Shown here piece by piece: positions 1 through 64,000 of a DNA stretch of 64,000 nucleotides. The stretch comes from Saltatorellus ferox (GTDB taxonomy: Bacteria > Planctomycetota > UBA1135 > GCA-002686595): positions 1,178,001 through 1,242,000 of the forward strand of contig CP036434.1 of NCBI GenBank assembly GCA_007751475.1. Reading direction: 5' to 3'. Numbering within the stretch: position 1 is the first letter of the stretch; the number at the start of each line of letters is the position of its first letter. The notes beneath the pieces are model-generated. The model searched no databases, was not told the origin of the DNA, and worked only from the letters and a program-made list of their open reading frames with translations. Both the position numbers and the translations under genes were made by a program.

Positions 1-2
1 CC

Positions 3-17
3 CGTCCCATCGGGACG
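3..17. terminator. short GC hairpin at window edge
   Basis: CGTCCC and GGGACG are perfect inverted arms (6 bp) around a 3-nt loop. It is probably the terminator of a gene lying to the left of the window. No clear T-tract follows, so the call is weak. Confidence 0.25.
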
Positions 18-31
18 CCCTTTCCCGGAAA

Positions 32-47
32 CGGCATGGCTCTTGCT
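32..47 (+). promoter_or_regulatory. candidate sigma-54 (-24/-12) promoter of the aldehyde dehydrogenase operon
   Basis: The sequence CGGCATGGCTCTTGCT fits the sigma-54 consensus TGGCACGnnnnTTGCW with two mismatches and has the invariant GG-N10-GC. A start site near position 59 would leave a leader of about 70 nt before the ATG at 131. Acetaldehyde dehydrogenase genes of this family are known to be sigma-54/AcoR-type regulated in other bacteria, and a sigma-54 activator is encoded at 28851-30284. Confidence 0.55.
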
Positions 48-130
48 GGTGAATCGAAGCGGACCACGCCGTTACGAACGAAGCGCTGCCGCCTTTTCCG
101 ATCCCTTGACTCAGCCTATTCGAAAGCCCG

Positions 131-1651
131 ATGACGTACGCCGCCCCCAATACCGAAGGTTCGATCGTCCAGTTCAAGAGCCGCTACGAGAACTTCATCG
201 GAGGCGAGTGGGTCGCACCCAAGAAGGGCCAGTACTTCGAGAACATCACGCCGGTCACCGGGAAGCCGTTCTGCGAGATCCCGCGCTCGACCGGCGAGGA
301 CGTCGAGATGGCCGTCGAGGCGGCGCACAAGGCCTTTGCGACCTGGAAGAAGACTTCGCCGACCGAACGCGCGCAGATCCTCAACAAGATCGCTGATCGA
401 CTCGAGGCCGACCTCGAGGAACTGGCCGTCGCGGAATGCTGGGAGAACGGCAAGGCCGTCCGCGAGACGCTCGCCGCCGACCTGCCGCTCGCGATCGACC
501 ACTTTCGGTACTTCGCGGGCGCGATCCGCGCCCAGGAGGGGTCGCTCGGTGAACTCGATCACGACACCGTGGCGTATCACTTCCACGAGCCGATCGGTGT
601 CGTGGGGCAGATCATCCCGTGGAACTTTCCGATCCTCATGGCGACGTGGAAGCTCGCGCCGGCGCTGGCCGCGGGCTGCTGCGTGGTCCTGAAGCCCGCG
701 GAGCAAACGCCGGTGTCGATCCTCCTCGTGATGGAGAAGATCGCCGACCTTCTGCCGCCGGGTGTGATCAACGTCGTCAACGGCTTCGGCGTCGAGGCAG
801 GCAAGCCGCTCGCCCAGCACCCTCGAATCGCGAAGGTCGCCTTCACGGGTGAGACGACGACCGGTCGCCTCATCATGCAATACGCATCCGACAACTTGAT
901 CCCGGTCACGCTGGAGCTGGGCGGCAAGTCGCCGAACATCTTCTTCGCCGACGTGCTGCGCGAAGACGATGACTTCCGCTCGAAGTCCCTGGAGGGCTTC
1001 GCGATGTTTGCGCTCAACCAGGGAGAGGTCTGCACGTGTCCGTCGCGTGCGCTCGTCCAGAAGTCGATGGAGGAGGAGTTCACCGAGCTCGCGGTCGCGC
1101 GCACGAAGGCGATCGTCCAGGGCAACCCGCTCGACCCGAAGACGATGATCGGCGCCCAGGCGTCGAACGATCAGTTCGAGAAGATCCTCAGCTACATCGA
1201 CATCGGCAAGCACGAAGGCGCGAAGGTCCTGACGGGCGGCGGCAAGGCCGAACTGGACGGGGATCTCGCTGGCGGCTACTACGTCCAGCCGACGATCTTC
1301 CAGGGCCACAACAAGATGCGCGTCTTCCAGGAGGAGATCTTCGGACCGGTCGTGTCGCTGACGACGTTCACCGACTACGCGAACGCCATCGAGATCGCCA
1401 ACGACACGCTGTACGGGCTCGGCGCAGGCGTGTGGACCCGCGACTCCAACACGGCCTACCGCACGGGTCGCGACGTTCAGGCGGGTCGCGTCTGGACGAA
1501 CTGCTACCACCTCTACCCGGCGCACGCCGCGTTCGGTGGCTACAAGCAGTCCGGCATCGGCCGCGAGAATCACCTGATGATGCTGCGTCACTACCAGAAC
1601 ACGAAGAACCTGCTCGTGAGCTACAACGAAGCGCCGATGGGCTTCTTCTAA
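131..1651 (+). CDS. NAD+-dependent aldehyde dehydrogenase, acetaldehyde (ExaC/AcoD) type
   Basis: 506 aa, the usual length for the ALDH superfamily. It should oxidise acetaldehyde or other short aldehydes to the acid with NAD+ in the cytoplasm. Visible motifs are the cofactor-site segment IIPWNFP, the general-base glutamate in LELGGKSPN, the catalytic cysteine in [11 protein letters not shown] and a C-terminal [13 protein letters not shown]. The GEVCTCPSR context and the immediately following DUF779 gene are typical of the ExaC/AcoD/AldB subgroup involved in ethanol, acetoin or general aldehyde metabolism. The stop codon overlaps the next ATG by one base (TAATG), so the two genes form an operon. 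A sigma-54 promoter match lies about 85 nt upstream. The exact substrate cannot be told from sequence. Confidence 0.93.
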
Positions 1652-2034
1652 TGAGCACTCCCCCGCGCATCATGGCCACGCCGGCCGCCATGGAGCTGAT
1701 CTCGGAGCTGGAGGCGGACCACGGGCCGCTCATGTTCCATCAGTCCGGTGGCTGCTGCGACGGCAGCTCGCCCATGTGCTACCCGAAAGGGGAGCTACGG
1801 GTCGGGCCCCAGGACGTGCTGCTCGGCAAGATCGGCGAGACCGAGGTCTGGATCGGCAGCGCGCAGTTCGAGCTGTGGAAGCACACCCAGCTCGTCCTGG
1901 ATGTCGTACCGGGCCGCGGCGCTGGCTTCTCGTTGGAGTCGCCGACGGGCAAGCGGTTCCTGACGCGCAGTCGCGTGTTCACACCGGAAGAACAGGCGGC
2001 GCTGGAAGCTGCGCCGCCCGTACGAGGCACCTGA
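1651..2034 (+). CDS. DUF779 protein, partner of acetaldehyde dehydrogenase
   Basis: 127 aa, matching the usual length of the DUF779 family. The family is almost always encoded next to acetaldehyde dehydrogenases and its biochemical role is not established. A Cys-rich motif (GGCCDGSSPMC, about residues 30-42) suggests metal or redox chemistry, but this is inference. The start is the ATG that shares its A with the stop of the upstream gene, which implies translational coupling. An in-frame opening much further upstream lies inside the dehydrogenase gene and is ignored. Confidence 0.85.
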   Translation: MSTPPRIMATPAAMELISELEADHGPLMFHQSGGCCDGSSPMCYPKGELRVGPQDVLLGKIGETEVWIGSAQFELWKHTQLVLDVVPGRGAGFSLESPTGKRFLTRSRVFTPEEQAALEAAPPVRGT

Positions 2035-2062
2035 GCTGGCAGGCAGGCAGGGCGGGCGAATC

Positions 2063-3166
2063 TCACTCCTGAGCGTCCAGGATCTCCCAGATCCCGGTCG
2101 CGATCGGAGCGAGGTTCGCCCATTCACTGTTGGTCATGAGGACGACGGCTCTGTCCGACGTCGGCTTGACCTGCATGAGCGTGCGCGTCTTCGACTGGGA
2201 ACCCGAGTGGGAGACTCTCAGCTCGTCGCCCTTTCCGTTGATGCCGAAGCCGAGGCCGTAGCCGATGGTGCCAGCCTCTTTCTCGGGCGCGGTCTGCGAC
2301 GTCCACATGGCTCGCCAGCTCTCTTCAGAGAGCAGCTTCTCTTCGGCGATCCCCTGGGCGAAGCGCGCGAGGTCGCCGATGGTGGAGAGGTATCCGCCGC
2401 CCGGTAGCTTCCAGCTAACGTCTGAGTCGGGACTGCGAATGATCGTGTCGCCGAACTTCTGATAGCCGATCGCGCGGTGCTCGATCGGCTCCCACTGGTA
2501 GTCTGGACGGAAGGTCGTCATGCCGAGCGGCTTCGCGATCCTTTCCTTCACCTGGGCGTGGAACGGCGCCTCCCCCGCCCTCTGCACGACGGCGCCGAGC
2601 AGCATGTACCCGTGGGTCGTGTAGGCGTGGCGCGTCCCGGGCTCCGCGATGAGCGGCGACTCCTTGAACAGATCGAGCGCGAGGATCGTGTCGGCGAAGG
2701 GGTGGTCGCTTTCGTACTCCCGCTGGCTCACGACCACCTTGCCGTTCGTGTAGTGAACGATGCCGCCGCGGTGCTGCATGAGCTGTCTGGAGGTGACGGG
2801 CCACGGCTTCTCCGGGAACTCGGGCACGAGCGTCCGCACGTCGGCATCCAGATCGAGCTGACCCTTCTCGACGAGCTGCATGGCGGCGATCGAAGTGACG
2901 GGCTTGGAGATCGAGGCCCAGCGGAAGAGCGTTTGACCTGTGACCGGGATCGTCTCTTCCTGATTCTCGTAGCCGAGGGTGAACTCGGTGATCTTGCCGT
3001 CGACGAGGATGGCAACGGCCAGCCCGACGAGGCCCTGCGCAGCGCGCGCCTCCTCCAGTGAAGCACGCACCTGGCCGGTGAGGTCGGGGCGTGGAGGACC
3101 CGCAGCCCCGCGGATTCCGGTCTGGAGGAGTGGGCAGGCGGCGAGGAGGGTGATGACGAGGCTCAT
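2063..3166 (-). CDS. serine hydrolase, beta-lactamase class C / PBP4* family, exported
   Basis: 367 aa. It has a short hydrophobic N-terminus (MSLVITLLAAC, possibly a lipoprotein signal), then a complete beta-lactamase-like fold. The catalytic SxxK is S85-I-S-K88, within RWASISKPV. The second motif is atypical (YTTHGY rather than YxN), and the KTG-box equivalent is HSG near residue 325. Such enzymes are mostly D-amino-acid peptidases, esterases or cell-wall hydrolases of the cell envelope, not antibiotic-resistance enzymes. The gene is convergent with the DUF779 gene and transcribed with or after the downstream-coordinate genes on the minus strand. A second, clearly different member lies at 8397-10427. 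Confidence 0.85.
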   Translation of the reverse strand: MSLVITLLAACPLLQTGIRGAAGPPRPDLTGQVRASLEEARAAQGLVGLAVAILVDGKITEFTLGYENQEETIPVTGQTLFRWASISKPVTSIAAMQLVEKGQLDLDADVRTLVPEFPEKPWPVTSRQLMQHRGGIVHYTNGKVVVSQREYESDHPFADTILALDLFKESPLIAEPGTRHAYTTHGYMLLGAVVQRAGEAPFHAQVKERIAKPLGMTTFRPDYQWEPIEHRAIGYQKFGDTIIRSPDSDVSWKLPGGGYLSTIGDLARFAQGIAEEKLLSEESWRAMWTSQTAPEKEAGTIGYGLGFGINGKGDELRVSHSGSQSKTRTLMQVKPTSDRAVVLMTNSEWANLAPIATGIWEILDAQE

Positions 3167-3214
3167 GGATCCAGGCTATCGGCAAGGGGCCGGGCTCGTC
3201 CAGCTCACGGCGGG

Positions 3215-3715
3215 TCACCTGGCGACGTCTCGGTCCACGATCGCGGCGCCCTGCACGCTCACGGGCTTGGCCTCGCTGCGCACCACCAGAAACGTGCCAG
3301 CTGCGAGCAGGGCGAGGCCGATCAACCGCTGCGCCGTCACCTCTCGCAGCGGGGCACCGAGCCATCCGAAGTGATCGAAGAGGAGCGAGCTGGAGAGCTG
3401 ACCGACGACGAAGCCGCACACGGCAGCCGCGACGCCGATGCGCGGGATCAGCATCAGGGCGGTGAGCACGAAGACCACGCCGGGGAGTCCGCCGAGGAAG
3501 AGATAGAGAGGCGTCGGCCCGACGGGCTCCCACTTGGGCAGGCCGCCCGACGCGCCCAGCACGATCACCAAGATCGCGAGAAACCCGCCGGTGAAGGAAA
3601 TCAGCGTCGCCAGGAGCGGCTGCCCCGTCACCATGCCCATGCGCGAATTGATGGTTCCCTGGAGGGGAACGAGGGCACCGACGAGCACGGCGAGCAGGAG
3701 CAGGAGAAGTTTCAT
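3215..3715 (-). CDS. DMT-superfamily inner-membrane protein, YdcZ/DUF606 type
   Basis: About 166 aa from the chosen ATG. It contains five or so hydrophobic segments and the family-typical start LVPLQGTINSRMG followed by SFTGGFLAIL. YdcZ-like proteins are small members of the drug/metabolite transporter superfamily with an unknown substrate, and probably work as dimers in the inner membrane. An ATG 36 nt further upstream would add a polar dozen residues. The start at 3715 is preferred because the hydrophobic helix (KLLLLLLAVLVGALVP) then begins immediately. Confidence 0.8.
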   Translation of the reverse strand: MKLLLLLLAVLVGALVPLQGTINSRMGMVTGQPLLATLISFTGGFLAILVIVLGASGGLPKWEPVGPTPLYLFLGGLPGVVFVLTALMLIPRIGVAAAVCGFVVGQLSSSLLFDHFGWLGAPLREVTAQRLIGLALLAAGTFLVVRSEAKPVSVQGAAIVDRDVAR

Positions 3716-3820
3716 GGCCGGAGTATGCGTGAGGCCCGATCGCCCGACCATCCGCGGCGGCGGATCTCTCCGGTGCGGCCTCCCCCTGGCGGCAGTGTCG
3801 CATCCCCCGGGGGCAGGGCC

Positions 3821-5875
3821 TTACCCGTCGAGATCCCGCCTGGCGATGCGCTCGAGTCGCAGCTGTTCTCGACCGACCTCGGAGGTCATGTGCCCGAGCA
3901 GCGCGATGAGTTCATCCGCGTCGATCGGCTTCGCCAGGTGACGATCGCAGCCCGCGCGGAGGCACCGTTCCTGGTCCTCCTTCATCGCATCGGCGGTCAG
4001 GGCCACGATGGGGGCCTCCTCGCCGAGTGCTCGCAGCGCCCGTGTCGCTTCATAGCCGTCCATGACCGGCATCTGAATATCCATGACGATCACGTCGAAG
4101 GGCTGACCGGTCTCGTGAGCCGCCCGCACGGCTTCGATGGCCTCGACTCCGTTGACGGCGGTGACGACCTCGCCGCCAGCGTCTTCGATGAAGTGCTGCC
4201 CGACGTACCGGATGTCTCGTCGGTCATCGACGAGCAGCACTCGGCCGCTGAAGGTGATCGGCGTGATGGGTGAGTCGTCCTGGCCGGGGGGCTCCATCTC
4301 CTCGTAGGGGAGGAGTTCGACCGCATCGTCGCTGACAGGCAGTTCGACGCGGAAGGTGGACCCAACGCCCTCGACGCTCTCCACGGAGATGGTTCCTCCG
4401 AGTCGCTCCGCGAGACGTTGACTGATGGCGAGCCCGAGGCCACTGCCTTCGTAGGGGCGCGTTCGCGAGGAATCGGCCTGGACGAATGGGTCGAAGAGCT
4501 TGGCTTTCAGGCTCTCCTCTATGCCGATGCCGGTGTCCTCTATCTCGAACCGCAGAAGAGCCCGCGAAGGCTCGAAGGCGACCCTGAGAAGGACGTGTCC
4601 GGACGACGTGAACTTGAGCGCGTTGCCGACGAGGTTCAGCAGGATCTGTCGGATCCGCTTCTCATCCGTCTGCAGATTGCTCGGGAGATCCGTTTCGGCC
4701 ACCACTCGGAAATCGACGTGCCGACTGTCGACCCCCACGCTCATGAGTGAGGCGATATCCCGAACGACCCCGCGGATGTCGGTGGGGGCTCGGTCGAGGG
4801 TCAGCTTGTCGGCCTCGATCCGGGAGAGGTCGAGGATGTCGTTGATGATCCCGATGAGGTGAGTTCCGCTGCGCTTGATGGTCTGAGCACACTGGCGATT
4901 GTCCGGATCCTCGAGGTGCTGCAGGAGAATGTCGGCATGCCCCAGGATCGCGGCCATGGGCGTTCGGATCTCATGGCTCATGTTGGCGAGGAAGGCGCCG
5001 CGAGCCTGGTTGGCGGCCTCCGCCTGGCGCCGGGCCGCGTGGAGGTCGGCCTCGTGAGTCCTTCGCTCCGTTTCGTCCAGAACGGCGAAGACGGCCTTGG
5101 AAGAGGCTACGGGGTGCCCTGGGCCCGACTCGGAGTCCATGGCCGCTTCCATCGTTAGCCAAAGAACGTCTCCAGAGGGGTGAACCACTCGGGACTGGAG
5201 CGACAAGTGCCCATGACCGCGGTGGCTGACTGCGTCCAGGGAATCCTTCACCCGGGGCCAGTCTTCCGGATGAAAGCGAGCATGAACCTCGTTCGAGGTC
5301 AGCGGCGTGTCGTGAGGTAGGTCGAAGAGCGCACCGGCCGTCGCGTCCAGGACCATCACGTCCTCGTCATAATCGCAGCGCAGCACGCCCACGCTGGCGA
5401 GATCGGTCACCAGCTGTAGCTCGTTCTGGCTCGTCCGGAGGTTCTTCTCCGCTTCCTGCCGTTCGGAGATCTGATGACGAAGCTCCTCGTTGATCGTCTT
5501 GAGGTCCCGCAGCGCGAAGGCTTTGGGCGCCAGCCGTACGATCGCGATAACCGTCATCCACGAAACTACCGCTGTGACGAGCTTCATCACGCCCGCGAAG
5601 CGATAGATCGGTTGCCAGAAGATAAAAGCCTCGATGAGGTGAACCGTTCCGCACGCAAAGATGAAGGCGGCGAACAGCGCAGTCACCGTGTGGAAACCGA
5701 GTCCCGCGTGGCGCCGTGCGACCAGGAGCAGGCCGATCGGGATCGCCATGTAGGCTCCGAAGATCGCGAGGTCGGAGAGGATATGAAGCCACCCGTGCCC
5801 GTCGCTCCAGTTGCCGCAGTGCCACCGCGGGGGGAAGTCCGTCGTGTCGAAGATCTTGCCGAGGAACTCGAACAT
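3821..5875 (-). CDS. hybrid histidine kinase with ethylene-receptor-like membrane sensor
   Basis: 684 aa. Residues 31-115 form three membrane helices that align without gaps to the ethylene-binding domain of plant ETR1. Asp35, Tyr42, Pro46, Cys75 and His79 stand at a constant offset of 10 from ETR1 Asp25, Tyr32, Pro36, Cys65 and His69, and the motif ACGTVHLI corresponds to LCGATHLI. Cys and His ligate copper(I) in ETR1. A coiled-coil (125-150), a PAS-like region (152-270), a HisKA domain with His301 (MSHEIRTP), a HATPase domain (about 405-515, with the N box and G boxes) and a receiver domain (545-665, phospho-acceptor Asp599, Lys in LAKPID) follow. The architecture predicts sensing of ethylene or a similar small ligand through copper, with phosphorelay to an unknown partner. 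No histidine phosphotransferase is encoded nearby. Confidence 0.9.
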   Translation of the reverse strand: MFEFLGKIFDTTDFPPRWHCGNWSDGHGWLHILSDLAIFGAYMAIPIGLLLVARRHAGLGFHTVTALFAAFIFACGTVHLIEAFIFWQPIYRFAGVMKLVTAVVSWMTVIAIVRLAPKAFALRDLKTINEELRHQISERQEAEKNLRTSQNELQLVTDLASVGVLRCDYDEDVMVLDATAGALFDLPHDTPLTSNEVHARFHPEDWPRVKDSLDAVSHRGHGHLSLQSRVVHPSGDVLWLTMEAAMDSESGPGHPVASSKAVFAVLDETERRTHEADLHAARRQAEAANQARGAFLANMSHEIRTPMAAILGHADILLQHLEDPDNRQCAQTIKRSGTHLIGIINDILDLSRIEADKLTLDRAPTDIRGVVRDIASLMSVGVDSRHVDFRVVAETDLPSNLQTDEKRIRQILLNLVGNALKFTSSGHVLLRVAFEPSRALLRFEIEDTGIGIEESLKAKLFDPFVQADSSRTRPYEGSGLGLAISQRLAERLGGTISVESVEGVGSTFRVELPVSDDAVELLPYEEMEPPGQDDSPITPITFSGRVLLVDDRRDIRYVGQHFIEDAGGEVVTAVNGVEAIEAVRAAHETGQPFDVIVMDIQMPVMDGYEATRALRALGEEAPIVALTADAMKEDQERCLRAGCDRHLAKPIDADELIALLGHMTSEVGREQLRLERIARRDLDG

Positions 5876-5979
5876 GGGATGTGCCTCGTTGGCTCTTGCG
5901 GTGAAGGAAGGCCCGCGCGCATCGGGCGCGGCATCGCGGAGCGGAAGAAAACCTCGCGTTCTCCCCGTCTTCGATAGGC

Positions 5980-6489
<510 letters not shown>

Positions 6490-6661
6490 GGGGTCGCGTG
6501 AGTTGACTGGTCGGAGAGAGTTGGGGCGCAGAGATTACTCTGCGCCCGGCTTCCCTGCGAACCACGGCATGGGCGAAAGTGCCGGAAGGACCGTCAAGCT
6601 CGAGGGCGCCTCTCTGGCCCGGCGTCCCCGTGGCCAGGGGCGAACGACCGCCCGGGCCTGT

Positions 6662-8308
6662 ATGCTTGTGGTCCTCATGGCTTCAGGATCGAGAATTGGA
6701 CGAACGGAGCGGGTGGCCCCGGGAGGTTCTCTTTCGGGGCTCCTGGGCTTCCTGATGGCGGTAGCAGGCTGGGCGATTTCCTGCGCAGGCAGCGCCGCTC
6801 CGCCCGAGCAAGACGATTTGCCCCATGGCATCAAGCACGTGGTCGTGATCAGCGTGGATACCCTTCGCGCCGACTTCCTGAGCTGCTACGGGCACGAGTA
6901 CGTGAAGTCCCCGACGATCGACGGGTTCGAAGAAGAAGGAGTGCGCTTTTCGCAGGTAATGAGCGCCGCACCGACGACCCTGGCGTCCCACACGTCGCTT
7001 TTCACGGGCAAGTACCCGCACAGCCACGGCGTGCCGCGGAACGGCTACGAGGTGCCGGAGGCGAACGAGATGCTCGCGGAGGTCCTCGCTCGGTTCGGGT
7101 TCACGACGGCTGGCTTCGTGGGGGCCGCCCCCCTCGATACGGACGTGATGTTCCACCAGGGGTTCGAGGAGTACGACGCGCAGTTCACCCTGGTGGAGGA
7201 CGTGCGTGAGGGGATCTACCAGCGGTCGGCGCCAGAGGTCAATGCTGCGGCGCTTGCGTGGCTCGACGAAATCGACCTGAAGCGTCACGACAGGCTGTTC
7301 CTTTTTCTGCATTACTTCGACGTTCACGCTCCCTATTCGGTCCCCGCGCCGTTCGGCGGCATGTACTCGAGCCACGCATCGGACCACGGCGCACTGGCGG
7401 CGATCGACACGTCGATGGAGGGGTTCAAGGTCGTTCGAAAGGAGCTGATGGAAGAGGCGAGGCGCCTGAGTCCTGGCAAGCAGCGCCAACCTCCGGAGGA
7501 AGGGTTCGCCGAGCGCCTTCGGGAGAGCGGAAGCGCGGCCGTTCGCGCGGCCGACGCCATGATCGCCGAGTACGCAGCGGGCGTGACCTGGACCGATCAC
7601 CACCTGGGCGAGCTATTCGTGGCCCTGAAGGCCCGCGGCCTCTGGGAGGAAACGCTGATCGTGATCACCGCTGACCACGGGGAGACGCTCTACGACCACA
7701 CGAACCTCTTCAATCACGGAAACTCGGTCTTTGCTTCCGAGACCCACGTCCCGTTGCTCGTCCGTTTTCCCGGCGGCCAGTTTGCTGGACGAACGATCGA
7801 CGCGCCCGTTTCGAACGTCGACGTGATGCCCACGGTGCTCGATCTACTCGAGCTTCCGGCGCCCACCGAGGTGGAGGGCGTCTCTTTGAAGCCGCTGATC
7901 GAGGGCGAGGCGCTGGACCGCGGTCCGATCTTCAGCGAAGCCACCAAGCCCTACGACAAGCTGAACTTCAACGCTGACCCTCTTTGGAAGAACCAGGGCA
8001 AGTACCAGGCCGTGCGGGTCGGCCGCTACAAGTATCTGTTTCGCTTACCCGACAACAAGTTCCGCCTGTACGACATGGAGTCGGACCCGGACGAGGAGAA
8101 GAACCTACTTCGGGAAGGAGCTGATGCGCCCGCTGGCGTGAAGGCCATCGAGGAACGCCTGGACGGGATCCTTCGCGGGTGGAGAGCGAGCGCGGCGCCG
8201 CTGGCGGCGGAGCAGAGCCTCTCCGATTCCCAGCGCCGGGCCCTGGAGGCTCTCGGCTACTCAGGTGCCGGTGACGTGGATGGGAACGGTGGGCCAGAAC
8301 GGAAATAG
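6662..8308 (+). CDS. sulfatase/alkaline-phosphatase-superfamily hydrolase, exported, no Cys/Ser nucleophile
   Basis: About 548 aa. An N-terminal signal or anchor (GLLGFLMAVAGWAIS) is followed by the sulfatase fold. The first metal ligand is in ISVDTLRADFLSCYG, and the second metal site is in ITADHGETLYDH. In classical sulfatases the nucleophile is the Cys (or Ser) of C/S-x-P-x-R-x-x-x-L-T-G, converted to formylglycine. Here the aligned segment is TTLASHTSLFTG, which puts Thr at that place and His instead of Arg. This fits the widespread TLxSHxSLxTG subfamily and makes normal sulfatase activity doubtful; a phosphodiesterase or transferase using Thr is an alternative. The start could be ATG 6662 or 6677. 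Openings further upstream would run into the divergent tpx gene. Confidence 0.82.
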   Translation: MLVVLMASGSRIGRTERVAPGGSLSGLLGFLMAVAGWAISCAGSAAPPEQDDLPHGIKHVVVISVDTLRADFLSCYGHEYVKSPTIDGFEEEGVRFSQVMSAAPTTLASHTSLFTGKYPHSHGVPRNGYEVPEANEMLAEVLARFGFTTAGFVGAAPLDTDVMFHQGFEEYDAQFTLVEDVREGIYQRSAPEVNAAALAWLDEIDLKRHDRLFLFLHYFDVHAPYSVPAPFGGMYSSHASDHGALAAIDTSMEGFKVVRKELMEEARRLSPGKQRQPPEEGFAERLRESGSAAVRAADAMIAEYAAGVTWTDHHLGELFVALKARGLWEETLIVITADHGETLYDHTNLFNHGNSVFASETHVPLLVRFPGGQFAGRTIDAPVSNVDVMPTVLDLLELPAPTEVEGVSLKPLIEGEALDRGPIFSEATKPYDKLNFNADPLWKNQGKYQAVRVGRYKYLFRLPDNKFRLYDMESDPDEEKNLLREGADAPAGVKAIEERLDGILRGWRASAAPLAAEQSLSDSQRRALEALGYSGAGDVDGNGGPERK

Positions 8309-8396
8309 CGGGGCTCGACACTTCCGGTGAAATGGTGCCGGTTCCCATCCGAATCAGGTCGCTCTGGCCGTTCATCCGCTCCACTCGATCCATTCG

Positions 8397-10427
8397 ATGC
8401 CCCACACGACTGCTTTTTTCGTCACCCTGCTCACGCTCTTCGCCCCCCTGGCTCAGGGACAAGAAGCCACTGCTGTGCAAGAGCCGCCAGCGCTTTCGGT
8501 GGCCCGCCCGGTCGAGGCGACTCTCGCCGCAGGAGAGGGCGACAGCTATTTCCTCGAAGCGGCTGCTGATCAGTTCGTGTCCGGCGTGGCGGATCAAGAA
8601 AGCGTGGATGTGATCGTCCGCGTCTTCGGGCCCGACGAGGCCCAGCTCGCGGAGTTCGACGGTCCGTCCCGGGGGCCAGAGCGATTCACGTTCGAGACCG
8701 AGGTCGGAGGGCGCTACCGAATCGAGGTGACGCCCTTCGAGCAAGAGGAAGGCCGCTATACTCTGACGCTCGAGACATTGGAGCCGCTGGCTACCGGAGG
8801 TCCGGGCCGCGTCGATCAGCTCATGGCGGCCTACTCGGGTGCCGGGACACCGGGCGGCGTGATCGGCGTCATCCGAGGCGGAGAGGTTCTGTTCGAGAAA
8901 GCCTACGGGATGGCCAATCTGGTGCACGAGGTACCGTTCTCGGTACAGACGCCTTCCAACCTGGGTTCGACTTCGAAGCAGTTCACGGGCTTCGCGATCG
9001 CGCTGCTCGAGGCAGAGGGCCTGTTGTCCTTCGACGACGACGTTCGGAAGCACATCCCGGAGCTGCCTGACCTCGGCGAGGTGGTCACGCTCCGCCACCT
9101 GCTCACGCATACGAGCGGCTACCGTGAATTCCTGAACACCCTCGCCATGGGAGGTCGCCGTCTGGACAGGGGAGATCACATCGATCGGGTGGAGCTGATC
9201 GAGGTGGTCCAGCGCCAGCCCAGCCTGCAGAACCCTCCAGGTGCTGATTGGAACTACAACAACACGGGCTTCGGGCTCCTGACCGTCATCGTCGAGCGCG
9301 TCACGGGCGAGACGTTCCCGGACTGGATGAAGGGCCACGTCTTCGAGCCGCTCGGGATGACTCACACGGTGGTCCGTGCGGAAAACAATCAGATCATCCG
9401 TGGCAGCGCCCAGGGCTACGGTCCGGGCCCGGGGGGATTCCAGAACATGGAAGACCTCGGTGGCGCGATGGGAGCGGGTGCCATCTACTCCACGGTCGGC
9501 GATCTCGCCAAGTGGATGCGGAACTTGCAGACCGGCGAGCTTGGCGGCGCGGACGTGTTGCTGGCGATGACGACGCCTTTTGAATTGACGTCGGGCAAGT
9601 CCACGGGCTATGGGTTCGGCCTCTTCATCGACCAGCAGGGAGGATTGCGTCGATTCCAGCACGGCGGCGCAGACACCGCGCATCGCGCGATGCTCATGGT
9701 CTTCCCGGACATCGAGGGCGGGGTGGTCGCCCTCAGCAACAATGCGGGCTTCGACTCCGCGAAGATCGCAGACCAGATGGCTGAGGCGTTCTTCGGGGAT
9801 GAGATGAAGCAAGACACGGTGGTCGAGGTCGCTCCAGCGGAGGCCTCGGCCGAGGCAGCGAGCGCGTTCGATCCCACGGACTACGACCCCGTGGACTTCG
9901 AGAAACTCGCCGGTCGCTATGAGCTGGAAGAGGCGCCGGGCTTCGTGCTCGCATTTACCAGCGACGTCGAGGGCCTCCACACGCAAGCGACGGGTCAGCC
10001 GCGGCTGGATATCGTCCCGACCTCCCCTCTCAGCTTCAAGATCCAGGGTGTCGAGGCCGAGGTGGTGTTCGAGGTGAGTGGTGCCGGCGAGTGCACCGGG
10101 CTCGTCCTCCATCAGAACGGTGCCCATCGAGCGAAGCGTTTGACGGAGGCAGCGTGGGCGCCGACGAGCGAGCAGATGGCGGCGTATTCGGGCCGCTACT
10201 TCAGCGAGGAGCTAGAGACCTTCTATTCCATCGAGGTGGAAGGGGATCGGCTCATGCTTCGCCGGCGCCGCCAGGTGGATGCCTCGCTCATGCCAGCCGA
10301 GGAGCACGTGTTCGTCGGACCGTCTCAGTCGAAGCTCACGTTCGTTCTCGGCGACTCCGGAGAAATCACCGGCTTCGAAGTATCGGCTGGAAGGACGAGA
10401 GGCGTGACGTTCCAGCGTGTGAACTGA
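8397..10427 (+). CDS. serine hydrolase (beta-lactamase class C family) with N-terminal PPC-like domain
   Basis: 676 aa. A signal peptide (AFFVTLLTLFAPLAQG) is followed by a beta domain at about 35-130, similar to bacterial pre-peptidase C-terminal (PPC) domains. The beta-lactamase-like catalytic domain runs from about 137 to 470, and a beta-rich C-terminal half carries two related segments (from about 505 and 590) typical of the DUF3471-type tails of this family. The catalytic motif is S191-T-S-K194, the second motif is Tyr-Asn-Asn in WNYNNTGF, and the KTG equivalent is HGG. It is a periplasmic or secreted peptidase/esterase of unknown substrate. A strong hairpin follows the stop. Confidence 0.88.
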   Translation: MPHTTAFFVTLLTLFAPLAQGQEATAVQEPPALSVARPVEATLAAGEGDSYFLEAAADQFVSGVADQESVDVIVRVFGPDEAQLAEFDGPSRGPERFTFETEVGGRYRIEVTPFEQEEGRYTLTLETLEPLATGGPGRVDQLMAAYSGAGTPGGVIGVIRGGEVLFEKAYGMANLVHEVPFSVQTPSNLGSTSKQFTGFAIALLEAEGLLSFDDDVRKHIPELPDLGEVVTLRHLLTHTSGYREFLNTLAMGGRRLDRGDHIDRVELIEVVQRQPSLQNPPGADWNYNNTGFGLLTVIVERVTGETFPDWMKGHVFEPLGMTHTVVRAENNQIIRGSAQGYGPGPGGFQNMEDLGGAMGAGAIYSTVGDLAKWMRNLQTGELGGADVLLAMTTPFELTSGKSTGYGFGLFIDQQGGLRRFQHGGADTAHRAMLMVFPDIEGGVVALSNNAGFDSAKIADQMAEAFFGDEMKQDTVVEVAPAEASAEAASAFDPTDYDPVDFEKLAGRYELEEAPGFVLAFTSDVEGLHTQATGQPRLDIVPTSPLSFKIQGVEAEVVFEVSGAGECTGLVLHQNGAHRAKRLTEAAWAPTSEQMAAYSGRYFSEELETFYSIEVEGDRLMLRRRRQVDASLMPAEEHVFVGPSQSKLTFVLGDSGEITGFEVSAGRTRGVTFQRVN

Positions 10428-10436
10428 GGGTGGGTT

Positions 10437-10473
10437 GCGTGCGGACGGGGGCCGCGGTGCCCCGTCCGCACGC
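10437..10473 (+). terminator. terminator hairpin after the beta-lactamase-family gene
   Basis: Perfect 14-bp arms (10437-10450 and 10460-10473) enclose a 9-nt loop and begin 10 nt after the stop codon at 10427. There is no run of T, so termination may rely on the stem alone or on Rho. Confidence 0.55.
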
Positions 10474-10646
10474 TCGATAGCTCGACTGCAACGTCAGCGT
10501 GCGTTTGCGCGCGGACTGGAGCCGGAAGGCGTGCGCCGTGATGGAAGTTTTAGCCAGGATGGAGGCGACCGTGAATGGTCCCGGAGAGGCTCTTCTCGAT
10601 CGACCTGGCGCACGCGTGCCCGATCAGTGGCCAAGCCTCTCGCCCC

Positions 10647-11699
10647 ATGCAAAACACCCTCGAAGCGCGCACGAGTGTCCGTATACGCGTTCACTACCCG
10701 GCCAATCAGGGAAAGATCACGCTCCGAACGGACGCCGACTGGGACCAGGACGTTCAGCCCATCGGGGTCAGCGACGAGGGCCGCTCACACACGTTCGAGC
10801 TCTTTCCCGATAGCCCCTTCGTGTACTACAAGGCGCTGTTGCATGCCGAGGGAGAGCCGCGCTGGTCGGCTGGCCCCAATCGTCTCGCCACCTCCGGGGC
10901 GGCTCGCGATCACGATTCGTTTCCCTACTTTCAGCCATCCGGAGCGCAGCTCACTCCGCTGGAGGAATTGAGTTCGGAGCATGGAACCTGGTCCATCCGG
11001 GCTTTCCTGCCCCCGGGCTACGACGAGAACACCTGTCACCGCTATCCGGTGCTCTACATGCAGGACGGTCACAATCTCTTCCATCCCGAGGAGTCGGCCG
11101 TCGGCCAGGAGTGGGATGTCCAGGATACCCTTCACCAGCTGGACATCATGACCAGCATCGAGCAGGTGATCGTGATTGGCGTCTACCCGTCGGATCGCAT
11201 GCGCGACTACACGCAAGCGGGCGGCGGGGCCTATCGTCAGTTCCTGGTAGAGACGCTCGTTCCGCACGTAAACGCGACATACCGAACGCTGGAAGGCCCC
11301 GAGCACACCGCCATCCTCGGCTCCTCGCTGGGGGCAGTCGCGGCACTGGATTGCGCCTGGTCGCACCCGGAACACTTCGGCATGGCAGGCTGTCTGTCGG
11401 GGACCTTTGGCTACGACGACACCCTGGCCACGAGGGTCCTCGAAGGCCCGCGACCCGAGCTCCGGATCTACCTCGACAGCGGATGGCCACGCGACAACTT
11501 CGAGGTGACGCGCGACATGCGCGCGCGCCTGGTCCGCGCAGGATTCGTGGAGGGAATCGATCTCGTCTACCACGCGTTCCCCGGAGCGCGCCATAGCGAG
11601 GCGGACTGGGGCGACCGCGTCCACCTGCCGCTCCAGTATTTCTTCGGCCACCGTCCCGAAGCCAGATCCCACGCCGGCGCGTTCGACGATCCAGCCTGA
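10647..11699 (+). CDS. esterase of the enterochelin-esterase/esterase-D alpha/beta-hydrolase family
   Basis: 350 aa. Residues 1-75 look like an E-set/CBM48-type beta domain (IRVHYPANQGKITLRTD). An alpha/beta-hydrolase domain of the Fes/esterase-D class follows: strand YPVLYMQDGHNLF, nucleophile elbow GSSLGA (Ser) after HTAILG, and catalytic His near the end in ARHSEADW. There is no signal peptide from this start, which suggests a cytoplasmic enzyme. A TTG/ATG opening 72 nt upstream is possible. The substrate is unknown; family members hydrolyse siderophore esters, acyl esters or short glycans. The gene stands alone between the terminator at 10437 and the small ORF at 11797. Confidence 0.82.
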   Translation: MQNTLEARTSVRIRVHYPANQGKITLRTDADWDQDVQPIGVSDEGRSHTFELFPDSPFVYYKALLHAEGEPRWSAGPNRLATSGAARDHDSFPYFQPSGAQLTPLEELSSEHGTWSIRAFLPPGYDENTCHRYPVLYMQDGHNLFHPEESAVGQEWDVQDTLHQLDIMTSIEQVIVIGVYPSDRMRDYTQAGGGAYRQFLVETLVPHVNATYRTLEGPEHTAILGSSLGAVAALDCAWSHPEHFGMAGCLSGTFGYDDTLATRVLEGPRPELRIYLDSGWPRDNFEVTRDMRARLVRAGFVEGIDLVYHAFPGARHSEADWGDRVHLPLQYFFGHRPEARSHAGAFDDPA

Positions 11700-11796
11700 G
11701 GCCAGCGCACCTCATGCGCTTTCCATGGAGGCTTGAGACCCACCGCGCAAGCTCCCCCTTCCACCAACCTCACCCTCCGAACCCATACGAATTGCC

Positions 11797-11967
11797 ATGA
11801 GTGACCAGAAAAAAGCCAAGGAAGCCGACGCACCCTCGATCGAGCTCGGCGACCGCTCCCAAAAGACGACCCCGGAGCAGGACATCCCCACGACGCGCGC
11901 CGACGTCGATGGAGAAAAGACCGACGGCTTCAAAGAAACGAAGCGCACCGGCTACGGAAACTCCTGA
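11797..11967 (+). CDS. small hydrophilic hypothetical protein
   Basis: 56 aa, highly charged (MSDQKKAKEADAP at the start, TGYGNS at the end), without membrane segments or cysteines. It lies about 100 nt after the esterase gene and ends 11 nt before a long palindromic repeat that could act as its terminator. It is supported only by a good ATG, a coding-like amino-acid mix and its position. I do not recognise the family. Confidence 0.45.
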   Translation: MSDQKKAKEADAPSIELGDRSQKTTPEQDIPTTRADVDGEKTDGFKETKRTGYGNS

Positions 11968-11978
11968 ACGCCCCCCAG

Positions 11979-12065
11979 CCGGAACAAACGGACCAGGTCC
12001 GTCCATTCCGGAACAAACGGACCAGGTCCGTCCATTCCGGAATGGACGGACCTGGTCCGTTTGTT
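11979..12065. repeat. triplicated palindromic element (two direct copies, one inverted)
   Basis: A 29-bp unit beginning CCGGAACAAACGGACC occurs directly at 11979-12007 and 12008-12036. It is followed at 12041-12065 by a 25-bp perfect inverted copy. Copies 2 and 3 therefore form a perfect 25-bp stem with a 4-nt CCGG loop, and copy 1 can compete for the same partner. Within each unit GGACC-A-GGTCC is itself a small palindrome. It may be an intrinsic terminator, a REP-like element or a protein-binding array. It directly follows the small ORF. Confidence 0.85.
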
Positions 12066-12335
12066 GGAAAATTCGATCGCTCTGCGACCTGGCAGCCCGG
12101 GGCCACCGGCCGTCGTCTCTCCGCGGACGATGACCCGTCCATCCGCCGTGACGATCACGCAGCCGATCACGATCCAATCGAGTCCCGAGCTCCCCGCCGG
12201 CAGCCCGACCTCCGGGACCACCTCGTCGTCGAGCCACACGGTGTCGAAGGTCTGAGAGCCCGCGTTCTGGGCGACGTAGGCGGGCCTGACTGCCACGGGC
12301 GAGGGGGAGCGAAGGCTCACCCGCTGGACGCCCAC
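12066..12335 (-). pseudogene. possible remnant of an exported-protein gene
   Basis: The minus-strand frame encodes a coding-like segment (TVWLDDEVVPEVGLPAG followed by GCVIVTADGRVIVRGE) that resembles one repeat of a larger secreted planctomycete-type protein. It lacks a convincing start and runs straight into the palindromic element. It may be a decayed fragment left by rearrangement, or chance. No other gene is visible between 11968 and 12446. Confidence 0.25.
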
Positions 12336-12446
12336 GAGGGCCTCCGGGCGGCGCAGGATCCGTGGTCCTGGGGGGCTCCTGGTCGGAGAGTTCTCCGTAG
12401 AGGTGGGGCCTCAGAACGTCTCTGAGAACTTCTGCGCGTAGGATCC

Positions 12447-15371
12447 ATGGCACAGGAACCACCTGTCTGTGACATGAAAGATCACAACGCCAGCGCAGAT
12501 TCCGCTCGCCGCCGCCTGGGTCGGCTCCTTGACCATGCCGATTGGCTTCACGGACTGGCGCGGCAGGTCGTCCAGGACGGAGACGAGGCCGAGGACGTTC
12601 TTCAGGAAGCTCTCGTCGTTGCCAGCGGCGCATCGGTGCCTGCAGGCGCTCCGGAGCGAGCGTGGCTGGGTGGCGTCCTGAAGAACGTGGCGCGCGGGCG
12701 TCGGCGACGGCGCACGAAACAATGGGAGCGTGAGCAGAGGGTCGCAGCGGAGCGCGATCGCGCGACACCGAGTGTCGCCGACGACGCTGCCAGGCTGGAG
12801 CTCCAGAGGCGCCTGCTCGGCCACGTCGAAACGCTGCCCGACGCCCAGCGGAGTGCGGTTCTGGCCCGCTTCTACGACGGGTTGCCGCCGCGAAAGATCG
12901 CCCAGCGCGACGGCGTCTCGGTCTCCACCGTGAACAGCCGTATTCAGAGGGGGCTGGAGTTGCTTCGAACGCGTTTGGATGCGGAGCACGGAGATCGACG
13001 CGCGTGGGCCGCGTGGCTCCTTCCGCTGGCTCGGCGCGCACCGGCCGCGGAGGTGCCTGTGGCTGCCCTGGGGCTGGCTGTGGCGGCGGTGGCGCTGATG
13101 GCCGCCGGGGCGACCTGGGCGCTGATGGCGCCGGGTGGCGACGCTCGGGTGCCAGGCCTTGCGCTCGTTTCTCCAGAGAAAGGAAAGGCAGAGGTCGGCT
13201 CGGAGGAGATCGAACCCACGCCAGCGTCGGGTACGACGGATCGCGTGGCGCTGGTCGCGCCAGCGATTCCGTCCCTTGGGGCGGCTCCGCAGGAGGTTCG
13301 CGACAGGCAGCTCAAGGTGCGCGTCGTGGATCCCCAGGGCCGGGCGATCGAGTCCGGCATCCAGGTCGGCGCGAACGCCCGCGTGGAGATGCCGCCGCGC
13401 CCGGGGTTCACGCACACGGACCACGACGATCTCCTTGTCGCGAAGCTGGAGGGAGGGAACGCTTCGTTCACGGATCCGTGGAGGAACATGCTCTTCCACG
13501 GCGTGGAGAAAGGGCCCGACACCTGGGACCGATTCCAGGTCCACCGCGTCTTCATCGAGGGGCCGGGCCTCGCGGAGTTCGAGCCAGAGGCTTCCCGGGA
13601 GGTGGCGTTCTATCCGCTCCAGCCCGACGCCACGGAGGACGTCGAATGCACGCTCGTGCTGCCGCCGCGCGGAGGCCTTCGCCTGGTGGCTCAGGACTTC
13701 GATGGGCAGCGTCTCGACGCCGATGGAACGGCGAGCCTCACCTTTCCAGGCGTGGCGCAGCATGACCTCGGTGGGGAGCGGACCTATGCCGCTCCGATCC
13801 GGTCGGGGATCGCCGAATGGACGGACTTCGCGATCGGTCGCAGGCCCTTCGAGATCCGAATCGACGTTCCGTCCCTGGGGGCGTCATGGACCACGTATGG
13901 GACCGGTCCGGAGCGCGACCTCGAGGTCGTCACGGTGAAGAGCCAAAGGCCCCGGCGTCCGGCCGTCACGGCGAGGCTTGTCGATAGGCGAGGGAAGCCC
14001 CTGGAACTCGATCGGGTCGAACTGCAGCTCACGTCGCCGGGGCTGGCGCTCTACGTCGGTCGGAGCCTGATCGCGAGCTCCGGTCCGGATGGACGGATTC
14101 GATTCGAATTGCCTGTGGACGGCCAGGACAGCGGAGCTCTCCCTCCCCTGGCGATGCACTCACTGCGCGTGTCGGTGGAGGGAGCGGACGGCCAATATCG
14201 GCAAGCGGTGCACGACGCGATTCGCCTCTGGAAGAGTCCCCCGGGGAGCTACGAGCTGGGCGCTGATCTCGGTGACGTCCTTCTTCGCTTCGAGCGAAGG
14301 GCCGAGCTCCACGGACTCGTGCTGGACGAGCAGCATCGTCCCGTGGCGGGCGCCGAGGTGTCACTGTCGACCCCAGGCGCCCAGGGGTTCGGAGCGATCC
14401 CAACGGATGCCTCCGGCGCCTTCACTCTTTCCGCGCCCGCCAGATCAGGCTCCATCCTCCAGGTCGACGTGCCGGACGGGCCCTACATGCGGTACGAAGA
14501 GGAGCTCCAGCAGGGCACGGAAGAGCTGCTCATCGTGCTGACGCGCGGATCTCGCTTCGAGGGCAAGATCGACATGGGAGGCTTCAACTTCCCCGAGCGC
14601 GCCTTCACCATCGTTCTGGCCCACGACACGCAGACCGAGTTGCGTAGGTACTTCTGGCCCGATCAGATGGGGGCCTTCGGCGGCGGGCCGGTTCCGCCGG
14701 GCGACTACACCGCGACGGTCAATTGTCAGGGAGGGCAGGCCCTGGCGACGTTCGCTGGGATTCACTTCGGCGAGTCGGGAACAGTGACGGACGAGCGCCT
14801 CAACGGCCTGAGGCTCTCCGACTACTTTCGCGAAGTGGCCGTGACCTGGTCCGCCAGCGAACGGCGCTGGTCACCGCAGTTCATCGTCGAGCCACTCGAC
14901 CGGTCCGGCAGGTTCACGTTCGTCCTCATCGGCTTCCTCAAGGACGGACTGATCCTGCCCACCAGGATTCCTGCCGCGGTTCGATTCACGATCGGCGAGG
15001 ACCTGGTTCGAATCGAGGACGTCTCCACGATCGGTGAGAAGTTGCACGTGACCTTCGGGGGCGCGATCGATCTCTCGCTGCAGATCGAAGGTGAGCCCCT
15101 GCCGGCGAAGCAGTACTCCCTGGAAGGCGTGGAGGGGACGAGTACCGCCGGGTACCTCACCACTCTTCCACAGGACGCGCTTCGGAGCGGAACGGTCGCG
15201 GCACGCGTCCCGCTGCCGGGCAGCTATCGAATTTTTGTTCGAGAGATCGGCCGTCTGGGAAACGGAGGCGTGATGTTTCAGTCGGTCAGCTCCACCCCGC
15301 TCGGAGACCCCTTCGAGGTGCGACCGCCCGACGAAAGAGGGACACTGCAGATCGTGCCGGTTTCCCTCTGA
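12447..15371 (+). CDS. ECF sigma factor fused via a membrane helix to extracytoplasmic beta-domains
   Basis: 974 aa. Residues 25-80 match sigma region 2 (LARQVVQDGDEAEDVLQEAL), and residues 120-178 match sigma region 4 with a helix-turn-helix (RFYDGLPPRKIAQRDGVSVS). A basic stretch and one membrane helix at about 203-228 come next. The remaining roughly 740 residues should lie outside the cytoplasm and contain beta-sandwich segments, including a carboxypeptidase-regulatory-like domain near 615-690 (LHGLVLDEQHRPVAGAEVSL). The protein should tether its own sigma domain to the membrane and may be released by proteolysis or act in place. A paralog of nearly identical length is at 21480-24401. An alternative start is ATG 12474. 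No anti-sigma gene is adjacent. Confidence 0.85.
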   Translation: MAQEPPVCDMKDHNASADSARRRLGRLLDHADWLHGLARQVVQDGDEAEDVLQEALVVASGASVPAGAPERAWLGGVLKNVARGRRRRRTKQWEREQRVAAERDRATPSVADDAARLELQRRLLGHVETLPDAQRSAVLARFYDGLPPRKIAQRDGVSVSTVNSRIQRGLELLRTRLDAEHGDRRAWAAWLLPLARRAPAAEVPVAALGLAVAAVALMAAGATWALMAPGGDARVPGLALVSPEKGKAEVGSEEIEPTPASGTTDRVALVAPAIPSLGAAPQEVRDRQLKVRVVDPQGRAIESGIQVGANARVEMPPRPGFTHTDHDDLLVAKLEGGNASFTDPWRNMLFHGVEKGPDTWDRFQVHRVFIEGPGLAEFEPEASREVAFYPLQPDATEDVECTLVLPPRGGLRLVAQDFDGQRLDADGTASLTFPGVAQHDLGGERTYAAPIRSGIAEWTDFAIGRRPFEIRIDVPSLGASWTTYGTGPERDLEVVTVKSQRPRRPAVTARLVDRRGKPLELDRVELQLTSPGLALYVGRSLIASSGPDGRIRFELPVDGQDSGALPPLAMHSLRVSVEGADGQYRQAVHDAIRLWKSPPGSYELGADLGDVLLRFERRAELHGLVLDEQHRPVAGAEVSLSTPGAQGFGAIPTDASGAFTLSAPARSGSILQVDVPDGPYMRYEEELQQGTEELLIVLTRGSRFEGKIDMGGFNFPERAFTIVLAHDTQTELRRYFWPDQMGAFGGGPVPPGDYTATVNCQGGQALATFAGIHFGESGTVTDERLNGLRLSDYFREVAVTWSASERRWSPQFIVEPLDRSGRFTFVLIGFLKDGLILPTRIPAAVRFTIGEDLVRIEDVSTIGEKLHVTFGGAIDLSLQIEGEPLPAKQYSLEGVEGTSTAGYLTTLPQDALRSGTVAARVPLPGSYRIFVREIGRLGNGGVMFQSVSSTPLGDPFEVRPPDERGTLQIVPVSL

Positions 15372-15573
15372 AAGCTGCCTCTTCGCTCGCCTCGATCAGC
15401 GATTCAGGTGTCGGATCGTCGTCGAGTTTCGCCATCAGGCCTCATCCCGGCGCTGGCGCAGGGAAGTGAGTCTCCGTAGGCTGCCCGCCAGTTCGCATAG
15501 GCTCCGCTACCCCAACCATCTCTGTGCGGGTGACAAGGCGGGAGGCTGAGGCTACTGGCGCCTTCTCGCCAGC

Positions 15574-16527
15574 TCAGTTCGCCCCTTCCCAGCTCTTCCA
15601 CCAGCTCTTGAACAGACTGTACTGCTGCTCCACGAACGCCTTCTGGCTCGCCGACAGTGCATCCGTTTCGTTGAAGTGCAGGCGGTACTGCTCCTCGCCG
15701 TTCAGCACGAGCAGGTACTTGTAGAACAGCACGAGGTCCGGGCCCTCGTCGAACGTCGAGAGCACCAGGAGAGCGGACTCCAGCTCCTTCGCCAGCCGCC
15801 GCGCCTTCGCGTCTCCGGCCTGGGCCTCCTTGCAGAGTTCGATCATGCGGAGCACTTCTTTCGGGAGCGCGTTGCCGATGCCCGTGATCGCGCCCGTCGC
15901 GCCGCAGTTGACGTAGCCGTGGAAGACCTGGGTGTCGACGCCGACCATCAGGGTCAGCGCGTCATCGGCACCCGTGATGTGCTCGGCCGCGTAGCTCAGG
16001 GACGCGGAGCCGCCGAACTCTTTGAAGCCGATCAGGTTCGAGAACTCCGCGCGCAGGTCGAAGAAAAGGTCCGCGCGGGTTTCGAAGCCGTAGTAGGGGC
16101 TGTTGTAGATCACCGCCGGCGTTTCGGGGGCCGCGCCGAGGATCGCCGCGAAGTGCGCGCGCTGGGCAGCCGGAGACGTGCCGCGCGAGAGCACGCGCGG
16201 GATCACCATCAGCCCTGCGGCGCCGACGGAGGCGGCGTGCTTCGCGTGGGCCACGGCCGACGCCGTGTTGATGGCGCCGGTTCCGACCACCACAGGGACG
16301 CCCGCCTTCGCGAGGGCGGCGACGCCCTCCTGGCGCTGGGCGTCCGTCAGGAGCGGCCAGTCGCCCATCGAACCGCAGTACACCATCCCGGTCATGCCGG
16401 CCGCCATCAGCTCCTGGCCCTTGGCGACGAGCGCGTCGAAGTCCGGCGTGCGGTCCTTCTGGCACGGGGTCATGAGCGCGGGGATACAGCCTTCGAAGAC
16501 GCTGGACGTGGGGGTGGTGGAGGCCAT
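15574..16527 (-). CDS. DapA-family lyase, probable 1-pyrroline-4-hydroxy-2-carboxylate deaminase
   Basis: 317 aa class I aldolase fold of the dihydrodipicolinate synthase/N-acetylneuraminate lyase family. The Schiff-base lysine is Lys169 in LIGFKEFGG, and the partner tyrosine is Tyr141 in IYNSPYYGF. In the trans-4-hydroxyproline pathway this family member deaminates and dehydrates pyrroline-4-hydroxy-2-carboxylate to alpha-ketoglutarate semialdehyde. The assignment rests on the adjacent semialdehyde dehydrogenase, proline-racemase-family epimerase and D-amino-acid oxidase. In isolation it could also be another DapA-like lyase. It is the last gene of a three-gene minus-strand operon and is separated from the regulator gene by about 32 bp. 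Confidence 0.85.
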   Translation of the reverse strand: MASTTPTSSVFEGCIPALMTPCQKDRTPDFDALVAKGQELMAAGMTGMVYCGSMGDWPLLTDAQRQEGVAALAKAGVPVVVGTGAINTASAVAHAKHAASVGAAGLMVIPRVLSRGTSPAAQRAHFAAILGAAPETPAVIYNSPYYGFETRADLFFDLRAEFSNLIGFKEFGGSASLSYAAEHITGADDALTLMVGVDTQVFHGYVNCGATGAITGIGNALPKEVLRMIELCKEAQAGDAKARRLAKELESALLVLSTFDEGPDLVLFYKYLLVLNGEEQYRLHFNETDALSASQKAFVEQQYSLFKSWWKSWEGAN

Positions 16528-16559
16528 GGGAGAAACGGGTGGGGGGGGAGTGGTGAGAA

Positions 16560-17450
16560 TCAGTCGCCCTGCCGCACGGAAGCGATCATCGCTTCCATCA
16601 CGGGGCGCTGGGACTGGATGTGGTGCCCGAGCGCCGCGCGGGCCTTCGCCCAGCGCCGCGCCCGCGCGTGCTCGAGGATTTCGACGTGCTGGGCGGCCAT
16701 CTCGGCCACCACGCGCGCGCCCAGCGCCGCGTAGTCGAAGAGCGCGTTGTAATAGCGCCCGTTCGAGGCGAAGAACGCCTCGATGTAGCGGTTGCCCGAC
16801 TGCTTCACGAAGTACGCGTGCAGCGTGTTGTCGATCGCGCCGCGCTGGACCGCGGGCGCGCCGTTGCCTTCGATCATTCGCTCGACGTCTTCGGGGTCGA
16901 GGGACGCGCGCCCGAGGTCGAGGGCTTTCACCTCCAGCGTTTCGCGGATGTCGAGGTACGCGTCCATCTCGTCCTGATCGAAGCGCGGGACGCGCCAGCC
17001 GCAGCGCGGCACGTGCTCCAGCAGGCCGCCGCCCGCGAGCCGCTGGAACGTGCTGCGCACGAGCGAGCGGCCGATGCCGTGCTGCTCCGCCATGGCCTCC
17101 TCGCGCACGAACGGGTCGACGCCGTCCTGGAGACCGTGCTGCCGCAGACTCAGCAAGATGATCTCCCGACCGATCGCCGCGTCGTGATCCACGGGCGGCA
17201 TCGGCCGAGGCGCGGACTTCGCACGCGGGCTCCGAGCCCGCGCCGTCGCGCCGAGCTGCAGCCGCCCGTTCTCCTGCTTGACGAGCAGCTTGCGCTCGAT
17301 GAGCCCATCGAGCGCCGCCCGCACCGGCGTCAGGCTCACGTCGTACATCCCGGCGATGCTCGAAAGCGTCAGCCGGTCAGGCAGGTCGGAGCCGGAGCGA
17401 ATCCGGGACTCCAGGTCCTGCTCGATGTACTCGGAGATATTCACGGACAA
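16560..17450 (-). CDS. GntR/FCD transcriptional regulator with two winged-helix domains
   Basis: 296 aa, longer than the usual 220-250 aa of FadR-type regulators. Residues 5-68 form one winged HTH (LTLSSIAGMYDVSLTPVRAAL). Residues 88-160 form a second one (EEAMAEQHGIGRSLVRSTFQ, ending GWRVPRF), and residues 165-290 form an all-helical FCD ligand-binding domain. Duplication of the DNA-binding domain is unusual. It lies inside the hydroxyproline operon and probably represses it until hydroxyproline or a catabolite binds. The likely operator is the palindrome at 19095-19108. It is separated from the downstream-coordinate dehydrogenase by only 12 bp. Confidence 0.85.
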   Translation of the reverse strand: MSVNISEYIEQDLESRIRSGSDLPDRLTLSSIAGMYDVSLTPVRAALDGLIERKLLVKQENGRLQLGATARARSPRAKSAPRPMPPVDHDAAIGREIILLSLRQHGLQDGVDPFVREEAMAEQHGIGRSLVRSTFQRLAGGGLLEHVPRCGWRVPRFDQDEMDAYLDIRETLEVKALDLGRASLDPEDVERMIEGNGAPAVQRGAIDNTLHAYFVKQSGNRYIEAFFASNGRYYNALFDYAALGARVVAEMAAQHVEILEHARARRWAKARAALGHHIQSQRPVMEAMIASVRQGD

Positions 17451-17462
17451 GGGCAGCTCGCG

Positions 17463-19040
17463 CTAGAGAGCGCCGTGGCTCCAGTTCCCGTCCACGTTGC
17501 GCCAGACGCCGCCCGGGTTCTCGTCCCGGAGCGACGCCGGCAGACGATGCGGCCGTACGTTGTCATAGCACTGCAGCATCGCGAAGCGCGAGATCGAGCC
17601 CGGCAGACCGACGGCCGTGAAGCCCGGATGCGACGTCGCCGGGAACGGACCGCCGTGGTTCATGGCCGGGGAGACCGCGACGCCCGTGGGCATCTTGTCG
17701 TTGATCAAGCGTCCGACGCGCGCCCGAAGTTCGGGCGCAATCGCGTCGTAGCTGGCATCGTCGGAGCCGTCGGTGGCGGAGTAGACGCAGCCCGTCAGGT
17801 TGCCTTCCAGGGAGCGGATCACGCTCTTCGTCTCGTCGGTGGAGGACGTGCGCACGATGAGCGTCGCGTTGCCGAAGGCCTCGGACTGGAGCTTCTCGGG
17901 CGCCTCCAGGAACTGCGCTCCGGTCGCCTCGAGGACGGTGTTCTCGTAGGAGAACCCGCTCGCATCGGCCGCGGGCTTCCCGCCCGCGAGCACCTTGGCG
18001 CCCGCGGACTTGAGCCCATCGACCGACTCGCCGAGCCCCTCGAGTCCGCTCTTCGAAAACAGCACGCCGGGCTGGGCAGCGGCGAAGCGCTTCGTGACGT
18101 CGGCCACGAACGCCTGGGCCGCGGGTGACTCCTGGACGATCACGAGCCCGGGGTTCGTGCAGAACTGGCCCGTGCCCATGAGGCAGCTGCCGGTGAACTC
18201 CTCGGCCAGCGCCGCGCCGCGCTCCTCCAGCGCCTTGGGCAGAATCACGACCGGGTTCACCGAGCCGAGTTCCAGGTAGATGGGCTTGCCCGCCGCGTCG
18301 GCATGGGCCTTGAGCGCGAGACCGCCGCGGCGCGAGCCCGTGAACGCGATCGCCGCGAGGCGCGGGTCCTTCACGAGGCGCTCGCCGTCGGCGAAGTCGA
18401 GGTTGTAAAGGAGCTGGACGGTGGCGGCGGGCAGGCCCGCCTCTTCGACGGCCTTCTGCGCCTCCTGGGCGAGGATCTGCGTGGTGCCCGGGTGCAGCGG
18501 GTGCCCCTTGGCGATCACGGGGTTGCCCGCGGCGATCGCCGCGGCGAAGTCGCCGCCCGAGATGCTGCCGAAGGCCAGGGGAAAGTTGTTCGGGCCGAAG
18601 ACCGCGACCGGGCCGATGGGGCCGAAGCGCGTGCGGATGTTGGCCGCGGTGTCGATGATGGGGCGGGTCCAGTGCTCGTTGCGCGCGGCCTCGGCGGCCT
18701 GGCGGAGCTGGCCCGTGGTGCGAGGAAGCTCGACGGCCGCGAGCCGCGGGGCGACCGGGAGCGCCGTCTCCTTCGACGCGAGCTCGCTGATCTCGTCGGC
18801 GCGCGCCTCGATCCGGGCTGCGTAGCCCTCCAGGAACGCGGCGATCTTCGCGGGCTCGACGGTGCGCAGCTCCACGGCGGCCGCTTGCGCTGCGTCCAGC
18901 GCGGCGTCGCAGTCGGACCAGCGGCTCGTCGGGTACTCGCCAGGGAGCGCCTCGCCGGTGCGGGGGTCGTGGGCGCTGAAGGTGCCGCTGGCGTCGGCGG
19001 GGCGCCAGGTTCCGGCGATCAGGACGTGGGACTGGGACAT
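17463..19040 (-). CDS. alpha-ketoglutarate semialdehyde (2,5-dioxovalerate) dehydrogenase
   Basis: 525 aa from ATG 19040, the normal length for the KGSADH branch of ALDH enzymes. It oxidises 2,5-dioxopentanoate to 2-oxoglutarate with NAD(P)+. Motifs seen are FGPNNFPLAFGSISGGD at the cofactor site, the catalytic glutamate in YLELGSVNPVVI and the catalytic cysteine in MGTGQFCTNPGL. ELGSVNP is characteristic of this branch. It is the first gene of the minus-strand hydroxyproline operon. An in-frame opening 48 codons longer exists, but it would cover the operator palindrome and has a poor N-terminus. Confidence 0.9.
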   Translation of the reverse strand: MSQSHVLIAGTWRPADASGTFSAHDPRTGEALPGEYPTSRWSDCDAALDAAQAAAVELRTVEPAKIAAFLEGYAARIEARADEISELASKETALPVAPRLAAVELPRTTGQLRQAAEAARNEHWTRPIIDTAANIRTRFGPIGPVAVFGPNNFPLAFGSISGGDFAAAIAAGNPVIAKGHPLHPGTTQILAQEAQKAVEEAGLPAATVQLLYNLDFADGERLVKDPRLAAIAFTGSRRGGLALKAHADAAGKPIYLELGSVNPVVILPKALEERGAALAEEFTGSCLMGTGQFCTNPGLVIVQESPAAQAFVADVTKRFAAAQPGVLFSKSGLEGLGESVDGLKSAGAKVLAGGKPAADASGFSYENTVLEATGAQFLEAPEKLQSEAFGNATLIVRTSSTDETKSVIRSLEGNLTGCVYSATDGSDDASYDAIAPELRARVGRLINDKMPTGVAVSPAMNHGGPFPATSHPGFTAVGLPGSISRFAMLQCYDNVRPHRLPASLRDENPGGVWRNVDGNWSHGAL

Positions 19041-19094
19041 GGTGGTAGGCGCGGGACGCGGGTGAGAGTCAGGGGCGGGGTGCGGCAAAGTTGT

Positions 19095-19108
19095 CTTTGT
19101 CGACAAAG
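19095..19108. promoter_or_regulatory. operator-like palindrome in the divergent hydroxyproline promoter
   Basis: CTTTGTCGACAAAG is a perfect 14-bp palindrome, flanked on both sides by further CAAAGTTG half-site-like repeats (19086-19093 and 19111-19118). It sits between the divergent starts at 19040 and 19151. FCD-type GntR regulators bind short palindromes with TTGT/ACAA arms, so this is a strong candidate operator for the regulator at 16560-17450. Confidence 0.6.
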
Positions 19109-19150
19109 TACAAAGTTGCCGCTGGTCGCGCCGGGGAAAACTCGGCGATA

Positions 19151-20140
19151 ATGGCGTCCGTGAAGACACACAAACCCATGCCACCCGAGACGATGGAAGT
19201 CATCGACTCGCACACGGGCGGAGAGCCAACGCGCGTCATCGTGGCTGGCGGCCCGGACCTCGGTTCGGGGCCCCTGGCCGAGCGCGTGAAGCGCTTTCGC
19301 TCCGACTTCGACCGCGTGCGGACGCGAGCGATGAACGAACCGCGGGGGTCGGAGGCGTGGGTGGGCGCGCTGCTCTGCGAGCCCCACGACGAGAGCTGTG
19401 ACTACGGCGTGATCTTCTTCAACAACGTCGGCTACCTCGGCATGTGCGGGCACGGGACGATCGGCCTGATCGAGACGCTGCGCCACCAGGGCAAGATCGG
19501 CCCGGGGGCCCATCGAATCGACTCGGCCGTCGGTCCGGTGACGGCGGTGCTGCACGGGGATCGGTCGGTCAGCGTCTTCAACGTGCGGAGCTACCGGCAC
19601 GCAGCGGGCGTCCGGGTGTCGGTGCCCGGGGTGGGGGACGTGACCGGCGACGTCGCGTGGGGTGGGAACTGGTTCTTCCTGGTGACGAGCGCGCCGCCGT
19701 GCGCGCTGGAGATCGGGAACGAGCCGCAGCTCAAGGCCGCGGCCGTCGCGATCCGCGACGCGCTGGTGGCCCAGGGCATCACCGGAAAGGACGGCGGCCT
19801 CATCGATCACATCGAGTACTTCGGCCCCGCCGGCGACCCCGCGAACCACAGCCGCAACTACGTGCTCTGCCCCGGCGGCGCGTACGACCGCTCGCCCTGC
19901 GGCACGGGGACGAGCGCGAAGCTCGCCTGCCTCGCCGCCGACGGCAAGCTGGCACCGGGCGAGGTCTGGCTGCAAGAGAGTCTGATCGGTAGCGTGTTCC
20001 AGGCGAGCTTCGAGACTGCGCCCGAGGTCGACGGGATCGCTGGCATTCTCCCCGAGATCCGCGGAAGCGCCAGCATCAGCGCCGTGTCCACGCTCGTCTT
20101 CGATCCGCGCGATCCCTTTCCGGACGGTATCCCCACATGA
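19151..20140 (+). CDS. 4-hydroxyproline 2-epimerase (proline racemase family)
   Basis: 329 aa. It inverts the alpha-carbon of trans-4-hydroxy-L-proline to cis-4-hydroxy-D-proline. Both catalytic cysteines of the two-base mechanism are present, Cys99 in [10 protein letters not shown] and Cys250 in [11 protein letters not shown]. Loss of one would have indicated a dehydratase. Genomic context argues for hydroxyproline rather than proline racemisation. The start at ATG 19151 was chosen because it lies just after the operator region; ATG 19178 is an alternative. The last four bases overlap the start of the oxidase gene (ATGA), so the two are co-translated. Confidence 0.9.
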
Positions 20141-21459
20141 TTCAGACTTCGAGCTCCGTGGCCAAAGCGGCAGCGCGCGGCGCGGCCTCGCCGGGCGACC
20201 ACGTGGCTGTGATCGGCGGCGGTGTCATCGGCGGCATGAGCGCGTGGTACCTCGCGCGAGCCGGGTACCGCGTGACCGTGATCGAGCGGGACGCGTTCGG
20301 CGCCGCGTGCAGCCACGGCAACTGCGGCTATATCTGCCCGAGCCACATCCTGCCGCTGTGCCAGCCCGGCGCGGTCACGAAGACGATGCGCGCGATGCTC
20401 AAGCCCAACTCGCCGTTCGCGGTGAAGCCGCGGCTGTCGAAGAGCTTCGTCTCGTGGTTCTGGAACTTCACCCGCAGCTGCAACGAGCGGGACATGATGG
20501 AGACGGGTCGCGCGCTGCACGGGCTTCTGCAGTCGTCGCTGTCCCTGTACCGTGAGCTCGTGAATGACGACGGGGTCGATTGCGAGTGGCAGGAGCATGG
20601 GCTCCTCTTCGTGCACGACGACGCGAACGCCTTTCAGATGTACGCGGAGACGGATCGGATGCTGCGCGAGGAGTTCGGCGTCGGCGCCACCCCCTACGAC
20701 GGCGAGTCGGCGCTCGAGCTGGAGCCCGCGCTGAAGCCGGGCATCGCTGGCGCGTGGCACTACGAAGGCGACTGTCATCTGCGGCCCGACAAGCTGCTGG
20801 AGGAGATCCGCCAGCGACTCGAGGGCATGGGCGTCGAGTTCCTGGAGTCGACGTCGGTGGAGAGCTTCGAGAAGGGCGGACCCGCGGGCGGAGCTTCGCG
20901 CGTGGTGGCGAAGAACGGCGCCGGCGAGCGCATCACCGTGGACGCGGATCACTTCGTCGTCGCGACAGGTGCCATGACCCCGTTCTTGAACGAGCACCTC
21001 GGCGTGCGCATCCCGATCGAGCCGGGCAAGGGCTACTCGATCACGATGACGAAGCCGGGGCGGATGCCGAAGTACCCGCTGATCTTCGAGGACAGCCACG
21101 TCGCGGTCACTCCGATGGAGACGGGCTACCGAATCGGCTCGACGATGGAGTTCGTCGGCTACGACACCAGCATCAACCAGAAGCGCCTCGGGCTCCTGAC
21201 GGCGGCGGCGGAGAAGCACCTCGTCGATCCGCTCGGTCCCGAGGTGACGGAGGAGTGGTACGGCTGGCGCCCGATGACGTGGGACGGGCGTCCGATCATC
21301 GATCGGAGCCCGGCCCATGCGAACGTGTGGATCGCCGCGGGCCACAGCATGCTGGGCCTCAGCATGGCGACGGGCACGGGGCGACTGGTGACGGAGATGA
21401 TCGGCGGCGGCGAGACGCACCTGGACCCGGCGCCGTTCCGGGTGTCGCGCTTCCACTGA
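20137..21459 (+). CDS. FAD-dependent D-amino-acid (D-hydroxyproline) oxidase/dehydrogenase
   Basis: 440 aa DAO/DadA-family flavoprotein. The dinucleotide-binding motif is [19 protein letters not shown], ending in a Glu-rich strand (VTVIERD). C-terminal family motifs include [17 protein letters not shown] and the FAD-contacting [14 protein letters not shown]. In this operon it should oxidise cis-4-hydroxy-D-proline to 1-pyrroline-4-hydroxy-2-carboxylate, feeding the lyase at 15574-16527. The absence of small partner subunits suggests a single-polypeptide DadA-like enzyme, perhaps donating electrons to the respiratory chain. Translationally coupled to the epimerase by a 4-nt overlap. Confidence 0.88.
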
Positions 21460-21479
21460 TCGGAGAACGCCCTAGCACA

Positions 21480-24401
21480 TCAGTCCTGGAGCGACACGCG
21501 AGGGATGAGCCGACCTTTTCCCTCCATGAGTTCGCGTCGCGTTCCGACCCTGACGTCGTAGGTGCCGGCTGGTCCACAGAAGCGGAAGGCACCGTGACCA
21601 TCGAGCTGCACAAAGCGCGTCGGCAGGCCGAACGGCGTCCTTCCGAGCGCCACGGGTTCGGGGCTGCCGGGTCGGTGGACCGTCAGCCACAGGTCCCTTC
21701 TGCGTTCCCCTGGCGTCAGCTCGATTCGCTGTCGTCCATCGAGACTCGGTACGAGCGCGACCCGAAGCTCCATGGGTTCCTCGCCGACCACGAGTCCCTT
21801 CATGGGGAGGGTGACCAGGCGTTGGCCGTCCCTCGTCATGGAGCTCACCTCGAGGGTGTGGCTCCCCGGGGCCAGCTGGAATTCGACGGATCCGTCGCGG
21901 AGTTCGACCCCGTGGCGCGTGCGTAGCAGGCCGGGATCCACGTCATCGGGCTCCGCGACTTCCGGGAACGAGGCCACCGAGAGATAGGGCGGAGCGGCAC
22001 CGCCGGCGTCACCGAAATCGAGGGCGAGCTTCACCTTCGTCGTTCCGGGGCGATCGAGACGGATCGCCAGCGGCTCGCCGCTATCGGTTGCCCAGGTAAG
22101 AACTTCGGGCGCGAACTGTGGGTGCAGGGCAAGGATCCTGTAGCGCCTGCCCGGCAAGCCCATGAACGTGAACGTCCCGTCCGGACCCACCTCAGGCCTG
22201 GTCTGCGTCAGTTCCATGGGCAGGTGCTGAGGATTCGATGAGGTCGGGTCGAGGAGGGTCGCGTACACGCGCGTGCCGCTTGCTTCCCCCTCGGAGACTC
22301 GGACCACTCCCTGCACGCGGGTCGGGCTGCCCAGGACGATCTCCAGCGGCTGACCACTCCGGACCTGCTCAGGGAAGACGGCCTCCAGTTCGATCGCACC
22401 TTGTGGAGGGGCGACTTGCAGCAGGTAAGGCTGCAGCTCGCCCGTGACCAGCGGGCGAAACTGGAAGCTTCCACTTTCGTCCGTGCTGGCGAAGTCGAAG
22501 GTGGAGCTCCCCCCGAGAGCTGTCGGCCAGTACATGCCCAGTAGCACAGAGGTATTCGGAACGGGCAGGCCTTCGACGTCCAGTACCACGCCGTGGATCG
22601 ACCAGTACCGGGAGTCCTCCAGCCGAACGTTGAGTCTTCCACCCTCGGGGATGACGATCGGAACCGCTCCTTGGGGCAGCGCTGCACCGTCGCTCTTTGG
22701 CTCCAGCACCAGCCTCCCTCCCATCATGTGAGAATAAGCGCGCTCATGACCGGTCAGGACGACGAGCCGTTGACCCACGGGGAGGCCCTCGACGACGACC
22801 GAACCGTCCTCTCCCCTGGCCTGCTCGAAGTTCTTCGAGTTCGCGAAGTAGAAGCGTCGCCGCGATTCGGAGTAGCTGACGAGCGCCGCGGCCATCTTCG
22901 GCGTGTGCTCCGCGTCACCCATCTCGATGCGCAACGTTCCCGCGCGCGCAATGACGAGCTCCGGCACCTGATGATCCTTCCGCGCGAGCTTCGACACCGA
23001 GTCCTCGCTGCACATGACCCAGCCAGCCCTCTCGGCAAGGATCGAGCCGCTTCTGCCGAGGGAGGGAATCGAGAAACACCCTTCCCCGTCCGAAAGCACC
23101 GCGGGGCGGGGGGGTCCGGACCCCCGGTCGCCGGTGACCTTCACTCCTTCCATCGGGCGACCCTTCAGATCGACCACTCGACCTGTGAACGTGCCGAGCG
23201 GGAGACGCACCATCTCGATGGGTTTCTCGAGCGCGCTCCACTCACTCGCGGTGCCTTCCCAGCGGACGGCGGAGTAGACGTCGTCTCCGGGCACCTCGAT
23301 GACGAGCGGCGCGTCGCTCGTGGACGGGTCCCTGTCCTCCGGCCAGTCATAGGTTCCGTCCTCGCGGCAGGTCGCGGAAACGCTCGCGTCGGGCGCGCCT
23401 CCGTAGCCCAGGTCATCGAGCCTTCCTTCCCCGTTGCGGAGGGCATCGATTCGCGACGACAGGGTCGGTGTATCCACCGTGCTCCAGGTGACGATGGCTC
23501 CCGGCGACGGTGCTTTCTTGCCGCTCTCCAGGAGCTGCCACACCACACCGTCACCGGACAGGGGCGGTTCGACCGGCGTGACCTCGATGGCGGTGCGACC
23601 CTCTTGCACCGTGGGCTCGAGGTGGGGAACGCCCGCTAGGGCCAGGGATGGCGCCTGCGTGGACTCAGCGTCTGGCGAGGTCACCGCCATGGTGGAATCT
23701 CCTCTGGCCTGCCGCGCTGCCCGTGGTTCCTCCAACGAGTGCCACAGGGCCGCGCCCGCGCCTGTGGTGACCACCACGAGAGCCGCAGCGATCCAGCCTG
23801 CTGCGGTGGTCAGGCTGGCAGTACCGGCTGAAGACGCAGACTTCGGCGGGACCGCCAGCCCCGAGACCGCCGTGAGCCATGCCGCCCGTCCGCCCGACGG
23901 CTCCCGATCGAGCTGCTGTCGCAGATCCTCCAGCCCGCGCCCGACGCGTGACCGCGCCGTGCTTGGCGGACAGCCTTCGCGTGCACCGATCTCCTCGTAG
24001 GTGAGCCCCTCGTAGAAGCGTGCGATGATGGCGGTTCGCGCGGGTTCGTCGAGCTGGCGCACGAGCCGGAGTAGCGTCGCCGCGATCTCCATCCGCGAAG
24101 CCGCATCGGCCAAGTCCGTGACCGCTTCCGGTCGGGCCACGACGGCTTCACGCGCCGCGCGCCTGACGCCTGATCGACGGACGTTGGAGGCGCCGCGACG
24201 GAGCACCGTGCTGAGCCACCGGCGCGTCTCCGTCGGATCGGTGGGGGCGCCGCCGCGCTCGACGGATCGAACCCGCGCCATCCACGCGTCCTGGCTGAGA
24301 TCGTCGGCGAGTCCAGGATCACCTACGAGCGAGCGCGCCAGGTCGCGCAGGAAGGAACCGTGCTGCTCGAGGTCGACGGAAAGGTTCGGAGAGGCGTTCA
24401 T
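21480..24401 (-). CDS. second ECF sigma factor fused to a membrane helix and extracytoplasmic domains
   Basis: 973 aa from ATG 24401. Sigma region 2 is at about 10-70 (LVGDPGLADDLSQDAW), and sigma region 4 with HTH is at about 105-165 (RFYEGLTYEEIGAREGCPPS). A membrane helix (about 196-219) is followed by a 750-residue exported part. The exported part has at least one carboxypeptidase-regulatory-like unit (GRVVDLKGRPMEGVKVTGD near 420), further ones at about 585-650 (HGVVLDVEGLPVPNTSVLL) and a series of beta domains. Layout and length match the paralog at 12447-15371, although the sequences outside the sigma part have diverged strongly. The in-frame extension to 24941 is rejected because it is Pro/Arg-rich and overlaps the G-rich intergenic repeat. 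Confidence 0.85.
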   Translation of the reverse strand: MNASPNLSVDLEQHGSFLRDLARSLVGDPGLADDLSQDAWMARVRSVERGGAPTDPTETRRWLSTVLRRGASNVRRSGVRRAAREAVVARPEAVTDLADAASRMEIAATLLRLVRQLDEPARTAIIARFYEGLTYEEIGAREGCPPSTARSRVGRGLEDLRQQLDREPSGGRAAWLTAVSGLAVPPKSASSAGTASLTTAAGWIAAALVVVTTGAGAALWHSLEEPRAARQARGDSTMAVTSPDAESTQAPSLALAGVPHLEPTVQEGRTAIEVTPVEPPLSGDGVVWQLLESGKKAPSPGAIVTWSTVDTPTLSSRIDALRNGEGRLDDLGYGGAPDASVSATCREDGTYDWPEDRDPSTSDAPLVIEVPGDDVYSAVRWEGTASEWSALEKPIEMVRLPLGTFTGRVVDLKGRPMEGVKVTGDRGSGPPRPAVLSDGEGCFSIPSLGRSGSILAERAGWVMCSEDSVSKLARKDHQVPELVIARAGTLRIEMGDAEHTPKMAAALVSYSESRRRFYFANSKNFEQARGEDGSVVVEGLPVGQRLVVLTGHERAYSHMMGGRLVLEPKSDGAALPQGAVPIVIPEGGRLNVRLEDSRYWSIHGVVLDVEGLPVPNTSVLLGMYWPTALGGSSTFDFASTDESGSFQFRPLVTGELQPYLLQVAPPQGAIELEAVFPEQVRSGQPLEIVLGSPTRVQGVVRVSEGEASGTRVYATLLDPTSSNPQHLPMELTQTRPEVGPDGTFTFMGLPGRRYRILALHPQFAPEVLTWATDSGEPLAIRLDRPGTTKVKLALDFGDAGGAAPPYLSVASFPEVAEPDDVDPGLLRTRHGVELRDGSVEFQLAPGSHTLEVSSMTRDGQRLVTLPMKGLVVGEEPMELRVALVPSLDGRQRIELTPGERRRDLWLTVHRPGSPEPVALGRTPFGLPTRFVQLDGHGAFRFCGPAGTYDVRVGTRRELMEGKGRLIPRVSLQD

Positions 24402-25133
24402 GCGAGGCACCAGGGTGAAGGATGCGAGACTGGGGTGGGTTCCACCATCCATCACCGCGCTTCGATCCGGGAGCGACGCCTCTCCGGATAAATTCAGGGC
24501 ATCGCCCATGCGCTCATCGCCTTTGGCGAGGAGCGAGCCACGGGGTTCGTGCTTTCGAATCCTTCTGCCGAGTCCTTGCGCCCTGTTGTCCCATCGCCAG
24601 CATGGCGCGCCGGCGGAAGGCGCGGTCGGGAGCCACAGCGGGTGTCCAGGGCGGGTCTTGTCGACTCGCCCCGGGCAGGGTCGGTTCCTCGGACCCGTCA
24701 ACTCGGCGCGGCAGACCCCTTTCTCACCCGCATGAGCCGATAACATTCTCGGATCTTCGGAGGAATCTGTGGGGGGATGGTGTTTCAGTGGCGTGACGGG
24801 CTGGGGATTGGGGCTGGGGGGCTGGGGGGCTGGGCTGCTACCAATGCAACCAAAGAAGGGGCGGGAGCGGAGGGTTGGAGGGGCGCGGCGGCCTTGGGAG
24901 GCATGGGGAGTTGTCAGGGGGCGAGCTTGGCCCTGGCCCACGCCTTGTGAGGGGGAGGCAAGAGTGGGCGGCTCGGAGGCGCGGAGTGGGAGTGGGCCGG
25001 TGGGAAAGGTCTGCCGAGTATACTGTTTTGGGGTGGGTCGGGGATTTGGCTAAAGTGCCGAGTTCGGGCTTTAAACTGTGGTTTGAAGGCCATTATGGGT
25101 TGGATTGGTTGTTCGTTTGAGCTATGATCTTGC
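24402..25133. other. intergenic region, G-rich on the plus strand
   Basis: About 730 bp between the divergent sigma-fusion and transposase genes without a convincing gene. The right half is strikingly rich in G and T on the plus strand compared with its neighbours, like the transposase gene that follows, and may belong to the same acquired segment. It contains the G-run repeat at 24798-24834. Confidence 0.6.
24798..24834 (+). repeat. GGGG-CT tandem repeat with G-quadruplex potential
   Basis: Six runs of three or more G (GGGCTGGGG, then GGGGCTGGGGGG and similar units) separated by CT or ATT occur within 37 bp. This meets the usual G3+N1-7 pattern of an intramolecular G-quadruplex. It lies between divergent genes and close to the transposase segment. 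Confidence 0.6.
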
Positions 25134-25829
25134 ATGGCGAAAGCGCGCATGGGGAGGTCGGGTGTCTTGCAGGCCGTGTTTGGTTTTGCGGTGCCGAAGA
25201 AGCGGCGTGGGCCGAGGAGGGGGGAGGATTCTCGGGTAGTCCATGGGAGTCGGGAGGAGATGAAGGGCGGTGTGGCCCACGTCACCATCAAGCCGAAGAA
25301 GGGGTTTCGGTCTCTTCGGATGGATGAGGAAATGGCGGTGGTGAAGGCGGCGATTGCGCGGGTCAATCGAGGTGGATTGGTTCGCATCGTGGAGTTCTCG
25401 GTGATGAGCAACCATGTGCACCTGATCGTGGAGGCGGAGAACTCGGGTGACCTCTCGAAGGGGATGGCGAGTTTGAATACCGGGTTGGGGATGCGTTTGA
25501 ATCGGCTCTGGGGTCGAGTGAGGCCGGGGAGCGTGTTCGCGGAGCGCTTTCATCTGGAGGTGATCACGTCGCCGACGCAGATGCGGAATGTGTTGAAGTA
25601 CGTGCTCAGGAACGATGTGCATCACGGGCTCGGGTTGGGGGTCCTGGATCCTTGCTCGAGCGCGATGTCGTTCGGGGGTTTTGCGGAGCGGCGGGGTGCG
25701 TCCAAGGTCGACTGCGTGAGCGTGGAGGCGCGGAGCTGGCTCCTGCGGACGGGTTGGATGAAGGGTGGCGGGAGGGGACTGCTCACGATCCACGACATCC
25801 CGCGTGTCACCGGGGTTCTCCAGGCGTAG
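25134..25829 (+). CDS. Y1 (HUH) transposase, IS200/REP-associated (RAYT-like)
   Basis: 231 aa. The HUH motif is His-Val-His in MSNHVHLIVEAE, and the probable catalytic Tyr is in NVLKYVLRNDVHHG, downstream as in all Y1 enzymes. Other family marks are GSVFAERFHLEVI and the C-terminal Arg/Gly-rich tail. Such single-copy Y1 proteins act on hairpin-forming repeats in single-stranded DNA and often serve REP elements. No clear left/right hairpin ends of an IS200 element were recognised next to it, so it looks like a domesticated or RAYT-type gene. G/T-rich codon use differs from the neighbouring genes, which suggests separate ancestry. Confidence 0.85.
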   Translation: MAKARMGRSGVLQAVFGFAVPKKRRGPRRGEDSRVVHGSREEMKGGVAHVTIKPKKGFRSLRMDEEMAVVKAAIARVNRGGLVRIVEFSVMSNHVHLIVEAENSGDLSKGMASLNTGLGMRLNRLWGRVRPGSVFAERFHLEVITSPTQMRNVLKYVLRNDVHHGLGLGVLDPCSSAMSFGGFAERRGASKVDCVSVEARSWLLRTGWMKGGGRGLLTIHDIPRVTGVLQA

Positions 25830-26239
25830 CTCGCGCCTCCGTGGCGACTCCCCCTGTGGCCACCCTCCGGATCGAGCGTCCGGCAAGGGCTCCGCGATCT
25901 CCACTCTTCGCCTCCGCGACTCCATGTCTTGCCTTGGTCTCCCAGGGCGGAGGCCAGGGCCAAGCTCGTCATCTCCCGGCCTTCCCATCCCTATGTCGGG
26001 CCTGGCCAGATTCAGAACTCCGGTGCTCTCGGTGCGTTCTCCCTGACGGTCGACCTCGCACAGACCCCGCAGCCCAGCGGATTCGTCTCAGAGCGTGTTG
26101 CGAAGAGCTCATGCCCGCTAGGCGGAATCAGCTATTCGCGACAGGCCTGGGAGGCACGCGGCGGCAGAGCGCCTACGTGACATCGTGGGGCCTTGCCGGG
26201 AGACCGCTTGAAGGACCTGTCCGGCTTCTCCGGAGTCGC
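25830..26239. other. intergenic region, nothing recognised
   Basis: About 410 bp between the transposase gene and the convergent lipoprotein gene. All six frames give only Arg/Pro/Ser-rich shadow peptides. One short plus-strand stretch near 25980-26170 (with a GALGAFSLTVDLAQTP-like peptide) could be a decayed exported-protein fragment, but there is no start or stop context to support it. Confidence 0.4.
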
Positions 26240-27022
26240 TCAGTTCGTCGTCGCGCTGATGCGGCCCAGGTTCTTCGTGAGGCCGACCAGGGCCTGCCAG
26301 TTCGTCGCCTCGTTGCTCAGGCCCAGGACCACGCCCGCGTCGAAGACGAGGCTCGGCTGGGGGCTGTAGGTGAAGCCCATCGTGGTGAAGACGTTCTCGC
26401 TGTGGGTCGAGGGCACCAGGATCGCCGCGACCTCCGCGAACGCGCCGAATCGATCGGAGAGGGGCGTTCCCAGTGCGATCGCCAGGTTGTGCACGACGTC
26501 GGCGGGTCCGTTCGGATCGCCCAGCGCGCCGATGGCGTAGTACGCGACGCCGGAGAAGCGGTCGTAGGACTGTGCGGCGATGCCGGCCAGGGCGGCATCG
26601 ACCTCGCCGGTGCCGAGCACGGGGTCGTCGGCGGTCGGGATCTTGACGAGCGCCTGGACGGCGAGCGACGCTCGATCCTCGGTCGCCTCGCGGAAGCGAT
26701 GTCGCAGGGCGAAGACGACGTCGCCGGGACCGTTCTCATCCGTCGCTCCGAGATCGACGCGCCGGTAGGGCGCCACGCCCGCCGAGATCTCCGTTTGATT
26801 CGTGACGCCGTACTTCAGCGTGAGCGGGCTGTCGAAGCTGATCGTCGAGTCGCGCACGACGCCGGCCTCCAGTTCGAACCGACCCTCAGGTGTCGTGGAC
26901 GTGTCAGAGGAGAGCGTCGGCCGCTGGGGCGTGGCCGGGGCGTGGCTGCCGGGAACCGTCGTGCAGGCGGAGAAGATGGCCAGGGCGAACGCGACGGCGA
27001 GGGGCTGGGAGAGAGTCGTCAT
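26240..27022 (-). CDS. lipoprotein with outer-membrane beta-barrel (MetA/transporter-like) domain
   Basis: 260 aa. It has an N-terminal signal with a lipobox-like IFSACTT, then a Thr/Pro-rich linker. From about residue 45 alternating beta strands follow (FELEAGVVRDSTISF, LKYGVTNQTEISAGVAPY), the pattern of the family annotated as phenol-degradation MetA-like or putative transporter outer-membrane proteins. The C-terminal ends LVGLTKNLGRISATTN. The function is unknown and no aromatic-degradation genes are near. The terminator of the upstream-coordinate gene lies only about 20 bp from its start, so it is its own transcription unit. Confidence 0.65.
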   Translation of the reverse strand: MTTLSQPLAVAFALAIFSACTTVPGSHAPATPQRPTLSSDTSTTPEGRFELEAGVVRDSTISFDSPLTLKYGVTNQTEISAGVAPYRRVDLGATDENGPGDVVFALRHRFREATEDRASLAVQALVKIPTADDPVLGTGEVDAALAGIAAQSYDRFSGVAYYAIGALGDPNGPADVVHNLAIALGTPLSDRFGAFAEVAAILVPSTHSENVFTTMGFTYSPQPSLVFDAGVVLGLSNEATNWQALVGLTKNLGRISATTN

Positions 27023-27040
27023 CCCGGGACGATAGCAAAA

Positions 27041-27094
27041 GAGAAAGCCACCCCACGAAGCGCAGCGAACCGCGATTCATGGGGTGGCTCTCTC
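27041..27094 (-). terminator. terminator of the exported paralog gene at 27108
   Basis: The arms GAGAAAGCCACCCCA (27041-27055) and its near-perfect complement at 27080-27094 have one G-U-type mismatch and enclose a 24-nt loop. Read on the minus strand, the stem is followed by TTTTGC, a short T-run, and begins 13 nt after the stop codon. Confidence 0.65.
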
Positions 27095-27107
27095 TCCTCG
27101 CGTCCGA

Positions 27108-28634
27108 TCAGAAGTTCGAGCTCGGGCACCAGCGGAGGCGCGTCAGCGCGCCCGAGCCGGTCAGGTTGATCTGGATGCTCCGGACGTTCTGGATCGGTGC
27201 GGCCGGGACGATCGACTGGACCGAGTTGTCGCCGAGCGATCCGATGTCGATCACGTCGAGGGTGGCGCCGAACTCGTCGAAGAAGGTGAACACGTCGCGC
27301 TCCAGTGCGTCGACGTCCAGGACGCGGGCGCTGAAGAAGGTCACGTTCTCCGTGAACTCCAGGAGCATCCGGCCGCCCAGGGCCTCGTCATCCGGATCGT
27401 CGATCAGGCCGTCGCCGCCTGCGTCGATGTCGTTTTCTGCGATCACGAGCACGAGGCCGAGCGCTTCCGTGTTGCCGAGGCCGTAGCCAGGAGTCTGAAG
27501 GTCGAAGTCGCCGCCGGTCGGGTTCTCGGAGTCGAAGAGCACGAGCGCGTCCGGGTGGAAGGGCACGTTGTTCTGGGCCGAGAAGAAGACGCCGAGGTCC
27601 GCGTACTGGCCTGTGAGAACGTCACCGGCGACTTCCGGGCGCGGAGCACCGAAGGGGTTCTCGTCCAGGTTCACGAGTAGCGGGCACGGCACCATGCCGA
27701 GTCGAGCGAGGGCACCGGAGCCGCCGAGCACGAGCTCGAACCGGCGCACGTTACGCTTGTCGAAGGTGAGCGTCTGAAGGCTGTTGTCCCCGAGGTTCGT
27801 CAGCGGGATCGTCTCCAGGCTCATCGTGTCACCGATGTAGAAGCGAAGCTCCGAGAAGTTCGCGTCGTCGATGTCGAGGATCGTGGCCGAGCACATGCGG
27901 TAGGGCTCGGCGAAGTCGAAGCGCATCACGCCGCCGGCGGCGTCGTCCGAGACGTTCTCGAGGAGACCGTCGCCGTTCGTGTGGACGAGGGCGTCGGGCA
28001 TGACGAGGACATGGCCGAGGGCTGCCCCGTTGCCGAAGCCGTAGCCAGGGGTCGCGAGGTCCGTGTCGCCGCCCGAGGGGTTCGCGGTATCGAAGACCGC
28101 GACCGTGTTCGTGCTGCTGACCGCAGAGACCGTCATGTTGACGGCGCTCCACTGGTTCGCGATGACCTCACCGACGACCGGCTCGATGACGCCGAGCTTG
28201 TAGTTCGGGTCGAAGACCTGGCAGAGGGTGCCGCCCTGGCCCATCAGCGGAAGCCACGAGCCGACGGCGTCGAAGCCGCCGGGCTTGCGGGTCAGGAGAT
28301 AGAGCTCGACGCCGAAGTTCGCGGGCATCGAAGCGGTCGCACCCAGGGGAATCAGGATCTCGGCGGTACCGAGGCCGTTGAACCGGCCGCCTGCAACGCG
28401 GGTCGACTGAGTGAAGTCGAAGGCCGCGTCCTGCTCGAGGCCAGACCAGACCGCGAAGGGAGCGTTGGCGGCGCCGCTGAGGCGAAGCACTGCGTGCATG
28501 CCGACGGCGTCCGTCTGGGACCAGGCGGTGATCGACGAGGACTGGGCGGAGGCCACGGCCGAGGTTGCGGCAAGGGCCAAGAGGCCCTGGGCAAGGGAGC
28601 GTTGAAACACGGTGGGGGCGATGGGGCGATTCAT
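27108..28634 (-). CDS. exported protein of unknown function, paralog 1
   Basis: 508 aa. Signal peptide (LAQGLLALAATSAVASAQ), then an N-terminal beta domain to about 180. Two divergent copies of a roughly 150-residue unit follow. Each unit opens with FDxxNPxGGDxDLxTPGYG, carries an acidic loop of the type NGDGLLENVSDD that looks like a calcium site, and ends in a GDNS...GSGA strand pair. The C-terminal end is LRWCPSSNF. A close paralog at 30820-32313 shares the whole layout including that end. I do not recognise a named family; the layout suggests a structural or adhesive surface protein. A sigma-54 promoter match lies about 70 bp upstream, next to the sigma-54 activator gene. Confidence 0.8.
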   Translation of the reverse strand: MNRPIAPTVFQRSLAQGLLALAATSAVASAQSSSITAWSQTDAVGMHAVLRLSGAANAPFAVWSGLEQDAAFDFTQSTRVAGGRFNGLGTAEILIPLGATASMPANFGVELYLLTRKPGGFDAVGSWLPLMGQGGTLCQVFDPNYKLGVIEPVVGEVIANQWSAVNMTVSAVSSTNTVAVFDTANPSGGDTDLATPGYGFGNGAALGHVLVMPDALVHTNGDGLLENVSDDAAGGVMRFDFAEPYRMCSATILDIDDANFSELRFYIGDTMSLETIPLTNLGDNSLQTLTFDKRNVRRFELVLGGSGALARLGMVPCPLLVNLDENPFGAPRPEVAGDVLTGQYADLGVFFSAQNNVPFHPDALVLFDSENPTGGDFDLQTPGYGLGNTEALGLVLVIAENDIDAGGDGLIDDPDDEALGGRMLLEFTENVTFFSARVLDVDALERDVFTFFDEFGATLDVIDIGSLGDNSVQSIVPAAPIQNVRSIQINLTGSGALTRLRWCPSSNF

Positions 28635-28701
28635 GGCGGCGGGGGTGATCCATTCGGATCGAAGGGGAAGGACGGCACTTCACCGTCCTGCCCATGTCCC
28701 A

Positions 28702-28717
28702 TGCGAAGCGCGTGCCA
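28702..28717 (-). promoter_or_regulatory. candidate sigma-54 promoter of exported paralog 1
   Basis: On the minus strand the site reads TGGCACGCGCTTCGCA. The -24 hexamer is perfect and GG-N10-GC is kept; only one T of the -12 TTGC is C. It lies 68 bp before the ATG at 28634 and 134 bp from the 3' end of a sigma-54 activator gene, which makes functional use likely. Confidence 0.6.
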
Positions 28718-28850
28718 GGGTCCTGGGGACCCCGGCGGCCCCTCGGGAATCGCGGAATCGAGGCGGTCCACCCGGGGAAGAGCGGGCCGTCGGCGGACGC
28801 CCACCGAACGGGGCTTCCCATCGGCGGATTCACACCGCCGATTTCACCGG

Positions 28851-30284
28851 TCAGGCGAGGAAGTCCTCGCGCCGGATGCCCGCGCGCTTCAGAGCGTCGT
28901 ACAGCGTGCGGGCCGGGATGCCGGCGAGGTCAGCCGCTTCGCCGGCGTTGCCGCGGGTCGTCTTCAGGAGCGCGGTGAAGTACCGTCGGTCGAAGTCGAG
29001 GAGCACCTCGTCCCGTGCTTCCTTCCAGCCCCGAGATGGGGACACGTCGAGCTCGGGAGGCGCGCCCGCGACCCCGACGTGTTCCTGGGACGCACCCTGC
29101 CGATACCTGCGGACCGCCGGAGGCAGGTCTTCCAGACCCAGCCAGGTCCCATCGGCCAGCAGCACCGCCCGCTCGACCAAGTTGATCATCTCCCGGACGT
29201 TGCCAGGCCAGGGATAGACGAGGAGCGCCGCCAGCGAGGCATCGTCGAATCCCTGCACGTTCGAACGAAGCACGCTTGCGAAGTGCTCCACGTGATTCTG
29301 GGCCATGCGGAGGATGTCCTGGCGCCGCTCCCTCAGGGGAGGGATGTCGAGCGTGACGACGCTGAGCCGGAAGTAGAGGTCGGCTCGAAAGCGCTTCGCC
29401 TCTACCTCGGTTTCGAGGTTCCGGTTCGTGGCCGCGATGATCCGCACGTCCACGTCGACGGCCTTTTCGTCCCCGATGGGCTGGATCTTTCGTTCCTGGA
29501 GCGCGCGGAGCAGCTTGCTCTGAAGCGCCATCGGCATCTCGCCGATCTCGTCGAGGAAGAGCGTCCCCCCGTGCGCCAGTTCGAAGCATCCTCGGCGCCT
29601 CTGGATCGCTCCGGTGAACGCGCCCGGCGCGTGGCCGAAGAGTTCCGACTCCATGAGAGACTCTGCCATTGCCGCGCAGTTGATCGCCACGAAGGGACCC
29701 TTGGCGCGGCGACCTTCGGCGTGAATGGCCTGGGTCAGGTACTCCTTGCCCGTGCCGGTTTCGCCGGTGATGAGCAGGGACGTGTCCGCTCGGGCCACCT
29801 TCCGCGCGACGGCCAGCAGCTCCTTCATTTTGGGGGACTCCGAGGCAAAATCGGACAGGCGGCTGCTGTCTTCTGCGAGCTGGGCCGTCGCGTCGATCTC
29901 CTCCTGGCGCCGCCTGGCGAGGGCGCGGACCGCGTCCCGGAGCTCGCCCTTCTCGAGCGTCCGTCCAAGGACGGCGTGGGTGCCGGCCGTGATCAGCTCG
30001 GCCCTTCGGGCTTCGACCTCAGCCAGTTCGGAGCCCTGACCTCCGATGAGTGCCACGCTCAGAGGCGGCGTGCCACCGGCCGCGGCTTTCTTCAGCGCCG
30101 CCAGGGGCGTCGCCCCCAGGAGTTCGTGGTCGATGACGAGCACGTCTCCGGTGTGCTGCTGGATCCAACCTATCCACTCGGCGCCTCTCGGGAGCACGAG
30201 GACTTCGAACTCGTCCTGGAGCTGGTCGGCAAGCCACGGCGCGGAGCTGAGGCGGGGCGCGGCCAGAATCACGCGGGGAAGCAT
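28851..30284 (-). CDS. sigma-54-dependent transcriptional activator (NtrC family) with degenerate receiver
   Basis: 477 aa. Residues 1-125 are receiver-like: an Asp is present in VLVIDHELL (Asp52), but the acidic pair at the start and the usual Lys context are missing, so it is probably not a standard phospho-receiver. The AAA+ domain spans about 147-375, with Walker A GETGTGKE (174-181), the sigma-54 contact loop GAFTGA (221-226), Walker B TLFLDEIGEM and a sensor region ending YPWPGNVREMINLVERAV. The C-terminal Fis-type HTH includes NAGEAADLAGIPARTLYDALKRAGI. It activates sigma-54 holoenzyme from upstream sites. It sits between two paralogous exported-protein genes and is their most likely regulator. 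No histidine kinase is adjacent. Confidence 0.92.
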   Translation of the reverse strand: MLPRVILAAPRLSSAPWLADQLQDEFEVLVLPRGAEWIGWIQQHTGDVLVIDHELLGATPLAALKKAAAGGTPPLSVALIGGQGSELAEVEARRAELITAGTHAVLGRTLEKGELRDAVRALARRRQEEIDATAQLAEDSSRLSDFASESPKMKELLAVARKVARADTSLLITGETGTGKEYLTQAIHAEGRRAKGPFVAINCAAMAESLMESELFGHAPGAFTGAIQRRRGCFELAHGGTLFLDEIGEMPMALQSKLLRALQERKIQPIGDEKAVDVDVRIIAATNRNLETEVEAKRFRADLYFRLSVVTLDIPPLRERRQDILRMAQNHVEHFASVLRSNVQGFDDASLAALLVYPWPGNVREMINLVERAVLLADGTWLGLEDLPPAVRRYRQGASQEHVGVAGAPPELDVSPSRGWKEARDEVLLDFDRRYFTALLKTTRGNAGEAADLAGIPARTLYDALKRAGIRREDFLA

Positions 30285-30502
30285 CCGAGCACTTTATCAG
30301 CGGATGCCTCGACCTTTCGGCGGAGAATCGCCGATCTGGATCGGAAGGATCCCGCCGAGGACGATCGTTCCCGGGGTAAGAATCGTCTCTCACCCACGCC
30401 GAAGCGGATGGTTGCAGAGCGGACCGGGAGTTGCAGAGCGGGGCGGACACCTGGACAGACCGGCTGTCCATTCCTTCGCGCTGTCATGGCGCGCGTGCCT
30501 CG

Positions 30503-30703
30503 ATGAAGCCAAACGAAGACCACCTGGAGCCCGACGCGACCGAAAACCCCGGTGACTCCATGAGCGCAAGCCGTCCCGCCGTGGGGGCGCGGAATCTCCA
30601 GGAGGCCGATGCGGCGGGGGAGTCACCAGGTGTTCCTCCTGCCGCCGGGCCACACGCTTTGTCGGCCGGTGGGCGGCGGCCGCCGCCACGCCTGCTTCGC
30701 TGA
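30503..30703 (+). CDS. doubtful small ORF
   Basis: 66 aa, starting MKPNEDHLEPDATENPG and turning Pro/Arg-rich at the end. It has no recognisable domain. The start is acidic and protein-like, and it ends 12 nt before a strong hairpin. The second half looks like a non-coding shadow. Reported only because it fills a gap. Confidence 0.2.
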   Translation: MKPNEDHLEPDATENPGDSMSASRPAVGARNLQEADAAGESPGVPPAAGPHALSAGGRRPPPRLLR

Positions 30704-30714
30704 CCAGAACGAAA

Positions 30715-30760
30715 GAACGCCTGGCTTCGGCTCCCATTCAGGAGCCGAAGCCAGGCGTTC
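30715..30760 (-). terminator. strong terminator hairpin of exported paralog 2
   Basis: Perfect 20-bp arms (30715-30734 and 30741-30760) with a CATTCA loop, 60 nt after the stop of the gene at 30820. Read on the minus strand the stem is followed by TTTCGTTC, a weak T-tract. Confidence 0.75.
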
Positions 30761-30819
30761 TCCAGACTCGAGGAGGGGGTGTCAGCTGGGCCGACGCTTC
30801 CTCCGAGGCACGGGCCGAC

Positions 30820-32313
30820 TTAGAAGTTCGAGCTCGGGCACCAGCGCAGGCGTGCCAGTGCACCTGAGCCAACGAAGTTGACCTGGATGCTGCGGACGGC
30901 ACCGATGGGCGCCACCGGGGAAAGCGTCTGCACGGAGTTGTCGCCCAGTGCGTTGATTTCGAGGATGTCGACCACCGCGCCGAACTCGTCGAAGAACGTG
31001 AACACGTCGCGCTCGAGGCCGTCGACGTCCAGAACCTTGGCGTTGAACACGATGATGTCCTCGGTGAACTCGAAGAGCATCTGACCGCCGCCCGCTTCGT
31101 CGTCGGGCGAGTCGATGAGGCCGTCGCTGTTCGCGTCCACGTCGTTCTCGGCGATGATCAGCACGAGGCCGAGCGCCTCGGTGTTGCCGATGCCGGGGCC
31201 GGGGGTCATGAGGTCGAAGTCACCGCCCGTCGGGTTTTCGCTGTCGAACAGAACGACCTTGTTGGGGTGACCCGCCACGTTGTTGTTCGCGGAGATCGAA
31301 ACACCGAGGTCGAGGTACTGGTTCGTGATCACCGTGCCCATCTGCTCGGCGCGGGGTCCGCCGAACGGCGTCTCGTCGAGGTTGATGTTCAGCGGGCACG
31401 GAACCATCCCGAGGCGAGCCAGGGCTCCCGAGCCACCGAAGGCCACTTCGAATCGGCGCACGTCGCGCTTGTCGAAGGTCAGCGTCTGGATCGAGTTGTC
31501 CCCGAGGTTCATGAGCGGGATCGTCTCCAGCGTCATCGCCGCGCCGACGTAGAAACGCAGCTCGGAAAGCTGGTTGTCGTCGATGTCGAGGACCGTGGCG
31601 GAGCACATGCGGTACGGCTCCGAAAAGTCGAAGCGCATGACGCCGCCGTCGATGCTGTCGTCCGGAACATCGACGAGGCCGTCGCTGTTTCCGTCCGTGA
31701 TATCGGTCGGGAGGATCAGAACCTTACCGAGGCCCGTGGTGTTGTTCGCACCGTAGCCCGGGGTGATGAGGTCCGTGTCGTTGCCCGTCGGGTTGGCGGA
31801 GTCGAAGACGATGACCTCGTCCGGGCGCCCGTTGTTGCCGAGACCGGCGATGGTCATGCTGATCTCGCTCCACTGGTCGCTCATGAACTCGCCTGTCTGC
31901 GGGTCCGCAACGCCGAGCTTGTAGTTCGGGTCGAACGTCTGGCAGAGCGTGCCGCCGTTGCCCTGAAGAGGAACCCAGGTTCCCGTCGAGCTGAAGCCGT
32001 TCGGCTCACGCGTCAGGACGTAGAGTTCAACGCCGAAGTTGGCGGGCATCGATGCCGGGACGGGGAGCACGAGGCTCGCCTGACCCACTCCGTTCATGAT
32101 GCCGCGTCCGATCGGAACCGACGTGCTGAGATCCACCGGGGCATCCATCGTGGAGCCCGACCAGATCGCGAAAGGAGCGTTGGGCTGGCCGCTCACGTCG
32201 ATCCGGATCTCCATTCCGGAGGTCGTGGTCTGGGTCCAGGCGTCGATGTCAGAGGCGGCAGCGTGCGTCGCAAACGCAACGCTACAGAGCGTCAAAAAGG
32301 CAGAATTCTTCAT
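30820..32313 (-). CDS. exported protein of unknown function, paralog 2
   Basis: 497 aa from ATG 32313 with a clear signal peptide (AFLTLCSVAFATHAAASD). It shares the complete layout of the protein at 27108-28634: an N-terminal beta domain, two units opening with FDSxNPTGxDxDL and carrying acidic dockerin-like loops (NSDGLVDVPDDS, NSDGLIDSPDDE), and the same C-terminal LRWCPSSNF. The strong conservation of the very end suggests a sorting or anchoring role. The pair brackets the sigma-54 activator gene. No good sigma-54 match was found upstream of this copy. An in-frame extension of 61 codons is rejected because it precedes the signal peptide. Confidence 0.8.
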   Translation of the reverse strand: MKNSAFLTLCSVAFATHAAASDIDAWTQTTTSGMEIRIDVSGQPNAPFAIWSGSTMDAPVDLSTSVPIGRGIMNGVGQASLVLPVPASMPANFGVELYVLTREPNGFSSTGTWVPLQGNGGTLCQTFDPNYKLGVADPQTGEFMSDQWSEISMTIAGLGNNGRPDEVIVFDSANPTGNDTDLITPGYGANNTTGLGKVLILPTDITDGNSDGLVDVPDDSIDGGVMRFDFSEPYRMCSATVLDIDDNQLSELRFYVGAAMTLETIPLMNLGDNSIQTLTFDKRDVRRFEVAFGGSGALARLGMVPCPLNINLDETPFGGPRAEQMGTVITNQYLDLGVSISANNNVAGHPNKVVLFDSENPTGGDFDLMTPGPGIGNTEALGLVLIIAENDVDANSDGLIDSPDDEAGGGQMLFEFTEDIIVFNAKVLDVDGLERDVFTFFDEFGAVVDILEINALGDNSVQTLSPVAPIGAVRSIQVNFVGSGALARLRWCPSSNF

Positions 32314-32494
32314 GGTGATTGGGAGAACGGAGGCTGGGTCGACGGAAACGTCCGACCCGGTCCTATTGAATACCGCGGAGACCCCAGGTTGGGGGTGAAA
32401 CCGAGATGAAGGCTGGCAAGATGTCGGGCTTGTAAGGAAGGGTATGACTCCAATTGGCTTGACGCCAAGTCCGCCCGGGGAGGGGGGCTGTCTC

Positions 32495-32914
32495 ATGAAG
32501 AAACACGCATTCGGCGGCTCCGTTCCGCCGGAATACTACACCACTCGATTCCGCGTGGTGGCCCGGCCCGAGCGATGGCCGGCGGAATTCACCATCATCA
32601 CGGCGTGTGCTCCAACGGGGGAGCTCTGGCCTCTGGAGAGAAGTGCGGCTGCCGACCGAGCCCTGGCCCGGGTCCTTTATGAAGAAGGCCGATGGCACCA
32701 TCGGATCACCGGCTACGATCCGCTAGGGGATCACGCCGAGCCGGGCTGGGCCATCGAGCAGACGGTCGACGAAGGGATCTCCCTCGCGGCCCGGTTCGAC
32801 CAGCTGGGCCTCTACGTCGTTCAGGGCGGCGAGCTCTTCGTGATCATGACGGCGGCGCCCGACCGCCTTTCACCGGTCGCGCCTTTCCTCGATCGGCTCG
32901 ACGATCCGCACTAA
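32495..32914 (+). CDS. DUF3293-family protein
   Basis: 139 aa from ATG 32495, preceded by AGGGGGG as ribosome-binding site. The layout fits DUF3293: an N-terminal strand with TIITACAPTG, a central segment in which the chain (GYDPLGDHAEPGWAIE) ends in the family-typical Glu-Pro-x-Trp, and a C-terminal GLYVVQGGELFVIMTA. The function of the family is unknown. It is a small cytoplasmic protein, divergent from exported paralog 2. An in-frame ATG 17 codons upstream is less well placed. Confidence 0.65.
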   Translation: MKKHAFGGSVPPEYYTTRFRVVARPERWPAEFTIITACAPTGELWPLERSAAADRALARVLYEEGRWHHRITGYDPLGDHAEPGWAIEQTVDEGISLAARFDQLGLYVVQGGELFVIMTAAPDRLSPVAPFLDRLDDPH

Positions 32915-32959
32915 TCCCCCTGGTCGTCCTTCGGCTCTCAGTCGACGGACGGACTCGCG

Positions 32960-33310
32960 TCAGTCTTCGGGATCCCAGCCGCAGTCCTCCAGGCGAACTC
33001 GGCCGTTCTTGACGGCCACGCCTTCCGCTCGCAGGAGCTGTGCCTGGTCCCTGGCCGTGCCGCCGGCGACCCGGATCGTTCCGTCGGATCCCAGCACTCG
33101 ATGCCAGGGTACGCCGCTGTGGTTGACGAAGCGCCTCAGCGTCGATCCCACGAAGCGCGCCGCCCGCGGCAAGCCCGCTTCCTCGGCCACTTGACCGTAG
33201 CTGGCGACCCTTCCTCTCGGGATGGAATCCACCGTCGCCAGAACCCGCTGAACCCGGATGTCCTGGAGCAGCTCCGGCGCGGACTTCTCCCGAGGCTTGC
33301 CCGGGCTCAC
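32960..33310 (-). CDS. alkyltransferase-like protein (ATL), MGMT-related, without the acceptor cysteine
   Basis: 116 aa. The DNA-binding domain of O6-alkylguanine-DNA alkyltransferase is evident (RVLATVDSIPRGRVASYGQVAEEAG, then FVGSTLRRF). The active-site PCHR is PWHR (HSGVPWHRVLGSDG), so it cannot accept alkyl groups. ATL proteins bind O6-alkylguanine lesions and hand them to nucleotide excision repair. The start is a GTG that overlaps the stop of the BioY gene by four bases (GTGA), so the two are translationally coupled. Confidence 0.85.
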   Translation of the reverse strand: MSPGKPREKSAPELLQDIRVQRVLATVDSIPRGRVASYGQVAEEAGLPRAARFVGSTLRRFVNHSGVPWHRVLGSDGTIRVAGGTARDQAQLLRAEGVAVKNGRVRLEDCGWDPED

Positions 33311-33855
33311 GGGGTCTTCCTCTGGGCAAAGTGCTCCGTCAGCGCCGCCGCGACGACCGTCTTGATGAGCGCACCCCAGAGGAACGGAGTGACGCCGTAT
33401 TCGATCGCAGCGGAGAGCCCCACGAACCTCGCCAGCCAGGCGGCTCCGAGCGCGAGGATCAACGCATGGGCCGTCGCCATCACCATCAGCGAGAAGAGCA
33501 CGCCGCGCCCCGCGAAACCGGACAGGAAGGCCGCGGGGACGAAGCCCACCACGTACCCGGCCGTCTTCAGCTCGAGGAAGGCACGGCCCGGTGCCGCGTC
33601 TCCGTTGGACAGAATCGGCGCGCCGAGGAGGACGAGAGCGAGGTAGGCCGCCGCGGCTCCTGCTCCAATACGTGCACCGAGCAGTCCTCCCACGGCGAGT
33701 ACCGCGAGCGTTTGCAGGGTCATGGGAACCGGTTCGAGTGAGACGTTCACGCGTGCCCCGAGCGCGATGCTGATCGCGCCGACCAGGATCCAGATCGCCG
33801 CCCACGCCGGGTTCGATCCACGTTCTCGACTCCGCCCGAGGCTATTGCTTGCCAT
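33307..33855 (-). CDS. bioY: biotin transporter BioY (ECF-transporter S component)
   Basis: 182 aa from ATG 33855 with about six membrane helices. The BioY hallmarks are ARVNVSLEPVPMTLQTLAVL near the N-terminus and an FLELKTAGYVVGF segment. It captures biotin and works either alone or with an energy-coupling ATPase module, which is not encoded nearby. A longer in-frame opening to 34113 overlaps the divergent lipoprotein gene and is Arg-rich, so it is rejected. It shares a 4-nt overlap with the ATL gene. Confidence 0.85.
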   Translation of the reverse strand: MASNSLGRSRERGSNPAWAAIWILVGAISIALGARVNVSLEPVPMTLQTLAVLAVGGLLGARIGAGAAAAYLALVLLGAPILSNGDAAPGRAFLELKTAGYVVGFVPAAFLSGFAGRGVLFSLMVMATAHALILALGAAWLARFVGLSAAIEYGVTPFLWGALIKTVVAAALTEHFAQRKTP

Positions 33856-33908
33856 GGGCGTGTCGTTTCTCGAACATCGTTGCCTGGCCGATCGTCTCCT
33901 GCGTAACC

Positions 33909-35168
33909 ATGATGAATACTCTCCAGCATCGTACGGTCTCGCCTTCGCTTCCGCAGCGGCGCCTGGCGACGATCCTGATGCGCGCGTGGGTGATGGGTAT
34001 GGTCCTCGGGGGCGCCGCTTGCTCGTCCGACGAATCAGCCCACGCGGATCCACGCTCCGGGGGCGAGGCCGCCCGGGCCGGGTCCGAATCTGCAGCTTCC
34101 TTGGAGTCTGCATCGATGGCAGCAGCGACCGCGGATCGACCGGCGGAGGCAGCCGGGCCTTCCGCTAGCGAGCCACTCGATCCCGAGCCACTCGATCCCG
34201 AGCCACTCGATCCCGAGGCACTCGATCCCGATGCAGCTGGCCCAGAGCTACGCGATCTCGAGTTCCTGGTCCTCATGCCGGGTGGTGAGCCAGCCACGTT
34301 CGTCGAGGTGCTCCTCCTCGACATGGAGAGGGTGGACAGGACGAGCCTGCTCCGCGCCACGGGTGGCGATCCCGACGCGGAGAAACTCCTCGAAGTCCTC
34401 GGGACGAGGAAAACGACCGACAGCCGGGGCCGCGTGGTCTTTCGAGCGAGTGGCGGCGGGCTCCTCGCCAGCGCCTCTCTCGGCAGGCTCTTCGCCACGC
34501 GACCTTTCTCTCCGACGGCCGAGGGCGCCGAGGTCCTGACGCTCCAGCTCGCGGTCGACTCCAGCGTACGGGCTCGGGCCGTCGACGCCGATGGGGCCCC
34601 GATGCCGGGGATCCCGATCGCTCTCACGATGGAGCTTCCAACGCCCGGTGCCAACACGCCGGCGCGGTGGGTCGACCTCGCGATCCGGGAGGCGAGCGGC
34701 GCGGACGCCACCGTGCGATTCCGGGATCCCCGCGGCGGCGTGCAATCGCCTGGCGGGAAGAACATGACGCGCTTCGGACTTCGCGCCGCCATCCCGGGCC
34801 TCGCCGATCCGACGCCTGTCCTGTTCGATCCCGACGCTCCGCCGGAAGCGCCCCTCGATCTCACCGTGCCGCGGCTTTCGTCCTTCGTGGTGGAGGTGCT
34901 GAGCCCGACCGGTCAGCGGCTCGACATCGAGGCCGACGTCTTCGTCGAGGCGCAGAACGCTCCTGCGGGCTCGAAGCTGCGCGCCCGGCTCCAGGACGGG
35001 CGCGCCACATTCACGGCGATCGTTCCGAAGACGCTCCTGCGGGTGACGGTCCAGCCGCTCGACGGCGGGGCCGCCTTCGAAGGGATCGGGCCTGGTGCCG
35101 ACCTACCGGGTGACGTGGCGATGATCTCGGTCTCGATGGGTGGAGCCGTGGGGAGGAAAGGGCGTTGA
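33909..35168 (+). CDS. putative lipoprotein with carboxypeptidase-regulatory-like domains
   Basis: About 419 aa. Signal peptide with a lipobox-like GGAACSSDES, then an acidic, Ala/Ser-rich linker containing four EPLDP repeats. Beta-sandwich segments follow, including SVRARAVDADGAPMPGIPIAL near 235, resembling carboxypeptidase-regulatory (CarboxypepD_reg) folds. ATG 33909 or 33912 is chosen because the 5' end otherwise overlaps the divergent bioY start. The last bases overlap the TTG start of the next lipoprotein gene, so the two form a coupled pair. Function unknown, probably cell-surface. Confidence 0.65.
   Translation: MMNTLQHRTVSPSLPQRRLATILMRAWVMGMVLGGAACSSDESAHADPRSGGEAARAGSESAASLESASMAAATADRPAEAAGPSASEPLDPEPLDPEPLDPEALDPDAAGPELRDLEFLVLMPGGEPATFVEVLLLDMERVDRTSLLRATGGDPDAEKLLEVLGTRKTTDSRGRVVFRASGGGLLASASLGRLFATRPFSPTAEGAEVLTLQLAVDSSVRARAVDADGAPMPGIPIALTMELPTPGANTPARWVDLAIREASGADATVRFRDPRGGVQSPGGKNMTRFGLRAAIPGLADPTPVLFDPDAPPEAPLDLTVPRLSSFVVEVLSPTGQRLDIEADVFVEAQNAPAGSKLRARLQDGRATFTAIVPKTLLRVTVQPLDGGAAFEGIGPGADLPGDVAMISVSMGGAVGRKGR
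34170..34229 (+). repeat. four 15-bp tandem repeats within the lipoprotein gene
   Basis: Unit GAGCCACTCGATCCC at 34170, 34185, 34200 and 34215, the last copy with one change. It is in frame and encodes Glu-Pro-Leu-Asp-Pro four times. Near-perfect DNA identity suggests a length-variable, slippage-prone linker. Confidence 0.9.
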
Positions 35169-36505
35169 GCCTCCTTCGTTCGAAACCACGGCTGCGCTCG
35201 CTCGCAGCGGTCGGTTGGCTCATGGCCGCCTCGTGCAGCGCTCCCGTCGCATCGTCCACGGGCGCCGACCGCGAGGGCGGCCCGTCGGCGCCGCGCGCCC
35301 CGTCCTCTGCTCGCGTGTCCCTCGCGAGGCAGGCCGCGGGTCCCACGGTCCTCGTGACCGGGCCAGGCGGCGAGTCGCTGGCCGGCGTCGAGGTCTGGCT
35401 CGTCGACCCGCGCAGCGTGGACCCCGAGCGTGCCGTGATCGCCAGCCGGACGCTTGGTGACTGGGTCGAAGCCTCGCGCGCCGTCGCGACGGAGGTCCTC
35501 TCGACGGACGATCGCGGGCTCGCGCACTTCGAGGCCAGGTGCGAGGAGGGCTTCCTCGTGGCTGCGCGACGCGACGCACTCTTCGGACTGGTGGAACGCG
35601 TGGTCCCGCTTCCCCCGAAGGAGCAGGTCCCGCTGCAGCTCCTCGCTCGCGCGGCCTACCCCGTTCGCGTCGTGGATGCGAGCGGCGCACCGGCCCGCGG
35701 TGTGGCCCTGACGCTCGCCGCGCCCGATCCGGCGACCCCGGACGAATCCTTCGCCCTTCCTTCCAGCGCGTTCACAGACGAGCGTGGCCTCGCCACCCTC
35801 TACGAGCCTCCGCCCGTCGCGACCGGGGTCTTCGAGGGGCTCGACCAGGTGCCCGAACGCGTCGCGATTCTCAGGATCCCCGTCGGCGGCCTCGCGCCGG
35901 TGCCGCTCGCCCCTGGCGGCGAGCGCGTGAACGTGGAGCTCCCGCCCTTGCAGCCGATCGAGCTACGCTGTCAGCACGCGGCATTCTCCGAGGACCACTG
36001 GGCCGGTCTGGTCCAGGTCTTCCTCGCCTCCGACGGCAGCCGCTCCGAGCGCACGCTGGCGCAAGCCTTCGAGGCAGGACGCATCCGTCTGCCCTACGCG
36101 TCACGGCGGGAGGACCTTCGGCTCCATGCCGTCATCAGCGAGGCGGCCGCGCCCGGTCGCTTCATCGGGATGCTCACCCTGGACGCGCCCGCGACGGGTG
36201 TCATCGACCTCCCTCTCGATGAGGGATTGATCGTGACCGGTCGCTGCGTCGACGCCGAGGGCTCGGCGCTGGCCGATCAGACGATCGACCTCTTCGTGGT
36301 GGGTGATGCGAGCACGGCGTGGACGCTCGTCACCGACGGCGAGGGACGGTTCCGCTGGTTGCTCCTGCGACCCGGGAAAGCGCTGGCTCGGGTGGTGATC
36401 GGGGCCCGGACCCGCGGTACCGGCCCCCCGAAGAAGTCGACGAAACGCCTCGGCGACGTTTCGGCGGGAGAGGTCGTGGACGTGGGCGTCCTGACGCTTC
36501 GCTGA
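35165..36505 (+). CDS. second putative lipoprotein with carboxypeptidase-regulatory-like domains
   Basis: 446 aa if the TTG at 35165, which overlaps the upstream stop as TTGA, is used. The signal peptide has a lipobox-like LMAASCSAP, so ATG 35221 would truncate it. Repeated beta units follow: TVLVTGPGGESLAGVEVWLVD (about 60-80), YPVRVVDASGAPARGVALTL (about 165-185) and VTGRCVDAEGSALADQTIDLF (about 360-380). It resembles its upstream neighbour in layout and probably arose by duplication. Role unknown; likely envelope-attached. Confidence 0.65.
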   Translation: MSLLRSKPRLRSLAAVGWLMAASCSAPVASSTGADREGGPSAPRAPSSARVSLARQAAGPTVLVTGPGGESLAGVEVWLVDPRSVDPERAVIASRTLGDWVEASRAVATEVLSTDDRGLAHFEARCEEGFLVAARRDALFGLVERVVPLPPKEQVPLQLLARAAYPVRVVDASGAPARGVALTLAAPDPATPDESFALPSSAFTDERGLATLYEPPPVATGVFEGLDQVPERVAILRIPVGGLAPVPLAPGGERVNVELPPLQPIELRCQHAAFSEDHWAGLVQVFLASDGSRSERTLAQAFEAGRIRLPYASRREDLRLHAVISEAAAPGRFIGMLTLDAPATGVIDLPLDEGLIVTGRCVDAEGSALADQTIDLFVVGDASTAWTLVTDGEGRFRWLLLRPGKALARVVIGARTRGTGPPKKSTKRLGDVSAGEVVDVGVLTLR

Positions 36506-36522
36506 GGCGTTTCGTCGACTTC
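36433..36522. repeat. 19-bp inverted repeat spanning the 3' end of the lipoprotein gene
   Basis: GAAGTCGACGAAACGCCTC at 36433-36451 recurs as its exact reverse complement at 36504-36522. The gap of 52 nt contains the end of the coding region. It could form a long-loop hairpin at the transcript end (terminator or stabiliser) or be a trace of a mobile element. Confidence 0.8.
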
Positions 36523-36571
36523 CCGGATTCCGGATTCCTGTCCTGGCGTCGAACGGCTCACTCGACGGACG

Positions 36572-37777
36572 CTATCGATCCTCGGCCCACTCGGTCCACT
36601 TCTCGTCGAACTCCGCCGCGTCCACGTCGAAGCTGCCCGCGAACGCCACGGCCTGGCGCTTCTCCAGCTCCTCTTCGGAGCCGGCGGTCAAGCCAGGGAA
36701 CGGAACGACGACGGCGTTCAGGAACTTCGTCAGGTCTCCTTCGAGATCCAGGATCATGAACTCGACCTTGGACCACATCACCATGTGATCGCGCTCGTTC
36801 AGCTCAGCGCCCGGAAGCCAGCGGAACATGTCCGCCATGCTGGCGAAGAACTTGTTGTCGACCAGCTTGGCCACGCGCTCGTCCCACTCGTGGTGGTCGT
36901 CGGTCATGGGCCGCGCCATCGGGCCGCCGAGGACCCAGCGCGGGTCCACCTTGCGCGCGTAGTGGTAGCCCGTGCCGTAGCTAAGCCAGATGGGCGCGTT
37001 GAAGAGCTGCTCGTTGTGGCCGTTGATGAAGTTTCTGGCCAGGCCGGCCACGACGCGCGTGTGCAGCATGCTGTCGATCGGCTGCGGAACTTCCTGGTCC
37101 TTGTACGCCTCCGCGAGCACCTCGTTGTTCAGCGCGAAGAGCATGGTCTCGCCGACCTTCCCGGACGTGAACGAGTATTCGTTCTCGGCCTTCTCGTAGG
37201 CGCGGAGGTAGCGGCCCAGCTCGCTCTTGCGTTCGCAGATCAAGAGCAGGAAACGCTTGGGATGACCGAGGTACGGCTTCTCCTTGTCGCTGGCCATGGC
37301 CTCGAGGCCGAACTCCTTCACGTAGTCCGCGTAGAGATTCTCGGCGCGCTGGGCGTAGAGGTGCAGCCGGATCCAGGGGTCGAGTTCCTTCTTCGGTGCC
37401 TTGAACCGACCGAGCTTCTTCTTGAGCTGCTTGAACTCCTCCTTGAGCTTGTCCTTCTCCTCGCGGTCGTTCGGGATCTTGTACGTGCCGAGGCTGCTTC
37501 CGATCCGGAAGTGCTCGGTCTCGACCCAGAGGAAGTCGAGGCCCCCCATGGTCGCCTGGACGTTCTCGGTGCGCTCGCCGTAGGCCCATCCGAACGAGCC
37601 CACCTGTGAGTAGCCGAGCAGGGCAAACTTCGCGGGATCGTTCTCGGTGTAGGGATCGATCTCTTCGAACTCCTCCATGCCTCCGCCCTGCTGCTGGGCG
37701 ATCGCGCTGGAGGCGAAGAAGAGGCAGAGCGCGGAGAGAGCGGCGAGCGCGATGAGGGGCTTGCGGTGGCGAGTCAA
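36572..37777 (-). CDS. exported protein of unknown function, degenerate-peptidase-like
   Basis: 401 aa from a TTG start (37777) that places a good signal peptide (LIALAALSALCLFFASSAIAQ) at the N-terminus. The ATG at 37891 would put 38 polar residues before it. A charged coiled-coil segment (about 105-130) is followed by a helical region. One stretch near residue 250 (INGHNEQLFNAPIWLSYGTGYH) resembles the HExxH...PxWLxEGxAxY region of DUF1570-like gluzincins, but the HExxH is lost. A catalytically dead metallopeptidase-like scaffold is an inference. It is convergent with the lipoprotein pair. Confidence 0.6.
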   Translation of the reverse strand: MTRHRKPLIALAALSALCLFFASSAIAQQQGGGMEEFEEIDPYTENDPAKFALLGYSQVGSFGWAYGERTENVQATMGGLDFLWVETEHFRIGSSLGTYKIPNDREEKDKLKEEFKQLKKKLGRFKAPKKELDPWIRLHLYAQRAENLYADYVKEFGLEAMASDKEKPYLGHPKRFLLLICERKSELGRYLRAYEKAENEYSFTSGKVGETMLFALNNEVLAEAYKDQEVPQPIDSMLHTRVVAGLARNFINGHNEQLFNAPIWLSYGTGYHYARKVDPRWVLGGPMARPMTDDHHEWDERVAKLVDNKFFASMADMFRWLPGAELNERDHMVMWSKVEFMILDLEGDLTKFLNAVVVPFPGLTAGSEEELEKRQAVAFAGSFDVDAAEFDEKWTEWAEDR

Positions 37778-37915
37778 GGCGTGATGGGGGCAACCGGGGG
37801 AAGGGAGGATGGAAAGGGCGGCGCGCACTGGTATGCCCGCCGCCCCCTGTAGATCCACGGACTCTCGATCTTGCCAGCGAAGACGCTTCACGCGCCTCCG
37901 CTGGACCGGGTTCGA

Positions 37916-38692
37916 TCAGAGTTCGTTCTTCTTCGCTGCGTCGGCGATCTCTTTCGCGTTCGCCTGGCGCTTCAGCTCGAGCTGGGTGGCCTTCTCGATC
38001 TCTTGGCTCAGTTCGAGGCGCTCGGACTCACACTTGTTGATCTCCTTGACGAACTTCGCGAGCTTGCGCGAGTCCGGACCGTCCTTCTCCAGGATGGCGT
38101 CATGGGAGGCCTTGAGATCGAGGTAGCGCTCGTCGATCACGTCCATCTTGTCGATGATCTTGGCGATCTTCTTCACGGACGAATCGGGCTTGCCCTTGTA
38201 CTCCTTGGCGATGACACCTTTCATCGACTCCCAGAGCTTGACACGCGACGTGTCCGACTCGAGAGGGTCGTGGTTGGATCCATCGGCCGAACAGACGAAG
38301 AGGTGCTCCGGTTGCTCGAGAGTGAAGGCGTTGTGGAACGGATGGTCTTCTTCCATCACGTCCACAGGGAGCTTGACGCAGTGGAACCAGCGCGCCAGCA
38401 AGAAGGTCTTTTCGTTGTCGACGCCGCCCTTGAGCAGAGCATCGTCGGTGCCGTTGCAGACCTTGCACTCGCGCAGCACGAGAAGCGGGCGCGGGTCGTT
38501 CCCCGCAATGGCTTTCATGGCTTCCTCTCGGGAAAGGGCGCGCTGCACGCTTCGTGCAGTGGACCCCTCCGTGACCTCTTTGGTCTCCGGTTGGTACACC
38601 GGATAGTCCCAGGTCAGCTTGAGGATGGCTTTGGCAGTGGCGCCGCGAACGACGGGGGCAGCGTTAGAAGTGGGTTGTGGCGAACTCGACAC
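37916..38692 (-). CDS. hypothetical protein with CxxC motif
   Basis: 258 aa from GTG 38692. It has a Ser/Pro/Ala-rich start, a central part with RECKVCNG (CxxC) and ARWFHCVKLPVD resembling a thioredoxin-like fold, and a long Lys/Glu-rich helical C-terminus (about 175-258) likely to form a coiled coil. The N-terminal linker character suggests an exported protein that has lost contact with its signal peptide. An in-frame signal-peptide ORF ends just upstream at 38708 and is separated by two TGA codons. No ribosome-binding site is evident before the GTG. Confidence 0.6.
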   Translation of the reverse strand: MSSSPQPTSNAAPVVRGATAKAILKLTWDYPVYQPETKEVTEGSTARSVQRALSREEAMKAIAGNDPRPLLVLRECKVCNGTDDALLKGGVDNEKTFLLARWFHCVKLPVDVMEEDHPFHNAFTLEQPEHLFVCSADGSNHDPLESDTSRVKLWESMKGVIAKEYKGKPDSSVKKIAKIIDKMDVIDERYLDLKASHDAILEKDGPDSRKLAKFVKEINKCESERLELSQEIEKATQLELKRQANAKEIADAAKKNEL

Positions 38693-38707
38693 AGAGGGCC
38701 CGCTTCA

Positions 38708-38812
38708 TCAGCCGGGTGAGAAAGGAACGCTGGGCGTTCCGATCGCGGAGGTGGCCAGCAGGGCGAGCGCCGAGGCGCCAGCTGCCGCGCCCATGAGAGC
38801 TTTCTTCAGCAT
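38708..38812 (-). pseudogene. signal-peptide ORF in frame with, but cut off from, the downstream gene
   Basis: 34 codons, beginning MLKKALMGAAAGAS and reading as a complete signal peptide, end in TGA-TGA and continue in the same frame into the GTG of the 258-aa protein at 37916-38692. Either the gene is broken by nonsense changes, or a short leader is translated separately. If fused, the product would be a roughly 300-aa exported protein. Confidence 0.5.
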
Positions 38813-38842
38813 GAGTGGCTTGAGAGTTAGAGGTGTGCAAGA

Positions 38843-38859
38843 CCCGCGTTCAACGCGGG
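38843..38859 (-). terminator. hairpin downstream of msrA
   Basis: CCCGCGTT-C-AACGCGGG inverted repeat, about 95 nt after the msrA stop and about 30 nt before the next ORF on the minus strand. A plausible terminator or processing site; there is no T-tract. Confidence 0.4.
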
Positions 38860-38954
38860 ACCTATACGAGCCTACACGCCAAGGGCAAACCCGCACCATT
38901 TTCATGCGAAGTCGCCGCTGACGACTCCAGGAGGCCCCCTCCGAGCTTGCGCCG

Positions 38955-39647
38955 CTACCTCGCGGCTCGCCGCAGGGCCTCCTGGCCTTCTTCGCTCAGG
39001 CCGAGACGGCCGAGGTCATCTCGGATCTGCTCGGTGCGTCCGTATCCACCTGCGAACGCATTCGCTCGGGTCACCGCCACGGAGCCGAGGAAGGCTTCCT
39101 CGGAAGGAAATTGCTTCTTGAATTCGGCCAGCGCCCGCGGCACATGGCGGAGGCGGTACTTCTGGTGGTAGTCCTCGGCGAGCGTGAATCCGCTGAAGTC
39201 CTCGATCCCGGTCTCGATCGCGCCTCCCGACTTTCGAGCCACGCGCGCTGCTTCCGCTTCGGCAGCCTCTCTCTGCTCCTTCGAGCGCGGGAACACCGCC
39301 GAGCGATACTGGGTGCTCCATGCCTCACGGCAGGGGTTGTGGCTGCGAAAGAACACGGCGACCAGCTCTTCGTAGCGCGTGACCGTCGGGTAGAAGTCGA
39401 TGTCGATCGCTTCCGCGTGATCGCCGATCGAGTGGTAGGTGGGATCGGGCGTGGTTCCGCCCGCGTAGCCGACGCGCGTTCGCAGCACGCCTTCGAGACC
39501 CCCGAACTGGGAGTCAGGGCCCCAGAATCAGCCGAGCGCGAAGGTGGCCGTTTCGAACCGGCCGGTTTGCAGGATCGCGGCGGCCGCTTCATCGAGGCTG
39601 ATCGGTGGGGTGGGCTTGGCGCCGCTCACGGATTCGTTGGACGTCAT
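38955..39647 (-). CDS. msrA: peptide-methionine (S)-S-oxide reductase MsrA, predicted selenoprotein (in-frame UGA)
   Basis: 230 aa when the UGA at 39528-39530 is read as selenocysteine, codon 40. MsrA reduces methionine-S-sulfoxide. Its invariant active site is GCFWG; here the frame reads ATFALG-UGA-FWGPDSQFGG, then TRVGYAGGTTPDPTYHSIGDHAEA, which is textbook MsrA on both sides. No frameshift is needed and no in-frame Cys substitutes. The C-terminal resolving cysteines of E. coli-type MsrA are absent (end EALRRAAR); one Cys at about 106 (HNPCREAW) could resolve. A SECIS-like hairpin starts 12 nt after the UGA. The start at ATG 39647 is chosen. The open frame continues upstream to 39779 and could supply an export signal (RRQRAHFLRAAALSLGCAPP). 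Confidence 0.88.
39497..39530 (-). promoter_or_regulatory. candidate bacterial SECIS element of msrA
   Basis: After the UGA (39530-39528) and a 12-nt spacer, the mRNA can form a 7-bp stem: GACUCCC (39515-39509) pairs with GGGGGUC (39503-39497), with one G-U pair, around the loop AGUUC. The loop carries the GU expected by SelB and lies about 20 nt from the UGA, inside the known bacterial SECIS window. Confidence 0.6.
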
Positions 39648-39796
39648 GGAAGGTTCGGTGGGTGGAGCGCAACCCAAGGAGAGGGCGGCCGCCCTCAGGA
39701 AGTGGGCGCGCTGGCGACGCAGCTGGATGAATGACTCAGGGTAGACCACGGGCCGCCCGCCCCACACCCCTCCTTCCATCCGTGAGGCCAGAATCC

Positions 39797-42700
39797 TCAG
39801 TCATCCCGGAGCGCCATCGCTCGGCGGAGCCCTTCCGCATGGCGCGGCACCCTGGCCGTCACGCACGTACCCCCAGACGGGTTCGACGTGACCCAGAAGT
39901 CTCCACCGGCGAGCCGCGCTCGCTCCTGCATGCTCTTCATGCCGATCCCCCCCTTGCCCGCGGGCGACTCGGCGCGACCGATGCCCTTGCCGTTGTCGCG
40001 TACGGAGAGTTCCAGGGAGTCGCCGTTCACCTCCAGAGTGACGTGAATGGACGTCGCGCCCGAGTGGCGCGATGCGTTGCGGATCGCCTCCTGGGCGATT
40101 CTGAAGAGCGCGAGGGCCGTTTCCTTCGGTGGTTCCTCCACGCCCGAATCGATCGCCAGTTCGACCGGCGCTTTGTCCGTTCGATTCCGGCGCGAGCACT
40201 CCGAGCGAAGCGCGGTCACGAGACCCAGGTCGTCCACGATCGTCGGGTGTAGCTGTCGCGACAGCGTGTGCAGATGAGTGGCGACGTTCTCGATCTCGCT
40301 CTGGAACGAACGCACGGTTTCCGTCATGCCGGATTCGTCGGTCGGACCGTTCGAGGGGCGCTTGAGGTCGAGAAGGTGGGCTTCGATGGCGAGCGCCGCG
40401 AGGCGCTGGGACAGGTCATCGTGCAGCTCTCGCGCGATCCGACTGCGCTCCGATTCCTCGGCGCGCACGAGGTTCTCGCGCAGGTCGGCGAGCGTCCTCG
40501 CATCCTTGTCCCGGCGGGAAAGATCGCTGATCATCGCGATGATCGACGTGACCTCTCCCGACTCGGAGCGGGTCGGGGCGAAGTGCCACCGACAGCGTTT
40601 GACCTGGAAGTCACCGACGCGCGTCATGGCCACGAGGCTGAAGTCCTCGCACTCGACGAACGCCCGTTGGATGGCGTCCTTGCCGAGTTCCTCGTCGTCG
40701 AAGAGCTCCCATGGATGTCCCTCGACGACCTCGTCGTGTCCCCAGGCGAACAGCTCATCCGCGCGTTCGTTTCTATCGGCCAGCGATCCGGAAGGAGTCC
40801 AGGACAGGATCGCTGAAGGCGCCGTATGGAAGAGGCGGCGGAAGCGTCGCTCGCTGGCGCCGAGCCGCGCCTCCATCGCCTTGCGCCGCGAGACCTCCTG
40901 GGTCAGAGCGAAGTTCCGCCGCCCGAGCGAGCGGTTGCGCAGGAAGAAGAGGCGAAGCACCGCCAGCAGCGCTGCTCCAGCGAACGACCATCGAACCCAG
41001 GCCCGTTCGAACCAATAGGGGGCGATCACCAGCGTCTTGGAGCGCATCGGCGTCGACCAGGTGCTCGTGGGCGTGCGGGCTCGCACCTCCAGCGTGTACC
41101 GACCGTTCGGGAGGTTCGGGAAGCGCGCCGCTCGAGCCGAGCCTGCATCGATCCACCGTTCGTCGAACTCGACCATCCTGTACTGGAAGGAGGCGTGGCT
41201 CGACGTCGGAAAGATGGGGGCGGTGAATTCGTAGAGGACGTTCACCGAATCGCGATAGTGACCGGCTTCGTTCATCGGAGCGCCGTTCACGTAAGGTCCT
41301 CGGATCAACACGCGCGGTGAAGCGCTCGGCGGCGGAAGGGAAGATCTGTCGAAGATCGCGACGCCCTCGAGCGTGGGAAGCGCGATGGCACCATTCGCCA
41401 GGACCGCGCCGAGCGCTCCGTTAGCTTCCGGCACCCGGAACGTCTGAGCTTCTATGGTCATGGTCTTGCCCGCGGCGTGGGCGTCGAGGCTCGCGGTCGA
41501 GGCGCGGATCACTCCGGCGTTGGAATGCACCCACAGGTAGCCGCTGTCATCGACGGGCGCGATCCAGGCGAGGAAAGGATCGGGTAGACCGGCGGCCTTC
41601 GACCAGTGTTCGAGGGGGCCCGCCGCGCCGAGGCGAAAGAGTCCCTGGCCGTAGGTGCTGATCCAGATCTCCCCGCCGTGACCAGGTCGCAGGTGTCGAA
41701 CGCTCGCCTGACCCAGTTTCGCGATCGTCATCCACTCTCCCGACTTCGTATCGAGCCTCAGAAGCTCGCTCCGACTGGCAGCGATGGGCGCGCCGCGCGC
41801 ATAACACAGCGCCACGATTCCCGACGGGGGCAAAGGAAAGCTCGCCAGTTCGCCGGAGGATCCGCGACCCGCTTCGACCTGCTCGAGTCGACCCTGAAAG
41901 ACGAGCCAAACATCGCCGTCAGGGGAGGCGATGATCGGTCCTGCAGGGCCTCGCCAGCGTGGATCCGGCAGCAGGATGCCGTCCTCGAAGCGCGCGAGAC
42001 CTCCGCGGGTGGAGAGCCAGGTGACCCCCGAGGTCGAAGCGGAGCTGTTCGAGTGATAGTCGCTCGGGTCGATCACTTCGATGGGCGTTCGCTTGCCCTT
42101 TTCGTCAAGCAGGAAAGCAACCTGTCGATCCCCCCCCAGGATGAGCGCGTCTCCTCCGGGCAGCGGATGAACATGGGCCGCGGCCCATCTCGGAAAGTCC
42201 TGGTGGAGGTCCACCAGGACGGTGCTGCTGGTTTCGACGTATTGCAGAGCATCGAGTTCGGTGCCGATCCATAGGTCACGAACCGATCCGGATCCCTGCA
42301 GCAAGCAGCGTACGCCGCGCGGCACGTCGAGCTGCGCGATGCCTTCGGTTCCGATTCGGAGCCTTTGCTCCGGGGAGTCACCTCGCCACATGGCGAAGAC
42401 TCCCGCGCTCGTCGCCAGAAGGCGCGTCGCGCCCTTGTGGGGGACCTCGTCCTGCAGGCGAACCTGGCCGAGGGACAGGGTCTCCGCTGGTGGGCCACTG
42501 AGCGATACGACGTCTCCCGACGCGGTCTGCGACCAGACGTAACCCTCGAAGTCGGTCGTGAGCCACACGGAGCGGCGGTGATCGACACACTGGAATCCGT
42601 CGGCGTCGCGCTTGAACACCCCCTCCCGCGTGGCGATCCAAAGCGATCCTTCGCCGTCTTCCACCAGCCGGCTCAGCGGCCCCCCAGGAAGACCGCTCTC

Positions 42701-43165
42701 CTCCCCGAAGACCTCGAGTTCGTCGTCATGGAAGCGCGCGAGCTTGTGGCCCACGAGCCAGAGCGCGCCGTCCTTCGTCGCGAGGAACTGACGAACGCTG
42801 TGCAGGTCTTCGGCCTCGGAGATGCGGCGGAATCGATCGTTCTCGAGGACGCACGGAGCTGCCTGGGCGGCTCCGATCCAGACCCTGCCGCTCGGGTCCC
42901 TGTGGAGCGCGATGATCCGGTCGCCGTCGAGGCCCTCGTGATCCGCGGACAGGAGCGTTTCGAAACGGGCGCCGTCGTACCGGGCGAGGCCCGCCGTCGT
43001 GCCTACCATGAGGAACCCTTGGTCGTCGTAGCCAAGGGCGTTGATCGTGTTGCTGGGTGCCCCGTCGGCCACGGAGATCGTGGTGCGCATGAGCGCCGGG
43101 CCCTGCAGGGCCGCGTGGGCCAGGGGAGCAGATGCCAGGAGAACGAGGAGCAGCGCGATTCTCAT
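39797..43165 (-). CDS. sensor histidine kinase with periplasmic beta-propeller (Reg_prop/Y_Y_Y) and PAS domain
   Basis: 1122 aa. Signal peptide, then two-component-regulator propeller repeats across about 35-640 (for example LGYDDQGFLMVGTTAGLARYDG). A Y_Y_Y beta-sandwich covers about 665-735 (FQYRMVEFDERWIDAG, LPNGRYTLEVRAR). One membrane helix (about 745-765), a PAS domain (about 790-905), a HisKA_3 dimerisation domain with the phospho-His in IARELHDDLSQRL and a HATPase domain (NGKGIG, GGIGMKSMQERARLAGG) follow. This is a NarL-type kinase reading an extracellular signal, commonly a glycan in relatives. Unlike hybrid HTCS proteins it lacks a receiver and AraC domain, and no response regulator is adjacent. 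Confidence 0.92.
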   Translation of the reverse strand: MRIALLLVLLASAPLAHAALQGPALMRTTISVADGAPSNTINALGYDDQGFLMVGTTAGLARYDGARFETLLSADHEGLDGDRIIALHRDPSGRVWIGAAQAAPCVLENDRFRRISEAEDLHSVRQFLATKDGALWLVGHKLARFHDDELEVFGEESGLPGGPLSRLVEDGEGSLWIATREGVFKRDADGFQCVDHRRSVWLTTDFEGYVWSQTASGDVVSLSGPPAETLSLGQVRLQDEVPHKGATRLLATSAGVFAMWRGDSPEQRLRIGTEGIAQLDVPRGVRCLLQGSGSVRDLWIGTELDALQYVETSSTVLVDLHQDFPRWAAAHVHPLPGGDALILGGDRQVAFLLDEKGKRTPIEVIDPSDYHSNSSASTSGVTWLSTRGGLARFEDGILLPDPRWRGPAGPIIASPDGDVWLVFQGRLEQVEAGRGSSGELASFPLPPSGIVALCYARGAPIAASRSELLRLDTKSGEWMTIAKLGQASVRHLRPGHGGEIWISTYGQGLFRLGAAGPLEHWSKAAGLPDPFLAWIAPVDDSGYLWVHSNAGVIRASTASLDAHAAGKTMTIEAQTFRVPEANGALGAVLANGAIALPTLEGVAIFDRSSLPPPSASPRVLIRGPYVNGAPMNEAGHYRDSVNVLYEFTAPIFPTSSHASFQYRMVEFDERWIDAGSARAARFPNLPNGRYTLEVRARTPTSTWSTPMRSKTLVIAPYWFERAWVRWSFAGAALLAVLRLFFLRNRSLGRRNFALTQEVSRRKAMEARLGASERRFRRLFHTAPSAILSWTPSGSLADRNERADELFAWGHDEVVEGHPWELFDDEELGKDAIQRAFVECEDFSLVAMTRVGDFQVKRCRWHFAPTRSESGEVTSIIAMISDLSRRDKDARTLADLRENLVRAEESERSRIARELHDDLSQRLAALAIEAHLLDLKRPSNGPTDESGMTETVRSFQSEIENVATHLHTLSRQLHPTIVDDLGLVTALRSECSRRNRTDKAPVELAIDSGVEEPPKETALALFRIAQEAIRNASRHSGATSIHVTLEVNGDSLELSVRDNGKGIGRAESPAGKGGIGMKSMQERARLAGGDFWVTSNPSGGTCVTARVPRHAEGLRRAMALRDD

Positions 43166-43410
43166 CGACCGATCGCCTCCCCCCGGCCATCGTCCCCTGA
43201 GGTCGACCCCAGGACACCGCGCAGCGCCCCGGGGACGGAGTATCCCTTCCCACGCCGATGGCGGGGATCGATGGCCGTGAGGCCGCTCGAACGACCAAAG
43301 GCATCGATGCGGCCAGGAAGTCGCGTCGTGCCGATGGGAAGAGCGCTCACGATGACGAGGCTGAGGGGGACTACCTGTTCCATGACGCCGGGTTGTGAAG
43401 TGTCCTTCAT
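43162..43410 (-). CDS. doubtful small ORF overlapping the kinase start
   Basis: 82 aa from ATG 43410 (MKDTSQPGVMEQVVPLSLV...), with its TGA overlapping the kinase ATG by four bases. The overlap and a hydrophobic segment near the start are suggestive. The rest is Arg/Gly-rich and may be a shadow. If it is not a gene, the interval 43166-43566 is a 400-bp divergent promoter region in which I recognise no other element. Confidence 0.25.
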   Translation of the reverse strand: MKDTSQPGVMEQVVPLSLVIVSALPIGTTRLPGRIDAFGRSSGLTAIDPRHRRGKGYSVPGALRGVLGSTSGDDGRGEAIGR

Positions 43411-43566
43411 GCTAGCGGAACGAGCCGCAGTTGGATCCGGATTCCCGCGCAGGAGCGACGTGCGCTCTGCAAGAGTTTTTGCCGACGCGGGAATCTCCGG
43501 ATCCATGGCAGTGCTGCGCGGCTCCCAGCGCATGGACCCCCGAACCCATCCCCCAGGATCTGAGCC

Positions 43567-46179
43567 ATGTTGATCTTCACCGTACCTGCCGCCGTGACTT
43601 CCTCCCTGACGGCCTCCTTGCTCGGAACCGCCGTCTGCCTCCTCGGAGCGAGCGCGCCTCCCGCGGCGGCCTCGGCCTCCGTCCCTTCTCAGAGCGAGAC
43701 TTCGATCACCGAGGGCGAGCCGGGTCGCCTCGTCAATCAGGCATTCGATCATCTCGGGGAAGGCCGCTTCCAGGAGGCGGCCCGGGTCCTGGAGCGCGCG
43801 GGCGACGACGCGACAGCGCAGTACCTCCTCGGCTGCATGTATGAATTCGGCAGCCTGGGTCGTCCGGACCTGAGCGCCGCCGCCAAGCACCATGCGAAGG
43901 CCGCGAGGGCCCACTGCGTCGAAGCAGCGCAGGCCATGGTGAGGCTTTCCCGGGCTCTGTCCGCGGAGGAGGGGTCGGCGAAGGAGACCCAGCGCTGGCT
44001 CTACGAATCGTTCAAGCTCGGGGACGAGCGGTCCGCTCTGGCGCTGGCGGAGGCGATGGCCGAGTCCGGCGATGAAAGCTCGGCGCTCGCGTGGGCGCGG
44101 ATCGCGTCGGCGGCCAGCGTCGAGGGGGCGTCCGCGCTCCTGCAGCGGCTGGAGGAGCGCTTCCCGAAAGCGGTGAAGAGCGCGGGGTCGCGCCAGCGGC
44201 TGATCGAGGGCAAGCTCGAGCGGGATCGGCGCTCGATCGATGGCGTGGTTCAGATCCAGGTGCCGAGGGAGATGTTCCTGCCCGCCGGCGCATCCGAGGG
44301 TGTGGAAGGAGAGAACGAAGCCGTCGAGGGATCGGCAGCCTTCGAGGCGGCGGACGCGCTCTACCTGGTGGGAGACTACGCGGGGGCCCTGCGTGGATTC
44401 CTGCCGCTTGCCGAAGCGGGTGACGGCGCGGCGGCGTTCTACGTCGGGCGGATCCACGAGATGGGTTTTGCCGGGCCGAAGGACGCAGTCGCGGCAGAAC
44501 GCTGGTACCTCGTCTCCGCGGAGAAGGGCTTCGGCGTGGCGATGGAGAACCTCGGCCTCATGCTCCTCCAGGGACGCGGGCTCGCGAGCGATCCCGTGAA
44601 GGCGACGGATCTCCTCATGCTCGCGGCCTATGCCGGGAATCCTGGCGGTGCCACCAACGTGGGCTTCGCGTACCTCACGGGTCAGGGGCGAGCGAAGGAC
44701 ATGGTGGAGGGCTGGGCCTGGACATCGATTGCGGCCGACCTGGAGCAGGAGAACGCGGCGAACAACCTGCGCATCGGCGAAGGGGACATGACGGAGGCGC
44801 AGAAGGCCGAGGCGCGTCAGCGAAAGACGCAGCTGCTCGATGAGCTCCAGGGGAGATCAGCGCCTGCGCGGGCACTGCCGAAGCTTCCCCGAGCGGAGAG
44901 GAGCACGCGCGCATTCGACTCCGCAGACGAATCCGCGGAAGAGTCCGTGACGGAGTCCGTCGAGGAGTCGGTCGAGGAGTCCGTCGAGGAGTCTGGAGAA
45001 ACCCCTCCAGCGCCGTCGACCCAGGGCCCGCCGAAGGACGCCGTGAAGATGACGAAGACGACGCTCCGCGACGAACTCATGGGCCAGATGGAGTCCCACA
45101 CCTTGCTGCTGCCTGACGGCTGGGACCTCGCGGGCGGCGTCACCTGGAACCCGCTCAGCACCTGGGCGTACGTCAGCGTCGACGCGCGTGCGGCGGCTCC
45201 GGACGGGCGGCACGTCCAGTACCTCCCGAACGGATCCTTCACCTACTTCGAGGGAACGCAGTACCCCGGCGCGCCGACGCCGCCGGCGATCGGGCAGATG
45301 ACGGGCGGAAAGATGTTCATGCCGCCCGGACAAGGTCCGACGGACTTCCTCGCGAACACGCTCTTCCCTGCGTATCACCCGCAAGCGACAGGCTTCCAGA
45401 TCGTGTCGGTGGGTGAGGTCGAGGAGGTCGCGAAGCAGTACCGCCAGCTGTTCGCTCCGCTCATCCAGCAGGCGGAGCAGATGAACCGACAGGGCGGGTC
45501 GACCGGCATGCGTGCGAACGTTCGCGTGGGGGTTCCGATGATCCGCGTGCGCTATACCGAAGGCGGGCGCGCGTACGAGGAGCAGTTCACGTTCATGTAC
45601 TACATGATGAGCTTCGGCGGGGAGATGGGCATGGGGATGTCCATGTACACCTACGACTGGGCGGTCCATGACGTGCGGGGCCTGCGTGCGCCCGTGGGAG
45701 CGCTGGACGCGTCGATCGCCATGCTCCACACGGTGTCGAACTCGCTGACTCCGACGCGCGAGTGGAAGGCGATCGTGGACGAGATCCAGAAGCAGGTCAT
45801 TCGCAACCAGCAGGAGATCTCCAGGATGCAGCACCAGACGAACATGGAGAACCTGGCGGCGCTGCGCAAGCGCGGCGAGATCATGCGCAAGACGAACGCA
45901 GAGATCATGGAGTCGAACCAGAAGAGCTGGGAGGAGAGCCAGGCGAGCCAGAGCCGCCTCTCGCACGCCTGGAGCAACACGATCCTCGGGGTGGACGACT
46001 ACACGCTGCCGGACGGATCGATTCGGTCGCTGGACTCCAGCTACGACCACGTGTACACCACCGGCGGCGACTCGTTCTTCTTCACCAACGATGCGAATTT
46101 CAACCCGAACATAGGGTCGACGCAGGAGTGGCAGAAGATCGAGCCGATCACGCCGATGGGAGACGCGGCGAACCGCTGA
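43567..46179 (+). CDS. Sel1-repeat exported protein with large unknown C-terminal domain
   Basis: 870 aa. Signal peptide (SLLGTAVCLLGASAPPAAASA). TPR-like Sel1 repeats cover about 50-200 and again 260-410 (AAFYVGRIHEMGFAGPKDAVAAERWYLVSAEKG is one unit in outline). A Glu/Ser repeat linker (455-478) is followed by a C-terminal region of about 380 residues with a predicted beta part, a coiled-coil helix around 735-800 (Gln/Glu/Arg-rich) and the end TPMGDAANR. Sel1 proteins usually scaffold envelope or signalling complexes. The C-terminal domain is not recognised. Its stop directly abuts the stop of the convergent gene (TGATCA), leaving no room for a terminator. Confidence 0.75.
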   Translation: MLIFTVPAAVTSSLTASLLGTAVCLLGASAPPAAASASVPSQSETSITEGEPGRLVNQAFDHLGEGRFQEAARVLERAGDDATAQYLLGCMYEFGSLGRPDLSAAAKHHAKAARAHCVEAAQAMVRLSRALSAEEGSAKETQRWLYESFKLGDERSALALAEAMAESGDESSALAWARIASAASVEGASALLQRLEERFPKAVKSAGSRQRLIEGKLERDRRSIDGVVQIQVPREMFLPAGASEGVEGENEAVEGSAAFEAADALYLVGDYAGALRGFLPLAEAGDGAAAFYVGRIHEMGFAGPKDAVAAERWYLVSAEKGFGVAMENLGLMLLQGRGLASDPVKATDLLMLAAYAGNPGGATNVGFAYLTGQGRAKDMVEGWAWTSIAADLEQENAANNLRIGEGDMTEAQKAEARQRKTQLLDELQGRSAPARALPKLPRAERSTRAFDSADESAEESVTESVEESVEESVEESGETPPAPSTQGPPKDAVKMTKTTLRDELMGQMESHTLLLPDGWDLAGGVTWNPLSTWAYVSVDARAAAPDGRHVQYLPNGSFTYFEGTQYPGAPTPPAIGQMTGGKMFMPPGQGPTDFLANTLFPAYHPQATGFQIVSVGEVEEVAKQYRQLFAPLIQQAEQMNRQGGSTGMRANVRVGVPMIRVRYTEGGRAYEEQFTFMYYMMSFGGEMGMGMSMYTYDWAVHDVRGLRAPVGALDASIAMLHTVSNSLTPTREWKAIVDEIQKQVIRNQQEISRMQHQTNMENLAALRKRGEIMRKTNAEIMESNQKSWEESQASQSRLSHAWSNTILGVDDYTLPDGSIRSLDSSYDHVYTTGGDSFFFTNDANFNPNIGSTQEWQKIEPITPMGDAANR
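44929..45000 (+). repeat. six 12-bp tandem repeats encoding an ESVE linker
   Basis: Units of the type GAGTCCGTCGAG start at 44929, 44941, 44953, 44965, 44977 and 44989. The first, second and last are diverged. They encode acidic Glu-Ser-Val-Glu repeats linking the Sel1 part to the C-terminal domain. Confidence 0.85.
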
Positions 46180-48672
46180 TCACTCGACCCAGTACTGGAC
46201 CACTTCGTAGTCCTGGCCGGTCGTCGGGTCGGTCCGGACGTAGGTGAAGAGGCCGAAGGAGTAGCCGGCGGAGGCGTGGTTCGCCGCGTCGATGGCGCCC
46301 ACGGACGCTCCGTAGGTGGTTTCGCTGCCGCTCGTCACCACGACGGTGTTCGTCACGGAGGCGCCGAAGCTCACGCCAGCGAGGACCGCTCCGCTCGTCG
46401 TCTCCAGGTCCACGGAGAAGCCCTTCTCCAGCGCGCCGCCCTGGCCCCAGGCCTCGCCGACCTGGAGGGTGAGACTCGTGGACCCGGCGCCGATGCCGAC
46501 GGCCTGGGGGCCGAACTGAAGGCCGCCGTAGGTGCTGATGAGCGAGTTCTTCATCGCGCGCGTCGGGTAGCTCGAGGGATCACCGATGGTGTGGGTCAGG
46601 ATCTGGTCCGTGATGAGGAGGCTGCCCGGCTGGACGGCTGCGTTGTACGCAGCGCGGTCGGCCTGGAGGGTGATCGGATCGCGGGGGAGGTTGACCACGA
46701 CCTGTTCACCGACGAGCGCGGGATCAGGGTGGGACTGGACCGTGTAGGTGTAGCGGTCGATCGGAATCGTGGTGAAGATCACGGTGTCCTCTGCGACACC
46801 CGTTCGGTAGAGCACGGTGCGCTCTTCGCGGTAGGAGCTGTTGGTGATCTTGGTGGCTTCGGCGAAGGCGCTGGCGGTGAGTTCGAATCCGGACTGACTG
46901 ATGCCGCCGTCGAGGCTGATGCCGACGGTGGCGCTGGCCTTCACGGACACGGCGCGCTCCGTTTCCGACGAGCTGGAGGTCGTGTTGCCGAAGATCGTGT
47001 AGCACTCGGCGAGGTTCTGGCCGATCCCCTCGCGGCACGGGGCGGCCGCGAGGACGGCGAGAACGATCGGCTCGGAGAAGACGTACTCGTAGGCACCGTC
47101 GGAGTAGCTGAGGACCGGGCTGTCCAGGTCGACGTTGACGGGGAGAAGGATGGGGAAGACGCAGTTCTGGGAGTTGGCGAAGGCGGTGGTGACGGTGCGC
47201 TTCTCGAGCATCGTGGCGTCGGGCGCGGAACGGCCCCAGACGACCAGTTCATTGCCGTCCTGGCGGTAGACCGCGATGTCGTCTCGGTCGTCGCCCGTGA
47301 ACTCGCCCGTGACCATCGAGCTGGTTCCCTGGGTGAAGGCACCGAAGTCGTTCTGGCTCCAGACGACGTCGTCGGGGAGCTGGTAGTCCGGGTCCATGGT
47401 CCACGGCGCGCTGCTGGCGAAGTCGTCGAAGACGAACTGGTTGATGTGGAACTCGTCGAAGCCGTCGCCGTCCACGTCCAGGGCGTTGGCGTGAAGGACG
47501 CGCACGCGGGGCTTCATGGGGCTGGCGCAGCTGCTGAAGCGACTCGTGAAGTATTGATGTCCGAGGGACGCGCCGCCGGAGAAGCTATCCTCGAAGGCCA
47601 TGAAGAAGTATCCGTCGCTGTCGCAGCTGCTGTTGAAATCGGTGCGCGTGGCGATGACGAGTTCGCAGCGGTCGTCGCCGTCGAAGTCGACCAGGAGCGG
47701 TGTGGATTGCAGTCCAGTGCGGGGGAACCCGCCCTGGTCGTTGCCGTTGGCGCTCTGCAGCGCTCGGAGCGTGGCGAAGCCGGCGCTGGCGTCGTCGATC
47801 AAGGTGAAGCGGCTAGCGCCGTCGGGGCCGTTGGTGGTACCGAAGCTCTCGTTGATGACGACGGCGATCTCATCCTGGCGATCCATGTCGACGTTGCCGG
47901 CGGAGAGCTCGATGGTGATCGTCGGGCTGGGGACCGTGCTGGTGAAGCTCAGGCGATTCCCGATCTCGGTGAAGCCAGTCGTCGTGGTCTGGAGGAACAT
48001 GACGCGGGCGTCGATGTCGTTGGCGGTGTAGCCGATGACGAGGTCGTCGCGCCGGTCGCCGTCGAGGCGCGCCGCCTGCATCGTGAGGTCCTCGATGCCA
48101 GGTTCGAAGCCGACCTGAAAGTCGGTCTCGGCAAAGCCTTCCATCTCGTCCTGGATGACCCGCACCCGGATCTCACCACCGTTGAGGTAGGCGACGACGA
48201 TTTCTTCTAGTCCGTCGGCGTCGATATCGGCCGCCGCGACCGCTCGCTCGTCGCGGAAGTTGAAGCTGCCGGTGTTGCTGGGACCGCTGATCCAGCTCTC
48301 GTTGGATGCCGAAAGCGAGTAGAGCACCTCCTCCGCGGCGTTCCCCTGGTCGTCGGTCAGGTCGAGGAGCGTGAAGCGCTCGGTGCTCGATGCGACGGTG
48401 GCCCCGAGAACGAGAAGCTCGGAGGTCTTGGCGATCTCCCAGGTGTCACCGAACGGGGCGTAGTCGTCGGTGAGGTCGGTGCCGTCGATGCCCTGGCGGG
48501 CGGAGGAGGAGGTGGAGACGCCGAGTTCCTGGAGGGTCTTGGTGAGGCCGGAGGCGCCAGGCCCGCCGCCAGTCCCGCCTCCTCCGCCGCCGCTACATCC
48601 GGCGAGAAGAACGGTCGGGACGGCGATCAGGGAAAAGACGGCAAGGTGGGATCGATAAGAAACTGGCTGCAT
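46180..48672 (-). CDS. FG-GAP/VCBS-repeat lipoprotein
   Basis: 830 aa from ATG 48672. Lipobox LLAGC at about 22-26, then a poly-Gly linker. About 450 residues of FG-GAP-like beta-propeller repeats with Asp-rich calcium loops follow (DIDADGLEEIVVAY, DFDGDDRCELVIAT, DVDGDGFDEFHIN). The C-terminal third changes character to Ser/Thr/Gly-rich alternating strands (VKASATVGISLDGG, SGAVLAGVSFGASVTNT) and ends VQYWVE. FG-GAP propellers commonly mediate binding at the cell surface. The C-terminal part is not recognised. The opening upstream to 48882 is rejected because it overlaps the palindromes and the divergent gene. Confidence 0.78.
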   Translation of the reverse strand: MQPVSYRSHLAVFSLIAVPTVLLAGCSGGGGGGTGGGPGASGLTKTLQELGVSTSSSARQGIDGTDLTDDYAPFGDTWEIAKTSELLVLGATVASSTERFTLLDLTDDQGNAAEEVLYSLSASNESWISGPSNTGSFNFRDERAVAAADIDADGLEEIVVAYLNGGEIRVRVIQDEMEGFAETDFQVGFEPGIEDLTMQAARLDGDRRDDLVIGYTANDIDARVMFLQTTTTGFTEIGNRLSFTSTVPSPTITIELSAGNVDMDRQDEIAVVINESFGTTNGPDGASRFTLIDDASAGFATLRALQSANGNDQGGFPRTGLQSTPLLVDFDGDDRCELVIATRTDFNSSCDSDGYFFMAFEDSFSGGASLGHQYFTSRFSSCASPMKPRVRVLHANALDVDGDGFDEFHINQFVFDDFASSAPWTMDPDYQLPDDVVWSQNDFGAFTQGTSSMVTGEFTGDDRDDIAVYRQDGNELVVWGRSAPDATMLEKRTVTTAFANSQNCVFPILLPVNVDLDSPVLSYSDGAYEYVFSEPIVLAVLAAAPCREGIGQNLAECYTIFGNTTSSSSETERAVSVKASATVGISLDGGISQSGFELTASAFAEATKITNSSYREERTVLYRTGVAEDTVIFTTIPIDRYTYTVQSHPDPALVGEQVVVNLPRDPITLQADRAAYNAAVQPGSLLITDQILTHTIGDPSSYPTRAMKNSLISTYGGLQFGPQAVGIGAGSTSLTLQVGEAWGQGGALEKGFSVDLETTSGAVLAGVSFGASVTNTVVVTSGSETTYGASVGAIDAANHASAGYSFGLFTYVRTDPTTGQDYEVVQYWVE

Positions 48673-48692
48673 GGAATCGGTGCTCGGGGATG

Positions 48693-48726
48693 GGTCACAT
48701 CGGATGTGACCGCCCCTGCGCAGGGG
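48693..48726. promoter_or_regulatory. two adjacent palindromes in a divergent promoter region
   Basis: GGTCACAT-CGG-ATGTGACC (48693-48711) and CCCCTGCGCAGGGG (48713-48726) are both perfect. They lie 21-54 bp upstream of the FG-GAP lipoprotein start and about 110 bp before the divergent gene at 48833. They could be operators, or a stem-loop in the 5' leader. Confidence 0.5.
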
Positions 48727-48832
48727 CCACGTGGCGTCCGCAGTGGTTTTTCGGAGTTTCGCCTGCGCCGCGCCCGATAGGATGGCGCGACTCCTTTCCG
48801 CCCGGCCCGCGACTCCTCCGCCGCTCCAGCCC

Positions 48833-49489
48833 ATGGACGATCCGCTTCCGAAGAAAAAGTCCGGCGCCGCCTCGTGCCTCATTTTTGGCTGCGTGGGCCT
48901 GCTGCTGCTCGGAGCCTTGATGGGGGGCGGAGGCTACTTCGTCCTGAAGAAGGGCATGAGCGCCGCCGCAGATGACATCTATGCACGGGTCAGCGCGGAC
49001 ACGGCGACGATGGACCTTGACCCGGCCGAGAGGAAAGAGGCGGACGAGCTCCTCCTGCGGCTGCGTGACGGCGTGAAGTCCGGGGAGATCGGGATCATGG
49101 ACGCAGGCAAGCTGGTGAAGGCGCTGGAGGATTCGGACCTCCTGGCCTACGGCGGCCTCCTCACCGCCAAGACTCTCATCCAGTCGAACGGCGAGCTTTC
49201 GCCCGAGGAGAAAGCCGACGGCGTGCTGCAGATGTCGCGTTTTGCGGACGGCATGTCGAGGCACCTCTTCACCCAGGCCGACTACGACGACTTGCTGGGT
49301 GCGATCGGTGAGGTGGGTGACCGGGGATCTGTCAAGATCGACGACGAGCCGACCGCTGACGAGATCCGGGACATGATCGCTCGCGCGAAGGCCAAGGCAG
49401 ACGAGGCGGATCTCGGTCAGGAGGGGCTTCAGATCGACTTCCTGGGCGAACTGCAGAGGCTGGTCGACGAGGTGCTGGGCCCGCGCTGA
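48833..49489 (+). CDS. small single-pass membrane protein, unknown function
   Basis: 218 aa. A basic cytoplasmic start (PLPKKKSGAAS), one Gly/Leu-rich membrane helix (about 15-40) and a soluble, mostly helical, acidic domain with no Cys beyond the helix follow. The family is not recognised. It is divergent from the FG-GAP lipoprotein, and the palindromes between them may regulate both. Confidence 0.7.
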   Translation: MDDPLPKKKSGAASCLIFGCVGLLLLGALMGGGGYFVLKKGMSAAADDIYARVSADTATMDLDPAERKEADELLLRLRDGVKSGEIGIMDAGKLVKALEDSDLLAYGGLLTAKTLIQSNGELSPEEKADGVLQMSRFADGMSRHLFTQADYDDLLGAIGEVGDRGSVKIDDEPTADEIRDMIARAKAKADEADLGQEGLQIDFLGELQRLVDEVLGPR

Positions 49490-49511
49490 CGGGCCCGCCT
49501 CCGGGTGACGC

Positions 49512-50084
49512 CTACTTCTGCTCAGCGGCGTTCCGTAGCCGTGCGAGCTGCGCACCGTGTCGGCGCGCGTGAAGCTCGATGACGGCGAGGAAGTGGTAGA
49601 GGTGCAGACGGTCGTCCTCGGCGCCCGCGTCCCCGACGACGGACATGCGGATCCGGTGGAGCGTGCCTTCCCCCGAAGGCTGCCGGTCGAGCCAGGCGTG
49701 GGCGAACGCGAGGTCCGCGCCGAGCCGTCGGGCGATCTCTGCGAGGTCGAGCTCCCCGGTCGGCGTCATGTGCTCCGGGTGCGGCCAGGAATGCTCACGG
49801 GCGGCAATCGCTTCGAGATGGTCGAACTCCGGCGGATCCGTTGGCCACGCATTGCCCCTTTCAGCACGCATGGCAGCCTTGTCGCCGATCTTCTGGACGA
49901 GGCGCAGGAGGAAGTGATCCGTCAGCGCGACGTGCTCCAGCACCTCAGCCCCGGTCCAGCCCGCGGGCTCGGGCCGCGCCGCCAGCCACGGAGCGCCGGA
50001 GCGGGCGAGCTCGATGAGAGGCTGATACGTCGCCGATAGACGCTCGCGGAGCGCGGTGATGGTCGTCGGCCAGTCGTGGGCCAT
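49512..50084 (-). CDS. DinB-family four-helix-bundle protein
   Basis: 190 aa from ATG 50084 (ATG 50099 is equally possible). The three metal-ligand histidines typical of DinB/DUF664-like folds are seen in VLEHVALTDHFL and in the last helix VIELHARRHGAQLARL. Such proteins are often thiol-dependent metalloenzymes or stress proteins; the substrate is unknown. It follows the lipoprotein gene at 50161 on the same strand and may be cotranscribed. Confidence 0.75.
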   Translation of the reverse strand: MAHDWPTTITALRERLSATYQPLIELARSGAPWLAARPEPAGWTGAEVLEHVALTDHFLLRLVQKIGDKAAMRAERGNAWPTDPPEFDHLEAIAAREHSWPHPEHMTPTGELDLAEIARRLGADLAFAHAWLDRQPSGEGTLHRIRMSVVGDAGAEDDRLHLYHFLAVIELHARRHGAQLARLRNAAEQK

Positions 50085-50160
50085 TCGTGGGGGGAGCATG
50101 ATCGAGGGCAGCTCTTCCGAGCGGGGTGAGGGACGACCGGGGATGGTACCCGCACCCAAC

Positions 50161-50724
50161 TCAATCGTCCGAGGAGCCCGGAGCCTCGAGCTGCTCCCGA
50201 AGCTCGAGAAGGATGTTGCTGGAGCTGTAGCTGCGCAGTTCCTCGGACTTCAGGAGAAGGAACCCGGTGCCGGATCGGGTCTTTCCATCGATCGTGAGCT
50301 CGTTGTTCCCAGCGCTCTGGTCGTCGACCACGTGCCGCTCCGAGCCGCGCGTGGCTACCAGCTGCAGGTAGGGAGCGCGCTTCGGACCTTCTTGCCCCTT
50401 GTTGACCGACAGCGTCCACCCGCTCACGTCCTCGAAGGTGAACTCGGTGAAGTTCGGGAAGCGCACGGCCAGGGGGCCCTTGGCGGGCAGAGTCCCCGGC
50501 TCGAGGTCTCCGAACCGCGGAACCTTGTCTCCCACGATGTCGGTGATCTGTTCCGACGTGAGCGGCTTCCCAAGGCTCCATTCGCCTGTCAGTACAGCCG
50601 AGGAGCTCGCGGAATCAGCGGTCTCCTCTCTGGCCTCGTTGTCCTGCGAACAGGAGATGCCCGAGAGGCAAAGGACGATCGAAAGGGGGATAGGTACGAG
50701 CAGCTGAATCCATGGCGTTCTCAT
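50161..50724 (-). CDS. putative lipoprotein, unknown function
   Basis: 187 aa from ATG 50724. Signal peptide with a lipobox-like LSGISCSQDNE, then an acidic Ser-rich linker. A compact domain (about 50-165) with GEWSLGKPLTSEQITDIVGD and a beta-rich half follows. No recognisable family. Six extra codons upstream (ATG 50742) are possible. Confidence 0.7.
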   Translation of the reverse strand: MRTPWIQLLVPIPLSIVLCLSGISCSQDNEAREETADSASSSAVLTGEWSLGKPLTSEQITDIVGDKVPRFGDLEPGTLPAKGPLAVRFPNFTEFTFEDVSGWTLSVNKGQEGPKRAPYLQLVATRGSERHVVDDQSAGNNELTIDGKTRSGTGFLLLKSEELRSYSSSNILLELREQLEAPGSSDD

Positions 50725-50969
50725 GGAGATAGTTTCGTCCATCGTCGCCTATCAACCAAGACACCCTGTTTGATCGCGTCGCTTCGCGCGGGTGAGCGAT
50801 GCGCCAGTCGGCGATCCAAGCCTGTTCCCAACCTACCGGTCGGACCTTCCCCATCTCAAGCGATCCTGTACTCGTCGAGAGGCGATGCGAGGGGCTGTCT
50901 CTCCGCCGGAAACGTTGCGGATTTGGGTCGGGTACGGTACCGCCAGAAGATCGCGCCGCGCTGACACAA

Positions 50970-51007
50970 GAGAAGCCGCGCCTGGACGGATCCCGGTGCG
51001 GCTTCTC
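50970..51007 (-). terminator. terminator of the groESL operon
   Basis: Perfect 10-bp arms GAGAAGCCGC (50970-50979) and GCGGCTTCTC (50998-51007) around an 18-nt loop, beginning 20 nt after the groEL stop. Read on the minus strand it is followed by TTGTGT. Confidence 0.7.
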
Positions 51008-51026
51008 ATTTGGCACTCAGAGCGCT

Positions 51027-52646
<1,620 letters not shown>

Positions 52647-52691
52647 GGATATGCGTGTGGGTACGAAGGGAGGGAGAGAGGGGCGGCTCGA

Positions 52692-53003
52692 TCAGCCAAC
52701 GATCGCGAGGATGTCGTCCTCACGCATGATGAGGTAGTCCTCGCCGTCGTACTTGACTTCCGTGCCAGCGTACGAGGTGAAGAGGACGCGATCGCCCTTG
52801 GCGACGGTGAACGTCGAGCGCTCGCCGTTCTCGAGGGTCTTGCCCTCACCCATGGCGACGATCAGGCCTTCCTTGGGCTTCTCCTTGGCGCTCTCGGGGA
52901 GGAGGATGCCGCCGGCGGTCTTCTCTTCAGCCTCAACGCGCTGAATGAGGACGCGGTCACCGAGGGGGCGGATGGCAACGTTCTTCTTGGTCTTGGTGGC
53001 CAT
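52692..53003 (-). CDS. groS: co-chaperonin GroES
   Basis: 103 aa, normal length. It caps the GroEL chamber; the mobile loop ([21 protein letters not shown]) and roof segment ([20 protein letters not shown]) are intact. The N-terminus (ATKTKKNVA) is slightly extended and basic. No CIRCE (TTAGCACTC-N9-GAGTGCTAA) is present in the 100 bp upstream, so HrcA control is unlikely at this locus. Confidence 0.97.
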
Positions 53004-53103
53004 GTCTTTTGGGCGGGCGCTAAGAACGCGCCCTTTGGATAGCAGTGAAGAGAAAAGTAAGTGGGTCAGTCGATGAGAGTGGGGAGCTTGCCTGGCCTGA
53101 AAA

Positions 53104-53535
53104 TCAGCCAGCCGCGCCCCAGTGAAGTTTCAGAACACGCTGAATCTCCTCGCGGAGCATCAGCGGCTTGACCGGTTTGCGCAGGAAGGCGCTGGCGCCC
53201 TCGCGCAGGGCCCAGGACTCGACGCCCTGGGACGCCTCCCCGGACCAGAGGATGCACGGGAGTTCGGGTCGGCTTCCGCGGAGGAGCGAGAAGAGCGCCA
53301 GCCCTCCATCGATCCCGTCCAGGCTCACGGGGGCGGCATCCATGGGCGGCGGCATGTGCACGTCGACGAGCGCGAGGTGCAGGGGCCTCCCCAGCTCGAG
53401 TGACCGGCGCACGAGGCAGATCGCCTCTTCGCCGTCACCCGCCAGCATGACCTCGAGTCCAGAGGCACCGAGGAACTCGGCGGCTCCGTGGCGCACGTCG
53501 GCGTCGTCGTCTGCGATGAGGATGCGATGTTCCAT
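53104..53535 (-). CDS. single-domain response regulator
   Basis: 143 aa, CheY-like receiver only. The acidic pair is in [12 protein letters not shown], and the phospho-acceptor Asp is in [10 protein letters not shown], followed by an unusual Pro/Ala-rich insertion (about 15 residues) before the next helix. The Ser/Thr switch is in CILWSGE and the conserved Lys in FLRKPVKP. Without an output domain it probably acts by protein contact or in a phosphorelay, possibly with the hybrid kinase at 3821-5875 (inference). ATG 53535 is chosen; the longer frame is Pro/Gly-rich and covers a sigma-54 promoter match. Confidence 0.88.
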
Positions 53536-53573
53536 GGGATGGGGCAGGGTGGGGTGCCCCGCGGGCTCCCTGA

Positions 53574-53589
53574 AGCAAACTGCGTGCCG
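53574..53589 (-). promoter_or_regulatory. near-consensus sigma-54 promoter of the response regulator
   Basis: The minus strand reads CGGCACGCAGTTTGCT. It matches TGGCACGnnnnTTGCW at every defined base except the first. A start site would fall near 53563, about 28 nt before the ATG at 53535. This is the best sigma-54 match in the window. Confidence 0.65.
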
Positions 53590-53820
53590 GAACAGCACGG
53601 GCAGGCCCCACGCGCCCGCAGACCTCGCCTCGAAGACCCCTCCTGCGCCCGCTTTCGTCCCCCCTGGCGTCCCTGGGGCAGGCCACGGGCCCGATCTGGC
53701 GATGGGACCGGCTCCTGCCGACGTGACGGGCCTGGGCCTGGGCTTCGCTTCCGCTGCCAACCTGGCAGCGGCGATTCAAGGAAGTTCGGCGACTGTCAAA
53801 GTGGCGGCGTCAGCCCCCGC

Positions 53821-56346
53821 CTACTTCTTCGCCGCGCCAGCCGCCGAGAACGGCACCTCCGGCGGCTCCACGTCCATCGCCAGGAGGACCTGCTTCCGGA
53901 CCGGTGACCGCCCGTCCCCCATGACCTCCGCCAGCTCGATCTCGATCCGCCCTGCCTCGCCGCGCGGGATCGCGAGGTAGTAGCCCTCGGAGAGCAGCTT
54001 TCCCTCCGGCCAGTCCACCGGTGGTTCGTGGGGATAGGTCCGATCGCCCACCTTCAGCACCCGCGGCCTGAACGGTTTCTCCGCGTCCGCTCGGCTGAGC
54101 CCGAGCCAGATCGCGGGGGACCAAGCTCCGTCACCGGACACCCCCGAGGCCCCGGGACCTCCGTAGCGCCAGAAGAAATCGAGATGCAGGTAGCCCCCCG
54201 TCACCGGGAGCGACGAGCTCATCCGCCACCCCACCAGCTCCAGCCCATTCTCCATCCGGATGTCCACGGGCGTCGCATCGGACGGCAGCGCGTCCAGGTA
54301 ACGCTTGCGCGGCAGCTCTTCGGCGCACCAGAGAAGCCCCAGCGTCGCCGCTCCCGCGGCCGCGAGCTGCGGCAGCCAATCAAGCCAGGCTCTCGCTCTG
54401 GTCACCACCGTGACCAGTCCCGAGGCGACGAACGGGATCAGCAGCGGCAAGAGTGGCGCGCGGATCCGGCCTTCCAGAAGAACGATGGCTGTCGATAGTC
54501 CGTAGAGAACCACGCACATCGCCAGCGCCTCGGTCGCCGCGCGAGCTCCGCGTCCACGCCGCCAGAGCTCCATCAGGATCCCGGCCATGCCCCACCAAGC
54601 GATCAGCGGCATCCCTATTCGCCCGTCCCACGACAGCAGCCGCAGGAGCGACGATCGTGCGAGCCCATCGTCCTCGTAGCTGATTGCGTTGCTGGCCTCG
54701 TCGAGCGTCACGAGCAGCCCCACCTTCCGCGCCTGGAGCTCGACCGCGCGCAGGGGATCCATCCGGAACTCGCGCAGGAGCTGCTCGGCGGTGGAATGTC
54801 CGTTCCGCACCTTCCAGCTCCGCGCTTCCTTGAACCCATCGGTCAGCCCATAGGTCCCGTCCGAGTCGCGGTTGTTCCCGATCAGCAGGTTGATCGGCCC
54901 GTTCGCGCTGATGAAGCTCGGGACGTTCCGCGCATGATTCGCCACGACCTGGGGCAGCAGCACCGCCAGCAGCCCGAGGATGAGGAGAGCGGCCGTCGTT
55001 CCTCCGCTCCGCGGCTCACGCTCCACCTCGTTCAGGGTCGAGCGCCGGAAAATCGCCCACAGGATCGCGGGCAAGAGCGCCAGCGCGGTCGGTCGCACGA
55101 GCGCAGCCGCGCCGATGAGTGAGCCACCGAAGAGGCCCTTCCCACGCGTTCGTCCTTCGGCAAGACCCACGAGCAGGAGCGGCAAACACGACAGCCACGT
55201 CGTCAGCGGCGCCACCGCCTGGAGCGTCGTCTGGTAATAGACCAGCGGCCCGTACAGCGCTCCGACCGCGCCCGCTACGCACGCCGCGCTCCGGCCGAAC
55301 ATCCGGCCCGTACCGTAGGCGAGAACGCCCACGCCCAGCGCGCCGAAGAGCGCCGACGTCGCAAGCATGCGCGGCAGGTCCGGACCCAGGAGCTCGGTCA
55401 GCGCGAGCAGCCACCATGTCGTTCCTGGGCTGAAGAGCAGCGCCGACCGGGACCCCGCGAGCTCGGCGCGCGCGAACATGAGGTAGTTGTCGGTCTGGCG
55501 GGCGAGCGCCCAGAGAGAAGGCTCGCTGGCCGCCTGCTGGAAGAGGACGAGCGCTCGCACGGTCGCCGCGGCCACGAAGGCGACGCCTCCGATGGTGAAG
55601 AGCGCGGGGCGTGCGCGCGCGGCCCCGAGGAGCCGATGAAGAACGAGTAGCCCGAGGGAGAGGAGGAAGCCGAACGCCGCGACGCGGTAGGTCCAATGGC
55701 GCCACCGATCCGAGCGCGCGCTCGCCGCCGTCGGGCGCGCGGCGGGCGACGGCGCGTACAGCCTGTGCTCCGGGATTCGCCGCCATGCGCCGTCGTCGAG
55801 CTGCTCTTCCAGCCAGACACGATAGTGGCCGAACCGGTCCGCGCGTCCTGGATCCACGGCGATCGCCATGCGCAGGTCCAGGGCCTCGCCGTCCCACTCG
55901 ACGTCGAACTCATCGACCTGGGGCTCGGAACGTAGGGGAAGCAGTTCCTGCGCCCGGAAGACGCTCGTTCCATCGACGAACACCTCGGCGCCGCCCATGT
56001 GGAGAAGCCTCCAGCGCGCTCGCCCCGGGGCCCCCTGCCACACGACCCCCTCCAGCTCGATGGCACGGCACTCGTGCATGTCGGTGTAGCCGAACGAGGC
56101 GTTGTCGAGATACGCCCACGGCCAGTGTCCCAGCTCGTAGAGCACACGGCGCTCGGCGGTCGCGGCGGCCTGGCTGTAGGACGTGCGCTTCAGGCCGTTC
56201 GGCGGCCCGAGCCGAAACGCCCAGAGGGCCACGAGGCCCATCACCACGGCGGCCACCGCCACGCGCCGACGCCATCCCGAACCCGTTGGAGCCGGGAACC
56301 CAGCGCCGGGACGCACCGTGGCTGGCCCGGCGCTCGTCGAGGTCAC
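53821..56346 (-). CDS. GT-C membrane glycosyltransferase (ArnT/GT39-like)
   Basis: 841 aa. An initial membrane helix (about 28-46) is followed by an extracytoplasmic domain of about 170 residues. About ten membrane helices (from about 228 to 690) come next, with the GT-C pattern of a first loop carrying acidic residues (ARQTDNYLMFARAEL) and paired helices (FSPGTTWWLLALTELLGPDLPRMLA). It ends in a soluble beta domain. Such enzymes move sugars from polyprenyl-phosphate donors to lipids, proteins or glycans outside the membrane. Donor and acceptor are unknown. Its ATG overlaps the stop of the cytochrome gene by four bases. Confidence 0.75.
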   Translation of the reverse strand: MTSTSAGPATVRPGAGFPAPTGSGWRRRVAVAAVVMGLVALWAFRLGPPNGLKRTSYSQAAATAERRVLYELGHWPWAYLDNASFGYTDMHECRAIELEGVVWQGAPGRARWRLLHMGGAEVFVDGTSVFRAQELLPLRSEPQVDEFDVEWDGEALDLRMAIAVDPGRADRFGHYRVWLEEQLDDGAWRRIPEHRLYAPSPAARPTAASARSDRWRHWTYRVAAFGFLLSLGLLVLHRLLGAARARPALFTIGGVAFVAAATVRALVLFQQAASEPSLWALARQTDNYLMFARAELAGSRSALLFSPGTTWWLLALTELLGPDLPRMLATSALFGALGVGVLAYGTGRMFGRSAACVAGAVGALYGPLVYYQTTLQAVAPLTTWLSCLPLLLVGLAEGRTRGKGLFGGSLIGAAALVRPTALALLPAILWAIFRRSTLNEVEREPRSGGTTAALLILGLLAVLLPQVVANHARNVPSFISANGPINLLIGNNRDSDGTYGLTDGFKEARSWKVRNGHSTAEQLLREFRMDPLRAVELQARKVGLLVTLDEASNAISYEDDGLARSSLLRLLSWDGRIGMPLIAWWGMAGILMELWRRGRGARAATEALAMCVVLYGLSTAIVLLEGRIRAPLLPLLIPFVASGLVTVVTRARAWLDWLPQLAAAGAATLGLLWCAEELPRKRYLDALPSDATPVDIRMENGLELVGWRMSSSLPVTGGYLHLDFFWRYGGPGASGVSGDGAWSPAIWLGLSRADAEKPFRPRVLKVGDRTYPHEPPVDWPEGKLLSEGYYLAIPRGEAGRIEIELAEVMGDGRSPVRKQVLLAMDVEPPEVPFSAAGAAKK

Positions 56347-56693
56347 TTCCCTGCGACCTCCAGAAGGTAGCTCGCGACATCCTCGATCTGCTCCGGCGTG
56401 AGGATCCCTTTTTGAGGCGGCATGATCTTCACGCCGTTCGTCACGGACTGGACCGTTTGCTCACGCGTGGGCCGGAGCAGGTCGAGGTCGGGCCCGAAGC
56501 CTTTGGGGGAGCCCGCGTTCAAGAGCTGGTGGCACGAGGCGCAGCTCGGCTTCGAGGACTCCAGGAAGACCTTTCGGCCGCGCTGGGCCGAGTCACTCAG
56601 TGCGGCACCGCCGCAGGCTGCCAGGACGGAGCTGGACGCGAGCAGGATGGCGGCGAGGAGCCGTGCCGCCGTGAAGTGGGGGAAGCGATGCAT
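56343..56693 (-). CDS. small c-type cytochrome lipoprotein
   Basis: 116 aa from ATG 56693. A signal with lipobox-like SVLAACGG leads to a mono-heme domain with CASCH (heme attachment) and the distal Met in IMPPQKGILTPEQIEDVASYLLEV, the classical cytochrome c family layout. It should carry electrons at the outer face of the cytoplasmic membrane. It is translationally coupled to the glycosyltransferase gene by ATGA, an odd pairing with no obvious functional link. Divergent from the dipeptidase gene. Confidence 0.85.
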   Translation of the reverse strand: MHRFPHFTAARLLAAILLASSSVLAACGGAALSDSAQRGRKVFLESSKPSCASCHQLLNAGSPKGFGPDLDLLRPTREQTVQSVTNGVKIMPPQKGILTPEQIEDVASYLLEVAGK

Positions 56694-56803
56694 GGAGGCG
56701 ATCGAGAAGGGGGAAGGGAGGCGAGCGCCCGCGACGTTGGCGCCCGGGATCACCGGGGTAGAACTGTACACGACGGGGCGCCCATGGACGTATCCTGCCC
56801 CGC

Positions 56804-57898
56804 ATGCTCCCGATCTTCGATGCGCACTGCGACGCGCTCCAGCGGGCCCTCGATATGGGCCACGACCTCTCAGGGGAAACCCACGGACACCTCGACCTCG
56901 CCAAGGGCGCGCGGGGAGGCCTCCGCGCGGCGGTCCTCACGGCCTGGGTCGACGGCCCCTACGCCGATGAGGTCGGCGCTTCCAAGCGGCGCACCAACGC
57001 GCTCCTCGACGCGGCGGACGACCTCTTCGCGGCGGCCCCGAACAAGATCGTACGCGTGACCGACGGCGACGCGCTCGACGCGGCCCTCGCGGGCGGCGCC
57101 GACGATCCCGTGGCCTGCGTGCTGGCGATCGAAGGCGGGCACGCGATCGAGGACGACCTCGGCCAGCTCGAGCACTACGCCTCCCGCGGCGTGCGCGTGA
57201 TGACGCTGACCTGGAACAACCATCTCTCCTGGGCGCGATCGTGCCGCGACGGCGCAGGCGCAGGCGTGCCCGAGGGGCTCAACGCCTTCGGTCGCGAGGT
57301 CGTGAAGCGCATGGGAGAGCTCGGGATGCTGGTCGATCTCAGTCACGCGGGCGAGCGCACGTTCTACGATGCGCTGGAGTGCGCGGCGGCGCCGCCGATG
57401 GTGAGCCACTCGGGCTGCAGCGCGATCGCCGCTCATCCGCGCAACATCGACGACGACCAGCTGCGCGCGCTGCGCGACTGCGGCGGCGTCCTCGGGATTC
57501 CGTTCGCGACCGCGTTCCTCAGCGAGGACGAACGCGAGGCCGAGCGGGCCTTCCGCGAGACCGACGCCTACCGCGCCGTGACCGCGGACAGCGCGACGGA
57601 GCGGCTGCTCCTCCAGGGGGACGCGATCCAGAAGGGCCTGCCGCCCTTCCCGATCGAGCATGTCGTGCGCCACACGCTCCACGCCCTGGAGATCTGCGGC
57701 CCCGAGCATGTGGCGATCGGCTCCGACTTCGACGGGATCGACCGGCGGCCCGCGGGCCTGGAAGACGCGAGCGGCTATCAGACGCTGCTCCGGGCCCTCG
57801 CCGACCGCGGGGTGGACGACGAAACCCTGGCGGCGATCGCCCACGGCAACGCCCGGAGGGCCCTGGGGGCCGCCATGACCGTCACATCACAAGGCTGA
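56804..57898 (+). CDS. membrane dipeptidase (renal dipeptidase, peptidase M19)
   Basis: 364 aa, family length. Zinc-dependent hydrolase of dipeptides, including those with a C-terminal D-amino acid. Metal ligands are visible in order: H8-x-D10 in FDAHCDAL, the bridging Glu in AIEGGHAIEDD, His in DLSHAGERTF and in MVSHSGCSA, and the Asp motif VAIGSDFDGID. No signal peptide, so it is probably cytoplasmic despite the family name. D-dipeptide turnover would fit with cell-wall recycling. Single gene. Confidence 0.92.
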   Translation: MLPIFDAHCDALQRALDMGHDLSGETHGHLDLAKGARGGLRAAVLTAWVDGPYADEVGASKRRTNALLDAADDLFAAAPNKIVRVTDGDALDAALAGGADDPVACVLAIEGGHAIEDDLGQLEHYASRGVRVMTLTWNNHLSWARSCRDGAGAGVPEGLNAFGREVVKRMGELGMLVDLSHAGERTFYDALECAAAPPMVSHSGCSAIAAHPRNIDDDQLRALRDCGGVLGIPFATAFLSEDEREAERAFRETDAYRAVTADSATERLLLQGDAIQKGLPPFPIEHVVRHTLHALEICGPEHVAIGSDFDGIDRRPAGLEDASGYQTLLRALADRGVDDETLAAIAHGNARRALGAAMTVTSQG

Positions 57899-57958
57899 TC
57901 GACGGGCTTCGGATGAATGCTCGAAGGATCGGGCAAAACAGTCGAACATGGGGGAGCC

Positions 57959-60799
57959 ATGAAACTCCTCACGTACCTCGGGCTGGCCAGTGCCAGCGTC
58001 TTGCCCTCCGCGTCCTTCGCGGCCTCTCCTTGCCAGCTCCCGGAGCGGGCTGCGGCTGCGGTGGGGACGGCCGAGGCCACGGAGATCCTCCGCTTCACCG
58101 TTCCTGTGGCGAAGCTGGACTTCGGGGACAAGGTGCCGGCCTGGAGCCGTTCGATGTGGCTCCAGGGTGCGTCTTCGGCTGCGCTCCTCCCGCGCGCCGT
58201 CATCCACGGCTGGCACGCCACCGTGGAGCTGCCTGCCTCGGACGACCAGATCTTCTCGCTCGAAGGCATCCGGAGCGGCTCGCTGGCTCTGGCCAGGGCA
58301 GCCGGCGAATTGGACGAAGCGGCGCCGACCGCAGGCGTGCTCTACCTCCCGGACTTCGGCGAGCACGGACTCGAGGCCTATCCCTTCACGATTCCCGCAT
58401 CTGCCGCGGAGCGGAGCGACGTTCGATGGCGCGAGATCGAGGCGAGTCGCTACCGCGCGCTCGCTTCGGAGTCCATCCCGGGGGCCGCCTGGTTCCGGCG
58501 TCGAGCCGATTCGCTCGGCGGACCCGCGACGACCGAGGAGCGCGGGGAGCGCCGCCGGTCGCGCGACGTGGGCGAGACGTTCGCGATGTTCACGGGAGGG
58601 CGTGCGCTCGCGGAGAACCTCGCGCTCGATGACGTGATTCGGGAGACGACGGGGCCGAGCGTCAAGCTCATCGAGCTGTCGACGCTCGATGGCGTCGAGG
58701 TGCCCGAGATGGACTTCGCGCCGCTCGTCGAAGCCCTGGAGAACAGCGGTGAAGAGATCGCCCTCGACCCCCTCGGTCGTGCGATTCCCCACGATCAGCA
58801 CGCGGCGTTCTTCCCGAGCTTCGCCGCGCTCCTGCGCGTGGCGGACCAGGTGGACGACGACTCCGCGCCGCTCGTTCAGCTCTTCGAGGGACGCAGTCAG
58901 AACGCTCGAGTGCGGGAGCGCTACGAGACCCAGATGTGCCTCAGCCTCGGTGGGCTCGCGCGTACGTTCGGATCGCAGTTCGTCGAGAGCGTGGCGGTCA
59001 CGGGCTCGGACACTTACCTTCGCACGGGCAGCGACGTCGCGGTGCTCTTCCAGGGGAGCGTCGCCGCGATTCGCGGGATGATGCTGGCGCGGATCGAAGC
59101 GTCGGCGAAGGAGTTCGGCGTCGACGTTCAGTACCTCGAGATCGAGGGCGCGTCGGTGACCGCCGCCGTTAGCCGGGATCGGGCGCTCTCGGTCTACCTG
59201 GCCGCCGGCAGCGGCTTCGTGATCGTGGCCAACTCGCCGGTGCAGGTGGCGCGCGTGCTGAAGGCAGACCGCGGAGAGATCGTCTCGCTCGACGAACTGC
59301 CCGAGTACCGGTGGTTTCGGCATCGCTACCCGGTCGCGCGCGAGGACGGTGCGGGGGAAGACGCGCTCCTCGTCGTGAGCGACGCCACCATCCGGCGCTG
59401 GTCCGGTGCGCGGTGGCGCATCGCGACGTCGCGCAGGGTGCGGGCTGCCGCTCTTCTCGCGGACGCTGACGCGTGGCGCCTCGGCTATCGAATGGGCATC
59501 AGCGCCGAGGACGAAGCCCGCCGCGAACTCGCCGTTCGCGGCGGCGGAGAGATCACCTACGACACGGGTTTCGCCATGGACTCGGTCTACGGGCGCAGCG
59601 ACTTCCTGACGCCGATCGCCGAGCTCGACGTGGATCTCGTGACGGAGTCCGAGCGCAATGGATACGTTCAGTGGCGCGAGATGTACGAGGCAGAGTGGAC
59701 CACGGCGTTCGATCCGATCGCGATCAGCCTCGACGTGGAGGACGGCACGCTATCCGTCGATCTGACGCTCGTGCCGCTCGTCGTCCGCACGGACTACCGC
59801 GAACTCATGGACATCGCCGGGGACGTCAAGCTGAAGCCAGGCGCGGGCGACTACCACGCGGACGCGATCTTGCACTGGGTCTCGGCGATCGACACGAGGA
59901 GCCGCATGTACCGCTCCCTGACGGGATTCATCGGGAGCACCGGTAACGGTCGCCTCGACCTCGACTGGGTGGGCGAGCACATCGCGGTCTACGTCGATCA
60001 GGACGAGGACTACCTGGAGCGAATCAGCCGTCTCGATGACATGGACTACTTTTCGGAGGAAATGTTGCCGGGCCTACCCATCGGGGTCGAGATCGGCGTG
60101 AAGAGCCCTCTCAAGCTCGCCGCGTTCCTCACGGGGCTGCGGGCCTTCGTCGAGGACGCGGTGCCCGGGATGTTCGAGTACCAGACGCGCGAGCACGAGG
60201 GTCGCAAGTACGTGGCGATCGTGCCCTCCGACACCAGCGCGTTCCCTGGAACCCCATCGGTTTACTACGTGGCGCAACCGGGCGCCTGGGTGGTGAGCCT
60301 CTCGGAGAACGTGATTCGGGGTGCTATCGGGCGATCCGTCGCCCGGAAAGCCGCGGAGGCAGGCGGCGTGGCGGCTTCGGGCGAGGCGCCCTGGACGGGC
60401 GCGAGCACCGGCCTGCACGTGGGTTCGGGGATTCGCGAGGCCTTCGCGGTCGAGCTCTTCGAGCTGGCGGCGCGCGAACAGCTGCGGAACCGTTCCTGGG
60501 CGAATCTGCCGATCCTGAACGAGTGGAAGGAAGCGGGCGTGGACGACCCCGCGGCGTTCCACGAGGCGGAGTGGGGCATCGAACTGCTCTGCGCGGGCGG
60601 CGGACAATACGTCTGGAATGACGAGGATCAGACGATGGAAAGCACCGTGTTCGGGCATCCAGCGGCGGCGAAGAAAGGGCCGCTGCTCCCGCCTGCGCTG
60701 GAGCGCCTCCGGGGCCTCGATGGATCGCTGGACTTCGAGGAGATCGGTGGAGCGGGGACCCGCGGGCTGCGGGCGCGCGTCCAGCTGCACCACGAATAG
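57959..60799 (+). CDS. large exported protein of unknown function
   Basis: 946 aa from ATG 57959, preceded by GGGGGAG as ribosome-binding site. Signal peptide (LLTYLGLASASVLPSASFAAS). The mature part is a mixed alpha/beta protein without cysteine-rich or membrane regions. It reads like several tandem domains of 200-300 residues (for example SGFVIVANSPVQVARVLK and AQPGAWVVSLSENVIRGAIG, which look like related units) as in DUF3352-type exported proteins, but I cannot assign it to a family. It is followed 65 bp later by a DUF1800 gene and may be cotranscribed with it. Confidence 0.72.
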   Translation: MKLLTYLGLASASVLPSASFAASPCQLPERAAAAVGTAEATEILRFTVPVAKLDFGDKVPAWSRSMWLQGASSAALLPRAVIHGWHATVELPASDDQIFSLEGIRSGSLALARAAGELDEAAPTAGVLYLPDFGEHGLEAYPFTIPASAAERSDVRWREIEASRYRALASESIPGAAWFRRRADSLGGPATTEERGERRRSRDVGETFAMFTGGRALAENLALDDVIRETTGPSVKLIELSTLDGVEVPEMDFAPLVEALENSGEEIALDPLGRAIPHDQHAAFFPSFAALLRVADQVDDDSAPLVQLFEGRSQNARVRERYETQMCLSLGGLARTFGSQFVESVAVTGSDTYLRTGSDVAVLFQGSVAAIRGMMLARIEASAKEFGVDVQYLEIEGASVTAAVSRDRALSVYLAAGSGFVIVANSPVQVARVLKADRGEIVSLDELPEYRWFRHRYPVAREDGAGEDALLVVSDATIRRWSGARWRIATSRRVRAAALLADADAWRLGYRMGISAEDEARRELAVRGGGEITYDTGFAMDSVYGRSDFLTPIAELDVDLVTESERNGYVQWREMYEAEWTTAFDPIAISLDVEDGTLSVDLTLVPLVVRTDYRELMDIAGDVKLKPGAGDYHADAILHWVSAIDTRSRMYRSLTGFIGSTGNGRLDLDWVGEHIAVYVDQDEDYLERISRLDDMDYFSEEMLPGLPIGVEIGVKSPLKLAAFLTGLRAFVEDAVPGMFEYQTREHEGRKYVAIVPSDTSAFPGTPSVYYVAQPGAWVVSLSENVIRGAIGRSVARKAAEAGGVAASGEAPWTGASTGLHVGSGIREAFAVELFELAAREQLRNRSWANLPILNEWKEAGVDDPAAFHEAEWGIELLCAGGGQYVWNDEDQTMESTVFGHPAAAKKGPLLPPALERLRGLDGSLDFEEIGGAGTRGLRARVQLHHE

Positions 60800-60864
60800 C
60801 GGAGGGAACGGGTACAGTGGAGATCGGCGGGGGATGGTCCCCGTCGGCTTCTCCGCGTCACCCC

Positions 60865-63800
60865 ATGCTTCACCTCTTCGCTGGCCTTCCGCTGTCCGTT
60901 TGCATCGTGACGCCCGCCACGGCGGACATCTCGTTTCCCGCGGGGGAAGCCGTGCGGCTCTGGGTGAACCGCCGTCAGGTCATCGCCATCGAAGCGGCGG
61001 GGGCCACAGAAGAAGATCGAGAGTGGCCCGTGATGTCCAGCGACGCGTCGCTCGTGGTGCCCCTCGGTACGGCCCGCATCCTCGCCGGCCAGAGGTTCGG
61101 GAGCCTGGCGGTTCGCGCTCTCGCCGCCGGTGGAGGTGAGCTGGAAGTCGGCGGAGCGCGCGTTCGCTTCGACGCTCGGTCGCTGCCGGAAGCGACGTCA
61201 GCGCAGGCGGCGATTCCAGCGTTCGTCGCGCCCGCAGAGGGGGCCGTTCTCTCCGGCAAGTGTGCGATCGGCGTCGAGATCGCGACGCGGCCCGGAGTGC
61301 CCACGGCCGAGACGGAGCCCATCCTCGATGTGCCGGGAATCGGCGAGGTGCGGCCGTCGGGACGGGTGGCCAGCGAGCGTGGGCCGGAGCAGCGATGGGT
61401 CTTCGAGATCGACGCGAACGCGATCCCCGAGGGACCCCAGCTCCTGCGCGTACGCATGGCGGGGGAAGAGAGATCAGGCGACGGCGAGGAGTCGCTCTTC
61501 GTGCGGGTCGTGCACTCCGGGGGCGGGATTCACGTTGAAGCGGAGGCCGCGCTTCAGCGCGAGAGGCCGGACGAATTCGGGGGCGGCCATCCGCCGGTCT
61601 CGGGCGATCCGCTCGCGAGCGGCGGCGCGGCCGTGGTGCTGCGCGGCTACCAACCGACCGCTCTCGCGTTCATCGACGTGCCGGAGGCGGGGAGCTGGCA
61701 GGTCTTCGCGACGATGCGTGGCCGCATCGGGGCGGGGGCTTTTCCTTCGGTCTCCCTATCCGTGGATACGGACCAGCCGCGGCTTGGATCGGTGCGCGTG
61801 GTCTCCGAGTCCTGGCAGCGGCTGCCCATTGGCCTGCCGATCGAACTCGAGGCCGGGGAGCACGCGATTCACCTGCGCCTCGGGAATCCGGTGAGCGAGG
61901 GGCGGGCCGAGGAGCGCCATCTCTACATCGACTCGGTGGATCTCGTGGTGGCGCCGGCCATGTCCACGGCTTCTGGCTCGATGATGGGCATGGAAGGCGC
62001 GATGGCCTCGTCCATGGATGCCAGCATGATGTCCGGGTCGTCGGCTGGATCCCCTGACGAGGCGTCTGGCCTGCTCGCCGACGGGCTCTGGGTGGGCTTC
62101 CACGAGGTCTTCGATGGACTGCCGATGAACGGCGACCTGCGGATAGAAGGACTGACGAGCTGGCGCGGTGGCGATTCGCTGCCGGCGCCGCGGGTCGACC
62201 TTCTCGTCGACGGCGAGGCCGTACAGACCATGCAGGCCACGGAGCCGATCTTCGAGATCTCGCGCGCCGAGCTGGGGCCGGGCGAGCACACGTTTCAGCT
62301 GCGGGCGGAGCAGATCGGCGGGCGCGTCGCCGTCACGCCGGCGCAGACGCTCTTCGTTCGTGGGGCGACCGGGAGCCCGGGGCCGACGCGCGTTCTGCGA
62401 TTCGGGATGGAAGACGAGCGCTGGCTGGCCACCGGGGCGCTTCTGCAACCCGCGGGCGAGGTCAGCGGCTCTCTCGAGCTTCCCGCAGATCTCGAGGGCT
62501 GGTGCGAGCTGCGAATCGACGCGCGCGGGCCAGGCGCTCCGCACCACGGCCTCGTGACGGTGCGGGTGGAGGGCGCGCCGGATGACCGTGGTGAGCGGCC
62601 GTTGCTCCTGACGGAGACGCTGGAGATACGAGACTGGTGGCGAGAGCGTTCGATCGGGGAACTGTCGCTGCCTGCGGGTTCCAAGCGCGTCGTGGTGGAA
62701 GCCGAGCCGCAGCCGGACGGCGCCGCGTCCGAGCGACCGTCGCTTTACCTGCGGAGCCTCGTTCTCGAGCGACTCGACGCGCGGCCGAAGAGGGACTTCT
62801 CGCCTCCAGGCGTCGAGATTCTCTATCCAGCGGACGGCGCGACGGTCGAGGCGGAACTCGACGCCGTGGTCGCGGACGTGTTCGACGATCGACGGGTGGC
62901 CACGGCGGAGCTCATGGTCGACGGACGTTCGGTGGCGGCGTTCGCGCGCGTTCCGAGCGGAGCCGGGTACGCGGTGCTGCCGCTCCTGGCGCGCGACCTT
63001 GCGCCTGGCACTCACACCCTCGCCGTGCGGGTGTTCGACGAGGCGCGGAACGAGGCCGAATCGGTGTCGCGGACGGTGACCGTTCGCGAGAGGAACGACG
63101 GGGCGGCGCCTGGTGCGTTTCCGCGCGCGGTGCACCTTCTGAATCGCATGGGCCTCGGGCCGGATCCGGGTGAACTCGCGGACGTTCTTCTGCACGGCGA
63201 GGCCGCGTGGGTGGAGTCTCAGTTCACCGTCGGCGTCGGGCACGAGGTGGCGCGCGGGCGAGCGTTGGCCGACCTCGGCGGGGCGATTCCGTACCAGGCG
63301 CAGCAGCTGGCGCTGCAGATCGCGCTCACGACCGATCAGCCGCTTCGGGAGCGGTTCGCGCTGTTCCTCGACAATCACTTCAGCACCTGGGCCGATAAGA
63401 CCGGGATGACCTCGGAGTGGGGGGATCATCGGCGCTATCAGGACGTCGGCCTTGCGCCGTTCGGCGAGCTGCTGTGGACGGCGATGTCGAGCCCGGTGAT
63501 GCTCGTCTACCTCGATCAGCAGAAGAGCTTTCGCGGGCGGCTGAACGAGAACCTGGCGCGTGAGCTGCTGGAGCTGCACACGGTCGGGGTGAACGGCGGC
63601 TACGACCAGGCGGACGTGACGGCGCTCGCGGGGCTGCTCTGCGGTTTGACGGTCGGGGAGGAGGCGCCGCCGGACGGTGCGGGTCAGTACCTCTCCAGGG
63701 TGTTTCGCTTCGCGCCCGATCTCGCGGATCCCGCGCCGCAGACGGTGCTCGGCGCCAGGTTCGAGGCTGCGGAGGGGGACTACACCCCGTTCGAGCGATT

Positions 63801-64000
63801 CGGCGCCGTACTCGATCATCTGGCCGCGCATCCGATGACGGCGCGGTTCTGGGCGCACAAGCTGGCGGAGCACTTCGTGGGGGCGCCCGCGCCCGAGGCG
63901 CTCGTCGAGGATCTGGCGGAGCGCTTTCTCGCGACCGGCGGGGATACGCGCGAGCTGCTGCGCTGCATCGCGGAGCATCCTGCCTTCTGGGCGGCGATGG
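60865..64000 (+). CDS. DUF1800-domain exported protein, truncated by the window end
   Basis: At least 1045 codons, open to the last base. Weak signal peptide (LHLFAGLPLSVCIVTPATA), then several Ig-like/CBM-like beta domains. One has EAEAALQRERPDEF-type residues near 220-360 and looks like a carbohydrate-binding module. A Met-rich linker occurs near 365-390, and a bacterial Ig-type domain near 650-745. From about 755 the DUF1800 domain starts (HLLNRMGLGPDPGELADVLL; RERFALFLDNHFSTW; NENLARELLELHTVGV, a hallmark). DUF1800 proteins are exported, typically partnered with DUF1501, and their role is unknown. The C-terminus and any DUF1501 partner lie outside the window. Confidence 0.88.
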   Translation, partial: MLHLFAGLPLSVCIVTPATADISFPAGEAVRLWVNRRQVIAIEAAGATEEDREWPVMSSDASLVVPLGTARILAGQRFGSLAVRALAAGGGELEVGGARVRFDARSLPEATSAQAAIPAFVAPAEGAVLSGKCAIGVEIATRPGVPTAETEPILDVPGIGEVRPSGRVASERGPEQRWVFEIDANAIPEGPQLLRVRMAGEERSGDGEESLFVRVVHSGGGIHVEAEAALQRERPDEFGGGHPPVSGDPLASGGAAVVLRGYQPTALAFIDVPEAGSWQVFATMRGRIGAGAFPSVSLSVDTDQPRLGSVRVVSESWQRLPIGLPIELEAGEHAIHLRLGNPVSEGRAEERHLYIDSVDLVVAPAMSTASGSMMGMEGAMASSMDASMMSGSSAGSPDEASGLLADGLWVGFHEVFDGLPMNGDLRIEGLTSWRGGDSLPAPRVDLLVDGEAVQTMQATEPIFEISRAELGPGEHTFQLRAEQIGGRVAVTPAQTLFVRGATGSPGPTRVLRFGMEDERWLATGALLQPAGEVSGSLELPADLEGWCELRIDARGPGAPHHGLVTVRVEGAPDDRGERPLLLTETLEIRDWWRERSIGELSLPAGSKRVVVEAEPQPDGAASERPSLYLRSLVLERLDARPKRDFSPPGVEILYPADGATVEAELDAVVADVFDDRRVATAELMVDGRSVAAFARVPSGAGYAVLPLLARDLAPGTHTLAVRVFDEARNEAESVSRTVTVRERNDGAAPGAFPRAVHLLNRMGLGPDPGELADVLLHGEAAWVESQFTVGVGHEVARGRALADLGGAIPYQAQQLALQIALTTDQPLRERFALFLDNHFSTWADKTGMTSEWGDHRRYQDVGLAPFGELLWTAMSSPVMLVYLDQQKSFRGRLNENLARELLELHTVGVNGGYDQADVTALAGLLCGLTVGEEAPPDGAGQYLSRVFRFAPDLADPAPQTVLGARFEAAEGDYTPFERFGAVLDHLAAHPMTARFWAHKLAEHFVGAPAPEALVEDLAERFLATGGDTRELLRCIAEHPAFWAAM

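Follow-up and report, generated by a model that had tools for sequence, protein, structure and literature searches.

We have identified in Saltatorellus ferox, a member of the Planctomycetota, a gene for methionine sulfoxide reductase A (MsrA) that is predicted, with a probability of about 96%, to encode an enzyme with selenocysteine (Sec) as its catalytic residue. The gene, msrA, lies on the minus strand at positions 38955-39647 of the window, by which we mean the whole 64,000-nucleotide stretch of DNA that was analysed. Five features assessed by sequence underlie this reading, namely the position of an in-frame UGA, the Sec-decoding genes of the genome, a hairpin that shows covariation, the subfamily of the enzyme and its active-site residues, and from these we infer that Sec is actually inserted and that the enzyme is active. 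The finding suggests that this Planctomycetota genome has all that is needed to decode Sec and uses selenium in a protein-repair enzyme; routine gene calling would split the msrA in two.

The msrA gene and its in-frame UGA

The translation of the minus strand at 38955-39647 includes FETATFALG, a UGA and then FWGPDSQFGGLEGVLRTRVGYAGG, the sole in-frame TGA being that at 39528-39530, and the frame runs through 230 codons without a further stop until the TAG at 38955-38957. Read through the UGA, it would yield a 230-aa selenoprotein with a catalytic domain and a C-terminal helical domain, in which Sec is residue 40, counting from the ATG at 39647 (an in-frame ATG at 39779 is the other candidate start), and stands at the catalytic Cys of the GCFWG motif. 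The original prediction had located the UGA at precisely this codon of an intact MsrA frame, which is what we saw in the sequence, and had expected software to break the gene into two fragments; a mechanical ORF listing does give two pieces, 38955-39488 and 39528-39779. The read-through protein matched Pfam PMSR (PF01625) with 127 bits (cut-off 23.7) and TIGR00401 msrA with 109.3 bits (cut-off 108.1). The resolving Cys residues of the C-terminus had also been described as missing. This is correct for the C-terminus, which has none, but a single Cys is present elsewhere in the protein, Cys106 in an HNPC motif (His103-Asn104-Pro105-Cys106, codons at 39330-39341 of the minus strand, positions derived from the residue numbers).

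When the protein was compared with known structures, the best PDB matches were 7c13, 4u66 and 4lwj (E 7.2e-40 to 8.4e-40), in which query residues 31-223 were aligned with residues 7-199, and the two alignments shown had no gap. The 144-residue 4w8c came next at 1.4e-37, followed by other MsrA entries from 1.2e-26, over residues of about 30-166. 4LWJ is the Cys version of the Sec-MsrA of Clostridium oremlandii and 4W8C is the same protein without its helical domain (PMC4333827); judging by the alignments, 7c13 and 4u66 are probably C. oremlandii MsrA too. The proposed kinship with known Sec-MsrA was thus borne out, 4LWJ being matched far better than ordinary MsrA entries. The C. oremlandii enzyme consists of a catalytic domain (residues 1-144) and an essential helical domain (145-209), and its active site is formed by GCFWG, Tyr47, Glu55, Gln89, Tyr90, His137 and Tyr140 (PMC4333827). 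With an offset of 24, the equivalents Tyr71, Glu79, Gln113, Tyr114, His161 and Tyr164 are all present in the window MsrA, and in 50 aligned rows of 119 the first five are invariant and Tyr164 is nearly so. By the same offset, the putative helical domain would comprise residues 169-230 (38958-39143, minus strand). A best structure match that reaches into the helical domain, along with a shared active site, identifies the predicted product as a helical-domain Sec-MsrA of the C. oremlandii type. In such an enzyme the Sec40 selenolate would attack methionine-S-sulfoxide, free methionine and turn into a selenenic acid, and a thiol reductant from outside would then reduce this acid.

The upstream neighbour of msrA, in the same orientation, is a sensor histidine kinase gene (39797-43165) with Reg_prop, Y_Y_Y, PAS, HisKA_3 and HATPase_c domains. 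Downstream is a gene of 258 aa (37916-38692, minus strand) for which a Pfam match was not found; it contains a CxxC stretch (LLVLRECKVCNGTD) that looks thioredoxin-like by eye only. ORFs of at least 90 codons in the best 80 of 542 related stretches, many of which have short flanks, contained no match at 1e-4 to any of three neighbouring window proteins. In an all-against-all grouping of the same best 80 of 542, the five largest groups were MsrA or overlapping frames, judged on one example each, and the other groups comprised at most 5 loci. Scans for promoters and terminators returned 0 and 0.

The Sec-decoding system and the SECIS-type hairpin

The window lies in a single contig of 7,718,526 bases, with a completeness value of 88.1. 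A Sec-decoding system, which the original prediction had taken to be implied and whose absence would have refuted it, was sought in the genome, and selA, selB, selD and tRNA-Sec were each found above the curated cut-off. The tRNA-Sec scored 70.9 bits (cut-off 47) and was called by ARAGORN as tRNA-SeC with anticodon tca, SelA reached 453.5 bits (cut-off 267.9), SelB 318.7 bits, or 342.1 with a second piece (cut-off 242.25), and SelD 327 bits (cut-off 125). SelD itself has one in-frame TGA, in the motif CAGUAAK, and SelA is present in 56 of the 61 genomes of the family, our own counted. SelA would form Sec-tRNA-Sec, with selenophosphate coming from SelD, and SelB would bind the hairpin described below, whose stem starts 14 nt past the UGA, and so bring Sec to the UGA.

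In-frame TGAs also occur in redox motifs elsewhere in the genome, namely WUPSC (locus L160), WUGPC (L163), WUPPC (L165) and FRUEPU (L147). The first three lie in thioredoxin-family frames and have the TGA at the expected first active-site Cys. L147 (C1:1421100-1421291, minus strand) is a thioredoxin-like frame with two in-frame TGAs and a possible UxxU double selenoprotein; it was reached through one of four matches to NF041383 in this genome, none of which exceeded the 275-bit cut-off. Judged on motif position alone, these four loci are likely to encode selenoproteins.

The UGA of msrA is followed by a predicted bacterial SECIS-type hairpin, the evidence for which is comparative, since the energy of one stretch by itself is not significant. 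Numbering from the U of the UGA, its core (39499-39513, minus strand) is a 5-bp stem that pairs positions 18-22 with 28-32 around the loop AGUUC. The distance from UGA to loop is 19 nt and the loop reads RGUUY in most rows. According to the bacterial SECIS model, a G occurs within the first two loop positions and the loop lies 16-37 nt from the UGA (PMC13188914); the window loop, with G second and then U, fits this model, as does its spacing. Two free third codon positions are nearly fixed among the 97 distinct TGA rows of a 110-locus set, position 21 being C in 94 of them and position 30 being G in 95. For comparison we resampled synonymous codons 500 times using each gene's own codon use. 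Of the 106 distinct TGA rows, 79 form all 5 pairs, where the draws average 2.7 and never exceed 8, and 98 form at least 4, where the draws average 33.2 with a maximum of 46. Of the seven rows with a Cys codon, none has 5 pairs and two have 4. For the window gene taken alone, 1.75% of the synonymous draws have all 5 pairs.

Covariation was tested on 30 chosen TGA rows of the 112 with 500 shuffles. Pairing cells amounted to 92.0% compared with 82.4% after shuffling, cells changed on both sides numbered 13 compared with 4.5, and the covariation score was 0.298 compared with 0.124; in none of these three measures did any of the 500 shuffles come as high. Shifting the partner by 1-3 columns in the same 30 rows lowered pairing to 30.0-64.7%. 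Two other measures on these rows do not stand out, the number of pairs with a change on both sides (2, matched by 435 of 500 shuffles) and the number of further pair types (7, matched by 41 of 500). Single-hairpin folding energy was tried as evidence and rejected, the 51-nt stretch of the window folding no better than its shuffles (z -0.04). Viral contigs searched with a degenerate UGA-plus-hairpin pattern gave 0 matches.

Spread of the UGA among relatives and rival explanations

We searched 392 genomes of the phylum, our own counted, and found 39 genes in 38 of them that match at E <= 8.4e-40. Exactly one TGA occurs in 38 of the 39 and none in that of genome G171. The helical-domain MsrA is therefore widespread in the phylum (38/392 genomes), its catalytic codon being TGA in 37 of the genomes and TGC in one. 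The gene is patchy within the genus, since the congeners G140, G183 and G323 have only matches at 1.4e-21 to 8.5e-21. A contig scan yielded 542 related stretches, the best 80 of which were taken; the titles of their records include Deltaproteobacteria, Nitrospirae, Chloroflexi, Bacillota, Synergistaceae, Haloarcula and others. Among 110 loci (30 phylum loci plus the best 80 of 542, the window gene included), the catalytic codon is TGA in 103, TGT in 4 and TGC in 3. After 9 further phylum genes were added it is TGA in 112 and TGC or TGT in 7 of 119 loci, which are the best matches of two overlapping searches, window gene included, and not a random sample. The overlap of the sets is seen in three pairs, each of a phylum locus and a locus titled Planctomycetota, that are identical over 150 residues and 60 bases (L028/L057, L030/L060 and L029/L061), and a comparison over 48 bases leaves 106 distinct rows among the 112 with TGA.

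This distribution bears directly on whether the window gene could be a pseudogene, disabled at the catalytic codon by a chance nonsense mutation or a sequencing error. TGA is indeed one base away from TGC or TGT, and a second, Cys-type MsrA in the genome (L001, with the motif GCYWC) could make the window copy dispensable. A chance event was dismissed as unlikely by the original prediction, and our results agree, for the same TGA recurs in the great majority of the best-match loci, in records of many phyla, with TGC or TGT in the others; moreover the hairpin is conserved and 230 codons carry no other stop. We regard the pseudogene as highly improbable. Another general possibility is that an altered genetic code assigns UGA to Trp or Cys. 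We found nothing in favour of it, and against it stand the tRNA-Sec with anticodon tca, SelA, SelB and SelD, the fact that the in-frame TGAs examined among the matches in this genome fall in redox motifs or in that of SelD, and the presence of Cys at the site in homologues without the TGA. A changed code is thus hardly credible, and decoding of the UGA as Sec is the reading that we retain.

Sec also occurs in a shorter MsrA. Twelve weaker phylum matches with a TGA inside the match were examined, others such as that of G374 being left out. In eight of them (L133-L140) the motif GUFWG lies in an MsrA without the helical domain; the remaining four (L141-L144) have a Cys codon at the catalytic site and their TGA at another place. 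Seven of the eight come from family f3, which belongs to the same order as the window genome, and one from family f74. By Pfam, L137 and L138 are MsrB-MsrA fusions (SelR + PMSR) whose MsrA part carries the TGA. A tree built from 35 rows (22 long, 13 short) divides the two types at 100/99, the bootstrap being not fully settled, and Sec is found on both sides of the split. A 9-pair stem that joins positions 19-27 with 34-42 around the loop CGUGCU or CGUGCC is shared by L134, L135, L136 and L139, and L133 has it too, apart from one mismatch; a different fold is seen in L137, L138 and L140. This short-type stem is placed differently from the long-type hairpin. The folding energies of the eight short-type stretches (z -1.80 to 0.68) prove nothing alone.

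Reduction of the enzyme and comparison with known Sec-MsrA

In C. oremlandii, glutaredoxin reduces MsrA and thioredoxin does not (PMC4479559), and the enzyme has no Cys residue (PMC4333827, PMC4479559). A search of our genome for glutaredoxin (PF00462) gave no match, whereas the control was positive in 13 of 14 genomes, and two strong thioredoxins were found, at 106 and 103.5 bits. Among the 38 genomes with a helical-domain MsrA gene, PF00462 has a match at E 0.001 in 27, above cut-off in 26, and is without a match in 11, our own included. We suggest, with low confidence, that thioredoxin is a more likely reductant than glutaredoxin in this genome. The absent glutaredoxin match makes the recycling of such an MsrA testable in a second system. 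One in-frame TGA was observed inside the glutaredoxin-family matches of each of the genomes G305, G188, G001, G200, G179, G280 and G176.

A variant of the Sec reading, and not an alternative to it, would have Cys106 act as the resolving thiol together with thioredoxin. The read-through protein has no Cys besides Cys106, the column of this residue has Cys in 35 of the 112 TGA rows and is the most Cys-rich after the catalytic one, and the genome combines two strong thioredoxins with no PF00462 match. However, 77 of the 112 TGA rows have no Cys in this column. If Cys106 substituted for glutaredoxin, it should be more frequent in genomes that lack a glutaredoxin match, yet in a comparison of 39 genes the Cys is present in 5 of 11 genes without and in 19 of 28 with such a match (the TGC gene is counted among the 28), the reverse if anything. 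The substitution is therefore not supported and was rejected, and we consider the Cys106 variant rather unlikely. Returning to the Sec reading in its wider setting, we advance tentatively, as less likely than not, that Sec entered the MsrA of Planctomycetota more than once, in the helical-domain enzyme and separately in the short canonical MsrA of the same order with its differently spaced hairpin, MsrB-MsrA fusions included, and that the window enzyme is recycled by thioredoxin, possibly via Cys106. If this is true, its redox cycle differs from that of the C. oremlandii enzyme.

Sec-MsrA is an established bacterial enzyme, as described for C. oremlandii (PMC4333827, PMC4479559). PMC1794560 tabulates a Sec-MsrA of Syntrophobacter, PMC2398784 has an MsrA row as its entry 9, and family entries appear in PMC9312934 and PMC13188914, the latter of which gives the motif as GUFWG/H. 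The string 'Planctomycet' is absent from the main text of PMC13188914, PMC9312934 and PMC2398784 and occurs once, on SelD, in that of PMC1794560. Planctomycetes with complete Sec-insertion gene sets and selenoproteins have been described (PMC4807772), in a paper whose main text does not contain the word 'sulfoxide'. Our searches of the open-licence literature listed no paper recognisable as describing Sec-MsrA in Planctomycetota.

The kind of enzyme that the window gene is predicted to encode, the helical-domain Sec-MsrA, has been described before, and the gene shares with the bacterial Sec-MsrA family of these reviews and surveys an MsrA with predicted Sec. The second copy in the genome, L001, has the catalytic domain PF01625 in common with the window MsrA; unlike it, L001 has GCYWC with Cys and without a UGA, and it falls in the other clade of the 100/99 split. 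The window MsrA differs from the C. oremlandii enzyme represented by 4LWJ in having Cys106 where that enzyme has no Cys, in residing in a genome in which a match to glutaredoxin (PF00462), the reductant of that enzyme, was not found, and in its host among the Planctomycetota, yet it resembles it in the predicted Sec at the Cys of GCFWG, in the same active-site residues and in a match that extends into the helical domain.
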